From Flavobacterium shii (GTDB lineage: Bacteria > Bacteroidota > Bacteroidia > Flavobacteriales > Flavobacteriaceae): a DNA stretch of 64,000 bases. The stretch covers positions 1 through 64,000 of the forward strand of contig NZ_JAOZEW010000017.1 in NCBI RefSeq assembly GCF_025847235.1, read 5' to 3'. Both the position numbers and the translations under genes were made by a program. The stretch's first letter is position 1; the number at the start of each line of letters is the position of its first letter. Under the pieces are notes generated by a model. That model did not search any database. It was not told the origin of the DNA and saw only the letters and a list, made by a program, of their open reading frames with translations. Shown here one piece after another: positions 1-64,000 of this stretch.

Positions 1-770
1 CGGAGCAATCCTTGATCCGGTAACCAATTGTCAAAGTTCAGTTCGTTTATTGGTAACCGTAACGGTAACAGATCCTGCAACACCAACAACCTTAGACACA
101 ACCCAAGACTTCTGTTTGGTAAATGCGCCAACAGTAGCTAGTCTTCAGGTAAATGAAACAGGAGTAGTTTGGTATACAACAGCAACAGGAGGAGTAGCCT
201 TAGCGCCAACAACAGCTTTAGCTAGCGGATCCTATTACGGAGCAATCCATGATCCAGTAACCAATTGTGAGAGTTCAGTTCGTTTACTAGTAACCGTAAC
301 GGTAACAGACCCTGCAACACCAACAACCTTAGATACAACGCAAGATTTCTGTTTGGTAAATGCGCCAACAGTAGCAAGTCTTCAGGTAAATGAAACAGGA
401 GTAGTTTGGTATACAACAGCAACAGGAGGAGTAGCCTTAGCGCCAACAACGGCATTGGCAAGCGGATCCTATTACGGAGCAATCCTTGATCCGGTAACCA
501 ATTGTCAAAGTTCAGTTCGTTTACTAGTTACAGTAACGGTTAATGATGCAGGAATTCCAACAACAACAACATCGAATCAAACTTTTTGTTTGTCGGCTCT
601 TCCTAAAATTTCGGATCTTCAGGTAAATGAAATAGGAGTAGTTTGGTACAATGCTGCAACGGGAGGAACTCCATTATCGCTACAAACTTTACTAGTTGCC
701 GGAGCTTATTATGCAGCACTACAAAATTCTATTACAGGTTGTCAAAGTAAATCGAGATTAGTTGTACAAG
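1..770 (+). repeat. 237-bp in-frame tandem repeats of the adhesin gene
   Basis: The same sequence block recurs at bases 1, 238 and 475, an exact period of 237 bp or 79 codons. The copies differ by only scattered bases; the first 48 or so bases at 1 and at 475 are identical. A fourth, clearly diverged unit follows at about 545-770. The array continues beyond the left edge, so the copy number is unknown. Confidence 0.93.
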
Positions 771-1684
771 TTAATTTCACAAGTAATGATCCGGTTACAA
801 TAACTTCAAGCAAAGCGGCTCCTTGTGTTTTTGACGAGATTACATATACAACTGCAAGCGGAATGTCAAGCTATAATTGGACAATTACTGGAGGTGGAAC
901 AATTACAGCAGGTGGTCTCGCTACCGATAATTTTGTAACAGTTTCATGGCCAGCAATAGGACCAGCAAGTGTAAATGTTGCTTACTCTAATCAATGTAAT
1001 GAGATAAATAGTAAATTACTTGCCCTGGTTGTTCAGACTTGTTCGGATATAACTATGACTAAGACAGTAGATAATCCTACTCCGAACATTAATGATAAAG
1101 TGACTTTTACAGTTACAGTTAATAACGTTGGATCTGGAAACTTTATAAATACAATAGTTAGTGAAATTATACCAACTGGTTATAATTTTATAAGTGCACA
1201 AACTAGTACTGGTATATACAGTAATACAACGGGAGAATGGAATATCCCAACATTAAATGCAACTGAAAGTGCTACACTTACTGTAGTAGTTCAGGTATTA
1301 CCAACAGGAAATTATTTAAATGTAGCATCAATTCTTATTTCAGATCCTATAGATTCTGATATATTAAATAACCATGCTGAAGCATTTGTAACTCCTGTAT
1401 GTTTAGTAGTTTATAATGAGTTTACTCCTAACAATGATGGTGCTAATGATGTTTTCAAAATAGATTGTATTGAGAATTATCCAAATAATAGCCTAAATGT
1501 TTATAACAGATATGGAGTATTGGTTTATAAACAAGACCATTATAATAATGATTGGGACGGGACAGCCAATGTTTCAGGATCAATTAATAGAGGAGATAAA
1601 TTACCAGCGGGCACATATTATTATGTTCTAGACATTGGTGCAGATGGGGGAGCTAAAACAGGTTGGTTATCTATAATAAGATAA
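1..1684 (+). CDS. Gliding-motility-type adhesin, C-terminal part (T9SS type B sorting domain)
   Basis: The reading frame is open from base 2 to the stop at 1682-1684, so the start lies left of the window; about 560 residues are visible. The first part is an array of 79-residue repeats (237 bp each) containing a VNETGVVWYTTATGG core and two cysteines per unit, followed by a diverged unit (about 545-770). Next come a PKD/Ig-like stretch (about 780-1035) and a DUF11-like domain (about 1042-1380, with TVDNPTPNINDKVTFTVTV). The end (about 1396-1684) is the CHU_C or gliding-motility-associated C-terminal domain (FTPNNDGANDVF, WDGTANV, LPAGTYYYVLD), known to direct proteins through the type IX system. 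The inferred product is a large secreted or cell-surface adhesin. The PorP/SprF gene 49 bp downstream supports this, because type B substrates are often encoded beside an SprF-like partner. Confidence 0.9.
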   Translation, partial: GAILDPVTNCQSSVRLLVTVTVTDPATPTTLDTTQDFCLVNAPTVASLQVNETGVVWYTTATGGVALAPTTALASGSYYGAIHDPVTNCESSVRLLVTVTVTDPATPTTLDTTQDFCLVNAPTVASLQVNETGVVWYTTATGGVALAPTTALASGSYYGAILDPVTNCQSSVRLLVTVTVNDAGIPTTTTSNQTFCLSALPKISDLQVNEIGVVWYNAATGGTPLSLQTLLVAGAYYAALQNSITGCQSKSRLVVQVNFTSNDPVTITSSKAAPCVFDEITYTTASGMSSYNWTITGGGTITAGGLATDNFVTVSWPAIGPASVNVAYSNQCNEINSKLLALVVQTCSDITMTKTVDNPTPNINDKVTFTVTVNNVGSGNFINTIVSEIIPTGYNFISAQTSTGIYSNTTGEWNIPTLNATESATLTVVVQVLPTGNYLNVASILISDPIDSDILNNHAEAFVTPVCLVVYNEFTPNNDGANDVFKIDCIENYPNNSLNVYNRYGVLVYKQDHYNNDWDGTANVSGSINRGDKLPAGTYYYVLDIGADGGAKTGWLSIIR

Positions 1685-1733
1685 CCTCCTGTAACCATAA
1701 ATCATCAAATTAAATTAACTAAATAGTTATAGT

Positions 1734-2666
1734 ATGAAACTAAGTATAAAATTTATAGAGTCCTGTTTTTTGATAGTTTGCGGGTTTGTATCATTCATTG
1801 CAAATGCGCAACAAGACCCAGAATATACGCAGTACATGTACAACACAATGGTTGTTAACCCAGCTTATGCAGGATCTTCAGGCTATCTGGAGGCAGTATT
1901 ATTACATCGATCCCAATGGGTTGGTATTGATGGTGCTCCTCAAACACAATCGTTCTCTATACAATCGCCATTAAGAAATGAAAAAATAGGTTTAGGTCTA
2001 AGCGTAGTTAATGATAAACTTGGCCCTTCAAATGAACTATATATGGATGGGAATTTCTCCTATTCTTTGGCTTTGGGGTATGAAAAGAGACTTGCATTTG
2101 GATTAAGAGCCGGGATGCGAATGATGAATATAGATTGGTCAAAAGGGAGATATTATGATAATAATGATGTTTTGTTAAATACTAATATCAATAATGTTGT
2201 TAAACCGTCAATAGGAGCAGGTATTTACTATTATACAGATCGATGGTACGTGGGAGCATCCGTTCCTAGTTTTATAAGAAGTGATTATTATGACGATGTT
2301 CAGGAATCGATCGATTATGCCAGATTGCATTATTATCTTATGGGAGGTTATGTATTTGATTTGAGCCCAAGCTTGAAATTTAAGCCTACATTTTTGGCCA
2401 AAGCAGTAAGTGGAGCGCCAATCTCAGTAGATGTCTCTGCCAATTTTATGATTCAGGAAAAAGTAGTATTGGGAGTGTCTTATCGTTTTGATGATTCGGT
2501 TAGTGCATTGGTAGGATTTCAAATTTCGCCAAGTTTTTATATCGGATATTCGTATGATTATACCGTAACCAATTTGAATAAATATAATGATGGTTCTCAT
2601 GAATTTATATTACGCTATCAGTTTCATAAAGACCCTAGTAAAATTAAATCTCCAAGATTCTTCTAA
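1734..2666 (+). CDS. PorP/SprF family type IX secretion system membrane protein
   Basis: The 310-residue protein has a signal peptide ending near IANA-QQ (residue 25). It then carries the PorP/SprF hallmark region (DPEYTQYMYNTMVVNPAYAG and HRSQWVGIDGAPQT) and repeated aromatic beta-strands of an outer-membrane barrel. The family includes P. gingivalis PorP and F. johnsoniae SprF. SprF-type paralogs work with a neighbouring large type B adhesin. It lies 49 bp after the adhesin and 11 bp before the OmpA gene, so the three probably form one operon. It is most likely a substrate-dedicated paralog rather than the core PorP, inferred from context. ATG at 1734 is chosen because it gives a complete signal peptide. 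Confidence 0.9.
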   Translation: MKLSIKFIESCFLIVCGFVSFIANAQQDPEYTQYMYNTMVVNPAYAGSSGYLEAVLLHRSQWVGIDGAPQTQSFSIQSPLRNEKIGLGLSVVNDKLGPSNELYMDGNFSYSLALGYEKRLAFGLRAGMRMMNIDWSKGRYYDNNDVLLNTNINNVVKPSIGAGIYYYTDRWYVGASVPSFIRSDYYDDVQESIDYARLHYYLMGGYVFDLSPSLKFKPTFLAKAVSGAPISVDVSANFMIQEKVVLGVSYRFDDSVSALVGFQISPSFYIGYSYDYTVTNLNKYNDGSHEFILRYQFHKDPSKIKSPRFF

Positions 2667-2677
2667 AAAACCGACTT

Positions 2678-4612
2678 ATGAAAAAGATTTATATACTAAG
2701 TTTACTATTTAGTTTCGTGTCTGTATTAGCGCAAACAAATTTGAAAAAAGCCGATGCTCTATTTAAAAACTACTCCTATGTAGATGCTGCAAAAGCCTAT
2801 GATGAGTGTTTGCAAAATATAAAAAACCCATCGGTACAGACCTTAAAAAATGCTGCCGACTCCTATTATTTTATTTCAGATAATCGAAATGCATTAAAAT
2901 GGTATCAAAAACTATATGAGATACAAGGCGATAATATGGCAGATATTTACTATTTGCGATATATTCAATCGATGAAAGGAGTAATGGATTATCAAAGTGC
3001 AGATAAAGTCACAAAAGAATACCTAAATAAAAAAGGAGATCAAAAGGAGATTAACAGGTATGTATATCAAAAGAAATTATTAGATAGTTTAGCAAAAGTA
3101 AAATCGCTTTATACTATAAAGAACCTTGATATTAATACGGATAAATCCGATTTTGGAGCCACTTTTTATGGAGATAAAATAGTATTTGCATCAGCAAGAG
3201 ATACAGCCAATTTTGATAAAAAACTATATAATTGGACTAAACAGCCATTCTTAAATTTATACGTAGCCGAAAGAAGTGCTATCGATGGGAATTTATTTAA
3301 TGAAACTATTTTTATACCCAATGTGATGTCCAAGTACCATGAGGCCACGGCAACGTTTAGCCCAGATTGGAAAACGATGTATTACACCACAAACATTCTT
3401 AAAAAGAAAAAATTAGTTATTGATGAATCAAAAGTTAATAATTTTCAAATAATAAAAGGAACAATAGACGGTGGTAAGCTCATTAAAACCGAAAAAGTAT
3501 TCTTTGATAGTGATAAATATTCAGTAGGGCATCCTTTTTTAAGTGATGATGGTAAAATGCTGTTTTTTGCATCGGATATGCCAGGGGGATATGGAGAAAC
3601 AGATTTATATCTTGTAAGGATTGCTGCTGATGGTACAATGAGCTCTCCGCAAAATTTAGGACCTACTATTAATACGATTGGTAACGATGTTTTTCCTTTT
3701 TATAGAAACGGAACACTTTATTTTTCTTCAGATGGGCATTATGGATTAGGAGATTTGGATGTCTATGAAAGTAAACTTACAGGTGAATTAAATTTCTCAG
3801 TTCCAAGAAATTTAGGAGCTCCAATAAATAGTAATAAAGATGATTTTGCCTATATAGTTGATTCTAAAGATAGCTACGGTTATTTTTCTTCAAATCGTGC
3901 TCAGGGAAAAGGAGATGATGATATTTATTATTTTACCAAAGCAAAACCTATCTGTAATCAAATAGTTTCCGGTAAAGCGATAAACACTAAAACCAAGAAA
4001 GGTATAGATGACGCTTTTATTATAGCTTATGATGTTTATGACGCTGTTATTAATGAGACAAGAACCGATATAGACGGAAATTATACATTGGAAGTTCCTT
4101 GTAGTAAAAGAATCAAAGTAACTGCATCTAAGCCAAACTTTAGTGGAGATGAAAAATATATTGAAACTACAAAAGATAATAATGGAGAAATAAAAGACGT
4201 TAATTTTTATCTTAGTAATTATGATGATTTAGTAGTGAAAAAAGATGGCGTCGAAAAAGTAGATATTAATCCGATTTTCTTCGATTACGATAAATACAAT
4301 ATTAATCCTCAAGCTGCTACCGAACTGGATAAAGTTGTTTTTGTGTTGCAAAAATTCCCAAAGATTAGAATTAAAATTGAGTCACATACAGACTCAAGAG
4401 GTAGTGATTCTTATAATTTGAAACTTTCGGATGAGAGAGCCAAATCAACAGAAAGGTATATTCTTTCAAAAGGGATAGAGCCTTCAAGAATTGCAAGTGC
4501 TATTGGTTATGGAGCAAGAAGATTAGTGAACAGATGTAAAAAAGGCGTAAAATGCACTGAAGCAGAGCATCTTGCTAATAGACGTTCGGATTTTATTATA
4601 ATAGAAAAATAA
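2678..4612 (+). CDS. OmpA family protein with TPR-like, PD40 and CarboxypepD_reg domains
   Basis: The 644-residue protein has a signal peptide (about 1-18, ending SVLAQ). A TPR-like helical region follows (about 20-130, DALFKNYSYVDAAKAYDECL). A WD40-like PD40 beta-propeller covers about 165-410, with repeated FASDMPGGYGETDLY-type blades. A carboxypeptidase regulatory-like fold lies at about 425-515 (GKAINTKTKKGIDDAF). A C-terminal OmpA peptidoglycan-binding domain (about 535-644) has IFFDYDKYNINPQAATELD and HTDSRGSDSYNLKLSDERA. This architecture is typical of proteins encoded next to SprF-like genes in Flavobacteriia. The inferred role is anchoring the secreted adhesin or its partner to the cell wall. 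It is the last gene before a strong terminator. Confidence 0.9.
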   Translation: MKKIYILSLLFSFVSVLAQTNLKKADALFKNYSYVDAAKAYDECLQNIKNPSVQTLKNAADSYYFISDNRNALKWYQKLYEIQGDNMADIYYLRYIQSMKGVMDYQSADKVTKEYLNKKGDQKEINRYVYQKKLLDSLAKVKSLYTIKNLDINTDKSDFGATFYGDKIVFASARDTANFDKKLYNWTKQPFLNLYVAERSAIDGNLFNETIFIPNVMSKYHEATATFSPDWKTMYYTTNILKKKKLVIDESKVNNFQIIKGTIDGGKLIKTEKVFFDSDKYSVGHPFLSDDGKMLFFASDMPGGYGETDLYLVRIAADGTMSSPQNLGPTINTIGNDVFPFYRNGTLYFSSDGHYGLGDLDVYESKLTGELNFSVPRNLGAPINSNKDDFAYIVDSKDSYGYFSSNRAQGKGDDDIYYFTKAKPICNQIVSGKAINTKTKKGIDDAFIIAYDVYDAVINETRTDIDGNYTLEVPCSKRIKVTASKPNFSGDEKYIETTKDNNGEIKDVNFYLSNYDDLVVKKDGVEKVDINPIFFDYDKYNINPQAATELDKVVFVLQKFPKIRIKIESHTDSRGSDSYNLKLSDERAKSTERYILSKGIEPSRIASAIGYGARRLVNRCKKGVKCTEAEHLANRRSDFIIIEK

Positions 4613-4630
4613 TTCTTAAAATACTTTATG

Positions 4631-4659
4631 AAAACCACTCCGAAAAGAGTGGTTTTTTT
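4631..4659 (+). terminator. Intrinsic terminator after the OmpA/PD40 gene
   Basis: A stem of AAAACCACTC pairing with GAGTGGTTTT encloses a 6-base loop and is followed by a T run. It lies 18 bp after the stop at 4612 and closes the adhesin-sprF-ompA unit. Confidence 0.85.
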
Positions 4660-4711
4660 GTTTTTAATTATAATTTTGAATGCTTATTTTAGACAAACTT
4701 TTTTAGAATAG

Positions 4712-6742
<2,031 letters not shown>

Positions 6743-6818
6743 TAACCATCATTTTTATTAGTTTACTTGTTATTGTTAAGACTAATAATGAATGATTATC
6801 GAAAAATAAAATTAATAA

Positions 6819-6856
6819 AAAACGACTATTTGCCAGTAGCAATAGTCGTTTTATTT
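6819..6856 (+). terminator. Terminator after ligA
   Basis: A 12-bp perfect stem (AAAACGACTATT / AATAGTCGTTTT) with a 10-base loop is followed by TATTTTTAT. It is probably bidirectional, because the - strand genes converge on it. Confidence 0.8.
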
Positions 6857-6932
6857 TTATATACCTTTATATCTGTTCTCGGTTACAATATGAGAAAGTA
6901 GGCGAAAATTATTAAAGAATCGAAACTTTTCG

Positions 6933-7844
6933 TTAAACAATAATTGATTTTCCCTGAGACGATTTAGTCTTATCATTATTAAGATAAAAATCGATTCTTC
7001 CCAAGTTAATTCCATAACAGCCTACCTGATTAACCAATACATCTTCACCTGCTTTATTTTTTACAATAGTAGGTTTGTCAAGAAAAGTATGCGTGTGTCC
7101 ACCAATTATTAAATCAATATCTTGAGTTTGTTCCGCTAATTTTAAATCACACATTTTATTAGGTTCATCTCTGTATTTGTAACCTAAATGTGATAAGCAA
7201 ATTACAAGATCACATTTTTGTTCTTTTTTAAGAATGCGAACCATATCGTGAGCTGTTTCTACAGGATCATTAAAAATGGTTTCTTTATACATTAATTTGT
7301 CTACTAAACCATCAAGCTGAATTCCCAAACCAAAAACACCTATTTTAATACCATCTTTATTAAAAATTTTGTATGGTTTTACAAGTCCGTCCATTACAGT
7401 ATTTTTAAAATCGTAGTTAGATGAAATGAATTCAAATTTTGCATGAGGCATTTGCGCATATAATCCTTCAACACCATTATCAAAATCATGGTTACCTATT
7501 GTAGAAGCATCATATTTCATCATGCTCATCAATTTAAACTCTAATTCACCACCATAATAATTAAAATAGGGAGTTCCTTGAAAAATATCACCAGCATCCA
7601 ATAAAAGGACATTAGGGTTTTCTTTACGGATAACATCAATTAATGCAGCACGTCTAGATACACCACCCATATTTGCATTACGAGGATCATCTGCAGGAAA
7701 AGGATCAATATGACTGTGAACATCATTGGTATGTAATATGGTTATGTGCTTAACATCGGCAGATGTAAAACTACTCATAGATAAACCCAAACTCAATAAT
7801 GCTGTACTTGCAGCGGTTTTTTCAATAAAATCTCTTCTTTTCAT
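6933..7844 (-). CDS. Metallophosphatase domain protein (5'-nucleotidase N-terminal half)
   Basis: This 303-residue protein is calcineurin-like. Motifs are ILHTNDVHSH (metal site I), DAGDIFQGTPYF, the GNHDFDNG motif and GGHTHTF. The N-terminus MKRRDFIEKTAAS resembles a twin-arginine signal, so export is likely. It matches the N-terminal catalytic domain of UshA-type 5'-nucleotidases, which hydrolyse nucleotides or UDP-sugars, but stops before the substrate-binding C-terminal domain. That domain is encoded by the gene directly upstream on the same strand (7907-8692), 62 bp away. The two products probably act together, which is inference. Confidence 0.88.
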   Translation of the reverse strand: MKRRDFIEKTAASTALLSLGLSMSSFTSADVKHITILHTNDVHSHIDPFPADDPRNANMGGVSRRAALIDVIRKENPNVLLLDAGDIFQGTPYFNYYGGELEFKLMSMMKYDASTIGNHDFDNGVEGLYAQMPHAKFEFISSNYDFKNTVMDGLVKPYKIFNKDGIKIGVFGLGIQLDGLVDKLMYKETIFNDPVETAHDMVRILKKEQKCDLVICLSHLGYKYRDEPNKMCDLKLAEQTQDIDLIIGGHTHTFLDKPTIVKNKAGEDVLVNQVGCYGINLGRIDFYLNNDKTKSSQGKSIIV

Positions 7845-7906
7845 TTTAATTTATTTTGCGGTAAAACGCCCGAACTTAAAGTCCTTCAATATTTTTTTTC
7901 TAATAA

Positions 7907-8692
7907 TTATTTTAGTTGTTCAGTAACACGTACATCTTTAGGTACCGGAATTGTATCAACTTGTTTAAAATAATCAATCAGCATGTTTCTTAGTTTATAA
8001 TCTAGGTCATATTTTTGAACGCCTTTTTTAAAGAAATTCATGTTATCGCCACCATTAGCCAAATAATCATTTGTTGCAACATAATATATTCTGTCTTTTT
8101 CAAGAGGTTTTCCCTGAACCAGGATGTTTGTTGCAGTGTTGTCTTTGGTTATTGTAAAAGTCATACCAGATATAGGATGTGGTTTTTTCTCACCAATAAA
8201 ATAAGAAATCATATCCAGGACTTGTTGCTCTTTTAAAGCTACAACTACCAGGCTGTTTTCAAAAGGCATTATTTCGAATGCAGTTCTCGATGTAACATTC
8301 CCTTTAGGAAGTATTGCACGAATACCACCGTGATTAAGGAAACAAATATCGATATCTTTTTTCTCTCTGGCTTTAAAAACCAAGTTACCTCTTTGTAAGC
8401 AGATATCGGCCATTAGGTTACCAATTGTTGTTTGCCATTTTCCAGTACTCTTATCTAATGTTTCTGGACAATAAGCAAGTACACTATCCAGATCTTTATT
8501 GATATGATCTCTGTAAGGTTTGATGAAATTTTCTATTTCAGGAGTTTGGCTTTGAGTACCGGAAATAGGAATTAGTTTACCTTCTATTTTAGAAACCTGA
8601 TAATTTTGTTTGCTACAGGATACCCCGAAAAAAAGTGTTAAGAATATAACAAAAAGTTTTAAAAATCCGTTATACTTTTTTAGTTTTACCAT
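7907..8692 (-). CDS. 5'-nucleotidase C-terminal domain lipoprotein
   Basis: The 261-residue protein has a lipoprotein signal (hydrophobic stretch, then GVSCSK with a lipid-attachable Cys near 26). The rest is the 5'-nucleotidase C-terminal domain: NLMADICLQRG, FLNHGGIRAILPKGNVT, FEIMPFENSLVVV and ATNDYLANGGDNMNFF. These residues bind the nucleoside in UshA-type enzymes. The metal-binding catalytic domain is absent here and is supplied by the downstream gene 6933-7844. It is inferred to be membrane-anchored in the periplasm. Its start is divergent from 8740. Confidence 0.88.
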   Translation of the reverse strand: MVKLKKYNGFLKLFVIFLTLFFGVSCSKQNYQVSKIEGKLIPISGTQSQTPEIENFIKPYRDHINKDLDSVLAYCPETLDKSTGKWQTTIGNLMADICLQRGNLVFKAREKKDIDICFLNHGGIRAILPKGNVTSRTAFEIMPFENSLVVVALKEQQVLDMISYFIGEKKPHPISGMTFTITKDNTATNILVQGKPLEKDRIYYVATNDYLANGGDNMNFFKKGVQKYDLDYKLRNMLIDYFKQVDTIPVPKDVRVTEQLK

Positions 8693-8713
8693 CTTAAATG
8701 CGACTTAAATAAT

Positions 8714-8721
8714 TAATTTTG
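8714..8721 (+). promoter_or_regulatory. Candidate -7 element (TAATTTTG) for the 8740-15198 run
   Basis: It is an exact match to the Bacteroidota -7 consensus TAnnTTTG, 18 bp before the ATG at 8740. No TTG lies at the usual spacing upstream, so the call is moderate. Confidence 0.4.
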
Positions 8722-8739
8722 TAATCTGGTAAAAGTACT

Positions 8740-9264
8740 ATGTTTTTAAATTATACAAAGGTTTTTTTTGTAAAAAAATCATTAAGGAAAAATCTTGATA
8801 ATGTAAAGAACAGTTCATTTACTACCGATATCCAAACGGTTGGTTTACTTTTAGATGAAAGTTATTTTTCGGAAAAAGAAGCTTTGTTAGCCGAGTTGGT
8901 ATCAAAAGGAATTGTTGAAAAGAACATCAGAATGATTGTTTATAAAGATAAATTCAATAAAAAAGAAACGTATTCATATCCTACATTTGGTATTGAACAC
9001 TTAAATTGGAATGGAACGATTACGGAACCTTTTTTGAATGACTTTATGAATGAAAAGTTCGATTTACTAATAAGTTATTATGATATCGAAAAAGTAATGT
9101 TGATGTTTGTGACAAGTAATTCAAAAGCTAAATTCAAAGTTGGTTTTGCATCAATTGATAAAAGATTAAATCGATTGATGATTAATACCAATGTTCGGGA
9201 CTATAAAGTTTTCGTGAATGAATTGTTTAAATATTTAAAGAACATTAAACAAAATATAATTTAA
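8740..9264 (+). CDS. Conserved Flavobacteriia protein, DUF6913-like
   Basis: The 174-residue soluble protein has no signal peptide. I recognise it only as the hypothetical protein that usually precedes dapA in Flavobacterium (DUF6913-like, from memory). It has a basic N-terminus ([13 protein letters not shown]), then alternating strands and helices such as [11 protein letters not shown] and [18 protein letters not shown]. It ends one base before dapA, so the two are almost certainly co-transcribed. No catalytic motif is evident and the function is unknown. Confidence 0.7.
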
Positions 9265-9265
9265 T

Positions 9266-10147
9266 ATGCAATCATTAATAGGAACAGGCGTTGCACTAGT
9301 AACTCCTTTTAAAGAAGATTTTTCAATTGATACAGAAGCATTACAAAGAATAGTTAATTTTTCAGTAGATGGAGGAATTGAATATCTTGTGGTTATGGGT
9401 ACAACTGCCGAAAATGCAACATTGACTCATGACGAAAAGGAGCTTGTTATATCGACCGTTATTAATGCAAATAAAGGAAGATTGCCTTTGGTGCTTGGAG
9501 TAGGAGGTAATAATACAATGCAGGTTGTAGAAGAATTGAAAACTAGAGATTTCTCAGCTTTTGAAGCAATACTTTCAGTGTCTCCTTATTATAATAAGCC
9601 AACTCAGGAAGGTATTTATCAGCATTTTAAAGCTATTGCAGAGGCATCACCGATACCGGTAATTCTATATAATGTTCCGGGAAGAACATCTAGTAATATG
9701 TTGCCATCTACAGTGATACGTTTGGCAAATGATTTTGCAAATGTAGTTGCGATAAAAGAGGCTGCAGGGGATATTGTACAAGCAATGCAATTGCTTAAAA
9801 ATAAACCGAGTGATTTTCTCGTTATATCAGGAGATGATATGATTGCTTTGCCGATGATTTTAGCAGGAGGTTCAGGAGTTATATCGGTTATTGGGCAAGG
9901 TTTTCCAAAAGAATTTTCCGAAATGATTCGTTTAGGGTTGAATAGAAAAGTAAATGAGGCATTTAAAACACAATACTTTTTGTCAGATTGTATTGATATG
10001 ATTTTTGAGCAAGGTAATCCAGCAGGAATAAAACAAGTGTTCAAATCACTTGGTATTGCTGAGAATATAGTAAGATTGCCACTTGTGCCAGTTGATGAGT
10101 CGCTTGCTAATCGTATTAATGAATTTGTTAAAAAAAGCATTAAATAA
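9266..10147 (+). CDS. dapA: 4-hydroxy-tetrahydrodipicolinate synthase DapA
   Basis: The 293-residue TIM-barrel enzyme condenses pyruvate with aspartate semialdehyde, the first committed step to lysine and diaminopimelate. Motifs include GTTAEN near residue 45, [11 protein letters not shown], the catalytic Tyr135 in ILYNVPGR and the Schiff-base Lys164 in [10 protein letters not shown]. Length and motifs are typical. It is closely coupled to the DUF6913-like gene upstream. BamD follows after a 136-bp gap that contains its own promoter. Confidence 0.96.
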
Positions 10148-10186
10148 AAATAAAAAACGAGGTATTTTATTATACTAAAAAATATT

Positions 10187-10216
10187 TTGTAGTAGCTAAA
10201 TTAATAACTAAATTTG
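10187..10216 (+). promoter_or_regulatory. Promoter of bamD operon (TTG-N19-TAAATTTG)
   Basis: TTG at 10187-10189 and TAAATTTG at 10209-10216 are separated by 19 bp, a full match to the Flavobacterium promoter pattern. Transcription would start about 6 bases later, giving a leader of about 60 nt. That leader contains the 7-bp hairpin CACCGAA/TTCGGTG just upstream of the ATG at 10284. Confidence 0.75.
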
Positions 10217-10283
10217 CCACCGAAACTTCGGTGTGGTTTTACTTGGATATAAACATCCTGGGAATCATAATAAAAGTAAAAAA

Positions 10284-11078
10284 ATGAAAAAAATAATATC
10301 TGTATTGTTTGTCGTTGTTCTTTTTTGTTCTTGTAGTGATTATCAAAAAGCACTAAAAAGTGATGATGTAGCAACAAAATTCGAAGTGGCAACAAAATTG
10401 TATGACGCAGGAAAGTATACCAAAGCAATTCGATTGTTTGAGCAACTTGCAACATCTTATAGAGGAAAACCTCAGGCAGAGAAATTATTTTATATGTTTT
10501 CACAGTCATATTATAAGACAAAACAGTATTATTTAGCAGGATACCAGTTTGAAAGTTTTGTTTCTGGATATCCAAGAAGTGAAAAAGTAGAAGAAGCAGC
10601 TTATCTAGGAGCCAAAAGTTATTCGATGCTATCGCCAAGATATAGCTTAGATCAGGCAGATACTAATAAAGCGATTGATAAATTACAGGCTTTTATAGAT
10701 AATTATCCGAATTCAAAATATATAGTAGAAGCTAATACTAGTCTTAAGGTATTAACTACCAAATTAGAGAAAAAAGCATATGAAAATGCAAAAGGATATA
10801 ATACTATTTCTGATTTTAAATCAGCAATAGTGGCATTTGATAATTTCGTAGCCGATTATCCTGGAACAGAATTCAAAGAAGATGCATTGTATTATAAATT
10901 TGATTCAGCTTACCAATTAGCAATTAATAGTATTTCTGCTAAAATGGAAGATCGTTTAAAAGTTGCCAAAACAGCTTATTCGAATTTAATGAAATATAAA
11001 AGTGATACTCATTACAAAGTGAAAGCTGATGAGATGAATGCGAGAGTTGAAAAAGAGTTACAAAATTTTACTAAATAA
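10284..11078 (+). CDS. bamD: Outer membrane protein assembly factor BamD
   Basis: The 264-residue lipoprotein has signal KKIISVLFVVVLFCSC with a lipidated Cys near residue 17-18. TPR motifs follow (TKLYDAGKYTKAIRLFEQL, AGYQFESFVSGYPRSEKVEEAAY, KLQAFIDNYPNSKY), as in BamD/ComL of the beta-barrel assembly machine. The start at 10284 is preferred over the in-frame 10233. It begins the lipoprotein signal, and the promoter at 10187-10216 would leave 10233 almost on the mRNA end. It begins the bamD-rpoZ-coaBC-porD-recN run. Confidence 0.93.
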   Translation: MKKIISVLFVVVLFCSCSDYQKALKSDDVATKFEVATKLYDAGKYTKAIRLFEQLATSYRGKPQAEKLFYMFSQSYYKTKQYYLAGYQFESFVSGYPRSEKVEEAAYLGAKSYSMLSPRYSLDQADTNKAIDKLQAFIDNYPNSKYIVEANTSLKVLTTKLEKKAYENAKGYNTISDFKSAIVAFDNFVADYPGTEFKEDALYYKFDSAYQLAINSISAKMEDRLKVAKTAYSNLMKYKSDTHYKVKADEMNARVEKELQNFTK

Positions 11079-11086
11079 ATAAAGTC

Positions 11087-11404
11087 ATGGATTTAAAAAA
11101 GACAAATGCTCCAGTAAATACAATTACCTACAATAAAACGGTTATTGAAGAGCCTACAGGGAATGTGTATGAAGCAATAACGATTATGGCTAAAAGAGCA
11201 AATCAAATTAATTCTGAAATTAAAAAAGAATTGACTGAGAAGTTAGAAGAATTTGCTACTTATAATGATAGTCTTGAAGAAGTTTTCGAAAATAAAGAAC
11301 AAATTGAAGTTTCTAAATTTTACGAAAAATTGCCTAAGCCACACGCTTTAGCAGTTCAAGAATGGTTAGACGGTAAAACATACCACAGAAATTCAAATAA
11401 ATAA
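11087..11404 (+). CDS. rpoZ: DNA-directed RNA polymerase omega/Rpb6-type subunit
   Basis: The 105-residue protein belongs to the Rpb6/omega family. VYEAITIMAKRANQINSEIK matches the conserved helix of omega (EAI..MAKRA.QI), which helps assemble the beta' subunit. The acidic middle and the C-terminal EWLDGKTYHRN are typical of the Bacteroidota version. It sits 8 bp after bamD and 10 bp before coaBC, an arrangement conserved in this phylum. Confidence 0.9.
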   Translation: MDLKKTNAPVNTITYNKTVIEEPTGNVYEAITIMAKRANQINSEIKKELTEKLEEFATYNDSLEEVFENKEQIEVSKFYEKLPKPHALAVQEWLDGKTYHRNSNK

Positions 11405-11414
11405 TTAGTACATC

Positions 11415-12626
11415 ATGTCAGTTTTAAACGGTAAGAAAATTTTACTAGGAGTTTCTGGTGGAATTGCAGCCTATAAAACAGCATCATTAGTACGTCTCTT
11501 TATAAAAGCAGGTGCCGAGATTCAAGTAATCATGACACCTGCTTCTAAGGATTTTGTAACCCCACTTACGCTATCCACACTATCTAAAAATCCTGTACAT
11601 TCTACTTTTTTTAATCAGGAAGATGAGAATGAAAAATGGAACAATCATGTTGAATTGGCACTTTGGGCCGATTTGATGATAATTGCTCCAGCTACTGCAA
11701 ATACATTGTCTAAAATGGCAAATGGTACTTGCGATAATCTTTTAATAGCAGCATATTTATCGGCAAAATGTCCAGTTTACTTTGCACCTGCAATGGATTT
11801 GGATATGTATAAGCATCCTTCTACATTGGCTAGTTTTTCCTCTTTGCAGAAATTTGGGAATACAATAATTCCTGCCGAAAATGGCGAGTTGGCTAGTGGT
11901 TTGTCTGGAGAAGGACGTATGGCTGAGCCAGAAAATATTATTGCTTTCTTGGAAGCCGATTTAGAAAGTAAATTGCCTCTTAAAGGAAAAAAGTTTTTAA
12001 TCACGGCAGGTCCAACACAAGAAGCAATAGATCCGGTACGTTTTATAGGGAATCATTCTTCCGGTAAAATGGGATTTGATATCGCCTCAGAAGCTGCAAA
12101 CTTGGGGGCTTCGGTTGTACTTGTTGCCGGACCTACAAATTGTGTAGTAACAAATTCATCTGTAAAAGTAATTTCGGTGACTTCGGCACAAGAAATGTAT
12201 GATGCATGTCATGAATATTTTTCAGACGTTGATGTTGCGATTGCCGCAGCGGCAGTAGCAGATTATAAGCCCAAAACAGTTGCGTTACAGAAAATAAAAA
12301 AGGCGTCAGAAGATTTTACAATTGAACTTGAGAAAACAAAAGATATTCTGTTATCGCTAGGTAAAATAAAGGGAAAGCAGTTTTTAATTGGTTTTGCTTT
12401 AGAAACTGAAAATGAAATTGAGAATGCAAAGCTGAAAATTCAGAAAAAAAACTTAGATTTGATAGTTCTAAATTCTTTACAGGATAAAGGAGCGGGTTTT
12501 GGTGGAAAAACAAATAAAGTAACTTTTATAGATAAGTTTTTTGCCATCGAAGCAATGGAATTAAAATCAAAAGAAGCAGTTGCAACTGATATTTTAAATA
12601 AGGTGATAAAGCATTTTCATGAATAA
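11415..12626 (+). CDS. coaBC: Bifunctional phosphopantothenoylcysteine decarboxylase / phosphopantothenate-cysteine ligase
   Basis: The 403-residue fusion performs two consecutive CoA-biosynthesis steps. The N-terminal flavoprotein CoaC half starts GKKILLGVSGGIAAYKTA and has the APAMDLDMY motif. The CoaB half (about 190-403) has TAGPTQEAIDPVRFIGNHSS, AAAAVADYKP and the KIKK loop. Its stop overlaps the porD-like start by 8 bp, showing tight coupling. CoaE is encoded separately at 17632. Confidence 0.96.
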   Translation: MSVLNGKKILLGVSGGIAAYKTASLVRLFIKAGAEIQVIMTPASKDFVTPLTLSTLSKNPVHSTFFNQEDENEKWNNHVELALWADLMIIAPATANTLSKMANGTCDNLLIAAYLSAKCPVYFAPAMDLDMYKHPSTLASFSSLQKFGNTIIPAENGELASGLSGEGRMAEPENIIAFLEADLESKLPLKGKKFLITAGPTQEAIDPVRFIGNHSSGKMGFDIASEAANLGASVVLVAGPTNCVVTNSSVKVISVTSAQEMYDACHEYFSDVDVAIAAAAVADYKPKTVALQKIKKASEDFTIELEKTKDILLSLGKIKGKQFLIGFALETENEIENAKLKIQKKNLDLIVLNSLQDKGAGFGGKTNKVTFIDKFFAIEAMELKSKEAVATDILNKVIKHFHE

Positions 12627-13503
12627 AATACTTACTTTTTTATTGTTTTTATCTTTTGGCCTTTCACAGGCTCAACAGCTAAATTGTACTGTTACGGTAA
12701 ATTCACAAATGCTTCCTAATGCAAATCAGCAAGTTTTTAAGACATTGCAGACCGCATTAACGGAGTTTATAAATAATACCGATTGGACTGGTAGCTTGTT
12801 AAAGCAGAATGAAAAAATAAATTGTTCAATGTATATAACAATTACATCGAATAATTCGGATCAGTTTTCAGGAACAATACAAATACAATCATCTCGATTA
12901 ATTTATAATTCGACTTATTCTTCTCCTGTATTTAATTTTAATGATAAAGATTTAAGTTTTAGATATACAGAGTTCGAGAATTTATTATACAATCCTAATA
13001 TCTTCGAATCGAATCTTATTTCTATGATGACTTTTTATAGTTACATTATTTTAGGAATGGATGCAGATACATTTATGCCAGCACTTGGGAATCCTTTTTT
13101 CGAAACAGCTCAAAATATTGCAAATGTAGCTCAGCAAGGTGGTTATAAAGGTTGGAGTCAAGCAGATGGAGTGCAAAATCGTTATTTCTTAATTAATGAT
13201 ATGCTTTCTCCGGCTTATAATGATTTGAGACAATGTGTTTATGGTTATCATACAGGTTTAGATATGATGAATCAAGATTTAAAAGCTGCTAAGGAAAAAA
13301 TTAAAGCGTCATTATTAATTTTAGGGAAACTAAATGCATCGAAGCCAAATTCATTCTTAGCCCGTGTGTTTTTTGATGCTAAATCAGACGAAATAGTTTC
13401 TATTTTTTCAGGAGGTCCAAGTATTTCTATAACAGATCTGGTTGAAAATTTAAATAGAGTTTCGCCAATGAATTCTACTAAGTGGTCGCAGATTAAATAT
13501 TAA
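12619..13503 (+). CDS. DUF4835 family protein, PorD-like type IX secretion component
   Basis: The 294-residue secreted protein has a signal peptide (NKILTFLLFLSFGLSQAQQ). Family motifs include LNCTVTVNSQMLPNANQQVF, TEFINNTDWT, FSYIILG-type sequence (TFYSYIILGMDADTF) and WSQADGVQNRYFLINDML. It matches the family annotated DUF4835, also called PorD in T9SS annotation (from memory). Its place between coaBC and recN is typical for Flavobacteriia. The role in secretion is taken from the family, not shown here. Confidence 0.8.
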   Translation: MNKILTFLLFLSFGLSQAQQLNCTVTVNSQMLPNANQQVFKTLQTALTEFINNTDWTGSLLKQNEKINCSMYITITSNNSDQFSGTIQIQSSRLIYNSTYSSPVFNFNDKDLSFRYTEFENLLYNPNIFESNLISMMTFYSYIILGMDADTFMPALGNPFFETAQNIANVAQQGGYKGWSQADGVQNRYFLINDMLSPAYNDLRQCVYGYHTGLDMMNQDLKAAKEKIKASLLILGKLNASKPNSFLARVFFDAKSDEIVSIFSGGPSISITDLVENLNRVSPMNSTKWSQIKY

Positions 13504-13545
13504 GTTAATTACTTATTTCCAAAAAAATACATTACAAAAAGAGAT

Positions 13546-15198
13546 ATGATTACTTCATTGTCAATAAAAAATTATGCACTGATTGAAAAATTATCAATTG
13601 ATTTTTCAAAAGGATTTTCTATAATAACTGGTGAGACAGGAGCAGGAAAGTCTATAATATTGGGAGCATTAGGCTTAGTTTTAGGAAAAAGAGCCGATTT
13701 GACTTCATTGAAAAATAAGGAAGAAAAATGCGTTATCGAAGCACATTTTAAGATTTCCAAATACAATCTGAATGCTTTTTTTGAAGCTAATGATTTGGAT
13801 TATGAAGATGATACTATAATAAGACGCGAAATTTTACCTTCGGGAAAATCACGTGCTTTTATAAATGATAGCCCTGTGAATCTACAAGAATTGCAAGAGT
13901 TGGGAGTGTATTTAATAGATATTCATTCGCAACAACAAACTCAGGAACTTTCGGATGAAAATGTTCAGTTTCAGATAATTGACGCAATTGCTGCTAACCA
14001 GGAGGTGATTGTTGATTATCAAAATGTACTGAAGAAATATAAGTCGGATAAGGCAAAGTTGAATTCACTTCTTAAAAAACAAAGTGAATCGGCAAAAGAA
14101 CAAGAGTATAATACCTTTCTCTTGAATGAATTAGTTACAGCGCAATTAAAATCGGGACAACAAGAAGAGTTAGAAGAAGAATTTGAAAAGCTTAATAATG
14201 TTGAAATTATTAAAGAAGCGATAGATAAATCTTTGGCTATAGCTAATGAAGAACAATTTGGAGTGCTTCAAAATCTTAATGAGATTAAAGCGTCATTGCA
14301 TAAAATAGCACCTTTTTCACCTGAATATCAAAATTTATCTGAAAGAATAACAAGTTTAGTAATCGAGTTTGATGATGTTTCGGGAGAGTTGCAAAAAGCT
14401 TCAGAGAAATTATTGAATGATCCGGCTCTACTTGATTTTATTAGTCAGAAGTTGCAGGTTATTTATAATTTGCAAAAAAAGCATCAAGTTCTTACTGTTG
14501 ATGATTTGATTGAAATTCAAACTAAATTAGAGAATTCAGTTTTGGAATTAGGTAATATAGAAGAGGAGATAGCAAAATTAACAACTTCAATTGATCAGAA
14601 ATCAACAGATCTAGATGTTTTTGCAAATAAAATCCATGAGAATAGAATTGAAGCGATTCCTTTATTATCGGCTAAATTAATTGCGATTTTAGAGACTTTA
14701 GGAATGCCAAATGTTCGTTTTAAAATGGATGTCAATGAAGGAGAGGCTTATTTCCAAAACGGAAAAGATGAACTTCAGTTTTTATTCTCTGCTAATAAAG
14801 GAACCGATTTTGGATTGCTTAAAAAAGTAGCGTCAGGAGGAGAGATGTCGCGGATTATGCTTGCTGTAAAAGCTATTCTGGCACAATACTCGAAACTACC
14901 AACTTTAATTTTTGATGAAATCGATACTGGAGTTTCGGGAGAGATTGCTATTAGAATGGGAGAAATCATGAAAGAGATGAGTGAGCAAATGCAGGTCTTG
15001 GCTATTACACATTTACCGCAGATTGCTGCTAAGGGAGAGTCTCATTTTAAGGTGTTTAAGTCTACGGTTGATGATGATACACAGTCGGAATTAAAGCTTT
15101 TATCTCAAGAAGAACGAGTTATGGAAATAGCTCAAATGCTTTCAGGAGCAGTTGTTTCGGATTCAGCTTTAAATCACGCCAAAGCCTTGCTTAACTAA
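13546..15198 (+). CDS. recN: DNA repair protein RecN
   Basis: The 550-residue SMC-like ATPase is involved in double-strand-break repair. Walker A is GETGAGKS (29-36). The middle is a long coiled coil (about 150-370). The C-terminal ABC part has the signature VASGGEMSRIMLAVKA, Walker B PTLIFDEIDTGVSG and the H-loop ITHLPQIAAKG. Length is normal. It is the last gene of the bamD run, after a 42-bp gap. Confidence 0.97.
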   Translation: MITSLSIKNYALIEKLSIDFSKGFSIITGETGAGKSIILGALGLVLGKRADLTSLKNKEEKCVIEAHFKISKYNLNAFFEANDLDYEDDTIIRREILPSGKSRAFINDSPVNLQELQELGVYLIDIHSQQQTQELSDENVQFQIIDAIAANQEVIVDYQNVLKKYKSDKAKLNSLLKKQSESAKEQEYNTFLLNELVTAQLKSGQQEELEEEFEKLNNVEIIKEAIDKSLAIANEEQFGVLQNLNEIKASLHKIAPFSPEYQNLSERITSLVIEFDDVSGELQKASEKLLNDPALLDFISQKLQVIYNLQKKHQVLTVDDLIEIQTKLENSVLELGNIEEEIAKLTTSIDQKSTDLDVFANKIHENRIEAIPLLSAKLIAILETLGMPNVRFKMDVNEGEAYFQNGKDELQFLFSANKGTDFGLLKKVASGGEMSRIMLAVKAILAQYSKLPTLIFDEIDTGVSGEIAIRMGEIMKEMSEQMQVLAITHLPQIAAKGESHFKVFKSTVDDDTQSELKLLSQEERVMEIAQMLSGAVVSDSALNHAKALLN

Positions 15199-15216
15199 AA
15201 AAATGGGTTATATTTG
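15187..15216 (+). promoter_or_regulatory. fabV promoter (TTG-N19-TATATTTG)
   Basis: TTG at 15187-15189, inside the recN end, and TATATTTG at 15209-15216 are 19 bp apart, a full consensus match. It predicts a leader of about 85 nt and argues against an upstream in-frame start at 15257 as the usual translation start. Confidence 0.7.
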
Positions 15217-15307
15217 CCCATTAAATTAATATGTTTTACCAAGTGAAATCGGTAGTTTGCTACCATTATTTTATATAATAAAAACAAAAAAAAACAGTTC
15301 CAAGATT

Positions 15308-16498
15308 ATGATTATAGAACCAAGAATGAGAGGATTTATTTGTTTGACATCTCACCCAAAAGGATGCGAGCAAAATGTTAAAAATCAAATTGAATACGTA
15401 AAATCCAAAGGGCCAATTGAAGGAGCTAAAAAAGTATTAGTGATTGGAGCTTCAACAGGTTTTGGTTTGGCTTCTAGAATTACAAGTGCATTTGGATCTA
15501 ATGCAGGTACAATTGGAGTGTTTTTTGAAAAACCACCTACAGAAGGAAAAACTGCTTCTCCGGGATGGTATAACTCTGCGGCTTTCGAAAGTGAAGCTCA
15601 TAAAGCAGGTTTATATGCAAAAAGTATTAATGGAGATGCTTTTTCTGATGAAATTAAACGACAAACATTAGATTTAATTAAAGCTGATTTAGGTCAGGTT
15701 GATTTAATTATTTATAGTTTGGCTTCACCTGTTCGTTTGCATCCTGTTACAGGAGTATTGCATCGTTCAACTTTGAAACCAATTGGGAGTACATTTACAA
15801 ATAAAACAGTTGATTTTCATACAGGAAATGTAACTCAGGTTTCTATCGAGCCGGCAAATGAGGATGATATCACCAATACAGTTGCTGTAATGGGTGGTGA
15901 GGATTGGTCAATGTGGATCGATGCATTGAAAAAAGAAAATTTACTAGCTCCTGGAGCTACAACAGTTGCTTATTCTTACATAGGACCCTCTTTAACCGAG
16001 GCAGTTTACCGTAAAGGGACTATCGGTCGTGCTAAAGATAATCTTGAAGCTACTGCATTTACTATTACAGATAGTTTAAAAGATCTGGGTGGTAAGGCAT
16101 ATGTTTCTGTAAATAAAGCATTGGTTACACAAGCAAGTTCTGCAATTCCGGTAATTCCATTGTATATTTCATTATTGTATAAAATTATGAAAGCAGAAGG
16201 AGTACATGAAGGATGTATTGAGCAAATTCAGCGTTTATTTCAAGACAGATTATATTCTGGAAAACCAATTCCAACAGACGAAAAAGGAAGAATCCGCATT
16301 GACGACTGGGAAATGCGTGATGATATTCAGGAAAAAGTTGCTAAATTATGGTTGGAGGCAACAACCGAAACTTTACCGGCAATTGGCGATTTGGCAGGGT
16401 ATAGAAATGACTTTTTAAACTTATTTGGTTTTGAATTTGCAGGTGTAGATTACAATGCTGACGCAAATGAGGTAGTTGAAATTACTAGTATTAAATAA
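15308..16498 (+). CDS. fabV: Trans-2-enoyl-ACP/CoA reductase FabV
   Basis: The 396-residue enzyme reduces enoyl-ACP with NADH in the last step of each fatty-acid elongation cycle. It starts IIEPRMRGFICLTSHPKGC, a very conserved FabV start. The NAD-binding KVLVIGASTGFGLASRI and the FabV active-site spacing Tyr-X8-Lys in YRKGTIGRAK follow. It is unrelated in length to the 260-residue FabI. FabV-type reductases are known to be less sensitive to triclosan. The in-frame extension to 15257 lacks family sequence and is rejected. It is monocistronic. Confidence 0.95.
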   Translation: MIIEPRMRGFICLTSHPKGCEQNVKNQIEYVKSKGPIEGAKKVLVIGASTGFGLASRITSAFGSNAGTIGVFFEKPPTEGKTASPGWYNSAAFESEAHKAGLYAKSINGDAFSDEIKRQTLDLIKADLGQVDLIIYSLASPVRLHPVTGVLHRSTLKPIGSTFTNKTVDFHTGNVTQVSIEPANEDDITNTVAVMGGEDWSMWIDALKKENLLAPGATTVAYSYIGPSLTEAVYRKGTIGRAKDNLEATAFTITDSLKDLGGKAYVSVNKALVTQASSAIPVIPLYISLLYKIMKAEGVHEGCIEQIQRLFQDRLYSGKPIPTDEKGRIRIDDWEMRDDIQEKVAKLWLEATTETLPAIGDLAGYRNDFLNLFGFEFAGVDYNADANEVVEITSIK

Positions 16499-16521
16499 AT
16501 TAGTAAAATATAGATAATATT

Positions 16522-16555
16522 CAAAACCATCAACTCAAAGTTGATGGTTTTTTTA
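16522..16555 (+). terminator. Terminator after fabV
   Basis: AAAACCATCAACT pairs with AGTTGATGGTTTT around a tiny loop, followed by T residues. Confidence 0.85.
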
Positions 16556-16574
16556 TAGATATAACTTACCTTTG
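16541..16574 (+). promoter_or_regulatory. Promoter of glycosyltransferase-coaE unit (TTG-N23-TACCTTTG)
   Basis: TACCTTTG at 16567-16574 is an exact -7 element. The best TTG (16541-16543) lies at the longest allowed spacing and overlaps the fabV terminator stem. Confidence 0.55.
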
Positions 16575-16625
16575 TTAAATTTTTACAGTTAAAATAAATA
16601 CTATCTTAATACCACATACCTAACT

Positions 16626-17624
16626 ATGGTGTTTTCTTTAATTATACCAGTGTATAATCGTCCTGACGAAGTCGAAGAGCTTTTGGAAAGCTTGTTACTA
16701 TCTGAATATAAAGAACCTTTTGAAGTCGTACTGGTAGAAGACGGCTCAACATTACCGTGTAATGATGTAGTTCAGAAATTTCAAGATAAGCTAAATATTT
16801 CCTATTATTTTAAAGAAAATTCAGGTCCTGGAGATTCCAGGAACTTTGGAATGCGAAAAGCATTAGGTGATTATTTCATCATTTTTGATTCAGATTGTAT
16901 TATTCCTCCAAATTATTTGACAGAAGTTGATAAGGCTTTAAGACAAGATTACGTAGATTGTTTTGGAGGACCTGATAGAGCATTAGATAGTTTTTCTAGT
17001 ATCCAAAAAGCAATCAACTTTGCAATGACATCATTTCTTACCACTGGAGGAATAAGAGGTGGTTCGGAGAAAATTGGTAAATTTCAGCCAAGAAGTTTTA
17101 ATATGGGGTTGTCGAGAAAAGGTTTTGAGGCTTCAAAAGGATTTGGAAATATCCATCCTGGTGAAGATCCGGATTTGTCAATACGCTTGTGGAATTTAGG
17201 ATTTGAAACCAGGCTTTTTTCGGATGCTTATGTATATCATAAACGACGTATAGATTGGGATAAGTTTTCAATTCAGGTAAATAAATTTGGTAAAGCAAGA
17301 CCAATTCTTAATAGTTGGTACCCACAATATAATAAACTTACTTTTTTCTTCCCAACATTCTTTATGCTGGGTTTTGTTATGGCAGTTATATTGCTTATTT
17401 TTAACATTGATTTATTGTTGAAATTGTATTTTGTTTACTTTTTTGTGATTTTTATTGTGGCTACAATTCAAAATAAAAGTCTTAAAATTGGTTATCTGTC
17501 AGTAATTGCAGTTTGGAAGCAATTTTATGGTTATGGAACAGGTTTTTTAGAATCATTTATTAAGATTATTGTCTTAAAAAGAAAACCTCAAGAAGCTTTT
17601 CCAGGACTATTTTTTAAGATTTAA
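16626..17624 (+). CDS. Family 2 glycosyltransferase with C-terminal membrane segments
   Basis: The 332-residue protein has a GT-A fold of family 2: FSLIIPVYNRPDEVEELLESL, VEDGS, GPGDSRNFG, and the metal/nucleotide motif FDSDC near residue 95. A second acidic motif, GEDPDLSIRLWNLG, follows. The last 100 residues hold two hydrophobic segments (about 240-262 and 267-285), so it is probably membrane-bound on the cytoplasmic side. The substrate cannot be read from the sequence; synthesis of lipid or surface polysaccharide is the usual role. It ends 7 bp before coaE. Confidence 0.88.
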   Translation: MVFSLIIPVYNRPDEVEELLESLLLSEYKEPFEVVLVEDGSTLPCNDVVQKFQDKLNISYYFKENSGPGDSRNFGMRKALGDYFIIFDSDCIIPPNYLTEVDKALRQDYVDCFGGPDRALDSFSSIQKAINFAMTSFLTTGGIRGGSEKIGKFQPRSFNMGLSRKGFEASKGFGNIHPGEDPDLSIRLWNLGFETRLFSDAYVYHKRRIDWDKFSIQVNKFGKARPILNSWYPQYNKLTFFFPTFFMLGFVMAVILLIFNIDLLLKLYFVYFFVIFIVATIQNKSLKIGYLSVIAVWKQFYGYGTGFLESFIKIIVLKRKPQEAFPGLFFKI

Positions 17625-17631
17625 TTAAAAT

Positions 17632-18228
17632 ATGACAAAAGTAATTGGCTTAACAGGAGGTATCGGTAGTGGAAAAACTACGATAGCGGGTTATTTTAAT
17701 GAAATGGGAATTTCTGTTTACATAGCCGATGATGCCGCAAAAAAAGTGATGCAGTCTAATGAAATAGTTACGGCTATAAAGGGCGTATTTGGAACTGAAG
17801 TTTTTGAGAATAATGCATTAAATAGAGCCAAATTGGCTGATATTGTTTTTAATGATGCAGATAAATTGGCATTGCTTAATGCAATTGTTCATCCTGCGGT
17901 AAAAGCAGATTTTGAGAATTGGATATTTGAACATAAAGTTGAACCATATATAATTTATGAAGCCGCAATTTTATTCGAAAGTGGTCGTTATAAAGAATGT
18001 GATATAATAATTACGGTTACTGCCCCCTTGGAAACCAGAATAGAAAGAGTAATGAATCGCGATAAAACTACTCGCGAACATGTTTTAAAAAGAATAAATA
18101 TGCAGTGGAACGACGAGCAACGAATCGCTAAGAGTGATTATATTATTCCTAATTTGAATCATAAAATTGCAAAGGAAGAAGTTGTTAAAATTCTTAAAAT
18201 TTTAAATATTAAACAAAATCACTCTTAA
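17632..18228 (+). CDS. coaE: Dephospho-CoA kinase CoaE
   Basis: The 198-residue P-loop kinase phosphorylates dephospho-CoA in the final CoA step. The P-loop is GLTGGIGSGKTT (7-18). IYVADDAAK-type (VYIADDAAKKVM), HPAVKADFENW and the LID region RVMNRDKTTREHVLKRI are present. Length is normal. It is probably co-transcribed with the glycosyltransferase. Confidence 0.95.
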   Translation: MTKVIGLTGGIGSGKTTIAGYFNEMGISVYIADDAAKKVMQSNEIVTAIKGVFGTEVFENNALNRAKLADIVFNDADKLALLNAIVHPAVKADFENWIFEHKVEPYIIYEAAILFESGRYKECDIIITVTAPLETRIERVMNRDKTTREHVLKRINMQWNDEQRIAKSDYIIPNLNHKIAKEEVVKILKILNIKQNHS

Positions 18229-18287
18229 ATGTTAATATTTGGTTAATGTATTATTTAGTATATTGTTAAAATATTAATTTTGTTTCG

Positions 18288-19871
18288 ATGAATAAATTGT
18301 TTTTTAGAATTCTTGTTTTATTGATGAGCTTGTCCTTAATTGGGATAATTCTTGTTCAGGTGTATTGGTTTACTTCTTCATTTAATAATAATGATGAACA
18401 GTTTAAATTTCATGTTAAACAGGTTATTGGCAATGTTGCAGATAAATTGCAGCAACAAGAAGCGTATAGTTTTTATGATAAATACAATCATTATAAAGAT
18501 AGTACAGGAAAAGTTCCTAAAAAGAATGATCTATTAGAGTTCTATTATGTTCAAAAAAACCCTCGAACAAATAAAACCATTGTATATTCAAATAGCATTA
18601 TATCAGAAGATTATAATATAAATGGCTCGTTCTTTGATAAGAAGTTTAATAATGAAAGGTTTAAAAATTTTAATTCTAAACGTGTAACGGAAGTTTATAA
18701 TAACAGCAACATTGATAATTCGGGATTGCAACAAAGTTTAATTCCGGATGTTAAAATAGAAAAATCAGGGAATTTAGATGTTTTAGACAACGCACAGTTT
18801 GAAATATTTTTTAAAGATATTGCTTCGGCAATGCCAATCAATGAAAGGGTTACTAAAGAGAAATTACAAAAACTGTTAAAGAAAGAATTAGAAGAATATG
18901 GTGTAAATACTAAGTTCGAATTTGGGATTTACAGTAGTGGTATTGCAACTAAAATTAAATCGGATGGATTTCAATTTGATAAAGAGGCAACCTATACAAT
19001 ACCAATTTTCACAGATAATGAAGGGAATAACAAATACGAGTTATTGGTAACATTTCCTCATAAAAAGAAATTTTTACTCTCAGAGTTAGTTAGTATTACT
19101 GTGTTGTCAATCATTTTTACGCTTATTATCATTATAGCTTATACAAGTGCATTGAATCAGTTAATTCGTCAGAAACATATATCAGAGATTAAAACAGATT
19201 TTATAAACAATATGACGCATGAGTTTAAAACTCCTATTGCTACAATAAATCTGGCTTTGGATGCCATAAAAAATCCTAAGATAATCGAAGACAAGGAGAA
19301 GGTATTTAGGTATCTTCAAATGATAAGGGACGAGAATAAAAGAATGCATGCTCAGGTAGAGAATGTATTAAGAATCTCTAAATTAGAGAAAAGAGAATTA
19401 GATATAAATAAAGAGCCTACGGCGATTCATGATATTATTGATGATGCAATCGAGCACGTAAGCCTAATATTAGAAGACCGACAAGGAACAGTTACAACTC
19501 ACTATGATGCTGCAAGAACTACAGTATTACTTAATGAAGTGCATTTTACCAACGTATTGGTTAATATATTAGAAAATGCGATAAAATATTCGCCAGGCAT
19601 TCCTAAAATTGAAATTTTTACAGAGAATATTAAGGATATGATCCTTATAAAAGTAAAAGATAATGGATTAGGAATGAGTAAAGTAGCTCAAAAAAGAGTT
19701 TTTGAGAAATTTTACAGAGAACATACAGGTGATTTACATAATGTTAAGGGACATGGTTTAGGCTTATCTTATGTAAAAAGAATAGTAGAGGATCACAATG
19801 GTCAAGTATATGTAGAAAGCGAAAAAGGGAAAGGTAGTACCTTCATAATAAAAATACCACTAATAAATTAA
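18288..19871 (+). CDS. Membrane sensor histidine kinase
   Basis: The 527-residue protein has TM1 at about 7-27 and TM2 at about 262-285, enclosing a periplasmic sensor region of about 235 residues that matches no domain I can name. The cytoplasmic part has the H-box NNMTHEFKTPIATI (phospho-accepting His), N-box LVNILENAIKYSP, G1 DNGLGMS and G2 GHGLGLSYVK. The response regulator starts 4 bp downstream, so they form a two-component pair. It resembles the RprX/RprY type of Bacteroidota, but I cannot confirm orthology. Confidence 0.93.
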   Translation: MNKLFFRILVLLMSLSLIGIILVQVYWFTSSFNNNDEQFKFHVKQVIGNVADKLQQQEAYSFYDKYNHYKDSTGKVPKKNDLLEFYYVQKNPRTNKTIVYSNSIISEDYNINGSFFDKKFNNERFKNFNSKRVTEVYNNSNIDNSGLQQSLIPDVKIEKSGNLDVLDNAQFEIFFKDIASAMPINERVTKEKLQKLLKKELEEYGVNTKFEFGIYSSGIATKIKSDGFQFDKEATYTIPIFTDNEGNNKYELLVTFPHKKKFLLSELVSITVLSIIFTLIIIIAYTSALNQLIRQKHISEIKTDFINNMTHEFKTPIATINLALDAIKNPKIIEDKEKVFRYLQMIRDENKRMHAQVENVLRISKLEKRELDINKEPTAIHDIIDDAIEHVSLILEDRQGTVTTHYDAARTTVLLNEVHFTNVLVNILENAIKYSPGIPKIEIFTENIKDMILIKVKDNGLGMSKVAQKRVFEKFYREHTGDLHNVKGHGLGLSYVKRIVEDHNGQVYVESEKGKGSTFIIKIPLIN

Positions 19872-19874
19872 AAT

Positions 19875-20591
19875 ATGGAAAATATCAATAAAAGAATTCT
19901 TTTAGTAGAAGATGACCTTAATTTTGGTGCAGTTCTAAAAGACTATTTAATGCTAAATGACTTTGAAGTTACATTGGCAAAAAACGGAATGGAAGGCTTT
20001 GAAAAATTCAAGAAAGATGTTTACGATCTATGTATTCTTGATGTCATGATGCCATACAAGGATGGGTATACTTTAGCAAAAGAAATCAGAGAGAAAAATA
20101 GTGAAGTGCCTATTATCTTCTTAACTGCAAAATCTATGAAAGAGGATGTGTTAAAAGGGTACAAAGCTGGTGCAGATGATTATTTGAACAAGCCATTTGA
20201 TTCTGAAGTATTGCTTATGAAAATCAAAGCGATTATTCAAAGAAAATCTTCTGATACAAAAGCTGAGCAAGTTCAGTTTGAGTTTAACATTGGTAAATTT
20301 CATTTAAATTCTAAACTTAGATTTTTAACTTTTGAAAATGAAGAGCCAATAAAGTTATCTCCAAAAGAAAACGAATTATTGAAAATGTTAATCCTTCATG
20401 AAAATGACTTAATGCCAAGAGAATTGGCTTTAACAAAAATCTGGAGAGATGATAATTACTTTACTTCAAGAAGTATGGACGTATATATTGCCAAACTTAG
20501 AAAGTATCTTAAACCAGACGAAGATGTTGAAATTCTTAACATTCACGGTGAAGGTTTTAGACTAGTTGTTAAAAACAAAGTAACTGCATAA
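19875..20591 (+). CDS. OmpR-family response regulator
   Basis: The 238-residue protein has a receiver domain with acidic pocket VEDD, phospho-acceptor Asp56 in ILDVMMPYKDG, the conserved Thr/Ala in FLTAKS and Lys in NKPFD. A winged-helix DNA-binding domain follows (about 140-235: LSPKENELLKMLI, SRSMDVYIAKLRKYL, IHGEGFRLV). It is the partner of the upstream kinase. Targets are unknown. Confidence 0.95.
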   Translation: MENINKRILLVEDDLNFGAVLKDYLMLNDFEVTLAKNGMEGFEKFKKDVYDLCILDVMMPYKDGYTLAKEIREKNSEVPIIFLTAKSMKEDVLKGYKAGADDYLNKPFDSEVLLMKIKAIIQRKSSDTKAEQVQFEFNIGKFHLNSKLRFLTFENEEPIKLSPKENELLKMLILHENDLMPRELALTKIWRDDNYFTSRSMDVYIAKLRKYLKPDEDVEILNIHGEGFRLVVKNKVTA

Positions 20592-20597
20592 ATAATG

Positions 20598-20628
20598 AAG
20601 CTTCGAGAAATCGGAGCTTTTTTTTTGT
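20598..20628 (+). terminator. Terminator after the two-component operon
   Basis: AAGCTTC pairs with GGAGCTT (one G-U pair), followed by nine T residues, directly after the stop at 20591. Confidence 0.8.
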
Positions 20629-21248
20629 AACTATTCCTGCTTTCCGTTACAAGATTTTTTATAAAAAAGGCATTTCTAATGATTAAAAACGAGCTTCCGT
20701 TGGTCGCTGTTTTTACTCAGGAAATGCTTTTTTTATTTCAAAATGCTTTTCACTACAATCAGGGTTAGGTGATGTGGAACGAGATATATTAATTGCGTTC
20801 TGGTGTAATCCGAGTACAATCCAATCCTGCAAGGTTTCTTTTGGCCTTGTAGGTATTCTGATGCTTTGATATTATGTCTAAAGATTTCGTGTTGCTATCC
20901 TGACAGGTTTTAAAAACCTGTTAGATATCTATTATTATTATTATCAAATCCTGCAAGGTCAGGAAATGACCTTACAGGATTTTAATATCAATATTAAAAT
21001 CCTGAAAAAAAGTATTCTTTTGTAATGAATTGCCAATAAATGTGGCTTTAGCCGAAATAATAAAGGATTTTGGCTAAAGCCATTTATGTGCCTATTTTGT
21101 TACTCCAGCTAAAGCAGGAGGCAATTGAAAAAGATGAAGATTGAGTAAAAGTAAAATACTAATTATTTGGAGTAATATTTCTTATTTTAGGATAACAGGT
21201 AGGATAGATAATATGTTGTTGTAGAAAAAAATATTAGTTTTGAAAACC
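20629..21248. repeat. Gene-free stretch rich in hairpin repeats
   Basis: No credible ORF is present. Structured pieces in order are as follows. (1) 20663-20733 is a long two-tier hairpin: AAAAAAGGCATTTC pairs with GAAATGCTTTTTT outside, TAAAAAC pairs with GTTTTTA inside, and the tip is GAGCTTCnnnnnGTCGCT. (2) 20826-20853 has CCTGCAAGG/CCTTGTAGG. (3) 20903-20921 is the near-palindrome ACAGGTTTT/AAAACCTGT. (4) 20947-20981 is a 14-bp stem AATCCTGCAAGGTC/GACCTTACAGGATT with one mismatch. (5) 21037-21088 has stems around GGCTTTAGCC/GGCTAAAGCC. Pieces 2 and 4 share TCCTGCAAGG. They look like decayed mobile or REP-like repeats. Confidence 0.7.
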
Positions 21249-21992
21249 TTATTTCTTCCAGTTGAGTTGTAATGCAAAACAAGATTTATCACCCTTTGTA
21301 ATGCTGAAAGTTGTATTGTCTTCTGTTTCGCTTTCATGTATTACAACAGTATCATTTAGAGATAGCTCTTTTAGGAAATTCATTTCGAAGCTTTCTATTT
21401 CCTGATTCAGAATATGTTTTGGGTCTACATGATCCAGACACCATTCTAGATATTTTACATTATTGGCATGATTTACAATATCCAAATCGGATAGATAAAC
21501 TGTTTTCTCAAAAACAGATTCTTTTTCGGGATTAATATTAATTTTAGAGAAACCTTCTTTTGTAGCTCTATTTTCGGGATATAACTCAAAATGGTCATAT
21601 GGGAGTGCTAATCCCTCAGGACGGCGTGCTTTTGTATTAAAAACTGCCCAGAACGTTTCGCTACCAATTATTTTTTTACCATTTACGTACATTTCTAATG
21701 CACGAACAGAACGAGAATTCTCGAGGCTATTGATCCATGTTTTTACAGTTACTACATCTTGCCATTTGGGCAAAGCAGTAACTTCTACACGCATTCGGCT
21801 TAAAACCCAAGCTTGGTCAAATTCCTGCATATCGGAAAAACTAATTCCTCCAACTTCTGAGTGTGCTGCAGCAGTTAGTTGTAAAAGGTTGCACATATCG
21901 GTATATTTTAAATACCCATTTGGTGTGCATTGTGTAAAATTGATTTCCCAGTCTTTGCTTAATACAGAGGTGAAATTTGGTGAGATTGGCAT
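21249..21992 (-). CDS. Acyl-ACP thioesterase (double hotdog)
   Basis: The 247-residue protein of the FatA/FatB-like family hydrolyses acyl-ACP to free fatty acids. The N-terminal hotdog contains LLQLTAAAHSEVGG and AWVLSRMRVEV. The C-terminal hotdog carries DLDIVNHANNVKYLEWCLD, matching the catalytic DxNxHxNN..YxxW pattern. It lies 11 bp after miaA on the same strand, and FabV is nearby in the window, but no pathway link beyond fatty-acid metabolism is visible. Confidence 0.92.
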   Translation of the reverse strand: MPISPNFTSVLSKDWEINFTQCTPNGYLKYTDMCNLLQLTAAAHSEVGGISFSDMQEFDQAWVLSRMRVEVTALPKWQDVVTVKTWINSLENSRSVRALEMYVNGKKIIGSETFWAVFNTKARRPEGLALPYDHFELYPENRATKEGFSKININPEKESVFEKTVYLSDLDIVNHANNVKYLEWCLDHVDPKHILNQEIESFEMNFLKELSLNDTVVIHESETEDNTTFSITKGDKSCFALQLNWKK

Positions 21993-22003
21993 GAGTCCTG
22001 ATC

Positions 22004-22927
22004 TTATTTTTTTATATTTTTTTCAATGAAGTTCATTATCTCGCTTTTTGGAGTTAGATAATCAAACCATTTTGTGTTTTCATTGCGTTTAAACCAAGTT
22101 AATTGGCGTTTTGCAAAACGTCGGGTATTTTTCTTGATTTCTTCGATCGCAAATGCAAGGCTGAATTCTTCATCAAAATAACTAAATAATTCTCTATAAC
22201 CTACCGTTTGTAGTGCATTTAACGCTTTATTAGGATAGAGACTGTGTGCTTCTTCCAGTAAACCTTGAGAAAGCATTATTTCTACGCGTTGGTTTATTCG
22301 GTTGTATATTACAGCTCTGTCAGCCTCCAAACCAATGAGGATAGGAGTGAAGTTTCGGTTGTTCTTTTTTTGGTTTAGAAAAGAAGAATATGGTTTTCCT
22401 GTGCCCAGACAAACTTCGACAAAGCGCATCATCCGTTGTGGATTTTGTAGTGTTTGTGGGTTTTCGATAGTTAGTTTGTCGTAGTAATTAGTGTCTGCTT
22501 CCTTTAATTGTTGCTGTAAATAGGTAATTCCGTTCTGTTCGTATTCTTTGGCAACTCGTTCGCGTACAGATGTGTCAATTTCGGGGAATTCATCAAATCC
22601 TTTTAATACGGCGTCTACATACAAACCAGATCCGCCTACTAGAATTGCATAATCGTTGTTTTGAAATAATTCTTCTAATTTGGTTATAGCTTCTTTTTCA
22701 TAATCACCAACTGTATAGTTTTCGAAAATGGATATGTTTTGAATAAAATGATGCTTGGCGGCTTCTAATTCCTCTTTATTTGGTACGGCTGTACCAATTG
22801 TCATTTCTTTGAAAAACTGACGGCTATCGCATGATATGATTTCGCACTCGAAATGTTGTGCCAAAGCAATACTTAAGGCAGTTTTTCCTATGGCTGTTGG
22901 TCCGACGATGGTGATTAGGTATTTCAT
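22004..22927 (-). CDS. miaA: tRNA dimethylallyltransferase MiaA
   Basis: The 307-residue enzyme adds the dimethylallyl group to A37 of tRNAs reading UNN codons. P-loop VGPTAIGKTALS, substrate motifs ISCDSRQFFKEM and GTAVPNKEE, VGGSGLYVDAVL, and the C-terminal RRFAKRQLTWFKRN are all conserved. Length is normal. It probably shares a transcript with the thioesterase. Confidence 0.96.
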   Translation of the reverse strand: MKYLITIVGPTAIGKTALSIALAQHFECEIISCDSRQFFKEMTIGTAVPNKEELEAAKHHFIQNISIFENYTVGDYEKEAITKLEELFQNNDYAILVGGSGLYVDAVLKGFDEFPEIDTSVRERVAKEYEQNGITYLQQQLKEADTNYYDKLTIENPQTLQNPQRMMRFVEVCLGTGKPYSSFLNQKKNNRNFTPILIGLEADRAVIYNRINQRVEIMLSQGLLEEAHSLYPNKALNALQTVGYRELFSYFDEEFSLAFAIEEIKKNTRRFAKRQLTWFKRNENTKWFDYLTPKSEIMNFIEKNIKK

Positions 22928-22934
22928 ATTTTTT

Positions 22935-23074
22935 AGCCCAGATGGGAATGTAAACCCCGGACTTATATTTGTTTATTTTTTTGGTCTAAAAGAGCGACTT
23001 TAGAAGCTCCTTTTATGCCTTAAAAAAATTATGAATATAAGGAGGAGTTGTAGAGTACAGCTGGAAATAGCTTC
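22935..23074. repeat. Structured intergenic element, family E copy 1
   Basis: It begins AGCCCAGATGGGAATG and ends CAGCTGGAAATAGCTTC. Inside, CTTATATTtgTTtATTTTTTT (22970-22990) pairs with the reverse-complementary stretch around 23018-23042. The tip carries GAGCGACTTTAGAAGCTC (22992-23009). Ends and layout match the reverse-oriented copies at 47513-47593 and 57960-58031. It occupies almost the whole miaA to ion-channel gap. Confidence 0.6.
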
Positions 23075-23079
23075 ATAAA

Positions 23080-23919
23080 TTAATTATCGGGTAATATTTC
23101 ACCACATTCATAGCAATATTTAGCACTATCAAAGTGAACTTGTGAATTGCATTTTTTACACGTTTTTTTAGTGCTGATGGAATTGCTTCTTAAGCTACTT
23201 TTTGCAAATTCGGCTGTTACAATTCCGGTAGGAACAGCAATGATTCCGTATCCCATTATCATTACCAGTGAGGCTAAAAATTGCCCGAATGGAGAAGCGG
23301 GAGAGATATCGCCATAACCTACGGTAGTCAGGGTTACGATGGCCCAATAAATTCCTACAGGGATACTGGTAAAGCCACTTTCTTTGCCTTCGACTACATA
23401 CATTAATGCGCCAATAATTACTGCGCTTATAATAACAAAATAGATAAAGACGAGGATTTTTTCTTTACTGGCATCCATCGCTTCACGAAGTTGTTTGGAT
23501 TGCTGCGAGATTTGCGGTATATGTAAAATTTTGAATAATCGAAAGAAACGCATAACTCTTACGATGGTTAAGATATTTGTTGCAGGAAAAAATATCGACA
23601 AATACATAGGTAATATCGCCATTAAATCGATGATGCCATAAAAGCTAAAAATATACTTTATAGGTTTCTGTATCGAAATAATACGTAGAATATACTCTAT
23701 AGTAAAGAAAATTGTAATGATCCATTCGAAGGCGACAAGGTAAGTGTGGTATTTATGGTTAATGCCTTCCACTGTATCCATCATGACCAAAAGTACACTC
23801 AATAAGATAAGACCCAAAAGCACCAAATCAAACAAACGTCCTAAAAAGGTATTGGTACCATAAAGAATTATTTGGGTTTTTTGTCTAAAAATATCGTATT
23901 TTGATTTGATTTTTGTCAT
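23080..23919 (-). CDS. Voltage-gated-type potassium channel with C-terminal zinc ribbon
   Basis: This 279-residue ion transporter has six predicted membrane segments (about 27-245). The S4-like segment is IVRVMRFFRLFKILH with regularly spaced Arg/Lys. The pore filter TTVGYGDISP marks potassium selectivity. After the last helix, the tail carries KTCKKCNSQ and KYCYECGEIL, a four-cysteine zinc ribbon. The ribbon is the odd part, because Kv/KvAP-type channels usually end in a short tail. The gene is - strand, 30 bp downstream of the exonuclease gene. Confidence 0.9.
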   Translation of the reverse strand: MTKIKSKYDIFRQKTQIILYGTNTFLGRLFDLVLLGLILLSVLLVMMDTVEGINHKYHTYLVAFEWIITIFFTIEYILRIISIQKPIKYIFSFYGIIDLMAILPMYLSIFFPATNILTIVRVMRFFRLFKILHIPQISQQSKQLREAMDASKEKILVFIYFVIISAVIIGALMYVVEGKESGFTSIPVGIYWAIVTLTTVGYGDISPASPFGQFLASLVMIMGYGIIAVPTGIVTAEFAKSSLRSNSISTKKTCKKCNSQVHFDSAKYCYECGEILPDN

Positions 23920-23949
23920 ATCGACGAAGATACGGAAAGTTAAGATGTA

Positions 23950-25311
23950 TTAAAAATGAATTACTTTTAATGATTTGCTTTTTCTCATATAATTCTGAAT
24001 TATACTTTTGACATCGCGATTGTTTTGCATTGGTATAATTATGTTTTTCAGGATTTCGATATTAGTAATCTGATAGTTTAAGTCATAAAAGACATAACCT
24101 ATATAAACTCCATTTTCTATTACTACCGCACTACGTTCACTTACAGTTCGGCCACGATCTATTAAAATCATGTTTTTATTTTCGAAACTATAATCTGTAA
24201 TAAAATCTTGAACCCTTGCATTGTATACTTCGGGAGTGATTTCTCCGATGCAAGCGCCATCGCATTCTTTTATTTTATATTGAAAGCATTCTTTTTTGGT
24301 CACATATAAACCAGTAAGTTTTTGGCAAAGTTTATATTTATCGGTGATAAAAAATAAGGCATTTTTTCCTTCTTGTAGGCTTCCGTAAGATGTAATTTCT
24401 TTTTTACGTCCATCGGTTTTCTGAAGTTTTAAGTTTAAATATCCTTTTTTATCTTTTTCGGCATATAAAGAAAGTGGAAAAATAGTTTTTTTCTGCGAAC
24501 GATTGTATTTGGGTTTGTTGACTTTTATTTCTTCGCTTTCTTTTAAAAGCGCAATAAGTTCGCTTCCAGTTTCTTCATAAGTTACAGTAAATACCTCGGC
24601 TTGGATTTTTTTGCTTTTGATATTTGTTCCTGTAAAATGCTGATTGATGCGTTTTTTTATATTTCGGCTTTTGCCAATGTATATTAAGGTTCCGTTTTCG
24701 TTATGAATGTAATATACACCTGTTTTTGTGGGTGCCTGCGCTACAATATCTAATAATTTTGGTGCGATACCTTTTTCGATTTCTAGTTTTATGAAATCTT
24801 TTATGATGGTTTTTTCGGTATCTTTTTCCAGTAGCATTTTGAACAACTTGACAGTTGCCATGGCATCTCCATTGGCACGGTGTCTGTCGGCCATTGGGAT
24901 TCCTAGTGCACGAACAAGTTTTCCTAGACTATATGAAGGTTGTTCCGGGATTAATTTTTTGGCAAGTTCGACAGTACATAGCGTTCGGGCTTCGAAATCA
25001 TAACCTAAACGACGAAATTCGGTACGTAAGATTCTATAATCAAATGATGCATTATGCGCTACTATAACACAATCGGTGGTGATTTCTATAATTCTTTTGG
25101 CAACTTCAAAAAACTTTGGGGCAGAACGCAACATAGCATTATTAATGCCTGTGAGTTTTACAACAAACGGCTGGATGGGAATTTCAGGATTCACCAAGCT
25201 AATGAATTGGTCAACTACTTCATGACCATCAAATTTATAGATGGCAATTTCGGTAATTCCTTCTTCATTAAATTGTCCCCCAGTTGTTTCTATGTCGAGT
25301 ATTGCGTACAT
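23950..25311 (-). CDS. DEDDh exonuclease fused to GIY-YIG nuclease domain
   Basis: The 453-residue protein has an N-terminal 3'-5' exonuclease like DnaQ (about 1-165) with AILDIETTG (Asp/Glu metal ligands), AHNASFDYRIL and HRANGDA. A GIY-YIG nuclease domain (about 195-275) has TGVYYIHNENGTLIYIGKS and RINQHF. About 170 C-terminal residues are UvrC/Cho-like, including a CQKLTGLY..C..KECDGAC cysteine cluster. This architecture is the DnaQ-UvrC-like fusion annotated as an exonuclease-domain protein in Bacteroidota. It is presumably a repair nuclease; the substrate is not known. Confidence 0.9.
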   Translation of the reverse strand: MYAILDIETTGGQFNEEGITEIAIYKFDGHEVVDQFISLVNPEIPIQPFVVKLTGINNAMLRSAPKFFEVAKRIIEITTDCVIVAHNASFDYRILRTEFRRLGYDFEARTLCTVELAKKLIPEQPSYSLGKLVRALGIPMADRHRANGDAMATVKLFKMLLEKDTEKTIIKDFIKLEIEKGIAPKLLDIVAQAPTKTGVYYIHNENGTLIYIGKSRNIKKRINQHFTGTNIKSKKIQAEVFTVTYEETGSELIALLKESEEIKVNKPKYNRSQKKTIFPLSLYAEKDKKGYLNLKLQKTDGRKKEITSYGSLQEGKNALFFITDKYKLCQKLTGLYVTKKECFQYKIKECDGACIGEITPEVYNARVQDFITDYSFENKNMILIDRGRTVSERSAVVIENGVYIGYVFYDLNYQITNIEILKNIIIPMQNNRDVKSIIQNYMRKSKSLKVIHF

Positions 25312-25312
25312 A

Positions 25313-25409
25313 TCCCCCTAGCCCCCAAAGGGGGAATTAAAATTGTTAAAAAATATGTTGATTTCCATAAATTTATTTTTATTATTCCCCCTTTGGGGGT
25401 TAGGGGGAT
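25313..25409. repeat. Inverted pair of C/G-rich REP-like repeats
   Basis: The left copy (25313-25338) and right copy (25384-25409) are near-perfect inverted copies of each other. Each contains its own internal palindrome (CCCCCAAAGGGGG and CCCCCTTTGGGGG), and they flank a 45-bp AT-rich spacer. The pair fills the entire gap between the exonuclease start and the YggS stop. A related pair occurs at 40579-40700. Confidence 0.8.
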
Positions 25410-26069
25410 TTATCTTCCTCCAAATATACTACTTCCAATGCGAACCATGGTGCTGCCACATTCAATTGAAAGTTTATAATCTCCGGACATTCCCATAGAT
25501 ATAGTATTTAGGTTACAATTTACAGTTTTTGTAGTTTGTAAAGAGTCAAAAATAGACTTTAAATGCGTGAATTCTTTTTTAATCTGGTTTTGATTTTCGG
25601 TAAAAGTTGCCATTCCCATCAAGCCTAAAATTTGAATGTTTTTCATGTTATAAAATTCATCTGAGGCTAGGAGTGAAGTGAGTTCTTTTTCGTCAAGACC
25701 AAATTTTGTTTCTTCTTCGGCAATGTGCATTTGAAGCAGGCAATCAATAACACGGTTATTTTTTAAGGCCTGTTTATTTATTTCCTGCAATAATTTTAAA
25801 CTATCAACGCCATGAATTAAGCTTACAAACGGTGCCATAAATTTTACTTTATTCGTTTGTACGTGACCAATCATGTGCCATTGGATGTCTTTTGGCATTT
25901 CTTCCCATTTGTCTGTCATTTCCTGGATTTTGTTTTCTCCAAAAATGCGTTGACCAGCTTCGTAGGCTTCCATTAAATCAGCAACAGGTTTGGTTTTAGA
26001 AACCGCAACCAATGTTACATGTTCTGGTAAAGAAGCTTTTATGGTATTTAAATTTGCTTTAATAGACAT
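25410..26069 (-). CDS. YggS/PROSC-family PLP homeostasis protein
   Basis: The 219-residue protein has a TIM-barrel PLP-binding fold. The PLP lysine lies in LVAVSKTKP. FGENKIQEMTDKW, WHMIGHVQTNKVK, LMGMATFT, LSMGMSGDY-type (ISMGMSGDYKLSIECGSTMVRIG) and the C-terminal SSIFGGR are all family hallmarks. The family buffers pyridoxal phosphate and influences amino-acid metabolism. It lies 18 bp after the dehydrogenase gene, so co-transcription is likely. Confidence 0.95.
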   Translation of the reverse strand: MSIKANLNTIKASLPEHVTLVAVSKTKPVADLMEAYEAGQRIFGENKIQEMTDKWEEMPKDIQWHMIGHVQTNKVKFMAPFVSLIHGVDSLKLLQEINKQALKNNRVIDCLLQMHIAEEETKFGLDEKELTSLLASDEFYNMKNIQILGLMGMATFTENQNQIKKEFTHLKSIFDSLQTTKTVNCNLNTISMGMSGDYKLSIECGSTMVRIGSSIFGGR

Positions 26070-26087
26070 TGTCTTTTTTAGTTTTTT

Positions 26088-26981
26088 TTATGAAATGATA
26101 AATTGCTTAGAGATTTTCTCTGCTTTTTTACTTTCACTATAATCATAAAATCCTTCACCGGATTTCACTCCCAGTTTTCCTGCTCTTACCATATTTACTA
26201 ATAAAGGGCATGGTGCGTATTTAGGATTTTTGAAACCGTCGTACATTACATTTAAAATAGCTAAACATACGTCAAGACCAATAAAATCGGCTAATTGCAA
26301 AGGTCCCATTGGGTGTCCCATGCCTAGTTTCATTACTGTATCAATTTCATAAACACCAGCAACTTTATTATATAACGTTTCAATAGCCTCGTTTAGCATA
26401 GGCATTAAAATTCTATTGGCAACAAAACCTGGATAATCATTTACCTCAACAGGAGTTTTTCCTAATTTCTCAGATAATTCCATGATGATTTTGGTAACTT
26501 CATCGCTAGTATTATAACCACGAATAATCTCTACTAATTTCATAATTGGCACTGGATTCATAAAATGCATTCCGATAACACGCTCTGGATGTGCTACAAT
26601 AGCTCCGATTTGTGTGATAGAAATAGAAGAAGTATTGGTTGCTAAAATAGTATTATGAGAACAAGCTTCATTTAATTGCTTAAAAATATTAAGTTTTAAA
26701 TCGATGTTTTCGGTAGCAGCTTCTACAACTAAATCAACACCTACAACACCATCTTTGATATCTGTGTAAGTAATGATATTTGTTATTGTTTTTGCTTTTT
26801 CTTCTTCTGTAATGCTTCCTTTTGCAAGCATTCTGTCTAAATTAGCGGCAATGGTTGCCATTCCTTTATCCAATGATTTCTCGGAAACATCAATTAGTTT
26901 TACAACAAAACCACTTTGAGCAAATGTATGAGCAATTCCGTTACCCATTGTTCCTGCACCGATTACAGCTATTGTTTTCAT
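26088..26981 (-). CDS. 3-hydroxybutyryl/3-hydroxyacyl-CoA dehydrogenase
   Basis: The 297-residue NAD-dependent enzyme oxidises 3-hydroxyacyl-CoA. The Rossmann motif is VIGAGTMGNGIAHTFAQSG. The catalytic His is in GMHFMNPVPIMKLVEII, with a partner Glu. The C-terminal dimer domain has DYPGFVANRILMPMLNEAI, GMGHPMGPLQLADFIGLD and SGEGFYDYS. It is the single-domain PaaH/Hbd type. It lies downstream of the 42-bp palindrome at 27009-27050. Confidence 0.93.
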   Translation of the reverse strand: MKTIAVIGAGTMGNGIAHTFAQSGFVVKLIDVSEKSLDKGMATIAANLDRMLAKGSITEEEKAKTITNIITYTDIKDGVVGVDLVVEAATENIDLKLNIFKQLNEACSHNTILATNTSSISITQIGAIVAHPERVIGMHFMNPVPIMKLVEIIRGYNTSDEVTKIIMELSEKLGKTPVEVNDYPGFVANRILMPMLNEAIETLYNKVAGVYEIDTVMKLGMGHPMGPLQLADFIGLDVCLAILNVMYDGFKNPKYAPCPLLVNMVRAGKLGVKSGEGFYDYSESKKAEKISKQFIIS

Positions 26982-27008
26982 ATTATTTAAGTACTATATT
27001 TTATAATT

Positions 27009-27050
27009 TTAGCCATGAATTCACAAATTAATTTGTGAATTCATGGCTAA
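27009..27050. repeat. 42-bp perfect palindrome
   Basis: The sequence reads identically on both strands over 42 bases, with outer arm TTAGCCATGAATTC. It sits 15 bp beyond the stop of the oxidoreductase gene and 27 bp before the dehydrogenase start. A run of seven T follows on the + strand, so it looks like a + strand terminator between two - strand genes. Confidence 0.9.
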
Positions 27051-27065
27051 TTTTTTTAGATTATT

Positions 27066-28031
27066 TTATTTATCGAAACAGTCAATAATTTGGTAAGCTA
27101 CTCTTAATGCATCTGTTGCTTGTTCAAGAGTTACAACTGGTGTCGTATCTGTATTAATAGCATGTGCAAAAGACTCTAATTCATCAAGAATTGCATTGTT
27201 TTGCTCAACATCTGGATTTGTAAAATAGATTTGTTTTTTTACTCCTTCAGCATTTTGCAAAATCATATCAAAATCACCTGGAATTTCAGGAGCATCTTTC
27301 ATACGGACAACTTCACATTTTTTCTCCAAAAAGTCAACTGAAATATAAGCATCTTTTTGAAAAAAGCGTGTTTTACGCATATTTTTCATCGAAATTCTGC
27401 TTGCTGTTAAATTTGCAACGCATCCATTTTCAAATTCAATTCGTGCATTGGCAATGTCTGGAGTATCACTAATTACAGAAACTCCACTGGCATTGATACT
27501 TTTTACTTTGGATTTTACAACGCTTAAAATAGCATCAATATCATGAATCATCAAATCTAAAACTACAGGGACATCTGTACCACGCGGATTAAATTCGGCC
27601 AAACGATGTGTTTCTATAAACATCGGATTTTCAATCATGTTTTTTGTTGCTGTAAATGCTGGATTAAAACGTTCAACATGACCAACTTGCCCTTTTACAT
27701 TATATTCTTTTGCTAAAGCAATAATTTCTTCGGCTTCTTCAACAGTATTCGAAATAGGTTTTTCGATAAAAATGTGCTTTCCTGATTTAATAGCAACTTT
27801 GGCGCATTTGTAATGTGATAGTGTTGGAGTTACGATGTCGATTACATCGACAGCATGTATTAATTTGGCAATTGTATTGAAATTTTTGTATCCGAATTCT
27901 TTGGAAATTTTCTCGGCATTTTCTTGATTTTGGTCATAAAAACCAACTAATTCATATTTATCAGATTGTTGTAATAAACGTAAATGTATTTTACCTAAGT
28001 GACCAGCACCTAAAACTCCTACTTTTAACAT
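27066..28031 (-). CDS. Gfo/Idh/MocA family oxidoreductase
   Basis: The 321-residue protein has an N-terminal Rossmann domain (KVGVLGAGHLGKIHLRLL). The family catalytic motif EKP lies in GKHIFIEKPISNT. The C-terminal alpha/beta domain has GHVERFNPAF and a conserved DLMIHDIDAIL containing the His-Asp pair. NAD(P)-dependent sugar or UDP-sugar dehydrogenases have this form; the substrate cannot be stated. A -7-like TATTTTTG occurs on the - strand at 28055-28048. Confidence 0.85.
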   Translation of the reverse strand: MLKVGVLGAGHLGKIHLRLLQQSDKYELVGFYDQNQENAEKISKEFGYKNFNTIAKLIHAVDVIDIVTPTLSHYKCAKVAIKSGKHIFIEKPISNTVEEAEEIIALAKEYNVKGQVGHVERFNPAFTATKNMIENPMFIETHRLAEFNPRGTDVPVVLDLMIHDIDAILSVVKSKVKSINASGVSVISDTPDIANARIEFENGCVANLTASRISMKNMRKTRFFQKDAYISVDFLEKKCEVVRMKDAPEIPGDFDMILQNAEGVKKQIYFTNPDVEQNNAILDELESFAHAINTDTTPVVTLEQATDALRVAYQIIDCFDK

Positions 28032-28174
28032 GAGAATGTATTTTTAACAAAAATATAATTTATTTGTTGAAAGTGAAAGTGAATGCTTTAAAGTTTTAGT
28101 AATTTAATATTTAAGAATCAATATTTGAATTACTATTTACTTTCTTATTTTTACCAAAAATTAAATAATAAACA

Positions 28175-28816
28175 TTGAAAGACACTGCCAAACATCAAGG
28201 ACTTCGGAATCAATTAGTAAGCACTTTGCAACAAAAGGGAATTACCGATAAAGCTGTTTTGGAAGCGATAAAAAAAATCCCAAGACACCTTTTTTTGAAC
28301 TCTAGCTTTGAAGATTATGCATATCAGGACAAAGCTTTCCCGATTGGTGCGGGGCAAACCATTTCACAACCTTACACTGTTGCGTTTCAATCGCAGTTGT
28401 TAGAAGTTAAAAAAGACCATAAAGTACTGGAAATTGGTACAGGGTCGGGGTATCAAACGGCAGTATTATTTACACTTGGAGCCAAAGTATATAGTGTTGA
28501 AAGACAAAATGAGTTGTTTAAAACAACATCAATTTTGTTCCCGAAGTTAGGAATTCGTCCTAAACATCTTTCTTTTGGTGATGGTTATAAAGGTTTACCT
28601 AGCTATGCTCCATTTGATAGTATAATTGTAACAGCAGGAGCACCTTTTATTCCGCAACCATTAATGGCACAGCTAAAAATTGGAGGAAGATTAGTGATTC
28701 CGCTAGGAGAAGACGTTCAGATAATGACGTTATTAATTCGTAAAAACGAAACACAATTTGAAAAACATGAGTTTGGAGAGTTTAGATTCGTTCCTTTATT
28801 AGAAGATAAAAATTAA
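28175..28816 (+). CDS. pcm: Protein-L-isoaspartate O-methyltransferase
   Basis: The 213-residue SAM-dependent methyltransferase starts repair of isoaspartyl residues. Motifs are IPRHLFLNSSFEDYAYQDKA, IGAGQTISQPY, and motif I LEIGTGSGYQTAVL. FDSIIVTAGAPFIPQPL and GGRLVIPLG follow. The start is TTG at 28175. No ATG fits upstream, and the sequence KDTAKHQGLRNQLV matches the family N-terminus. Confidence 0.95.
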   Translation: MKDTAKHQGLRNQLVSTLQQKGITDKAVLEAIKKIPRHLFLNSSFEDYAYQDKAFPIGAGQTISQPYTVAFQSQLLEVKKDHKVLEIGTGSGYQTAVLFTLGAKVYSVERQNELFKTTSILFPKLGIRPKHLSFGDGYKGLPSYAPFDSIIVTAGAPFIPQPLMAQLKIGGRLVIPLGEDVQIMTLLIRKNETQFEKHEFGEFRFVPLLEDKN

Positions 28817-28849
28817 ATTTTAGTATTATAAATTAAATACAAAGAATTG

Positions 28850-28922
28850 AACCATTAAGAGATTAAGAAAAATTAAGAATTTTAAAGCTTGATAAAACTT
28901 AATTTCTTAATGGTTTTTTTAT
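28850..28922 (+). terminator. Terminator after pcm
   Basis: AACCATTAAGA (28850-28860) pairs with TCTTAATGGTT (28905-28915) over an AT-rich inner stem, followed by a T run. The long loop makes it weaker than the compact ones. Confidence 0.6.
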
Positions 28923-29266
28923 GCCTCAGATTTACTTCGTCTGTTTGGTTTTATTTTAATTGAACTTATTGAGTTCAATATTTAGACTACATAAGTTTAA
29001 GATTGTAGCAAAAAAGTTAACCATGTAGGTTATATGAGTTCATTTAAGTTTTACTGTTAATAGTGTACTTAATATTTGTTTTTATCACTTATATGTTTAA
29101 AATAATTTAATTGTATAAGGCTATGGGGAAACTTGGACGGTTAAAGCTGTGAAAGTTTGTCAGTTTAGTAGTTTAAGTATACGAGTCATACATAACTCGT
29201 TAAACTTAATTTTTTTTAATCTCTTAATGGTAAGAAAAATGAATGTTTTAGATTTTGGCGAAGTAG
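28923..29266. other. Intergenic stretch without recognisable gene
   Basis: It is very AT-rich, with no ORF of family-like composition. A + strand hairpin at 29171-29206 (GTTTAAG..ACGAGT / ACTCG..TTAAAC) followed by a T run (29207-29219) looks like a terminator with no gene in front of it. A small untranslated RNA between about 28950 and 29220 is possible but unsupported. Confidence 0.4.
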
Positions 29267-30274
29267 TTATTGAGAAACTAATTGGATTGCATGTTGTAAA
29301 TTTTCCTTTTCTACTTGAGCTACATAGTTTATAAAAACAGCGTTGTCATTTTGATCCTGACTTTTTTTCAAAATAGTTAGATATTCATTTTTATGTTCTT
29401 GATCACCTTGTATTGTTGCAAAAACAAAGCCATTTTGTAATAATATCCAATTCATTAATAAATGGGCTATTTGCATGTTTCCACTTTCAAAAGGACTAAT
29501 TGTTATGAATTTTAAATGAACTTCGGAAGCTAATATTATTGGATGTAATGAATTTTTATTTGTTTCAAACCAACTAAAAAGCGAATTCATTTCGCGCGCT
29601 ATTAATGGATCATTTTTATATTTTCCGGCATGATCGGGTTTTATGCTTCTCAAGATTAAACTATGAATAGTTAGTAATTCCTTTTCATTTATGGAGCTGT
29701 TTTTTTGAGTTAAATCTTTTATGTATGAAATTGCTTCGTGCTGATTTACCGCTTCTAAATGCTCTCGCATAGTTTTTCCTGCAATTGTTAATCCTTCATT
29801 AATTACAGCTTTTGTTTCTTGTAATGTAAGTGAGTTTCCATTAATGCGATTGCTTTCGTATGTAAATTGCAATTCTAATATTTTAGAAATTCGGTGTAAT
29901 TCAAATTGTTGAAATGATTGTGTTTTGTTTTTTAAAACTTCAATCTCATCCAAGATATTTTGAAGTGATGATAAAATTACAGAAGTAATTATTTTTTTAT
30001 TATTCTGAATTTCAATTTCGGCAAGATGCAATGCTTTTAAAGCAAGTTCTTCATGACCAATTTCGTGTATTATTTTTTCTTTTAGCCAAATGATTAATAA
30101 GCTTTCAAAATCAATTTCGAGTAAAGCAGCAAGTTTAACGATTTGCTCTCGTGTGGGTTTTCGAGAACCACTTTCAAACTTACTTATTAAAGCTTGATCT
30201 ATTTCCAGTAGCTGAGCAACTTCACGAGTCTTGAAGCCTTTTTGTTCTCGGGCATTTTTGAGTATAGTTTTCAT
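29267..30274 (-). CDS. XRE-type HTH protein fused to a degenerate Fic domain
   Basis: The 335-residue protein has an N-terminal Cro/C1-type HTH (about 1-52, REQKGFKTREVAQLLEID, ISKFESGSRKPT). A helical region and a Fic fold (about 150-310) follow. The Fic core is changed: the usual HPFxDGNGRxxR reads SPFESGNMQIAH. This loses the catalytic His, the acidic residue and both arginines. The class II inhibitory motif, normally (S/T)xxxEGN, reads SNRINGN without the Glu. AMP transfer is therefore unlikely, and a regulatory or binding role through the HTH is inferred. ATG 30274 is preferred; an in-frame ATG at 30316 would add 14 unstructured residues. Confidence 0.85.
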   Translation of the reverse strand: MKTILKNAREQKGFKTREVAQLLEIDQALISKFESGSRKPTREQIVKLAALLEIDFESLLIIWLKEKIIHEIGHEELALKALHLAEIEIQNNKKIITSVILSSLQNILDEIEVLKNKTQSFQQFELHRISKILELQFTYESNRINGNSLTLQETKAVINEGLTIAGKTMREHLEAVNQHEAISYIKDLTQKNSSINEKELLTIHSLILRSIKPDHAGKYKNDPLIAREMNSLFSWFETNKNSLHPIILASEVHLKFITISPFESGNMQIAHLLMNWILLQNGFVFATIQGDQEHKNEYLTILKKSQDQNDNAVFINYVAQVEKENLQHAIQLVSQ

Positions 30275-30393
30275 TTTAAAAAACAAAGTATTATTTGTCA
30301 AGACAAGTTTAGTCATTAATTTTTAAATAAAAAAAGCATCAAAACGAATTCAATGCTGTCTTTAATATTAGGGGTTAGATCTTTAAACTGAAT

Positions 30394-31020
30394 TTATTTT
30401 TTAGGAATAGTTCCGTCTTTTTTCATTTCATTTACTACTGTTCTCATAATGTCATCTACAGTTACGCCTATATCTGTAACATCAGAGGATTGTGTAGTTC
30501 CTGTCCAGATTAATTTATTCTCTTTTAAGGAGAAAACATTAGTTTCTACAATATAATAAGTGTTTTCTACATAATAACCAGGAGAATAAAAATCGGTAGC
30601 GTATAAGCCGTACCATCCTCCAAAAGCTCCTGCGTAAATTCCATTGTAATCACCATAATAAATGCTGGTGTCTGTGCCGGGAACATAATCGGTTTGTTTC
30701 TCTTTACTGACCAATCGCATTGTTATGACACCATCATAATTTTCGTCTTTTAATATCTTTAATTTTTGATCGTTTGTGAGATCATTATTAATTTGATTCA
30801 AAAATTGATATGAAGTATGGAAGATAGGGCTACTGGAAGCAATTCTATTTTCGGTAATCCTGCGAGTCTCTTCATCTTTGACTAAAGCTACAATTAATAC
30901 TTTCTTGAAGTTTTCCGAGCTAATTGTTATTTTTGGATCTCTCCAACTACTAACAATTGTAGAGCTGGTTCCGCAACTATATAGTAAAGCAGCAATTATT
31001 ACAACAAATATTCTTTTCAT
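30394..31020 (-). CDS. Lipoprotein of unknown function (DUF4136-like)
   Basis: The 208-residue protein has a lipoprotein signal ending ALLYSCGTSS (Cys16). It begins with a SSWRDP motif after the signal and later has VLIVALVKDEETRR, DGVITMRLVSKE, a Tyr/Gly-rich stretch (about 118-150), and TTQSSDVTDIGVTVDDIM. The layout resembles DUF4136-type envelope lipoproteins, but I do not assign a function. It lies between the Fic gene and smpB, all on the - strand. Confidence 0.75.
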   Translation of the reverse strand: MKRIFVVIIAALLYSCGTSSTIVSSWRDPKITISSENFKKVLIVALVKDEETRRITENRIASSSPIFHTSYQFLNQINNDLTNDQKLKILKDENYDGVITMRLVSKEKQTDYVPGTDTSIYYGDYNGIYAGAFGGWYGLYATDFYSPGYYVENTYYIVETNVFSLKENKLIWTGTTQSSDVTDIGVTVDDIMRTVVNEMKKDGTIPKK

Positions 31021-31097
31021 AACTTGAAATTTAGAATTAATTGTAGTAAAAATAAGTATAAATAATGAGAAATGATATCTCTTTGAGGTGGATTAAA

Positions 31098-31550
31098 TTA
31101 AAAAGCCTTCTTAATTCGATCCAAATCACGTTTGGTATCTTGTTCTTTCAAAGATTCACGCTTGTCATAGTTTTTCTTCCCTTTACAAAGTCCGATTTGT
31201 AATTTTGCTAGTCCTTTTTCATTTGTAAACAGTTTTAAAGGAATGATTGTTAATCCTTTTGCCTGTACACTTTTTTGAAGGCTTTTCAATTCTTTTTTGT
31301 TCAAGAGCAATTTTCTTTCGCTTCTTGATTTATGATTAAATTGATTTCCGAATGTATATTCTTCAATGTAGGTATTTATAGCAAAAAGTTCATCCCCGCT
31401 AAATTCGCAAAAGCTTTCGGTGATATTTGCTTTGCCAAGGCGTATTGATTTGATTTCGGTTCCAGCTAAAACAATTCCGGCAGTATAGGTATCTATTATT
31501 TCGTAATCGAAGCGGGCTCTCTTGTTGAGTATATTGACAGTTTTTAACAT
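31098..31550 (-). CDS. smpB: SsrA-binding protein SmpB
   Basis: The 150-residue protein binds tmRNA for ribosome rescue. NKRARFDYEIIDTYTAGIVL, GTEIKSIRLGKANI, and the basic tail KGKKNYDKRESLKEQDTKRDLDR are diagnostic. The start at 31550 is chosen over 31595 because the protein begins there in the family. In addition, a -7 element (TACATTTG, - strand 31564-31557) lies immediately upstream of 31550, so the longer form would start before the promoter. Confidence 0.96.
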   Translation of the reverse strand: MLKTVNILNKRARFDYEIIDTYTAGIVLAGTEIKSIRLGKANITESFCEFSGDELFAINTYIEEYTFGNQFNHKSRSERKLLLNKKELKSLQKSVQAKGLTIIPLKLFTNEKGLAKLQIGLCKGKKNYDKRESLKEQDTKRDLDRIKKAF

Positions 31551-31556
31551 AGTATG

Positions 31557-31564
31557 CAAATGTA
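31557..31564 (-). promoter_or_regulatory. -7 element of smpB (TACATTTG)
   Basis: An exact TAnnTTTG match placed 6 bp from the ATG implies a leaderless or nearly leaderless mRNA and fixes the start of smpB. No TTG lies within 23 bp upstream. Confidence 0.5.
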
Positions 31565-31695
31565 AAATAAAAAAGAAAAACTTTAATGAAATCAAAGATA
31601 ATTAAAGAATTTTTTTAACCTATGATTTTAATCATTTTTCAGGAAAAATCTTACTCTTAAGTTTGTTAAATAATTTATAACAAAAACTTAAAAAA

Positions 31696-32334
31696 ATGAA
31701 AAAAATTTTAACATTAGTTAGTATTGTGTTAGTGAGTTTAACTGTAAAAGCTCAGGAAGCAAATCAAGGTTTAAAAGGAGCGTGGTTTGTTACTTCTCAA
31801 TTTGGGTACCAGCAAACTAAAACAGATGTCGTAAAAAGCACCAATTTATTAGTAATGCCAGTTGTGGGTAAATTTATTACTCCTTCGGTTGCTGTTGGAG
31901 CAGGACTTGGATATATTAATATAAAAGCAGATTCAGATAAAGGTACTGCAGCAAATTCTAATTTAATAGTTATACAGCCTTTAGCTAGAAAATATTGGAA
32001 TGTTGCTGGTTCTTTATATTTCTTCGGACAATTAGCAGCACCAATAATCACTGGGAAAGAAAAAGAAAGTGAATTAAAAGTAAACCAATTTGGATTGTCT
32101 TTATCAGGTGGGTTTGATTTCTTTGTGACGAAATATTTCTCAGTTGAGTTTTCTTATGATTTGGCCAACTTTACTTCTACGACTTTAGATAGAAAAGATG
32201 GTTCTAAAACTACTGTAACTAATTTTGGTTTAGCACACGTTGCGAATATTGATTCTTATTATAATGGGGCTTTAGGAGGAAGTAATCCAAACTTGACCTC
32301 ACCACTTTCTTTCGGATTTAAATTTATATTCTAA
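31696..32334 (+). CDS. Outer-membrane beta-barrel protein
   Basis: The 212-residue protein has a signal peptide (KKILTLVSIVLVSLTVKAQ). Alternating amphipathic strands end in FGFKFIF with a C-terminal Phe typical of outer-membrane barrels. Glycine- and aromatic-rich segments such as VAVGAGLGYINIKAD and FGLSLSGGFDFFV support this. It resembles the OmpW/OMP_b-brl class, with unknown substrate. A -7-like TAAGTTTG lies at 31658-31665, and a strong terminator follows at 32381. Confidence 0.85.
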   Translation: MKKILTLVSIVLVSLTVKAQEANQGLKGAWFVTSQFGYQQTKTDVVKSTNLLVMPVVGKFITPSVAVGAGLGYINIKADSDKGTAANSNLIVIQPLARKYWNVAGSLYFFGQLAAPIITGKEKESELKVNQFGLSLSGGFDFFVTKYFSVEFSYDLANFTSTTLDRKDGSKTTVTNFGLAHVANIDSYYNGALGGSNPNLTSPLSFGFKFIF

Positions 32335-32380
32335 CTTGTAGTGAAGTTGATTGATTTAGATTTACTAATTTTGTAAAAAG

Positions 32381-32416
32381 AAAAAGACCGTGCTTTTTAA
32401 AGTACGGTCTTTTTAT
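32381..32416 (+). terminator. Terminator after the barrel gene
   Basis: AAAAAGACCGTGCTTT pairs with AAAGTACGGTCTTTTT, followed by T residues; one G-U pair. Confidence 0.85.
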
Positions 32417-32438
32417 TATTTATTTTAAAAAATATAAA

Positions 32439-32666
32439 ATGCAAAATCAAGATAAAAATCCTTTACACGGAATCACACTTCAAGCAATACTCGAAAAACT
32501 AGTCGACTATTATGGTTTTGATACTTTGAGTGAATTAATTCCGGTTAAATGTTTTACTTCTAATCCTAGTATAAAATCGAGTTTGACTTTTTTAAGAAAA
32601 ACAGATTGGGCTAGAAAAAAAGTAGAAGATTTATATATAAGATCGCTTCCTAAATTTTCTGTATAA
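32439..32666 (+). CDS. VF530/DUF2132 family small DNA-binding-like protein
   Basis: The 75-residue protein has PLHGITLQAILEKLVDYYGF, CFTSNPSIKSSLTFLRKT and WARKKVEDLY. These match the VF530 family (DUF2132), a small helical fold proposed to bind DNA. It starts just after a terminator and ends against the convergent gene at 32667 with no spacer. Confidence 0.9.
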   Translation: MQNQDKNPLHGITLQAILEKLVDYYGFDTLSELIPVKCFTSNPSIKSSLTFLRKTDWARKKVEDLYIRSLPKFSV

Positions 32667-33224
32667 TTAATTTAATTTATACGAAATCATTACACCACCA
32701 CCATAAGGTAACCATTCGCCACTTTTGTTCCAGTTAACTGTTGGTTCATAACGTCCAGGTGTTCCGTCATTATAATGTCCGTGGTAAAATCCTTGATGCC
32801 ATCCTCCGCTAACAAAAAAATCAAGCATAAATTTATCACTTACTTTCTTTTCATATCCTATTGTAGCTCCTAATCTAAATCCGAATCCTTTTTCATATTT
32901 ATTCGTGTCCCAGTAATTCCATTTTTGGATTTCATAAATATCAGCTCCCATGTGACCTCCAAAATAGAAACCATTGAATTTTTCATTAAAATGATAACGT
33001 ACTTCAGGTGTGAAAGTAGCAAACTTCATAGGGTTGTTTCCGTTAAATGATTCCCAAAAAGAAGCCATTAAATCAACATTAAGAGTTAGATTTTTGCCAA
33101 TACTTGTTTCTACAGCAATATCTGGAATTGCTACTAAAGCTGTAGCAGCATTTGCTTTTATATAAGTTTGACTTTGGGATTGAATTGAGAATAATAGAAC
33201 GATTAAGGCAAATAAATTTTTCAT
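32667..33224 (-). CDS. DUF3575-like outer-membrane protein
   Basis: The 185-residue secreted barrel has signal KNLFALIVLLFSIQSQSQ. KANAATALVAIPDIAVETSIGKNLTLNVDLMASFW, here read as two adjoining motifs, is followed by FTPEVRYHF and FYFGGHMGAD, hallmarks of DUF3575. The start at 33224 is preferred over 33278, since the signal peptide begins there and a -7 element (TATATTTG, - strand 33283-33276) lies just upstream. Confidence 0.85.
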   Translation of the reverse strand: MKNLFALIVLLFSIQSQSQTYIKANAATALVAIPDIAVETSIGKNLTLNVDLMASFWESFNGNNPMKFATFTPEVRYHFNEKFNGFYFGGHMGADIYEIQKWNYWDTNKYEKGFGFRLGATIGYEKKVSDKFMLDFFVSGGWHQGFYHGHYNDGTPGRYEPTVNWNKSGEWLPYGGGVMISYKLN

Positions 33225-33275
33225 AAAACTGGTAATTACTAGCAATAAGTTAGTGTGGGTGGCTAGTTTTGGCTG

Positions 33276-33283
33276 CAAATATA
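33276..33283 (-). promoter_or_regulatory. -7 element (TATATTTG) of the DUF3575-like gene
   Basis: Exact TAnnTTTG match; a TTG (- strand 33312-33310) lies 26 bp upstream, slightly beyond the usual spacing. Confidence 0.5.
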
Positions 33284-33359
33284 ACGGAATGTGATGATTT
33301 GTATTGTTACAATTTTAAATTTTAACAAGTATTAGTTAAAATTTAAAGTTCTTTTGTAA

Positions 33360-33911
33360 TTACTCTTTATTTATTAATGAATAAATCACTTTGTCCAAGA
33401 AGCGTCCTTCATAATATTCGGATTCTTTAAAATGAGCTTCTTTTATAAAACCAATTTTTTGTAAAACCCTCTCAGATGCAAAATTGTCAGGATCAATGAC
33501 AGCTTCGATTGAGTGTAATTTCATATCGTTAAAGCCATAATTAATTACAGTTTTTACCGCTTCGGGAATAATTCCTTTTCCGTGAAATTCGGGTAATAAC
33601 ATATAACCAATTTCGGCGCGGTAATGTTCGGGTTTTAGTCGGTAATAACCAATAAGACCAATTACTTTAGGATTACCTTTTAGTGTTATTCCCCAATTAA
33701 TCCCTTCATTGGTCTCAATGTTACTATCAATTAGAGCGATATGTTCCAATGCCTGCTCATCTGTTTTTATGAGTGGTCTTGGGATATACTTCATCGTTTC
33801 CGGATTAGAACGAAGTGTTATGATTTCGTTTATATCTTTATTGGTTACCCTTCTTATAAGTAAACGTTCCGTTTCGAGTTCAGGAAATGGAGAAAAATTA
33901 AATGTTAACAT
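33360..33911 (-). CDS. GNAT N-acetyltransferase (RimJ/RimL type)
   Basis: The 183-residue protein has ETERLLIRRVTNKDINEI, EIGYMLLPEFHGKGIIPEA (acetyl-CoA-binding motif A with R/QxxG variant HGKGI) and NFASERVLQKIGF. This is the RimJ/RimL group acting on protein or small-molecule amines. The target is unknown. It ends 17 bp before the downstream-oriented epimerase, on the same strand. Confidence 0.9.
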   Translation of the reverse strand: MLTFNFSPFPELETERLLIRRVTNKDINEIITLRSNPETMKYIPRPLIKTDEQALEHIALIDSNIETNEGINWGITLKGNPKVIGLIGYYRLKPEHYRAEIGYMLLPEFHGKGIIPEAVKTVINYGFNDMKLHSIEAVIDPDNFASERVLQKIGFIKEAHFKESEYYEGRFLDKVIYSLINKE

Positions 33912-33928
33912 AAAATATCAAGATAAGA

Positions 33929-34780
33929 TTATAGAATTTCGATGCTAAATTTAGAATTAAAGGTTTGATATGCATCTAAAGTCTGGATTCCTTCTTTTTC
34001 GAAAAGATTTCCTGAGTTCTCATTAGTGTCTGAATAACCAAACCAAGGTTCAATACAGATAAATGGTGCATTTTCTTTTGTCCAGATACCTAAACTAGGA
34101 AAAACTGCAAAATCTACTTTTACATAAGGTTTATTGTTCTCTAAAATTGTTAGTGAGTTTGATTCTAATGATTTAAATATTAAAGCATCATTTTTAAATA
34201 ATTCATAATTTAGCTGAATTTGACCGTTTTCTGTTTCTAATTGTTTTGTTTGATTAGATATCAAATCATTCTCAAGCAAAAAATATTTTAGAGCTTCTTT
34301 TTTTTCAAATCCTAAAGAATAATTTTCAAAATTCCCAGGTAATGCTACAGCAGGATGGGCTCCAATGGAAAAGGGTATTTTAGTTTCTGTGTTATTGATT
34401 ATCTTATATTTAATGTCTAATTGAGAATCTATCAGAGTATAAATTATTTGTAATTCAAATTCAAAAGGATATACTTTTAGCGTATCATCATTTGATTGAA
34501 TCGAAAATGTAGCGCTTTCTTCTGTTTTAGCAATTAAATTAAATTCCATATCTCGGGCAAATCCATGTCTAGGTAAATGATAGGATTGACTATTAACTGT
34601 ATAGGTGTTGTTTTTTAAAGTACCTACAATTGGGAATAAAATAGGGGAGTGTTTACCCCAAAAATCAGGATTTCCTTCCCAGATATATTCTTTGTTTTGA
34701 TTGTTTTTTAATGAAGATAATTCGGCTCCAGAATGTTTAATTACTGCAGTAAGTTTTGAATTTGAAATTATTGTAGTCAA
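33929..34780 (-). CDS. Aldose 1-epimerase family protein
   Basis: The 283-residue galactose mutarotase-like beta-sandwich has GAELSSLKN, YIWEGNPDFWGKHSPILFP, PRHGFARD with its conserved His/Arg, IGAHPAVALP and FICIEPWFGYSD. This is the LacX-like branch of the fold. It probably interconverts sugar anomers; the exact sugar is unknown. Confidence 0.9.
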   Translation of the reverse strand: MTTIISNSKLTAVIKHSGAELSSLKNNQNKEYIWEGNPDFWGKHSPILFPIVGTLKNNTYTVNSQSYHLPRHGFARDMEFNLIAKTEESATFSIQSNDDTLKVYPFEFELQIIYTLIDSQLDIKYKIINNTETKIPFSIGAHPAVALPGNFENYSLGFEKKEALKYFLLENDLISNQTKQLETENGQIQLNYELFKNDALIFKSLESNSLTILENNKPYVKVDFAVFPSLGIWTKENAPFICIEPWFGYSDTNENSGNLFEKEGIQTLDAYQTFNSKFSIEIL

Positions 34781-34957
34781 AATTTAGGTTTTGAGTGGTT
34801 TAAGAATGAGTTGTAAATATATTTATAAATTTAATTTATAGGCGAAAAAGCGGATGATTTTTTTTAATAATATTTTAATAAAATTGTATTAATCCATTGA
34901 ATTTAATTCATAAACAGCTTTTTTTTTCATTAATTTGCTAGATAAACAGCAACAAAA

Positions 34958-37222
34958 ATGAAAAAACACTCTTTGAGAGCCGTATTATCGATGGCTTTAT
35001 TGTTTGGAATTTCGGCCACATGGGCACAACAAGTTCCTCCTGCAGCAACTAATCCTATTTCTAAATATGATTATTATGATGCATTCTCTCCATTATTCTA
35101 TTCTAAAAACGGAACATCAACCCGTTCTGCGAGTGGTCAGCCTGGTGCCGAATATTGGCAAAATAGAGCAGATTATAAGATATCTGCAAAATTAAATGGG
35201 GTTACGAATGAAATTATTGGTACAGATGAGATTACATATACCAATAATAGTCCGGATAAAATGTCATTTGTTTGGCTGAATCTAGATCAAAATTTATTCA
35301 AAGAAGATTCAAGAGGAAATGCTGTAGTGCCATTAACAGGTAGTCGTAACGGTGCTCAAGGACAAGTTTTTGATGGTGGTAATAAAATTAAATCAGTAAA
35401 AGTAACTGTTCTGGGTAAGAAGAAATCAGTTGAAGTTGATGCGAAATATGTTGTTACCGATACTAGAATGCAAATTTTTCTTCCAGAAGAATTGGCTTCA
35501 AAAGGAAGTAAAGTCAAAATAAAAATTGAGTTCTCATATATAGCTCCTAATGAAGGGTCGGATAGAACTGGGGTTTTGGAAACTAAAAATGGTAAAATAT
35601 TCACGATTGCTCAGTGGTATCCACGTATGTGTGTGTATGATGATGTAAGAGGCTGGAATACACATCCATATTTAGGAGCTTCGGAATTTTATTTGGAATA
35701 TGGTGATTTTGATGTAAGACTTACTGTTCCAGCGAATCATTTTGTTGTTGCTTCGGGTGAATTATTAAATGCTCCGGAAGTATATACTGCAGAACAACAA
35801 AAACGTTTTAAAGATGCTGCTCAAAGTGATAAAACGGTTACAATTCGTTCTGCCGAAGAAGTTAATACTACTGCAAATGCTGCTGTAAATGAAGAGAAAA
35901 CATGGCATTATCAAATAAAAAATGCACGTGATATTTCTTGGGCATCTTCGGCTGCATTTATTCTGGATGGTGCAAGAATAAATTTACCTAGCGGAAAAAA
36001 ATCATTAGCACTTTCTGCTTATCCTGTTGAAAGTGCGGGAGATGCAGCTTGGGGACGTTCTACGGAATATACTAAAGGGGCAATCGAAAATTATTCAAAT
36101 AAATGGCTTGAGTATCCTTATCCGGTTGCTACAAATGTTGCTGGTAATGAAGGAGGAATGGAGTACCCAGGGATTGTGTTTTGTAGTTGGGAATCAAAAG
36201 GAGAGGATTTATGGGGAGTTACAGATCATGAATTTGGTCACATCTGGTTTCCTATGATTGTAGGTTCAAATGAAAGATTATTTGGTTGGATGGATGAAGG
36301 ATTCAATACATTTATTAATTCATTGAGTTCTGCCGAATTTAATAAAGGAGAATATAAAGACGCGCCAAAGGATTTACATAAATTGGCTGAGTCATTTACA
36401 AATCCTAAATTAGAAACTATTATGAGTTCTCCGGATAATATGAAGGAGGCTAATATTGGTATGTTGTGTTATTTCAAACCAAGTTCAGGTTTAGTAATTT
36501 TAAGAGAACAAGTATTAGGAAAAGAGCGTTTTGATACCGCTTTCCGTACTTATATAGACCGTTGGGCTTATAAACATCCTACGCCAGATGATTTCTTTAG
36601 AACAATGGAAAATGTTTCGGGAGAAGATTTAAGTTGGTTCTGGAGAGGTTGGTTTGTTAATAACTGGCGTTTTGATCAAGGAATAAACTCTATTAAATAT
36701 GTGAAAAATGATCCTAAAAAAGGAGTAATTATTACTATTGAAAACTTTGAAAAAATGGTAATGCCTGTTGTAATAGATGTAAAAACTAAAAGCGGAAAAG
36801 TTTCGAGAGTGAAATTACCAGTTGAAATTTGGCAAAGAAATGTTGAATGGTCTTTCAAATTTGACTCTACAGAAGAAATAGAAAGCATTACAATTGATCC
36901 AGATCATGCTTTCCCAGACAGTAATGAAAGTAACAATGTATGGACAGCTGCTAATGGTAAAATAGAAAAAGATGTTGTTTTGGATTCTTATTTAGGAACT
37001 TATTCTAATAAAAAATCTCCTTTGAAGGCAACATTTACGGAGAAGAATGGTGCTTTAACCGTGGAACTTCCTAACTATCCTAAATTTCCAGTTCAGCCTG
37101 TTGTTAATGCAGTTGATACTTTTGAATCTGCGAGAGCGGGATTAAGGTTTGTATTTACTAAAACAGGAATGAACATGACTATTTTGGAAAATTCGCAGGT
37201 AATTGAATTCACAAAAGATTAA
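34958..37222 (+). CDS. M1 family zinc metallopeptidase, secreted
   Basis: The 754-residue protein has a signal peptide ([19 protein letters not shown]) and the M1 N-terminal beta domain with NLDQNLF. The exopeptidase motif appears as GGMEYPG. The zinc site is [10 protein letters not shown] (HExxH), followed by MDEGFNTF carrying the third ligand Glu. A C-terminal domain with a small beta extension (about 660-754) follows. It is a gluzincin aminopeptidase acting outside the cytoplasm. The Tyr in place of Asn in GxMEN may alter substrate recognition. Confidence 0.93.
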
Positions 37223-37294
37223 TTTGAATTAAAAACTCAGAATAAAGTTGAAGTTTTTTAGTCTTTTTGAAGGCTAATTAAAATAAAAACAATT

Positions 37295-37337
37295 AAAATC
37301 GGCTATTTAAGTTTAACTTAAATAGCCGATTTTTTAT
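37295..37337 (+). terminator. Terminator after the M1 peptidase
   Basis: A 19-bp perfect stem (arm starting AAAATCGGCTATTTAAG) with a single-base loop is followed by T residues. It isolates the arginine cluster. Confidence 0.85.
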
Positions 37338-37436
37338 TAAAAGTTTAAAATTATATAGATTTATTGCTGTCCTAATGCGATAAGATTATAAAAACAACAT
37401 TATATTAAAAAAATGTTACAAATGCTCAAAGATGTA

Positions 37437-37464
37437 TTGTAATTAAAAAAAATATGTAAATTTG
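37437..37464 (+). promoter_or_regulatory. Arginine-cluster promoter (TTG-N17-TAAATTTG)
   Basis: TTG at 37437-37439 and TAAATTTG at 37457-37464 have exactly 17 bp between them, a full match. The expected start site (about 37469-37471) coincides with the ATG at 37470, so a leaderless upstream ORF is predicted, followed by a leader of about 320 nt before the first enzyme gene. Confidence 0.8.
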
Positions 37465-37469
37465 CACCA

Positions 37470-37556
37470 ATGAATAAAATAAGTTTACATATAACTTCTA
37501 TCTCACGGACAAACTTGCCTGTTACTTCTCCCGAAGTACGGATGCTATCTCTATAG
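37470..37556 (+). CDS. Candidate 28-residue leader peptide of the arginine cluster
   Basis: The ATG lies at the predicted transcription start. The 28-codon ORF ends TAG at 37554-37556. It has only two arginines (R13 and R24), both CGG, a codon that is rare in the neighbouring genes, which use AGA/CGT. Between them the DNA folds as TACTTC-TCCC-GAAGTA (within 37530-37550). This resembles a ribosome-stalling or attenuation ORF, which is inference. Nothing here proves translation. Confidence 0.4.
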   Translation: MNKISLHITSISRTNLPVTSPEVRMLSL

Positions 37557-37792
37557 TATTCAAAAGAGTTTTACGTCGTATTTTATTTATATTCATTTTT
37601 TTGTTTTGAAATCACTTAAGTTGTCCATTGGACAAATACATCCTAAAAGTATATATTGTTTAAAATTATCTGAATGTCATCTTTTTGATATTGAGTATTT
37701 TACGTATATTTTATTTAATTTTACGGAAGTAACTCTTGGGTTTCATAAAAAAAATCATTTCTCATTTTTTAACCCTAACTTCAACTATTGAA
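37557..37792 (+). promoter_or_regulatory. Leader region between the upstream ORF and the GNAT gene
   Basis: It contains the palindrome TTGTCCATTGGACAA (37621-37635), a possible operator or hairpin. It also holds two imperfect copies of a GAGTnTTTTACGTnGTATTTTATTTA-like block, near 37567-37596 and 37693-37722. No full-length gene is present. Confidence 0.45.
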
Positions 37793-38410
37793 ATGAAGAT
37801 CTCTATTGTTGTAACACAAGAAGAACATTATAAATATGCGCAAGAAATATGCGATACTATAGAGTCGTCTGCCTTATTGAGAGGTACTGGAATTGCTAAA
37901 AGAACTCCTGAATATATCCAGAAAAAGATGGAAAACAGAGATGCATTGATAGCTTTGGCAGATGGTAAATTTGCAGGTTTTTGTTATATCGAAAGCTGGC
38001 AACATGGCAAATTTGTGGCTCATTCCGGATTAATAGTACATCCTGATTATAGAAATTTAGGTTTAGCCAAAAAAATCAAATCGAAAGTTTTTGATTACTC
38101 ATTAGAAAAGTTTCCAGATGCAAAAATATTTGGTATCACAACTGGTTTGGCTGTTATGAAAATCAATTCGGATTTAGGATATAAACCGGTTCCTTTCTCA
38201 GAACTTACAAGTGATCCAAGCTTTTGGGCAGGTTGCAAAACTTGTACGAATTATGAAATATTAAAAAGTAAAGATAATAAAATGTGCTTATGCACAGGAA
38301 TGTTGTACGATCCAAAAGAAAAACAGAAAGATCCGCCAAAACATCCCTTTAACGTAAAAGTACTCAATAGATTAAAATCAATTAAACAAGCCCTTTTCTT
38401 AAAAAAATAA
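37793..38410 (+). CDS. GNAT acyltransferase, candidate N-acylglutamate synthase
   Basis: The 205-residue protein has a GNAT core: DALIALADGKFAGFCYIESW, SGLIVHPDYRNLGLAKKIKS (motif A) and FGITTGLAVMKINSDLGY. The Cys-rich tail WAGCKTCTNYE..MCLCTGMLYD is unusual for generic GNATs. It is the first gene, 4 bp before argG, in a cluster that otherwise lacks an N-acylglutamate synthase, so it is the natural candidate for that step. I recall GNAT proteins at this position in other Bacteroidota being assigned this role. The start at 37793 is used; the ATG at 37736 adds a non-family stretch. Confidence 0.8.
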   Translation: MKISIVVTQEEHYKYAQEICDTIESSALLRGTGIAKRTPEYIQKKMENRDALIALADGKFAGFCYIESWQHGKFVAHSGLIVHPDYRNLGLAKKIKSKVFDYSLEKFPDAKIFGITTGLAVMKINSDLGYKPVPFSELTSDPSFWAGCKTCTNYEILKSKDNKMCLCTGMLYDPKEKQKDPPKHPFNVKVLNRLKSIKQALFLKK

Positions 38411-38414
38411 AATT

Positions 38415-39608
38415 ATGAAAAAAGTTGTATTAGCTTATAGCGGAGGATTAGATACTTCGTATTGCCTTAAATATTTAAAAAATGAAAAAGGATATGAAGT
38501 CCACACTGTACTTATTAATACAGGAGGATTTGATGAAGAAGAATTAAATGCCATTGAAGAAAGAGCTTACGAATTAGGAAGTGCACAACATGCAAATCTT
38601 ACCATCGTAGATAAGTATTATGATAAAGCTATAAAATATTTGATTTTTGGAAATGTATTAAAAAACAATACTTATCCATTATCTGTAAGTGCAGAGCGTG
38701 TTTTTCAAGCTATAGAAGCAATAAAATATGCTAAAAAAGTAGGAGCAGAAGCAATTGCACACGGAAGTACAGGAGCAGGAAACGATCAAATTAGATTTGA
38801 CTTGATTTTCCAGACAATTGCTCCAGAGATTGAAATTATTACCCCAATTAGAGATTTAAAATTGTCAAGACAAGAAGAAGTAGATTATTTATCTAAAAAT
38901 GGCGTTCATTATTCTTGGGAAAAAGCACAATATTCGATTAATAAAGGGCTTTGGGGAACAAGCGTAGGAGGAAAAGAAACTTTAACTTCTAGTAAACCAT
39001 TACCTAGTGAAGCATATCCTTCGCAATTACAAAAAGAAGGTGAAGAAAAAGTGACTTTACATTTTGAACAAGGAGAATTAGTTGGAATAAATGGTAAAAC
39101 AGATAAACCATCAAATAATATTGTAGCGCTAGAAAAATTAGCAAATGCATACGCAATAGGTAGAGATATTCACGTAGGTGATACCATTATAGGTATTAAA
39201 GGAAGAGTAGGTTTTGAAGCTGCTGCACCACTAATTATCATCAAAGCGCACCATTTATTAGAGAAACATACACTTGGTAAATGGCAACAATATTGGAAAG
39301 AACAATTAGGGAACTGGTACGGAATGTTGTTTCACGAAGGTCAGTTTTTGGATCCAGTAATGCGTAACATCGAAACGTTTTTGCAAGACACACAAAAAAC
39401 GGTTAATGGAGTTGTAACCGTTTCTCTTAAACCTTATCATTTTTCGCTTGACGGAATCGAATCAGATAATGATTTAATGAATACAGGATTTGGTCAATAC
39501 GGAGAAATGAACAATGCATGGACATCTGATGATGCCAAAGGATTTATTAAGATTTTAGGAAATGCTCAAAATATATTTTCATCTGTAAATCACCTAGATT
39601 ATGATTAA
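38415..39608 (+). CDS. argG: Argininosuccinate synthase
   Basis: The 397-residue enzyme joins citrulline and aspartate with ATP. It has the PP-loop LAYSGGLDTSYCLKYL, AHGSTGAGNDQIRFD, SINKGLWG, and the citrulline/aspartate-binding segments. Its 3' end overlaps argC by 8 bp, so translation is coupled. Confidence 0.97.
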   Translation: MKKVVLAYSGGLDTSYCLKYLKNEKGYEVHTVLINTGGFDEEELNAIEERAYELGSAQHANLTIVDKYYDKAIKYLIFGNVLKNNTYPLSVSAERVFQAIEAIKYAKKVGAEAIAHGSTGAGNDQIRFDLIFQTIAPEIEIITPIRDLKLSRQEEVDYLSKNGVHYSWEKAQYSINKGLWGTSVGGKETLTSSKPLPSEAYPSQLQKEGEEKVTLHFEQGELVGINGKTDKPSNNIVALEKLANAYAIGRDIHVGDTIIGIKGRVGFEAAAPLIIIKAHHLLEKHTLGKWQQYWKEQLGNWYGMLFHEGQFLDPVMRNIETFLQDTQKTVNGVVTVSLKPYHFSLDGIESDNDLMNTGFGQYGEMNNAWTSDDAKGFIKILGNAQNIFSSVNHLDYD

Positions 39609-40578
39609 TGTTGGAATAATTGGCGGTTCAGGCTACACAGCTGGAGAATTGATAAGAATATTAATGTATCACCCTAATGTAAACATTGATTTTGTTTACA
39701 GCACAACCAATGCAGGAAAGCCACTTTCGGTTGCGCATCATGATTTATTGGGAGATATCGAAATGGATTTTACAGATGTTCTTAATCCAGATGTAAATGT
39801 GTTGTTTTTATGTTTAGGACACGGAAGATCAGTTTCGTTTCTAGAAGAAAATAAATTTGCAGGTCATACCAAGATCATTGATTTAGGAAATGATTTTAGA
39901 TTAAATAAAGATGCCAATTTTGATGGAAAAGAATTCATTTATGGATTGCCAGAATTGAATAAAACGGCTATCAAAAAAGCACAATTTATTGCTAATCCAG
40001 GTTGTTTTGCAACAGCGATTCAATTGGCATTATTGCCATTGGCAAAGAATGAGTTATTAAAAAACGATGTACATGTTAATGCAACAACAGGAAGTACAGG
40101 AGCTGGAGTTAGCCCTTCGGAAACTACGCATTTTAGTTGGAGATCAAACAATATGTCGCATTACAAAGCATTTGATCATCAGCATTTAGGTGAGATAAAT
40201 CAAAGTATAAATCAATTACAAGCTGATTATTCAAACGAATTGTTGTTTATTCCGAATAGAGGAGATTTTGCAAGAGGAATTTTTGCAACTTTATATACGA
40301 CTATCGAAGAAAGTTTAGATGAAATCGTTGCTAAATACGAAGATTTTTATAAAAACGAGCCGTTTGTAACTGTTACTACGACTAATATCAATATGAAACA
40401 GGTCGTACAAACTAATAAATGTATTATAAGTTTAACCAAAAGTGGAAACCGGGTATTGATTACTTCAATAATTGATAACCTAACCAAAGGCGCTGCTGGA
40501 CAAGCAATTCAAAATATGAATTTGATGTTTGGATTACCAGAAACGACAGGTTTACATTTAAAACCAAGCGGATTTTAA
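39601..40578 (+). CDS. argC: N-acyl-gamma-glutamyl-phosphate reductase
   Basis: The 325-residue protein has NAD(P) motif GIIGGSGYTAGELIRIL, catalytic Cys in NPGCFATAIQLALLPLA, HFSWRSNN and FIPNRGDFARGI. It reduces the acylglutamyl phosphate to the semialdehyde. Together with the transcarbamylase type, the acyl group is more likely succinyl than acetyl (inference). Confidence 0.96.
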   Translation: MINVGIIGGSGYTAGELIRILMYHPNVNIDFVYSTTNAGKPLSVAHHDLLGDIEMDFTDVLNPDVNVLFLCLGHGRSVSFLEENKFAGHTKIIDLGNDFRLNKDANFDGKEFIYGLPELNKTAIKKAQFIANPGCFATAIQLALLPLAKNELLKNDVHVNATTGSTGAGVSPSETTHFSWRSNNMSHYKAFDHQHLGEINQSINQLQADYSNELLFIPNRGDFARGIFATLYTTIEESLDEIVAKYEDFYKNEPFVTVTTTNINMKQVVQTNKCIISLTKSGNRVLITSIIDNLTKGAAGQAIQNMNLMFGLPETTGLHLKPSGF

Positions 40579-40700
40579 ATCCCCACCCCAACCCTCTCCA
40601 AAGGGAAGGGAGAGAGTGAGAAAAAAAATATAAATATAAAAACAACACCCCCCGTTGTAAGTTTTTATTCCCCTCCTTCGGAGGGGGTTAGGGGGAGGAT
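40579..40700. repeat. Inverted pair of C/G-rich REP-like repeats between argC and argD
   Basis: The left block 40579-40619 carries CCCTCTCCAAAGGGAAGGG. The right block 40667-40700 carries CCCCTCCTTCGGAGGGGG. The reverse complement of the right block aligns with the left. A small ACAAC..GTTGT hairpin lies in the AT-rich centre. It is the same family as 25313-25409. Confidence 0.75.
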
Positions 40701-40704
40701 AACT

Positions 40705-41844
40705 ATGAACTTATTTAACGTATACCCACTTTATGACATAACTCCTGTAAAAGCACTAGATTGTACTATTACAGACGATAAAGGAATAGAGTATTTAGAT
40801 TTATATAGTGGTCATGGAGTAATCTCTATCGGTCACACACAACCAGATTATGTAGCAAAACTTAAAAATCAATTAGATAATTTAGGTTTTTATTCTAATG
40901 CAATTCAGAATCCTTTGCAAGTAGAATTAGCTGATAAATTAGGGAAACTTTCAGGATTAGAAGATTATGAATTGTTTTTATGCAGCTCAGGAGCAGAGGC
41001 TAATGAAAATGCTTTAAAACTAGCTTCTTTTCATAACGGAAAATCAAGAGTTGTTGCTTTTGATAACTCTTTTCACGGAAGAACTTCTGCAGCTGTTGCA
41101 GTAACAGACAATAAAAAAATTGTTGCTCCAATAAATGCGCAACAAGTAGTTACTTTTTTACCTCTTAATAATATCGAATTAGTAGAAGCAGAACTTGCAA
41201 AAGGAGATGTTTCGAGTGTAATTATCGAAGGAATTCAAGGAGTAGGAGGTTTAGATGAAGGTACAACTGAGTTTTTTCAGGCTTTAGAAAAAGCTTGTAA
41301 AAAACATGGTGCAGTTTTAATTCTTGACGAAGTACAATCAGGTTACGGAAGAAGCGGAAAGTTTTTTGCGTACCAACATCACAATATAAAAGCCGATATT
41401 ATTTCGGTAGCAAAAGGAATGGGGAATGGTTTTCCGGTAGGAGCTATTTTGATTTCGCCTGAATTTGAAGCTAGTTTCGGATTATTAGGAACTACTTTCG
41501 GCGGAAGCCATTTATCTTGTGCAGCGGGAATTGCGGTTCTGGATGTAATCGAAAAATTGAAATTACAGGATAATGTAAATGAAGTTTCAGCTTACTTTTT
41601 TGAGCAAATCAAGCAAGTTCCTCAAATTAAACAAGTAAAAGGAAAAGGATTAATGCTTGGAGTAGAATTCGATTTTGAGATTGCACCGCTTCGTAAAAAG
41701 CTTATTGTTGAGAAACATATTTTTACAGGAAGTGCCAACAACAAAAATCTATTGAGAATTTTGCCACCACTTACAGTAAAAAAATCTGATATAGATACAT
41801 TTATCGTTGCATTAAAAGAAAGTTTAGAAGAATTAGGACATTAG
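40705..41844 (+). CDS. argD: N-acyl-ornithine aminotransferase (class III)
   Basis: The 379-residue PLP enzyme has LCSSGAEANENALKLA, DNSFHGRTSAAVAVT, LDEVQSGYGRSGKFFAY, and the PLP lysine in SVAKGMGNGFPVGA. GTTFGGSHLSCAAG follows. Its role is transamination of the acylated glutamate semialdehyde to acyl-ornithine. It is in the arg operon, 126 bp after argC. Confidence 0.95.
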   Translation: MNLFNVYPLYDITPVKALDCTITDDKGIEYLDLYSGHGVISIGHTQPDYVAKLKNQLDNLGFYSNAIQNPLQVELADKLGKLSGLEDYELFLCSSGAEANENALKLASFHNGKSRVVAFDNSFHGRTSAAVAVTDNKKIVAPINAQQVVTFLPLNNIELVEAELAKGDVSSVIIEGIQGVGGLDEGTTEFFQALEKACKKHGAVLILDEVQSGYGRSGKFFAYQHHNIKADIISVAKGMGNGFPVGAILISPEFEASFGLLGTTFGGSHLSCAAGIAVLDVIEKLKLQDNVNEVSAYFFEQIKQVPQIKQVKGKGLMLGVEFDFEIAPLRKKLIVEKHIFTGSANNKNLLRILPPLTVKKSDIDTFIVALKESLEELGH

Positions 41845-41897
41845 TTTTTCATTGCTAACTACACATAACAACTACCAAACAACCAACTACAAAAATT

Positions 41898-43094
41898 ATG
41901 AACCACCACCTATCAATTGAAAAGCGAAATTTGGTTTTACTCTCGATGGCAAAGCTTGTCGAAGAGGAAAGAAACCAAATCATTCTGACGAATCAAGCTG
42001 ATTTGGCCGCTTACAATGGCACAGATTTAGCGATGGAAGAACGTTTAAAAGTAGATAACGCCAAGATTGATGAAATGATTTTATCATTAAACCAACTGGC
42101 GTCTCAAGAAGACCCCGTTGGCGTGGAAAGGTTTCATTTTGTGCATGAAAACGGAATTAAAGTCAGTAATAAAACGGCAGCTTTTGGTACGATATTAATT
42201 ATTTACGAATCAAGACCCGATGTAACTATCGAAGCTGGTGGAATTGCCTTTAAATCTGGGAATAAAATTTTGCTAAAAGGCGGAAAAGAAGCCCTAAAAT
42301 CTAATTTAAAGATTGTAAGTTTATGGCATCAGGCTTTAGCAGAGAATAATGTTTCGACAGAATGGGTTGAATATTTAAACTTCAATCGTCAGGAAACACA
42401 AGCTTTCTTAGAAAAACCAACACAAAAAGTAGATTTAATTGTACCTCGTGGTGGCGAAAAATTAATTGAGTTTGTAAAAGCCCATGCTACTTGTCCAGTA
42501 ATCGTAAGCGGACGGGGAAATAATTTTGTTTACGTTCATAAAGAAGCAGATACAGATATTGCATTAAAAGTGATTCTTAATGCAAAAACGTCTAAAATCT
42601 CTGCATGTAATGCAGTTGATAAGGTTTTGATAGATTCACAATTACCAAATTTTGAAGGTTTCTTGGCTATTTTAATAGAAGAACTAGAAGAGTCCAAAGT
42701 CGAGATTATTGTAGACAAAACATTAGAAACCTTTGCAAATACAAGTGTCCTGAAAGATGAAGATATTTGGTATGAAGAATTTCTAGATTATAAAATCGTA
42801 CTAGGAACAATCGATTCCGAACAAGATGCTATTGCAAAAATAAATAAATATTGTGGCGGACATTCGGCAGCAATAATTACAAGAAATAAAGATGTTGCTC
42901 AAGAATTTATGGAATCTATAGATGCGGCAGCTGTTTATCATAATGCATCAACTCGATTTACCGATGGAGGACAATTAGGCTTAGGCGGAGAATTAGCCAT
43001 AAGTACAGATAAATTACACCAACGGGGACCAATAGGCTTGCAACATCTGGTTACCAATAAGTGGTATATTTACGGAGAAGGGCAAATTAGATAA
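41898..43094 (+). CDS. proA: Gamma-glutamyl phosphate reductase ProA
   Basis: The 398-residue aldehyde-dehydrogenase-like enzyme has IIYESRPDVTIEAGGIAFKSGN and LIVPRGGEKLIEFV. The catalytic Cys is in KISACNAVDKVL, and STRFTDGGQLGLGGELAIST follows. It acts in proline synthesis on unacylated glutamyl phosphate. Its placement inside the arginine cluster couples both glutamate-derived pathways. Confidence 0.96.
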   Translation: MNHHLSIEKRNLVLLSMAKLVEEERNQIILTNQADLAAYNGTDLAMEERLKVDNAKIDEMILSLNQLASQEDPVGVERFHFVHENGIKVSNKTAAFGTILIIYESRPDVTIEAGGIAFKSGNKILLKGGKEALKSNLKIVSLWHQALAENNVSTEWVEYLNFNRQETQAFLEKPTQKVDLIVPRGGEKLIEFVKAHATCPVIVSGRGNNFVYVHKEADTDIALKVILNAKTSKISACNAVDKVLIDSQLPNFEGFLAILIEELEESKVEIIVDKTLETFANTSVLKDEDIWYEEFLDYKIVLGTIDSEQDAIAKINKYCGGHSAAIITRNKDVAQEFMESIDAAAVYHNASTRFTDGGQLGLGGELAISTDKLHQRGPIGLQHLVTNKWYIYGEGQIR

Positions 43095-43106
43095 TTAGAC
43101 TTTCTT

Positions 43107-43326
43107 AGATTGTCGATTAACGATTTTTGATTTCAGATATAGCTTTGCGAACTTAGCATTTATAAAGGTTTATAACATAAAAACCTTGCGCCCTTTGCGG
43201 TAAATTTTTTGATTTTAGATTGATGAATAGCAATTTTAGATTTCAGATATAGCTTTGCGAACTTAACGTTTGTAAACACAAACAATATAAAAAGAACCTT
43301 GCGCCCTTTGCGGTAAAAAAACAAAA
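43107..43326 (+). repeat. Two diverged 110-bp tandem units filling the proA-proB gap
   Basis: Unit 1 (43107-43216) and unit 2 (43217-43326) align at a constant offset of 110. The blocks CAGATATAGCTTTGCGAACT and CCTTGCGCCCTTTGCGGTAA are identical in both, and the spacer sequence diverges. Unit 2 ends at the proB ATG, so it also supplies the proB leader. Confidence 0.85.
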
Positions 43327-43327
43327 C

Positions 43328-44089
43328 ATGGCAAAAAAAAGGATTTTATTAAAAATAGGAAGCAATACGCTAACCAAAGAAACCAATCATATCTCCAGAG
43401 GAAAGATTGAAGATATTGGAATGCAAATCGCAGCTTTAAATGAGAAATACGAATTTGTAATTGTAAGTTCTGGTGCGATTGCAGCTGCAAAACAGTTTGT
43501 AAAACTAGAGAGCAAAGGCAAAGAGATTATTGTAAAACAAGCTTTGGCATCGATTGGGCAACCACATTTAATGCGGATTTTCCATGAGAATTTTAGTGAT
43601 TTAGGATTACTGACCTCGCAATGTTTGTTATCCTATTCAGATTTTGAAAAAGAACAATCCAAAATCAATATTGTAAATACAATAAATGTTTTAGTCGAGA
43701 ACAATTACATTCCGATTATCAACGAAAATGATACCGTTGCAACCGACGAAATTCAGTTTGGAGATAACGATAAATTAGCAGCATTAACGGCAGTTCTATT
43801 AAATGTAGATATCTTGATAATTGCCACAAACACAAGCGGGATTTATACAAAAGCATCTATACATAATGAGGTGCCAGAAACGATAGCTTTAGTAAATGAT
43901 TTACAGCTTTTAGAAAAAGAAATTGGAGAATCTAAATCGTCGCACGGAACAGGAGGTATGCAATCAAAAATTGAAGCAGCGGCAATTGCCAAAGCAGCAA
44001 ATATTGAAACGTGGATTGTAAACGGATTAGAAGATAATTTTATTCTAAAAGTATTAAAAAACGAAATTCCTTTTACTAAAATAGTGTGA
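43328..44089 (+). CDS. proB: Glutamate 5-kinase ProB, short form
   Basis: The 253-residue amino-acid kinase has LLKIGSNTLTKE, VIVSSGAIAAAKQF, ALASIGQPHLMRIFHENF, PIINENDTVATDEIQFGDND, and SHGTGGMQSKIEAA. It lacks the C-terminal PUA domain of the E. coli type, which is about 100 residues longer; this is a natural shorter variant rather than a truncation. It phosphorylates glutamate for ProA. Confidence 0.95.
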   Translation: MAKKRILLKIGSNTLTKETNHISRGKIEDIGMQIAALNEKYEFVIVSSGAIAAAKQFVKLESKGKEIIVKQALASIGQPHLMRIFHENFSDLGLLTSQCLLSYSDFEKEQSKINIVNTINVLVENNYIPIINENDTVATDEIQFGDNDKLAALTAVLLNVDILIIATNTSGIYTKASIHNEVPETIALVNDLQLLEKEIGESKSSHGTGGMQSKIEAAAIAKAANIETWIVNGLEDNFILKVLKNEIPFTKIV

Positions 44090-44407
44090 TGGAACGCAGA
44101 TGAAACGGATTTGCTAAAGCAAAAACACAGATAAACACAGATTTTTTTAATATTTACTATTCTTGAGAATTATAATCTTTAAATTTTATAATTTTTAAAT
44201 CTTTAAATAAAAACTAACATGAACTATATTTCAATTCAAATTGCAAAAATTGTCCAAAGAGGAACGCGACGGATGTAGATTTGTTAAAAACAGAAACGCC
44301 GATAGAATAGATTTAATAACAAATGAAATCCGTGTAAATCTGCGTCTTCGCGATAGCGAATCAGTTTAATCCGCGTCCAAAATGTGCAACAATATAAAAC
44401 AAAAAAC
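44090..44407 (+). repeat. proB-argF' gap with repeat fragments and a duplicated argF' start
   Basis: A 24-bp block at 44216-44239, which includes ATG and the first six codons of argF', recurs at 44405-44428 as the real start. The upstream copy runs only 19 codons before a stop. Around it lie degenerate blocks of the type GGAACGCAGATGAAACGGAT (44092-44111) and AATCCGTGTAAATCTGCGTC (44330-44349). The arrangement suggests that a repeat was inserted or duplicated at the start of argF'. Confidence 0.75.
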
Positions 44408-45355
44408 ATGAACTATATTTCAATTCAAGATATCAACTCATTATCAAAATGGGTAAAAGGTGCGTTAAAAATCAAGAAAAAACCACTAAAAAACCAACAC
44501 CTAGGTAAGAACAAAACCTTAGGAATGTTATTTTTTAACCCGAGTTTAAGAACACGTTTAAGTACTCAAAAAGCCGCTATAAACTTAGGAATGAATGTTA
44601 TGGTAATGAACTTTACCAACGAAGGATGGACATTAGAGTTTGAGGACGGAGCAATAATGAACTCAGGCGCTTCAGAGCATATCAAAGAAGCTGCCGAAGT
44701 AGTTTCGCAATACTGCGATATTATTGCTATTAGAGCATTTGCAGGATTATTAGATAAAGAAAAAGATTATGCCGAAACCGTTATTTCAGGCTTTTTAAAA
44801 TACGCCACAGTTCCAATTGTAAATATGGAAAGTGCGGTTCGTCACCCTTTACAATCATTGGCAGACGCAATTACTATGGAAGAGTTTAAGACCAAGCATA
44901 AACCAAAAGTAGTGCTTTCTTGGGCGCCACATCCTAAGGCATTGCCACAAGCAGTAGCTAATTCATTTGTAGAAATGATGCAAATGCAAAAAAATGTCGA
45001 CTTTGTAATTACACACCCCGAAGGATACGAGCTAAGTCCAGAAATCACGAAAGATTCAAAAATAGAATACGATCAAGACAAAGCATTCGAAAATGCCGAT
45101 TTTGTTTATGTAAAAAACTGGAGTAACTTTAATGATTACGGTAAAGTAACCAATTCAGACCCAAATTGGACCGTTACTGCCGATAAAATGGCATTAACCA
45201 ACAACGGGAAATTCATGCATTGCCTTCCCGTTCGTCGTAACGTAATTGTAAGCGATGAAGTTTTAGATAGCGAAAATTCAATTGTAATCGAGCAAGCCAA
45301 TAACAGAACATACGCTGCACAATTGGTGTTGCAAAAGATTCTTAAGAAGTTATAA
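44408..45355 (+). CDS. argF': N-succinyl/N-acetyl-ornithine carbamoyltransferase (ArgF' type)
   Basis: The 315-residue transcarbamylase has carbamoyl-phosphate motif NPSLRTRLST, RHPLQSLADAIT, SWAPHPKALPQAV, THPEGYEL and HCLPVRRN. The last two place it in the acylated-ornithine branch rather than classic OTCase. At the position that sets substrate choice (Pro90 in B. fragilis SOTCase, Glu92 in Xanthomonas AOTCase), this protein has Ser89 (NSGASEHIKEA). Glu92Ser is reported to turn the Xanthomonas enzyme into a succinylornithine enzyme, so succinylornithine is favoured. Confidence 0.93.
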   Translation: MNYISIQDINSLSKWVKGALKIKKKPLKNQHLGKNKTLGMLFFNPSLRTRLSTQKAAINLGMNVMVMNFTNEGWTLEFEDGAIMNSGASEHIKEAAEVVSQYCDIIAIRAFAGLLDKEKDYAETVISGFLKYATVPIVNMESAVRHPLQSLADAITMEEFKTKHKPKVVLSWAPHPKALPQAVANSFVEMMQMQKNVDFVITHPEGYELSPEITKDSKIEYDQDKAFENADFVYVKNWSNFNDYGKVTNSDPNWTVTADKMALTNNGKFMHCLPVRRNVIVSDEVLDSENSIVIEQANNRTYAAQLVLQKILKKL

Positions 45356-45363
45356 ATTAAGTT

Positions 45364-45418
45364 GCTAAGGTTCTGAGTTACTAAGATGCTAAGTCACTTA
45401 GAACCTCAGAACCTTAGC
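45364..45418. repeat. 14-bp-arm inverted repeat before argB
   Basis: GCTAAGGTTCTGAG (45364-45377) and CTCAGAACCTTAGC (45405-45418) are exact inverted copies separated by 27 bp. Further partial copies of the CTTAGAACCTC motif lie at 45398-45432. The same motif recurs before argE (about 46373-46395). No T run follows, so it is not a classic terminator. Confidence 0.75.
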
Positions 45419-45438
45419 GTCTTAGAACCTCAAAAAAA

Positions 45439-46212
45439 ATGAAAGTATCATTAATAAAAATTGGCGGTAATATAATCGATAATCCATCAGAATTAGAGAA
45501 ATTCTTAACAGATTTTTCTAAGATAGAAGGACATAAAATATTGATTCACGGTGGAGGAAAATCGGCTACAAAAATGGCTGAAAGTATTGGTCTAGTTCCG
45601 CAAATGATAGATGGTCGTCGTATAACCGATGCAGCAATGCTCGATGTAGTCGTGATGATTTATGCAGGACAAATCAATAAGAATATTGTAGCACAATTGC
45701 AGGCAAAAAACAATAATGCAATTGGATTTTCGGGAGCCGATGGAAACTTAATCCAATCGACAAAAAGAAACCACCCAACAATCGATTATGGTTTTGTGGG
45801 CGATGTAAAACAAGTAAACACAAGTTTATTGGCTACATTGCTGGAAAACAACATAGTACCGGTTTTTTGCGCGATTACACACGATAAAAACGGACAATTA
45901 CTAAACACAAATGCCGATACAATTGCAAGTGAGTTAGCGATTGCTTTATCCCAAGATTTTGATGTAACGCTTACCTATTGTTTTGAAAAACAAGGAGTTT
46001 TGTCGGATTCAGAAGATGATGATTCGGTTATTACCGAAATAAACGCTGAATTATACGAAAAACTAAAAGCAGAAAAAGTAATTCATTCCGGAATGATTCC
46101 AAAATTAGACAATTGTTTCAATAGCTTGTCTAAAGGAGTTCAGGCCATAAAAATCGGGCATCATAGTATGTTGCAAAATTCAAGTATATTGCATACAACG
46201 ATTACATTATAA
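45439..46212 (+). CDS. argB: Acylglutamate kinase ArgB
   Basis: The 257-residue amino-acid kinase has LIKIGGNIIDNP, IHGGGKSATKMAESIGL, GRRITDAAMLDVVVMIYAG, NTNADTIASELAIAL and SGMIPKLDNCFNSLSKGV. It phosphorylates the N-acylated glutamate, the second pathway step. It is of the typical short bacterial size. Confidence 0.95.
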   Translation: MKVSLIKIGGNIIDNPSELEKFLTDFSKIEGHKILIHGGGKSATKMAESIGLVPQMIDGRRITDAAMLDVVVMIYAGQINKNIVAQLQAKNNNAIGFSGADGNLIQSTKRNHPTIDYGFVGDVKQVNTSLLATLLENNIVPVFCAITHDKNGQLLNTNADTIASELAIALSQDFDVTLTYCFEKQGVLSDSEDDDSVITEINAELYEKLKAEKVIHSGMIPKLDNCFNSLSKGVQAIKIGHHSMLQNSSILHTTITL

Positions 46213-46407
46213 AAGATATAGCCACAGATTAACGGATTAAAAGGATTAAAAATCTGTGAAAATTCTTTTAATCTGTGGCAAAAAAAGAGCATTACGCAAG
46301 GCATTTTAAATATTAATTTAAGAAATTTGCGCAAATTAAAATCGTTACAGATTTAATTAAAAAAACGTTGTGGCTTAGAACCTCAGTATCTCAGTACCTA
46401 TAAAAAA
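46213..46407. repeat. argB-argE gap with inverted repeat
   Basis: GCCACAGATTAA (46221-46232) and TTAATCTGTGGC (46268-46279) form an exact inverted repeat with inner partial copies. Further on is a CTTAGAACCTCAGTATCTCAG block related to the one before argB. Confidence 0.6.
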
Positions 46408-47478
46408 ATGAAAAATATAGAAACGCTTACCCAAGAAGCAATAGCATTATTAAAAAGTTTGATTGAAACCCCATCTTTTTCAAGTGAAGAAGATCAAACG
46501 GCACTTTTAATCGAAAATTGGTTCAATCAAAACGAGATTCCTTTTAACAGAGAGAACAATAATGTGTGGGCTTTCAATAAATATTTCGACAAAAATAAAC
46601 CAACACTTTTACTGAATTCTCACCACGATACAGTAAAGCCAAACCAAGCCTATACCAACGATCCCTTTAAAGCAATTGTAAAAGATGGCAAATTATTCGG
46701 GTTAGGAAGTAATGATGCAGGAGGATGTTTAGTTTCGTTATTGGCCACATTTGTACATTTTTACAACAACCAAAACTTACCTTATAATCTAGTAATTGTA
46801 GCTTCGGGTGAAGAAGAAAGTAGCGGAAAAAACGGGTTAAACAGCGTTTTACAGCATTTACCAGAATTAGATTGCGCCATCGTAGGAGAACCTACATTAA
46901 TGCAGTTAGCAGTAGCCGAAAAAGGATTATTAGTTCTTGATGTAAAAGTAAAAGGAACGGCAAGCCACGCTGCACACCAAAACGACGACAACTCATTATA
47001 CAACGCTATTCCCGTAATGGAATGGTTCAGAAATTATAAATACGATAAAATATCCGATGTTTTAGGGCCAGTAAAAATGACTGTAACCCAAATAAACGCA
47101 GGAAAACAACATAATGTAGTGCCGTCAGAATGTGACTTGGTAGTCGATATTCGCGTAACCGACTGTTATTCTAACACCGAAATTCTTGAACTTGTAAAAG
47201 CAAATGTAAAAGCTGAAGTAGCACCACGGTCTATGCACCTTAATGCTTCATCTATCCCGGTTGAGCATGGTTTAGTTCAGGCAGGAATCGCTTTAGGAAG
47301 AACTACCTATGGTTCGCCAACACTTTCAGATCAATCGGTTTTAAGTTGTCAATCATTAAAACTAGGGCCAGGAGAAACATTGCGTTCACACTCGGCTGAC
47401 GAATTTATTTTTATTAACGAAATCGAAGAAGGAATCGAATTGTATATCAAAATACTAACCGATTTCTTTAAAATATAA
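46408..47478 (+). CDS. argE: Acyl-ornithine/acyl-citrulline deacylase (M20 family)
   Basis: The 356-residue metallopeptidase has LLNSHHDTVKPN (His/Asp metal site), GLGSNDAGGCLVSL, the catalytic and metal Glu pair ASGEEESSGKNG, and IVGEPT. The dimerisation lid with ASHAAHQNDDN follows. In a pathway with an ArgF' transcarbamylase the natural substrate is the acylated citrulline rather than acylornithine (inference from known pathway order). Confidence 0.93.
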   Translation: MKNIETLTQEAIALLKSLIETPSFSSEEDQTALLIENWFNQNEIPFNRENNNVWAFNKYFDKNKPTLLLNSHHDTVKPNQAYTNDPFKAIVKDGKLFGLGSNDAGGCLVSLLATFVHFYNNQNLPYNLVIVASGEEESSGKNGLNSVLQHLPELDCAIVGEPTLMQLAVAEKGLLVLDVKVKGTASHAAHQNDDNSLYNAIPVMEWFRNYKYDKISDVLGPVKMTVTQINAGKQHNVVPSECDLVVDIRVTDCYSNTEILELVKANVKAEVAPRSMHLNASSIPVEHGLVQAGIALGRTTYGSPTLSDQSVLSCQSLKLGPGETLRSHSADEFIFINEIEEGIELYIKILTDFFKI

Positions 47479-47704
47479 TCCTTGTCATCCTGAGCGAAGT
47501 CGAAGGATAATTAGGAGTTATTTCCCGCTATCCGTTCCAATCTTTTATTTTTTAAAGGAAAAAATAAAAGGATTTTCACTGCTATCGGGGCTAGAAACAA
47601 CATAATAAAAAAACATGGCTTTAGCCATAACTAAGAAATATAAAGATTTAGGAAGGTCTAAAAATCTAAGTAGTCTAAAAATCTAAAAATCTAAAAATCT
47701 ACCT
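47479..47704. repeat. argE-argH gap composed of repeat elements
   Basis: In order: TCATCCTGAGCGAAGTCGAAGG (47486-47507), written here as a 22-base site recognisable in many Bacteroidota. Next is the family E element 47513-47593 in reverse orientation. A GGCTTTAGCC copy follows near 47617-47626, then a short AT-rich tandem of TCTAAAAA units (47656-47701) immediately before argH. Confidence 0.6.
47513..47593 (-). repeat. Structured intergenic element, family E copy 2
   Basis: Read on the - strand, it starts AGCCCCGATAGCAGTG and ends GGATAGCGGGAAATAACTCC. The centre forms a 15-bp stem (AATCTTTTATTTTTT against its complement with one bulged C). The end boxes match copies at 57960-58031 and 22935-23074, while the stem sequences differ. 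Confidence 0.7.
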
Positions 47705-48985
47705 ATGAAACTTTGGGAAAAAGGAATTGCAACAGACAAACAAATCGAACAATTTACTGTTGGAAACGATAGAGAACTAGATTTGGTTCTGGCAAAATAC
47801 GACGCATTAGGTTCAATTGCACATGCAAAAATGTTGGGACAAATTGGGCTTTTAACTGCTGATGAAACCAATTCGTTAGTAGATGCATTAAACGAAATCA
47901 TTATCGATGCCGAAAAAGGAAATTTTGTAATCGAAGATAGTTTTGAAGACGTACATTCTAAAATCGAATATTTGCTAACAGTGAAACTAGGTGATGCAGG
48001 AAAGAAAATCCATACAGCCCGTTCTCGTAACGACCAAGTTTTGGTCGATGTGCATTTATATCTAAAAGACGAAGTAAAAGCATTAAAAGAACAAGTAAAA
48101 AGCCTTTTTGACTTGTTAATGGAATCTGCCGAGAAACATCAAAATGTATTATTGCCAGGATATACACATTTGCAAATAGCAATGCCGTCCTCATTCGGGA
48201 TGTGGTTTTCTGCGTATGCCGAAAGCCTTATCGATGATATTACGATGCTAAACGCTGCAGCCAAAATTGTAGATCAAAACCCACTAGGTTCAGCTGCAGG
48301 ATACGGAAGCTCGTTTCCTATAAACAGAACATTTACAACACAAGAACTAGGTTTCGAAACCTTAAAGTACAATGCCGTAGCGGCACAAATGAGTCGTGGT
48401 AAAGCTGAGAAAACAGTTGCCTTCGCGATGAGTAGCGTAGCAGCAACCTTGTCTAAATTTGCAATGGACGTTTGTTTGTATATGAGTCAGAATTTTGATT
48501 TTATCAGTTTGCCATCACATCTTACAACAGGTTCAAGCATAATGCCGCACAAGAAAAACCCAGATGTATTTGAATTGATTCGTGGAAAATGCAACAAAAT
48601 CCAAGCATTACCATACGAAATCACTTTGATAACAAATAATTTACCAAGTGGATATCATAGAGATTTACAGCTTTTAAAAGAAGGATTGTTTCCAGCAATC
48701 CAAAACCTTAAAGCTTGTTTAGATATTGCGATTTTCTCTATAAAAGACATCACAGTAAAGGACCATATCTTAGACGATAAAAAATACGATTACCTATTTA
48801 CAGTAGATACCTTAAATGAAATGGTCGTAGCAGGAATGCCGTTTAGAGATGCATACAAAGAAGTTGCCGAGCAATTAGAAAACGGAACATTTAAGTCGCC
48901 TAAAGAAACAAAACATACACACGAAGGAAGCATCAATAATTTATGTTTAGATGCGATAAAAGATAAGATGAAGAGTTCTTATTAA
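47705..48985 (+). CDS. argH: Argininosuccinate lyase
   Basis: The 426-residue enzyme cleaves argininosuccinate to arginine and fumarate, the last step. It has EDVHSKIEYLLT, HTARSRNDQVLVDVHLYL, GYTHLQIAMPSSFG, and the superfamily signature TGSSIMPHKKNPDVFELIRG. The last gene of the arg cluster is followed by a terminator. Confidence 0.97.
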   Translation: MKLWEKGIATDKQIEQFTVGNDRELDLVLAKYDALGSIAHAKMLGQIGLLTADETNSLVDALNEIIIDAEKGNFVIEDSFEDVHSKIEYLLTVKLGDAGKKIHTARSRNDQVLVDVHLYLKDEVKALKEQVKSLFDLLMESAEKHQNVLLPGYTHLQIAMPSSFGMWFSAYAESLIDDITMLNAAAKIVDQNPLGSAAGYGSSFPINRTFTTQELGFETLKYNAVAAQMSRGKAEKTVAFAMSSVAATLSKFAMDVCLYMSQNFDFISLPSHLTTGSSIMPHKKNPDVFELIRGKCNKIQALPYEITLITNNLPSGYHRDLQLLKEGLFPAIQNLKACLDIAIFSIKDITVKDHILDDKKYDYLFTVDTLNEMVVAGMPFRDAYKEVAEQLENGTFKSPKETKHTHEGSINNLCLDAIKDKMKSSY

Positions 48986-48991
48986 TTCAGG

Positions 48992-49026
48992 AAAATGCGC
49001 TATGATTTCATAGTGCATTTTTTTTA
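48992..49026 (+). terminator. Terminator after argH
   Basis: AAAATGCGCTATGA pairs with TCATAGTGCATTTT, followed by T residues. Confidence 0.8.
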
Positions 49027-49072
49027 GAATAAATCCTTCTTTGTCCAAAGCAGAAAATTCATACTAAATACA

Positions 49073-49080
49073 TATATTTG
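49073..49080 (+). promoter_or_regulatory. -7 element (TATATTTG) before the DUF2157-like pair
   Basis: Exact TAnnTTTG match 26 bp before the ATG at 49107; the nearest TTG is at 29 bp, outside the usual range. Confidence 0.4.
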
Positions 49081-49106
49081 ATAATTAGTTATCATAAAGT
49101 AATAGT

Positions 49107-50105
49107 ATGGGACATTTTGAAGAACAGACAACTCAAGATCTTTTTGAGAAAAGTCTAATTACAGAAGAGCAATTAAGTCAAATAAAGGAATATCGAGGTT
49201 TAGGTATTTTTTCACTTTATACCGAATTGAAATTGTTCCTCTATTTATCGGTACTGTTATTTACTACAGGAATCGGAATTTTAATATATCAGAACATTGA
49301 TACAATAGGGCATGTCGCTATTTTGTCTTTGCTATTAATTGTAACAGTAATCTGTTTTTACTTTTGTTTTAAAAAATCAAAAGGATTTCAAAAAGAAGAT
49401 TCTAGTTTTGAGAATCCTGTCTTGCAATATTTAGTTCTTACCGCAACACTTTTGAGTTGTATTTTTATTGGTTACATTCAGTTTCAGTATAAGCTTTTCG
49501 GTACCCATTATGGTTTAGCAACATTGGTCCCTACGATTATAAGTTTCTTTTGTGCTTATTATTTTGATAATAAAAGCGTGTTAACAATTGCAGTAACTGG
49601 TTTAGCAGCTTATATAGGTCTTTCGGTAAGTCCGCAAACATTGCTTAGCAACGATTTTTATACCACAGATACCTTAAGTTATTCGGCAATTGTATTGGGA
49701 GGGTTATTAATACTTTGGACAATCTATAGTTCTAAAATTAATTTGAAAACACATTTTAATTTTATTTACCTTACTTATGCGTTGCATTTAATAAGCATTG
49801 CTACAATCAATAATTTACTTCAGGGATATTGGTTGGTTTTTGCAATAATTTTAGGAGCTTTTACTTATTATTTCTACAAAGTAAGTTATCAGATCACTGC
49901 AATTTCATTATTTGTGTTTACAATTTTATATGGATATGTTGGAATTAATATAATAGTTTTTAAATTTTTGGAGTTTGTAAACGCAACTGATTTTTATGAA
50001 TTAATAATGTTAATAACGCCTTTTTATATAATAGGTTCTATAATTTTACTTATTAAATTAATTAAAAATTTCAATAAACAAAAAGCAAATGATAGTATAC
50101 GATAA
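49107..50105 (+). CDS. DUF2157-like integral membrane protein
   Basis: The 332-residue protein has a soluble N-terminal 40 residues (LFEKSLITEEQLSQIKEY, a typical DUF2157-like lead). About eight to nine hydrophobic segments follow. No catalytic motif is seen. The next gene overlaps its end by 17 bp and has a similar layout (short lead with ITKEQLD, then many helices). The two may form a heteromeric membrane complex. Function is unknown. Confidence 0.75.
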   Translation: MGHFEEQTTQDLFEKSLITEEQLSQIKEYRGLGIFSLYTELKLFLYLSVLLFTTGIGILIYQNIDTIGHVAILSLLLIVTVICFYFCFKKSKGFQKEDSSFENPVLQYLVLTATLLSCIFIGYIQFQYKLFGTHYGLATLVPTIISFFCAYYFDNKSVLTIAVTGLAAYIGLSVSPQTLLSNDFYTTDTLSYSAIVLGGLLILWTIYSSKINLKTHFNFIYLTYALHLISIATINNLLQGYWLVFAIILGAFTYYFYKVSYQITAISLFVFTILYGYVGINIIVFKFLEFVNATDFYELIMLITPFYIIGSIILLIKLIKNFNKQKANDSIR

Positions 50106-51282
50106 GAATTTATTGAAGAATATTTTTTTGGTTAATGAGGCAGAGAGTTTACAAAAAGCCAATTTTATAACTAAAGAACAATTAGATACTATTTCTAAAG
50201 AATTACCGGTTCTTAAAAGCCATGATAATATATTAATTCGGATTGGTTTCTTCCTATTAGGTGTTTTTTTATATTCATCTATTTGTGGAGTGATATCTTT
50301 ATTAGGACTAAGCGCTGCTTCCAGTGATTTTTATATTGTTTTAGTTTATTTTTTTGCAATAGTTGGGTTTGCAGGTACAGAGTTTTTAGCACAACAAAAA
50401 TATTATGGGTACGGCTTAGACGATGCTTTTGTATTAGGAGCACAATTAACATTGGCAATAGCTATTGCCATATCTTTTACAACTAATATTTTAAATGTAA
50501 GCAATGGAGATATACTTGCTAGCATGATTGCTGTAACGATAGTTTCCTTTTTACTGTATTTGCGTTATGTACATTTATCTTCGGTATTGATTTTTTGTTT
50601 GTCATTGACTGCAACATTAGGATTCGTTACCTTTAATTATATCGAGTCAGGTAGTGTTTTCCTGCCATTTGTATTAATGATTTATGCAATTGGAATGTAT
50701 TATATTGGTAGAACGCTTCTTAAAAATTTGACAGAGCCTTTTTATTATAAAGGAATTCTCCTGATGAAAAATTTCAGTTTAATATTATTTTATTTTTCGG
50801 GGAATTATTTGGTTGTAAGAGAGCTTTCTGCCAGTTTATCTGGTGGCTATTATGAAATAAGTCCAGAAATTCCATTTGGAGTAATCTTTTGGATTTTTAC
50901 GTTTATAGTTCCAGTTCTCTATTTGTTTTTTGGATTACGTAATAAAGATAGAATCTTGCTTTGGATAGGTTTTTTATCTTTTTGTTTTTCGATTTTTACT
51001 TTTAGAACGTATCATCATGTTTTACCAACAGAAGTAGCTTTGACTTTTGGAGGATTATTACTTTTTGCATTTACTTATTTTGCGATAAGAAAGATAAGAG
51101 ATAATGAAAAAGGAATAACATTTAAACCAGATCGTATAGATAGCTCTAATTCATTACTCAATGCCGAAGCACTAATTATTGCTTCAACATTTAATTTAAA
51201 ACCCGAAATAAAACCCGAAGAATCACCAATGGAGTTTGGTGGAGGTGATTTTAGTGGAGGAGGTTCAGGAGGGAGTTTTTAA
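50089..51282 (+). CDS. Multi-helix membrane protein with glycine-rich tail
   Basis: The 397-residue protein starts with a soluble segment (ANFITKEQLDTISKELPVL), then carries about nine to ten membrane helices. The cytoplasmic or periplasmic end is FGGGDFSGGGSGGSF. Gly/Ser tails of this kind are seen in several membrane proteins, such as TPM-domain proteins, but no domain is recognisable here. It overlaps the preceding gene by 17 bp, so translational coupling is expected. Function is unknown. Confidence 0.75.
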   Translation: MIVYDKNLLKNIFLVNEAESLQKANFITKEQLDTISKELPVLKSHDNILIRIGFFLLGVFLYSSICGVISLLGLSAASSDFYIVLVYFFAIVGFAGTEFLAQQKYYGYGLDDAFVLGAQLTLAIAIAISFTTNILNVSNGDILASMIAVTIVSFLLYLRYVHLSSVLIFCLSLTATLGFVTFNYIESGSVFLPFVLMIYAIGMYYIGRTLLKNLTEPFYYKGILLMKNFSLILFYFSGNYLVVRELSASLSGGYYEISPEIPFGVIFWIFTFIVPVLYLFFGLRNKDRILLWIGFLSFCFSIFTFRTYHHVLPTEVALTFGGLLLFAFTYFAIRKIRDNEKGITFKPDRIDSSNSLLNAEALIIASTFNLKPEIKPEESPMEFGGGDFSGGGSGGSF

Positions 51283-51311
51283 TTAAAAACAAATACCGGA
51301 TAAATAATTGA

Positions 51312-51338
51312 AATATTCCTAACTAAGTCAGGAATGTT
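51312..51338. terminator. Short convergent hairpin
   Basis: ATTCCT pairs with AGGAAT between convergent genes; T/A-rich flanks on both sides. Probably bidirectional. Confidence 0.5.
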
Positions 51339-51881
51339 TTAATGAATATATGATTCATATTCTTGTATTTTTACTTGCAAACGATTTTCCAAATATTGAT
51401 TTGCTCCTTTTAACTTTTCTAAAATAACTTCAGCTTCATTTTTGTATTTTCTTTTTTTAAGACTATCCCAAGTTTTAGGAGGCTTTTGTAAGTTAGTTAT
51501 CCTATCTGCTAATTTTACAGCCCAAACTTCTTTTCTTTGAGATGAAATTCGGTTCAAACTATCAAGCATTTTTTCTTCTTTTGGTAAATTATCATTTTTT
51601 GTAAGGGCAGAAACACCTTCGGCTATTTCAATTCCAAATTCAAGTTCTAATTCATGAAATGTTGTAGTTGTATCTTCTAATGTATCATGTAATAATGCAA
51701 TTTGAGTAGCAAAATTTAAGTCAAATTCCTTAGTATTACTTGCGGTAATTAAAATTTCCATTGCCACATTGCTTAAATGAACAACATAGGGTAGTTGAGA
51801 ATCAGGAATGAGTTGATTATTCTCTGAATGTTTATGGGCAGCAAAAATTATTGTCTTTTGATAAATTGATTGGATATCCAT
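51339..51881 (-). CDS. Stand-alone HD-domain hydrolase (MESH1/SpoT-hydrolase-like)
   Basis: The 180-residue protein carries the HD core of RelA/SpoT hydrolases: FAAHKHSEN, PYVVHLSNVAMEI, ALLHDTLEDTTTT and VWAVKLADRITNL. Synthetase, TGS and ACT domains are absent. It resembles small alarmone hydrolases that split (p)ppGpp to GDP/GTP. Because only the fold is visible, another nucleotide substrate is possible. YtxJ lies 16 bp upstream on the same strand. Confidence 0.8.
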   Translation of the reverse strand: MDIQSIYQKTIIFAAHKHSENNQLIPDSQLPYVVHLSNVAMEILITASNTKEFDLNFATQIALLHDTLEDTTTTFHELELEFGIEIAEGVSALTKNDNLPKEEKMLDSLNRISSQRKEVWAVKLADRITNLQKPPKTWDSLKKRKYKNEAEVILEKLKGANQYLENRLQVKIQEYESYIH

Positions 51882-51897
51882 TTAGTTTTATTGAAAA

Positions 51898-52287
51898 TTA
51901 CACTTTTTCTTTCAATGCATCAGCATCAATATCGCTATGAGAAACATCATATATTGATTTTCCGTCTTTGATAAGCAATAATTGAGGAGATTGATGAACA
52001 ACGTTAAAACGCGAGGCTATTTCATTTGAAACATCACGATGTGCTATTAAATCAAGAAAATAAGCCTTAACTTTATTGTCTAAATCAAATTCTTTCTCAA
52101 ATCCTTTTAGCGCCATTCTGCTAATACTACATCTAGTACTGTGTTTAAATATAAGAATTGGCTTATCTTTAGACTCCGTTACGATTTCGTCTAATTGGTC
52201 TAAACTTGTTAATGGAATCCAGTTTATTTTGGTTTCTGATGATTCATTTTTATCAGAATCTCCAAATAGGGATGATAGAAAATTCAT
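51898..52287 (-). CDS. ytxJ: Bacillithiol-system redox protein YtxJ
   Basis: The 129-residue thioredoxin-fold protein has the YtxJ motif FKHSTRCSISRMAL with a single Cys53. DLIAHRDVSNEIASRF and the cis-Pro region QSPQLLLI follow. YtxJ occurs with bacillithiol-producing genomes and is thought to act as a monothiol bacilliredoxin-like protein. It shares a transcript direction with the HD hydrolase. Confidence 0.9.
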   Translation of the reverse strand: MNFLSSLFGDSDKNESSETKINWIPLTSLDQLDEIVTESKDKPILIFKHSTRCSISRMALKGFEKEFDLDNKVKAYFLDLIAHRDVSNEIASRFNVVHQSPQLLLIKDGKSIYDVSHSDIDADALKEKV

Positions 52288-52443
52288 GTTTTGTCGTTAT
52301 TTATGACTTTTTGACATTTAAAAATGATAAAAATCAAGTTTTTAGCGTCATTTTGTCTGTTTTATTGTTGTGGAATATAATTTGAGAAATAATAAACAAA
52401 GTTACTTATTAAAATAGAATCATAAATCATAAATCAAATAAAG

Positions 52444-55050
52444 ATGAACATAAATAAATTTACAATCAAATCGCAAGAAGCAATTCAGCTCTCTCAGCAA
52501 TTGGCTCAAAAAAATGGCCAACAGCAAATAGAGAATGAACACATCTTCAAGGCTATTTTTGAAGTTGATGAAAATGTAGCACCATTTATTTTGAAAAAAC
52601 TCAATGTAAATGTGCCTTTATTTCTTCAAATTCTAGATAGCACAATTCAAAGCTTTCCGAAAGTTTCGGGAGGAGATGTAATGCTTTCCAGAGATGCAAA
52701 CAAAGCATTGAACGAAGCAGAAATTATTGCACAAAAAATGAACGATGAATATGTTTCAATCGAACATTTAATGCTTGCAATTTTTGATTCAAAAAGCAAA
52801 GTTGCTCAAATCTTAAAAGATCAAGGAGTAACAAACAAAGGCTTAAAAGCAGCTATTGATGAATTACGTAAAGGAGAACGTGTAACTTCTGCATCTGCCG
52901 AAGAAACATATAACTCATTAAATAAATATGCTAAAAACTTAAATGAATTAGCACGTTCAGGAAAATTAGATCCTGTTATCGGACGAGATGAAGAAATTAG
53001 ACGTGTATTACAAATCTTAACACGTCGAACTAAAAATAACCCAATGTTAATTGGTGAACCCGGAGTTGGTAAAACCGCAATTGCCGAAGGTTTAGCACGA
53101 AGAATCGTTAATGGTGACGTGCCAGAAAACCTAAAGGATAAAATTGTGTTTTCACTAGATATGGGAGCATTAATTGCTGGGGCAAAATTTAAAGGAGAAT
53201 TCGAAGAAAGATTAAAATCGGTAGTAAAAGAAGTTACTGCTGCCGAAGGTGATATCGTCTTGTTTATCGATGAAATTCATACACTTGTAGGAGCGGGTGG
53301 AGGAGAAGGCGCAATGGATGCGGCTAATATCCTAAAACCAGCATTGGCTCGTGGAGAATTAAGAGCGATTGGTGCAACAACTTTGGATGAATATCAAAAA
53401 TATTTTGAAAAAGATAAAGCGCTTGAACGTCGTTTCCAAAAAATTATAATTGATGAGCCAGATACCGAAAGTGCGATTTCAATTTTACGAGGAATCAAAG
53501 AAAAGTATGAAACACATCATAAAGTTCAGATAAAAGACGAAGCAATTATTGCTGCTGTAGAGCTTTCTCAACGTTATATTACCAATCGTTTCCTACCGGA
53601 TAAAGCGATTGATTTAATGGACGAAGCTGCATCTAAATTGCGTATGGAAATCAATTCAAAACCTGAGGAATTAGACGTTTTGGATAGAAAAATAATGCAA
53701 TTAGAAATTGAGATTGAGGCCATAAAACGGGAGAAAGAAGAAAGTAAGCTTAATGCTTTACACATGGAATTGGCTAACTTGAAAGAAGAACGTAATGAAA
53801 TCTACGCCAAATGGAAATCTGAAAAAGATGTAGTAGATGGAATTCAGGCTGTAAAATTAGAGCTTGAAAACTTTAAACATGAAGCAGATCGTGCAGAGCG
53901 TGATGGGGATTACGGAAAAGTAGCCGAAATTCGTTACGGTAAAATTAAGGAAGCGCAAGAAAGACTAGATGTTTTATTGAAACAAATGCATGAATACCAA
54001 TCTGGACATTCTTTGATAAAAGAAGAAGTTACCAGAGAAGATATTGCCGAAGTTGTAGCAAAATGGACAGGTATTCCAGTAATGAAAATGCTTCAAACAG
54101 AAAGAGAAAAACTATTGCATCTAGAAGATGAGTTACACAGACGTGTAGTGGGTCAAGAAGAAGCAATCGAAGCAGTAAGTGATGCTGTAAGACGAAGCAG
54201 AGCTGGTTTACAAGACATGAAAAAACCTGTGGGTACATTCCTGTTTTTAGGAACTACAGGGGTTGGTAAAACAGAGCTTGCAAAAGCATTGGCGGAGTAT
54301 CTTTTTGATGATGAAAATGCCATGACAAGAATTGATATGAGTGAGTATCAAGAACGTCATAGTGTGAGTAGGTTAGTAGGTGCACCTCCGGGATACGTAG
54401 GATACGATGAAGGTGGACAATTAACAGAAGCGGTACGTAGAAAACCATATTCGGTAATTTTGTTAGATGAGATTGAAAAAGCGCACCCAGATACATTTAA
54501 TATTTTATTACAAGTATTAGATGAAGGACGATTGACTGATAACAAAGGGCGTTTGGCCGATTTTAAAAATACGATTATCATCATGACTTCGAATATGGGA
54601 AGCCAGATTATACAAGAAAAATTCGAGAATTTAAAAGGAGGTATTGAAGCCGCTACAGAGGCAGCAAAAGTAGAAGTGCTTGCTTTATTAAAACAAACAG
54701 TACGTCCGGAATTTATAAACCGTATTGATGAGATTGTGTTGTTCCCACCTTTAACAGTGGACAATATTAAACAAATTGTTGGTTTACAATTAAAAAGTGT
54801 AACCAAAATGTTGGCTTTGCAAGGAATTACAATGGATGCAACTCCAGAAGCAGTTGCTTATTTATCGGATAAAGGATTTGATCCACAATTTGGTGCAAGA
54901 CCAGTAAAACGAGTTATACAAAGAGATGTTTTAAATCAATTGTCAAAAGAAATTTTGGCAGGAAAGATTACAACAGATAGTATTATTTTATTAGATGCTT
55001 TTGATGGACAATTGGTTTTTAGAAACCAAACACCAGTACAAGCTAATTAA
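52444..55050 (+). CDS. clpB: ATP-dependent chaperone ClpB
   Basis: The 868-residue disaggregase has a Clp N domain (about 1-145). AAA+ domain 1 has GEPGVGKTA and [21 protein letters not shown] coiled-coil middle domain covers about 400-530, and AAA+ domain 2 has GTTGVGKTE and [14 protein letters not shown]. The C-terminal D2-small domain follows. Length and all motifs are standard. It refolds aggregated proteins with DnaK under heat stress. Confidence 0.97.
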
Positions 55051-55070
55051 TATTTAATTTTAATAGTTTG

Positions 55071-55102
55071 AAAGCACCAGTCGCAAGGCTGGTGCTTTTT
55101 TT
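55071..55102 (+). terminator. clpB terminator (family T copy 1)
   Basis: AAAGCACCAG pairs with CTGGTGCTTT around the loop TCGCAAGG and is followed by T residues. Near-identical hairpins recur at 56820 and 57901. Confidence 0.9.
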
Positions 55103-55159
55103 ATGTCTATATTTTTAGGATTCTCTTCTTTTGAATAATATTTTTCGTAAGAATTATTA

Positions 55160-55167
55160 TATATTTG
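55160..55167 (+). promoter_or_regulatory. -7 element (TATATTTG) of the type A sorting-domain gene
   Basis: Exact TAnnTTTG match; TTG at 55131-55133 is 26 bp upstream. It predicts a leader of about 55 nt to the ATG at 55228. Confidence 0.45.
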
Positions 55168-55227
55168 GATTTTTGAGTAAAAATTTGACCTTATTCAAAT
55201 AAAATAATCAACGGCTAAATCACTTAT

Positions 55228-55719
55228 ATGAAAGGAAAACAACAAACTTTTTTAATTTTATTTATTACTAGTATTTCATTTATAACGAGTAGTTATTCAC
55301 AAGAAAGTGTAGTAGTCGCTGGCGGAAGTGCTACAGGGGCAGGCGGTACATCGAGTTATTCAATTGGACAAATAGCTTATACAAGTTTACCTGGGGCAGA
55401 TGGATATGTGTTGCAAGGTATCCAACAGCCTTATGAGATAACTACATTAGGGAAAGATGAGCTTACGGCGATTAATCTTGTAATGACTGCTTACCCGAAT
55501 CCTGCTATTGATATGCTTAATTTAAGTGTGACTGATAATAAATGGGATGATTTATCCTGTAGTTTACTTGACATCAATGGGAAAGTAGTATCTAAAAAAT
55601 TAAAAATAATAACTCAGGAAACAAGAGTGCCAATGCAAGGATTAAATCAAGGAATTTATTTTCTAGTAGTAAATAATAGCAACAAAACAATAAAAACTTT
55701 TAAAATCATAAAAAAATAA
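55228..55719 (+). CDS. Small T9SS type A sorting-domain protein
   Basis: The 163-residue secreted protein has a signal peptide (LILFITSISFITSSYSQ). A short N-terminal domain (about 25-75, AGGSATGAGGTSSYSIGQIAYT) follows. The type A C-terminal sorting domain has TAYPNPAIDMLNL, SLLDINGKVV and GIYFLVV. It is exported by the type IX system and probably surface-attached. There is hardly any cargo beyond the 50-residue N-domain, which is unusually small. It is followed 21 bp later by the LRR-like gene, probably co-transcribed. Confidence 0.88.
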   Translation: MKGKQQTFLILFITSISFITSSYSQESVVVAGGSATGAGGTSSYSIGQIAYTSLPGADGYVLQGIQQPYEITTLGKDELTAINLVMTAYPNPAIDMLNLSVTDNKWDDLSCSLLDINGKVVSKKLKIITQETRVPMQGLNQGIYFLVVNNSNKTIKTFKIIKK

Positions 55720-55740
55720 CATTCAAATAGCAGAAAACAT

Positions 55741-56781
55741 ATGAAAAAAATTACTCTGGCATTACTATTATTAAGCTCTTTTACAATTTTATTCGCACAG
55801 ACTCCACAGAAAATGAGTTACCAATCGGTTATTCGTAAAACGGATGGAACATTGGTTACAGGTACTTTAGTAAGTATAAAAACTAGTATTTTATTAGGTT
55901 CAGCAAGTGGTACAGCTACTTATGTAGAAACACAAACAACAACAACAAACAATAACGGATTAGCCACAATAGAAATAGGAGGTGGAACTCCTGTTACTGG
56001 AACTTTTGCAGGTGTAAATTGGGGTGCGGGATCACATTTTATTAAGACCGAAATTGATCCAACAGGAGGGAGCAACTACACGATTAGCGGTACAAGTCAG
56101 CTTTTAAGTGTACCTTATGCTTTATATGCCGGAAGTAGTGAAAATCAAGGAAAACCAAGTATAATTATAACTGGTGATATTACAGATGCACAGGCAGCAG
56201 CACAAGTAGCAGCTGAGTTTGGGCCTCAGACCGAAAATATTTACGTTCTAAATACAACAAATTTAACAACTTTAGATTTAAGCCAAATAAAAAAGTTGGT
56301 AATCTTAAATATAGGCGGTAATTTAAATTTATTTGCAATAAATTTAAGTAATTTGGGCGAAGTATATAGTCAGTTTACTATAGAGGATAATAAAAAATTA
56401 AGTTCAGTTTCATTTCCTGTTTTGAAAGTATTATATGGGGCTCAAACTAATATCTCTAGTAATTCTTCTTTAACATCTATTTTTCTTCCTTTGTTGACTA
56501 CATGCAAAAGCATTTATTTTAGTAATAATGCCATTCTTACTTCTATTGATTTACCTGTTTTATCTTCAGTTTATAATTACACAACTACTCTTGCCTTTGA
56601 TAGAAATGCACTTCCAAGTTCTCAAATTAATTTGCTTTTAGGTACAATGCTAAATATTTCCCCTGCAGGAGGGAAATATATTGGATTGGGAGGTCAAAAT
56701 CCACCCGCTCCTCCTGTAGGACAGGGGATTATAGATAAAGAAATTTTAGTAAGTAAGGGAAATAATGTTGTGACCGATTAA
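55741..56781 (+). CDS. Secreted protein with leucine-rich receptor-L-like C-terminal repeats
   Basis: The 346-residue protein has signal KKITLALLLLSSFTILFAQ. Residues 20-130 form the N-terminal domain common in secreted Bacteroidota proteins (PQKMSYQSVIRKTDGTLVTG, SVPYALYAG). Residues about 140-330 are irregular repeats of the type LTTLDLSQIKKLVIL, NNLKLSSVSFPVL-like and LTSIFLPLLTT, resembling receptor-L or BspA-like leucine-rich solenoids. No T9SS C-terminal sorting domain is seen; it may use a partner or remain periplasmic. Function is unknown. Confidence 0.8.
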   Translation: MKKITLALLLLSSFTILFAQTPQKMSYQSVIRKTDGTLVTGTLVSIKTSILLGSASGTATYVETQTTTTNNNGLATIEIGGGTPVTGTFAGVNWGAGSHFIKTEIDPTGGSNYTISGTSQLLSVPYALYAGSSENQGKPSIIITGDITDAQAAAQVAAEFGPQTENIYVLNTTNLTTLDLSQIKKLVILNIGGNLNLFAINLSNLGEVYSQFTIEDNKKLSSVSFPVLKVLYGAQTNISSNSSLTSIFLPLLTTCKSIYFSNNAILTSIDLPVLSSVYNYTTTLAFDRNALPSSQINLLLGTMLNISPAGGKYIGLGGQNPPAPPVGQGIIDKEILVSKGNNVVTD

Positions 56782-56819
56782 CTCATGATCAATTTTTTAA
56801 AAATAAAGTTATTATTTAT

Positions 56820-56852
56820 AAAGCACCAGTCGCAAGGCTGGTGTTTTTTTTA
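56820..56852 (+). terminator. Terminator, family T copy 2
   Basis: Same stem-loop as at clpB (loop TCGCAAGG), with the last stem C changed to T giving a G-U pair, followed by eight T residues. Confidence 0.9.
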
Positions 56853-56998
56853 TGTTTAAAACAAAAATACAAATTTGATAAAATTAGTAGAAAGAGATTT
56901 AATCAAAAAGTATTAGATTCGCGTAAAATAACAAAACACGTCGATTAATTTTGGAGCACATTACCAAGAATTAACGCGTTCTTAAAAAACAATTATAA

Positions 56999-57874
56999 AT
57001 GGCATCAGGTTTTTTCGTACTATTAGATGATATTGCAGCAATGATGGATGATGTTGCAGTAATGAGTAAAGTTGCAGCAAAAAAAACGGCAGGGATTTTA
57101 GGAGATGATTTGGCTGTTAATGCTGAGAAAGCTTCGGGATTTGCTTCATCTCGAGAACTTCCTGTATTGTGGGCAATCAGTAAAGGTTCGCTTCTTAATA
57201 AAGTAATCATTTTACCGATAGCATTCTTATTAAGTGCTTTTTTTCCTATTGCTATTGTTGTAATTCTGGTACTTGGAGGACTTTTTCTAGCCTATGAAGG
57301 TGCAGAGAAAATATACGAATTTATATTTCCTCACAAACATGAAGCATCGGAGGGACTCGCATTACAAACATTTACTGAAGAAGAAATTCTGGAAGCTGAA
57401 AAAGGTAAAGTAAAATCAGCAATTGTAACTGATTTTATTTTATCTGTAGAAATAGTAATTATTGCATTGGGAACCGTAATAGGGAAACCAATTTCATCAC
57501 AGATTATTGTGGTTTCGATAATCGCATTAATTGCAACAATTGGAGTTTACGGTATTGTTGCAGTTATTGTTAGAATGGACGAAGTTGGACTTAAACTAAT
57601 TCAACTGAGTAAAAAAGAAAATAGCCTGCTTAAAACTATTGGAAACTTACTAGTACAAGCACTCCCAATAGTGATCAAAGGTTTAACAGTTATCGGTACA
57701 ATAGCTTTAATTTTAGTAGCTGGGGGAATATTTGTACACAATATTGATTTTTTCCATCATTTAGTCCCACAATTACCTTCTATTATAAAAGAATTTGTCG
57801 TTGGGCTTGTATTAGGATTTATAGTATTGGCAGTAGTAAATCTATTCAAAAAAATATTTTCAAAGAAAAAGTAG
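56999..57874 (+). CDS. DUF808 (YedI-like) membrane protein
   Basis: The 291-residue protein starts ASGFFVLLDDIAAMMDDVA and has KKTAGILGDDLAVNAEKASG, both hallmarks of DUF808. About six membrane segments follow (73-105, 140-205, 220-285). Function in the family is unknown. It is monocistronic and followed by the third family T terminator. Confidence 0.92.
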   Translation: MASGFFVLLDDIAAMMDDVAVMSKVAAKKTAGILGDDLAVNAEKASGFASSRELPVLWAISKGSLLNKVIILPIAFLLSAFFPIAIVVILVLGGLFLAYEGAEKIYEFIFPHKHEASEGLALQTFTEEEILEAEKGKVKSAIVTDFILSVEIVIIALGTVIGKPISSQIIVVSIIALIATIGVYGIVAVIVRMDEVGLKLIQLSKKENSLLKTIGNLLVQALPIVIKGLTVIGTIALILVAGGIFVHNIDFFHHLVPQLPSIIKEFVVGLVLGFIVLAVVNLFKKIFSKKK

Positions 57875-57900
57875 CATAAAGTTTAGTGCTTCATATATCA

Positions 57901-57930
57901 AAACACTAGTCGAAAGGCTGGTGTTTTTTG
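57901..57930 (+). terminator. Terminator, family T copy 3
   Basis: AAACACTAG pairs with CTGGTGTTT (one G-U) around loop TCGAAAGG, followed by T residues. Confidence 0.85.
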
Positions 57931-57959
57931 AAGCAGAATAATCATTTTTAAAACACCAC

Positions 57960-58031
57960 TTTTCCCGCTATCCACTATATCTTTTCCTGGCTAAAGAAGC
58001 CAAGAAAAGGATATCGTTTCTTTCGGGGCTA
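57960..58031 (-). repeat. Structured intergenic element, family E copy 3
   Basis: On the - strand, it starts AGCCCCGAAAGAAACG and ends GGATAGCGGGAAA. The centre is a stem CTTTTCTTGGCT/AGCCAGGAAAAG with a 5-base loop. The sequence of the stem differs from copies 1 and 2 but pairing is kept. It lies in the 327-bp gap after DUF808, whose remaining part shows nothing recognisable. Confidence 0.7.
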
Positions 58032-58201
58032 TTATAAAAGTTTTTTTTGTAAGAAATAACAGTTGTTGTGCTATTTTTTTATAAAAATAATCTTCTGATT
58101 TACAATTGATTAAGGTTTTAGTGAATTATTTAACAGTTTTTAAAAGCAACCAAAGCTACACATCTACATCTTCATAGTAATTAATAACAAATAATTATTT
58201 T

Positions 58202-58618
58202 ATGAAAAATTTCAAATTAAAATCGGTTTTGGTTGTATTATTCTTGGCAACAGCATTAATTTCATGCAGTAATGATAAAGATGAAGATAAAGGAACAACT
58301 CCCGTACCTACTGTGAAAAATGCTTTGGTAACAGAAGTAAAAGGTCCTGTAACTGGAAAAGTAAATGAAGAACTTAGTTATGATGTAACTTTTTTGGTGG
58401 ATAATGGCTGTGGAGAATTCAATAAATTTTCAGATGTAACGATTGGAACAGAAAAAGGATTGCAAGTTGAAGCGAAATATTCAGGGGAAGTTTGTACACA
58501 ACAAATAACAGAAAAGAAAACTGTTTATAAATTTAAATCGACTACTAAAGGAACTTTTGATATAAAATTCAAGAAATCGGAGACTGAATTTGTATCTCTA
58601 GAAGTTGTTATTGAATAG
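58202..58618 (+). CDS. Small lipoprotein, paralog 1
   Basis: The 138-residue lipoprotein has signal VLVVLFLATALISCSND with lipid Cys near 22. The mature part has VTEVKGPVTGKVNEELSYDV and NGCGEFNKFSDV, with two further cysteines, and ends SETEFVSLEVVIE. It looks like a single Ig-like or beta-sandwich domain. It is not recognised as a named family. It is a tandem paralog of 58817-59230, with high similarity across the whole length. Confidence 0.75.
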   Translation: MKNFKLKSVLVVLFLATALISCSNDKDEDKGTTPVPTVKNALVTEVKGPVTGKVNEELSYDVTFLVDNGCGEFNKFSDVTIGTEKGLQVEAKYSGEVCTQQITEKKTVYKFKSTTKGTFDIKFKKSETEFVSLEVVIE

Positions 58619-58643
58619 TTTGTCTATAAGATGTGAAGTATGA

Positions 58644-58676
58644 GAAAAAAAACAGTTGATAGACTGGTTTTTTTAT
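58644..58676 (+). terminator. Terminator between the lipoprotein paralogs
   Basis: AAAACAGT pairs imperfectly with ACTGGTTTT, followed by T residues. Confidence 0.55.
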
Positions 58677-58816
58677 AGGTATGTTATTTTTATTTTTGGA
58701 AATTAAATATTTGATTTATAGTTTATTGTGGTTTATTTTGAAAATTTAACATTTGATAAAGCAACCTTATTACTATATTGTCATCTATAATTATAATTAA
58801 CAATAAATAATGTTTT

Positions 58817-59230
58817 ATGAAAAAAATTAAATTGCAATCAGTTCTATTTGTATTGTTCTTAGTAACTGCATTATCTTCATGTAGTAGTGATAGCGATAAA
58901 ACAACTACTCCTGCACTTATTGCCAAAAGTGCTTTTGTTACTGAGGTAACAGGTCCTGCAACTGGAAAAGTAAATGAAGAATTGAGCTATAATGTCATGT
59001 TTATGGTGGAGAATGGCTGTGGAGAATTTAATAAATTTACAGAAATACAGATTAATAAAGAGATTGGGGTACAAGTTGAAGCTAAATACTCCTCGGCTAC
59101 TTGTGAGGATACTAAACCACAATTTAAAAGAACAATACACAAAGCTATCTATTCAAATAAAGGAACTTATTATATGCGATTTGCAAAATCGGAGACTGAG
59201 TTTATAACAATAAAAGTTGTCATAGAATAG
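58817..59230 (+). CDS. Small lipoprotein, paralog 2
   Basis: The 137-residue lipoprotein has signal VLFVLFLVTALSSCSSD. The mature domain shares GPATGKVNEELSYNV and NGCGEFNKF with paralog 1, keeps the two mature cysteines, and ends SETEFITIKVVIE. A recent tandem duplication is inferred. Function is unknown, and no sorting domain is seen. Confidence 0.75.
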   Translation: MKKIKLQSVLFVLFLVTALSSCSSDSDKTTTPALIAKSAFVTEVTGPATGKVNEELSYNVMFMVENGCGEFNKFTEIQINKEIGVQVEAKYSSATCEDTKPQFKRTIHKAIYSNKGTYYMRFAKSETEFITIKVVIE

Positions 59231-59286
59231 TTTATAAGCAATATATGTACTTGCTATGAAAAGAATATAAATTTCATAGCTATTTA

Positions 59287-59353
59287 AAAACCGTTTTATT
59301 CTTATCTCTTTTCATCAAAAACTGTTGAAGAGGAATATTTATAAAACGGTTTT
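59287..59353 (+). terminator. Large hairpin after the lipoproteins
   Basis: AAAACCGTTTTA pairs with TAAAACGGTTTT, with an inner CTCTTT/AAGAG stem. The T run is short, so it may act more as a structural end than a strong terminator. Confidence 0.6.
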
Positions 59354-59376
59354 CTGTTACTATCTGGAAAATTAAC

Positions 59377-59384
59377 TATTTTTG
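59377..59384 (+). promoter_or_regulatory. -7 element (TATTTTTG) of aguB
   Basis: Exact TAnnTTTG match 20 bp before the ATG at 59405; no TTG at proper spacing. Confidence 0.45.
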
Positions 59385-59404
59385 CAGTCTAAAAATTTTA
59401 AGTC

Positions 59405-60292
59405 ATGCCGAATAAGAAATATAAAATTGCTGTTATTCAGTTGAACCTTAATGATGTTGCCGAAAACAACTTAAAAAAATGTATAAGTTGGGTTCGAGAT
59501 GCGGCAAATAAAGGTGCTGAAGTTATATTATTACCAGAATTGTATAGTAGCCATTATTTTTGCCAAAGTGAAGATGTTGATAATTTTGCTTTAGCAGAAC
59601 CATTATATAGTACTTCATTTATTGCCTTTAGTGCTTTAGCCAAAGAATTAGGAGTGGTTATAATCGTTCCTTTCTTCGAAAAAAGAATGGCAGGAATATA
59701 CCACAACAGTGCTTATATTATCGATACAGATGGATCTGAAGCAGGATTATACCGTAAAATGCATATTCCGGATGATCCTCATTTTTACGAAAAATTCTAT
59801 TTTACACCTGGTGATTTAGGATTTCAGGCAATCGAAACTAAAAAAGGAAAAATAGGAACATTAATTTGTTGGGATCAATGGTATCCAGAAGCTGCTCGTA
59901 TTACAGCCCTTAAAGGTGCCGAAGTATTGTTTTACCCAACAGCAATTGGATGGCATCCAAAAGAAAAAGAGCAATATGGTGAAAACCAGTATGGAGCGTG
60001 GATGAACGTAATGAAAGGTCATGCTGTTGCAAATGGTGTATTTGTAGCTGCTGCTAATAGAATTGGCTTAGAGCAATATATCGATGGTACTGATGGAATT
60101 CAGTTTTGGGGAGCTTCATTTATTGCAGGACCTCAAGGTGAAATTTTAGCGCAAGCGTCACACGATAAAGAAGAAATTCTTATTGCCGAAGTTGATTTGG
60201 ATCTGCAAGAAAATGTACGTCAGAACTGGCCATTTTTCAGAGACAGAAGAATTGATGCTTTTGGAGATATTATTAAAAGAGCAATCGACTAA
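59405..60292 (+). CDS. aguB: N-carbamoylputrescine amidase
   Basis: The 295-residue nitrilase-superfamily enzyme has catalytic triad motifs LLPELYSSHYFC (Glu), YRKMHIPDDP (Lys) and GTLICWDQWYPEAARI (Cys). HIPDDPHFYEKFYFTPGD is typical of the AguB group. It releases CO2 and ammonia from N-carbamoylputrescine to give putrescine. AguA is encoded 1.6 kb downstream on the same strand with an inverted ompA gene between them. Confidence 0.94.
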   Translation: MPNKKYKIAVIQLNLNDVAENNLKKCISWVRDAANKGAEVILLPELYSSHYFCQSEDVDNFALAEPLYSTSFIAFSALAKELGVVIIVPFFEKRMAGIYHNSAYIIDTDGSEAGLYRKMHIPDDPHFYEKFYFTPGDLGFQAIETKKGKIGTLICWDQWYPEAARITALKGAEVLFYPTAIGWHPKEKEQYGENQYGAWMNVMKGHAVANGVFVAAANRIGLEQYIDGTDGIQFWGASFIAGPQGEILAQASHDKEEILIAEVDLDLQENVRQNWPFFRDRRIDAFGDIIKRAID

Positions 60293-60316
60293 TTCAGTTA
60301 GATTATATATAAAAGC

Positions 60317-60350
60317 AAAAAGGACAAAATGTAAATTTTGTCCTTTTTTG
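60317..60350. terminator. Convergent terminator between aguB and ompA-family gene
   Basis: AAAAAGGACAAAAT pairs with ATTTTGTCCTTTTT; A and T runs on both sides serve both directions. Confidence 0.85.
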
Positions 60351-60372
60351 TTTCTTAAGAATAAAGATAAAT

Positions 60373-61638
60373 TTATTTCACTTGGAAAGTAACTCTTCTT
60401 ACGATTTGACGTGCTTCTTTAGATTTTTTATTCACAGATGTATCTTCACCATTAGCGATTACATTCAATCTAGAACCGTCAATTCCTGCATTTATAGCAA
60501 CTTTTTTTACAGCTTCAGCTCTTTTTTTAGATAATTCAGTGTTATAGCTTGAACTTCCAATTTCGTCTGCATAACCAATGATGTCTGCAGATTTACCAGG
60601 GTTGTTTTTCAAGTATTTAACTAAGAAGTCAACACCGGATAAAGAAGCATTTGTTGGTTTAGAAGAATTGAAGTCGAAATAAACATTTACATATCCTCCG
60701 TTAATTAACTCTTCAACAGTATTGTTTGTTGCAGTTTCACTACCTTTTTTAGAATAGGTTTTATCTAAATAACTTTCTAATTCATCCGGAACACCATTTT
60801 GATTGGCATCAATAGTTTGTCCTTTAGTATTCACTGCAACTCCGGCAATAGTGTTAGGTTCTAAATCATACAGATCGGCTACACCATCTTTATCGCTATC
60901 AATAAGACCTGTTTCGATTAGTCCAACTCTTTGTTCTAATTTATTGTATTTGTCGTTGTCCTCAGAATACCAATCGGCATGTTTTTCATGTTTACCTAAG
61001 TAGAATGTTAGACCAACAGATGCATTTAATAATACTCCATCGAATGAACCACTAGTTGTTGGACCCATTCCATCGAAGTTGTAATTTTGTCTTCCATTAA
61101 CAATACCAGTAAGATCTCCAGTTAAGGCAAAACTATTACTTAATCTTATTTGCCCAGTTAAACCAATAATTCCATTGGCCATATAGTCTTTACCACTAAA
61201 ACCATTATCGGAACTTAATTGAGAAACACCAAATCCACCATGTGCTAATAATCCTATAGTATTTGTCCAGGTTTCAAAGTTTAAAGCTCTACCAACATTC
61301 ACAACACCTTGAAGGCTTGTTCTTAAATAGGTGCTTTTAAATTGAGGAGTGTCATCACGTTCCTGAAATTGATCATACCCAAAATCCATTTTCAAACCAA
61401 ATTTAGGATTGAACATGTATCTTACACCTAAATCTGCGTGAAAAGGACTAACTGTAGCAGTCGAATAACCATCTGTCATTGTTCTGGTTGGCTTGTTTAA
61501 ACCACCATTCAATTCAATAGACCATTTATCATAAGGATTTTTTTCAACAGATGTCTGTGCAGAAGGTGGCGCCATGTTTTGTGCGCCTGCTGCAAATGAT
61601 AATAATAAAAGTGATACGGAAGCTAATTTCTTTTTCAT
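60373..61638 (-). CDS. OmpA family outer-membrane protein
   Basis: The 421-residue protein has signal KKKLASVSLLLLSFAAGAQ and an N-terminal beta-barrel (about 35-225, GVRYMFNPKFGLKMDFGY). A short thrombospondin-3-like calcium segment follows (DSDKDGVADLYDLEPN, DANQNGVPDELE). The C-terminal OmpA domain (about 305-421) has VYFDFNSSKPTN, IIGYADEIGSSSYNTELSKK and NVIANGEDTS. It is probably an abundant structural porin-like protein tying the outer membrane to peptidoglycan. It is monocistronic. Confidence 0.94.
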   Translation of the reverse strand: MKKKLASVSLLLLSFAAGAQNMAPPSAQTSVEKNPYDKWSIELNGGLNKPTRTMTDGYSTATVSPFHADLGVRYMFNPKFGLKMDFGYDQFQERDDTPQFKSTYLRTSLQGVVNVGRALNFETWTNTIGLLAHGGFGVSQLSSDNGFSGKDYMANGIIGLTGQIRLSNSFALTGDLTGIVNGRQNYNFDGMGPTTSGSFDGVLLNASVGLTFYLGKHEKHADWYSEDNDKYNKLEQRVGLIETGLIDSDKDGVADLYDLEPNTIAGVAVNTKGQTIDANQNGVPDELESYLDKTYSKKGSETATNNTVEELINGGYVNVYFDFNSSKPTNASLSGVDFLVKYLKNNPGKSADIIGYADEIGSSSYNTELSKKRAEAVKKVAINAGIDGSRLNVIANGEDTSVNKKSKEARQIVRRVTFQVK

Positions 61639-61852
61639 GATATCTAATATTTAATTTGATTTTTGTAAGTCTTTTATTTTAAACTTAGTATAAAATTATG
61701 GTAATAGTCTGGGAACAGTGTTCTATCGGGGTTATATAATTCCCACCTTTTGGAGTTTTAGTTGTGTTAATGTTTTTAATTGTTTGAAAAACAATTATTT
61801 CCATTCTGCAGGAAAAAATGTTCATTGCGTAATAATAAAACTTACGAATGAG

Positions 61853-61860
61853 TATCTTTG
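61853..61860 (+). promoter_or_regulatory. -7 element (TATCTTTG) of aguA
   Basis: Exact TAnnTTTG match 25 bp before the ATG at 61886; TTG at 61825-61827 is 25 bp upstream, marginal. Confidence 0.5.
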
Positions 61861-61885
61861 TGCTCTTTTAAATTAGAACCTTTTT

Positions 61886-62926
61886 ATGACGACGAATAAT
61901 AGAAGATTTCCTGCTGAGTGGGAAAAGCAACAAGGTATTGTATTGTGTTTTCCACATAATGGTAAAGATTGGCCAGGAAAATATGAAGCAGTTCAATGGG
62001 CTTTTGTAGAATTTATCAAAAAAGTAGCTACATATGAAATTGTTTTCCTGGTGGTTGCTGATGAAGATTTGAAGGCAAAAGTGAACGAAATGCTTGAAAG
62101 AGCACACGTGAATTTAAAGAATGTTACTTATATTATTCATAAAACAAACAGAAGCTGGATGCGTGATTCAGGACCAATTGTTGTTAAAAATGGAGATAAA
62201 AGAGAAGCATTAAACTTTAATTTTAATGGTTGGGCAAAATACAAAAACTATCAATTAGATAAATTTGTGCCAGCGAAAATTGCCGAAGTTCTGGATATTC
62301 CGCTTACACAAGTAATATATAAAGGTAAACCTGTTATTGTAGAAGGTGGTGCAATTGATAGTAACGGAAGAGGAACTTTATTAACATCAGAGGAATGCTT
62401 GATGCATCCTAGTATTCAGGTTCGAAATCCTAATTTTACCAAAGAAGATTACGAAGCCGTTTTTAAAGAATATTTAGGTGTAACCAATGTTATATGGTTA
62501 GGAAATGGTATAGAAGGAGATGATACACATGGTCATATTGATGATTTGTGTCGTTTTGTAAATGAAGATACGATTGTAACGATTGTAGAAACAGATAAAA
62601 ATGATGCAAATTATGAGCCATTACAAGATAATTTGAAGCGTTTGCAAAATGCGAAGTTGGAAAACGGAAAGTCTCCAATAGTTGTTGCTTTACCAATGCC
62701 TAAACGAATAGATTTTGAAGATTTAAGATTGCCGGCGAGTTATGCTAATTTCTTAATTCTTAATAACTGTGTTTTGGTTCCTACTTTTAATGATAGTAAT
62801 GATCGTGTTGCGCTTAATATTCTTTCGGAGTGTTTCCCTGATAGAGAAGTTATCGGAATTAGTTGTGTTGATTTTATCTGGGGATTTGGAACATTACATT
62901 GTTTAAGTCAGCAAATACCAGTATAA
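61886..62926 (+). CDS. aguA: Agmatine deiminase
   Basis: The 346-residue guanidino-group-modifying enzyme converts agmatine to N-carbamoylputrescine. FPAEWEKQQGIVLCFPHNGKDW, RSWMRDSGPIVV, EGGAIDSNGRGTLLTSEECL, GDDTHGHIDDLCRF and the catalytic Cys in GFGTLHCLSQQIP match the family. Paired with aguB nearby for putrescine synthesis. Confidence 0.95.
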   Translation: MTTNNRRFPAEWEKQQGIVLCFPHNGKDWPGKYEAVQWAFVEFIKKVATYEIVFLVVADEDLKAKVNEMLERAHVNLKNVTYIIHKTNRSWMRDSGPIVVKNGDKREALNFNFNGWAKYKNYQLDKFVPAKIAEVLDIPLTQVIYKGKPVIVEGGAIDSNGRGTLLTSEECLMHPSIQVRNPNFTKEDYEAVFKEYLGVTNVIWLGNGIEGDDTHGHIDDLCRFVNEDTIVTIVETDKNDANYEPLQDNLKRLQNAKLENGKSPIVVALPMPKRIDFEDLRLPASYANFLILNNCVLVPTFNDSNDRVALNILSECFPDREVIGISCVDFIWGFGTLHCLSQQIPV

Positions 62927-63096
62927 ATTCTACTGAAGTTGTGGTTAAAGAAAGGTTCTAAGGAGCAAAGGCTCAGAGGTTTTGCGAAGATTGCAAAGTT
63001 TTGAATTTGTGAAAATTTGTGCAATTGATGGCAAGAGAATTAGTCAGAAAGAATAAAAATAGATTTACGTAAAGACCACAAATTTTAAGAGCATAA
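62927..63096. other. aguA-fumarylacetoacetase gap
   Basis: It contains a degenerate AAAGGTTCTAAGGAGCAAAG block (62951-62970) resembling the CTTAGAACCTC repeats of the arg cluster. No gene is visible. Confidence 0.4.
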
Positions 63097-63130
63097 AAAA
63101 AACGCATTGAAAATTTTCAATGCGTTTTTT
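63097..63130. terminator. Bidirectional terminator, 34-bp palindrome
   Basis: A perfect palindrome with arm AAAAAACGCATTGAAAA, A run on the left and T run on the right. It serves both aguA and the convergent fumarylacetoacetase. Confidence 0.85.
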
Positions 63131-63152
63131 GTTATTCAGAATCAAGATCTCT

Positions 63153-64000
63153 TCATTGTCTCACGAAAGGAGCAAGTAATTGGCTTGAAACTTCTCCAAA
63201 ACCAATACGAACTTCATTGCTTTCACAATATCCTCTCATAATTACTGTGTCATTATCTTCGATAAACTTACGTTCGCTACCATCATTTAATTTTAATGGA
63301 TTTTTCCCTCCCCAAGTTAGTTCCAGCATAGAGCCATAACTATCTGGAGTAGGTCCTGATATTGTTCCAGAACCCATCATATCGCCAGAATTAACACGAC
63401 AGCCATTAGAGGTATGATGTGCTAGTTGTTGGCTCATTGACCAATACATGTGTTTAAAATTCGATCTGGAGATTACAGTTTCTTCTTTGTCCAATGGTTT
63501 AAGAGAAACTTCTAAATGAATATCAAAACCTTTTTTTCCTTTAGTTTGTAAATAAGGAAGTGGTGATGGATCTTGCTTAGGGCCTTTGGTTCTAAATGGT
63601 TCTAATGCATCCATCGTAACAATCCAAGGAGAGATAGAAGAGGCAAAGTTCTTTGCTAAGAATGGTCCTAAGGGCACATATTCCCATTTTTGGATATCGC
63701 GAGCACTCCAATCATTTAATAAAACCATTCCGAAAATATAATCTTCGGCTTCATAGGCAGGAATGGGTTCTCCCATTATATTAGCATCTGTTGTAATAAA
63801 TGCTGTTTCCAATTCAAAATCAATAGATCTTGAAGGTCCAAAAACGGGTGAATTTTCTCCATTAGGAAGCGTTTGTCCCATTGGTCTGTGTACTGGAATC
63901 CCAGAAGGTATGATTGTCGAACTTCTTCCGTGATATCCTACAGGAATGTGTAACCAGTTTGGTAATAATGCATTTTCCGGATCACGGAACATTTTTCCTA
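63153..64000 (-). CDS. fahA: Fumarylacetoacetase, C-terminal part
   Basis: The frame stays open to the right edge (the residues before the first Met are Gly-Lys), so the N-terminus lies outside. About 282 residues are visible: FRDPENALLPNWLHIPVGYHGRSS, in two blocks, then GPSRSIDFELETAF (metal ligand Glu), LLNDWSARDIQKWEYVPLGPF, and GDMMGSGTISGP. The enzyme hydrolyses fumarylacetoacetate in tyrosine breakdown. Motifs are complete for the visible part. Confidence 0.96.
   Translation of the reverse strand, partial: GKMFRDPENALLPNWLHIPVGYHGRSSTIIPSGIPVHRPMGQTLPNGENSPVFGPSRSIDFELETAFITTDANIMGEPIPAYEAEDYIFGMVLLNDWSARDIQKWEYVPLGPFLAKNFASSISPWIVTMDALEPFRTKGPKQDPSPLPYLQTKGKKGFDIHLEVSLKPLDKEETVISRSNFKHMYWSMSQQLAHHTSNGCRVNSGDMMGSGTISGPTPDSYGSMLELTWGGKNPLKLNDGSERKFIEDNDTVIMRGYCESNEVRIGFGEVSSQLLAPFVRQ

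Follow-up and report, generated by a model that had tools for sequence, protein, structure and literature searches.

The gene described here raises the question of why a bacterium would retain a DNA-binding domain joined to a Fic domain that has been stripped of its catalytic residues. Pseudoenzymes are usually taken as relics of one-way loss; here, however, live and dead forms alternate at an orthologous place among species of one genus. The gene lies in a window of 64,000 nucleotides (the whole stretch of DNA analysed) of the 5.58-Mb genome of Flavobacterium shii. The explanation towards which we lean, with reservations, is that it encodes a self-repressing XRE-Fic regulator residing at one fixed locus, in which the Fic half persists as a fold, is optional as an enzyme, and occurs in versions that are swapped.

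Organization of the locus and losses in the Fic domain

The gene (29267–30274, minus strand, stop codon included), delimited by its open reading frame, Pfam matches and orthologs, encodes a protein of 335 aa. An upstream ATG would give an alternative product of 349 aa; the alignable part of the relatives opens at MKTILKNAR, the start of the 335-aa form. The XRE-type helix-turn-helix (HTH) is intact, as originally predicted, and matches HTH_3 of Pfam at 4.8e-10 (39.8 bits, cut-off 23). The Pfam match and the identity profile define a region of HTH and first helices (residues 1–78; 30041–30274, minus strand) that is conserved across the live and dead versions of the gene. The linker and the Fic fold (PF02661; 3e-9, 38.1 bits, curated cut-off 24) make up an exchanged block of approximately residues 85–335 (29270–30022, minus strand), recognized by a drop in identity and by dS and dN in 13 sister pairs (see below).

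Three neighbours were distinguished: (i) a convergent, presumably pcm-like gene (28175–28816, plus strand), (ii) a gene for a putative DUF4136-like lipoprotein (30394–31020, minus strand), and (iii) a presumably smpB-like gene (31098–31595, minus strand), the first and the third serving as synteny anchors. An inverted repeat (AGCAT..ATGCT) with a run of T behind it (30329–30357, minus strand), seen by eye in the sequence, resembles a terminator and is located 3' of the upstream gene. Among the surrounding ORFs of at least 60 aa, none resembled the partner expected in a Fic toxin–antitoxin module.

The translated ORF bears out the altered Fic core and the inhibitory remnant SNRINGN that had been read from the DNA. 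The remnant of the Fic motif (S260-P-F-E-S-G-N-M-Q-I-A-H271; 29462–29497, minus strand) has lost the catalytic His, the Asp and both Arg residues, and the AMP-transferase motif HxFx(D/E)GN(G/K)RxxR is represented only by SPFESGNMQIAH. The class II motif (S/T)xxxE(G/N) is likewise absent from its place (S141–N147; 29834–29854, minus strand), the inhibitory Glu having become Asn145; a helix is predicted at residues 123–144. A third loss, absent from the original prediction, is a deletion in the flap, which is 14 residues shorter than in canonical orthologs, with the junction between residues 224 and 225 (29600–29605, minus strand). The Fic flap is described in PMC5651007 as the main docking site for target proteins.

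The expectation that the changes need at least two base substitutions holds for both key residues (S260 is AGT and N145 is AAT, each two bases away from CAT and GAA, respectively). A read error, thought unlikely from the outset, is ruled out by the occurrence of the same losses in six other genomes at 83–86% identity, and by the flap gap and changed Fic motif of all 29 open genes of this type (see below). The relatives with names in this identity range belong to Flavobacterium and include F. hydatis and F. frigoritolerans.

Distribution of intact and degenerate Fic cores

The search set comprised 398 Flavobacterium genomes, 238 of which gave some match and 210 of which yielded no full-length XRE-Fic gene. 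The alignment contained 182 XRE-Fic loci, one per genome and with one genome per species, including a locus with a run of N (L208). Left out were a canonical copy covered only in part (G335), two genes split over contigs (G003 and G180), a copy with a divergent N-terminus (G282) and two matches without an HTH (G174 and G309).

A core was counted as intact when H, F, D/E, GN and both R were all kept, a strict criterion set for this analysis. By this measure 126 of the 182 cores are intact (referred to as live) and 56 are degenerate. More than one kind of degeneration was found: 30 loci are flap-less like the window gene (referred to as dead), and 29 of these have open frames, all of which combine the changed Fic motif with the 14-residue gap (29/29). 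The sole interrupted copy, L246 of G102, carries stops. The remaining 26 degenerate loci are diverse, with H to Q alone (L164), D to N together with R to K (5 loci), R to K (L192), a lost flap with the Glu kept (L235), and others. A second, separate degenerating XRE-Fic lineage (L241, L242, L247 and L149) is nested among live forms and shows R to K, an altered flap and, in three of its four members, Glu to Asp.

The inhibitory Glu is present in every intact core (126/126), and is absent from 39 and kept in 17 of the 56 degenerate ones, counts that refer to related loci and not to independent events. Thirty of the 39 Glu-less loci are of the dead type, and six of the other nine carry Asp at this position. 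The proposal that the Glu disappears once it is needless agrees with this distribution, which fits a residue that an active enzyme cannot afford to lose. The pattern provides natural evidence for the Glu as a needed safety lock.

The same neighbours (pcm-like, smpB-like and often DUF4136-like) flank the dead gene at 28 loci and the live gene at 12 loci. Across the alignment pcm was detected at 171 and smpB at 176 of the 182 loci, some of which stop at a contig end. At several loci, e.g., L040, L044 and L065–L067, no DUF4136-like gene was detected in the interval from the Fic gene to smpB.

Of the 29 genomes whose dead gene is open, 19 also encode a separate Fic protein that matches the Fic half only. 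The window's own genome encodes such an HTH-less second Fic protein (G000:C22:13795-14397; L002), with an intact HPFFDGNGRTVR and SNSIEGN.

Of 80 searched genomes without a full-length XRE-Fic gene, 20 carry an HTH-only relative next to pcm, smpB or both; these copies (L345–L358 and L360–L365) are open frames of 121–165 aa. When the surroundings of pcm were viewed in 28 genomes without a full-length XRE-Fic gene, a whole HTH-only ORF was present in five, and in others the gap between pcm and smpB was empty or occupied by other genes. Since no full-length gene was found in 210 of the 398 genomes and an HTH-only copy occurs in just 20 of 80, the regulator itself is dispensable in many species. 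Of 397 genomes of the family, searched for copies in other genera, ten gave a match at 1e-30, two of them in Flavobacterium; only two of the other eight matches extend over the HTH, both with an intact core.

Selection on the dead form and its predicted fold

The dN/dS ratio of the Fic block ranges from 0.035 to 0.20 in seven close dead pairs and from 0.025 to 0.14 in eight live pairs (pairwise counts, ratios by hand; the broken L246 was excluded from the selection counts and gene trees). The dead block is thus faster than the live one, yet, at ratios far below 1, still constrained. The original prediction of a stable pseudoenzyme is upheld by the shared changes, the open frames in 29 of 30 copies and this purifying selection; shared residues in orthologs and a constrained fold were what it had proposed to look for, and both were found. 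It had named as the contrary outcome a decaying gene among canonical orthologs: orthologs with canonical motifs are indeed present at this locus, yet the gene itself is not in decay. That the dead form has no selected function and is simply decaying could draw on the interrupted L246 and on the faster evolution of the dead blocks, but the open frames, the low dN/dS and an exact upstream site (described below) in 28 of the 30 dead loci make it very improbable; coding decay was rejected on the first two of these grounds.

Dead and live proteins differ at 16 positions at the level of at least 90%, including E145N, R282Q, I277E and S284A. As modelled by AlphaFold (pLDDT 85.1), the dead protein retains the Fic fold: it aligns with human FICD over 233 residues (Z 31.0, rmsd 1.6) and with BT_2513 of Bacteroides thetaiotaomicron (PDB 3cuc; Z 29.4). 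Both are among the closest solved folds, and their alignments, which begin at about model residues 99–106, span the Fic half only; the VIA-align rows barely reach residues 1–96 and are uninformative on that part. Human FICD is an active enzyme with both the Glu and the flap.

A fold so preserved might serve a changed chemistry, the altered pocket binding a nucleotide or sugar nucleotide and acting on another target. In its favour, the residues P, F, Q and A of the dead motif do not vary among the 29 dead proteins, and there is a precedent in AvrB, which is described as lacking several Fic motif residues (PMC2686095) and reported to be a rhamnosyl transferase (PMC10866546). Against such a role stand the 14-residue flap gap at all dead loci and the loss of the His, the acid and both Arg residues in the window protein, and we consider it rather improbable.

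Probable exchange of live and dead versions at one locus

Thirteen dead/live sister pairs were picked by closeness, with the live locus L075 used twice. Their Fic blocks have a median dS of 1.40 and a median dN of 0.474, compared with medians of 0.36–0.95 and 0.004–0.059, respectively, for eleven neighbouring genes (OMPbb was measured in 8 of the 13 pairs and a yggS-like gene in 12). Rapid decay of the block in place of old divergence is ruled out by its synonymous divergence. Mean nucleotide identity per 10-codon window is 0.80–0.91 up to codon 80 and 0.41–0.78 from codon 81 to the stop; it drops at around codons 80–90 and rises again past the stop codon. Part of the sharpness of this border comes from how strongly the HTH residues are conserved. 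Within the HTH of the sister pairs, synonymous divergence is elevated as well (median dS 0.92), so that the exchanged tract often extends into the HTH.

In the gene tree the 29 dead forms constitute one clade (0.986), whereas in a tree of four neighbouring genes, in which the broken L246 was retained, they are dispersed through a part of the genus with 74 tips, dead and live. Over the 161 tips of the neighbour tree, at least 17 switches between live and dead are placed at nodes with support of at least 0.9. Plain parsimony gives 23 switches compared with a mean of 27.1 (21–29) for shuffled labels, so the live/dead label is dispersed almost at random. By flanking genes, the nearest locus is live for 15 of the 29 dead loci.

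An rpoB set of 28 hand-picked genomes (dead forms and, for the most part, the live ones nearest to them), reduced to 27 by the lack of a match in G390, gave a tree in which dead and live sisters are joined at support values of 97, 95 and 85, other nodes being weaker. In the AU test the block data rejected the rpoB tree (p 1e-7), and the rpoB data rejected the block tree (p 4e-88). Both trees were rejected by the HTH data, the block tree more strongly, which indicates that the border of the exchanged tract does not lie neatly at the domain edge.

The dead clade could be spurious if Fic activity had been lost in parallel, species by species, and the products resembled one another only superficially. 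Other separate losses are indeed known at this locus. However, the identical gap of 14 residues is present in all dead loci, and block dS in the sister pairs far exceeds flank dS. The group also persists in a tree made without the columns of the motif, the flap and the inhibitory segment, with a support of 75, or 98 when L245 and L249 are included (this tree holds 55 degenerate and 51 of the 126 live loci; support at several deep nodes is 39–74). Independent loss is therefore scarcely credible.

An ancient tandem pair of which each lineage has lost one copy would likewise leave interleaved species with two old versions at the same place, with no exchange between species, and recombination between tandem copies could produce chimeras. 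Against this, no open dead gene among the 29 is accompanied in its genome by a second, live XRE-Fic gene, nor was a second full-length copy found in 21 further genomes, and each of the at least 17 switches would have had to end in a single copy. Two pairs of live loci, moreover, have blocks less diverged than their flanks (dS 0.11 compared with 0.39 for L173/L157, and 0.12 compared with 0.34 for L190/L198), which suggests that live copies too have recently been transferred. We regard the tandem origin as unlikely.

Old, divergent Fic halves enclosed by closely related flanks make the live and dead halves look like old alternatives exchanged at one locus. Judged from these sequence comparisons, catalytic loss would then not be a one-way event in one lineage: old alternatives appear to have been swapped, with separate losses elsewhere, a pattern that the original prediction had not anticipated.

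A conserved site upstream of live and dead genes

A motif TGAC-N7-GTC-NN-GAC, the putative operator, was found upstream of the start codon at 165 of the 182 loci, live and dead; in the window it occupies 30297–30315 (minus strand), 23–41 bp 5' of the start codon. It begins 31–48 bases before the start at 164 loci and 169 bases before it at one. The exact site is missing at 17 loci, two of which are not assessable; among the dead-type loci, L246 is not assessable. A coding leader peptide was also considered and rejected, because the distance from site to start spans all three frames (64, 60 and 41 loci).

The full or longer site occurs once per genome, at the XRE-Fic gene, in 13 of 18 genomes; the reversed control gave two matches in total. 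A search for a wider regulon with a relaxed site of 15 bases returned 24 matches, spread over 8 of 11 genomes, compared with 21 for the reversed control, which is no clear excess. The TGAC-N7-GTC part is also present upstream of 5 of the 20 HTH-only copies at the locus. In G275, an XRE relative of 105 aa precedes a type III restriction (ResIII) gene (L330:1501-3015), and TGACAAAATAAGTCA begins 44 bases before the start of the XRE gene, whose product is a possible controller of the restriction system. Its presence before HTH-only copies and before the XRE gene of G275 suggests that the site is tied to the HTH and not to the Fic half.

A model for the XRE-Fic locus

The self-repressing regulator that we favour is grounded in the gene anatomy, the synteny, the shared losses, the purifying selection, the tree conflict and the conserved site. 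An HTH dimer would bind the upstream site and most likely repress its own gene, as CccR does (see below). The Fic half of the live version is probably an AMP-transferase, restrained by the inhibitory Glu and by low expression. The dead version would have lost catalysis, inhibition and target docking while retaining the Fic fold, which probably acts as a dimer-forming or partner-binding part of the repressor; alternatively, the retained fold may silence incoming live copies or, as originally proposed, may serve as a sensor or ligand-binding part. The live and dead halves would be old alternatives, passed from one species to another through recombination at this locus. Should its own promoter carry the only full-strength site, a dead protein that purely represses itself brings no obvious benefit, and one has to postulate a further target or partner.

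A rival explanation is immunity: a dead copy would repress the shared promoter and form mixed dimers against an incoming live copy, in a cycle of toxin and immune forms. The upstream site is common to live and dead genes and the two substitute for each other at the locus, as this would require. In Campylobacter fetus, one Fic protein is described as binding and neutralising a degenerate one (PMC5651007). The Fic half of the window protein matches the PADLOC models SoFic and PDC-S04, matches that make a link between XRE-Fic and phage defence possible, and Sofic has been reported as an abortive-infection toxin (PMC12249575). On the other side, the analysed genomes offered no sign of toxicity or mobility of the live form, and the lack of a live XRE-Fic in all 29 dead genomes means that mixed dimers could be only transient. 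We consider an antidote role doubtful.

A bolder proposal is that an enzyme and its own pseudoenzyme persist throughout a genus as interchangeable old versions at a single bacterial locus, shuffled from species to species under balancing selection, the resident dead copy silencing an incoming live one via the shared site; this may be so, although we would not expect it. The alternation among close relatives makes it possible to compare the cost and benefit of catalysis between genomes that are near kin. With the DNA-binding half retained, the enzyme half may be armed, disarmed or absent. The locus also offers a direct route to learning the role of bacterial XRE-Fic proteins.

Comparison with known systems

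Altered-motif Fic proteins and HTH-Fic autoregulators are each already known. In the open-licence literature searched, we found no description of a locus at which live and dead Fic versions alternate.

The degenerate Fic2 of C. fetus resembles the window protein in having an altered core motif while still being functional, but its motif, given as HPFREGNTRTIA, retains the His, the acid and one Arg (PMC5651007); helix-turn-helix is not mentioned in that paper's main text. AvrB shares a Fic-like fold that lacks several motif residues (PMC2686095), but is described as an effector that is injected into plants and whose flap carries an inserted domain, and as a glycosyltransferase (PMC2686095; PMC10866546).

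Two of the known systems combine a Fic fold and an HTH in one protein. CbFic2 of Coxiella burnetii is a Fic protein in which DNA binding by the HTH is described as controlling the Fic half; in contrast to the window protein, it is an active (de)AMPylase and its HTH is C-terminal (PMC10628234). CccR of Yersinia pseudotuberculosis is reported to repress its own promoter via a palindrome, independently of its toxicity (PMC9755527). Its HTH is also C-terminal, and its Fic half AMPylates FtsZ and the protein is secreted, whereas the window protein carries an N-terminal XRE-type HTH and a dead Fic half.
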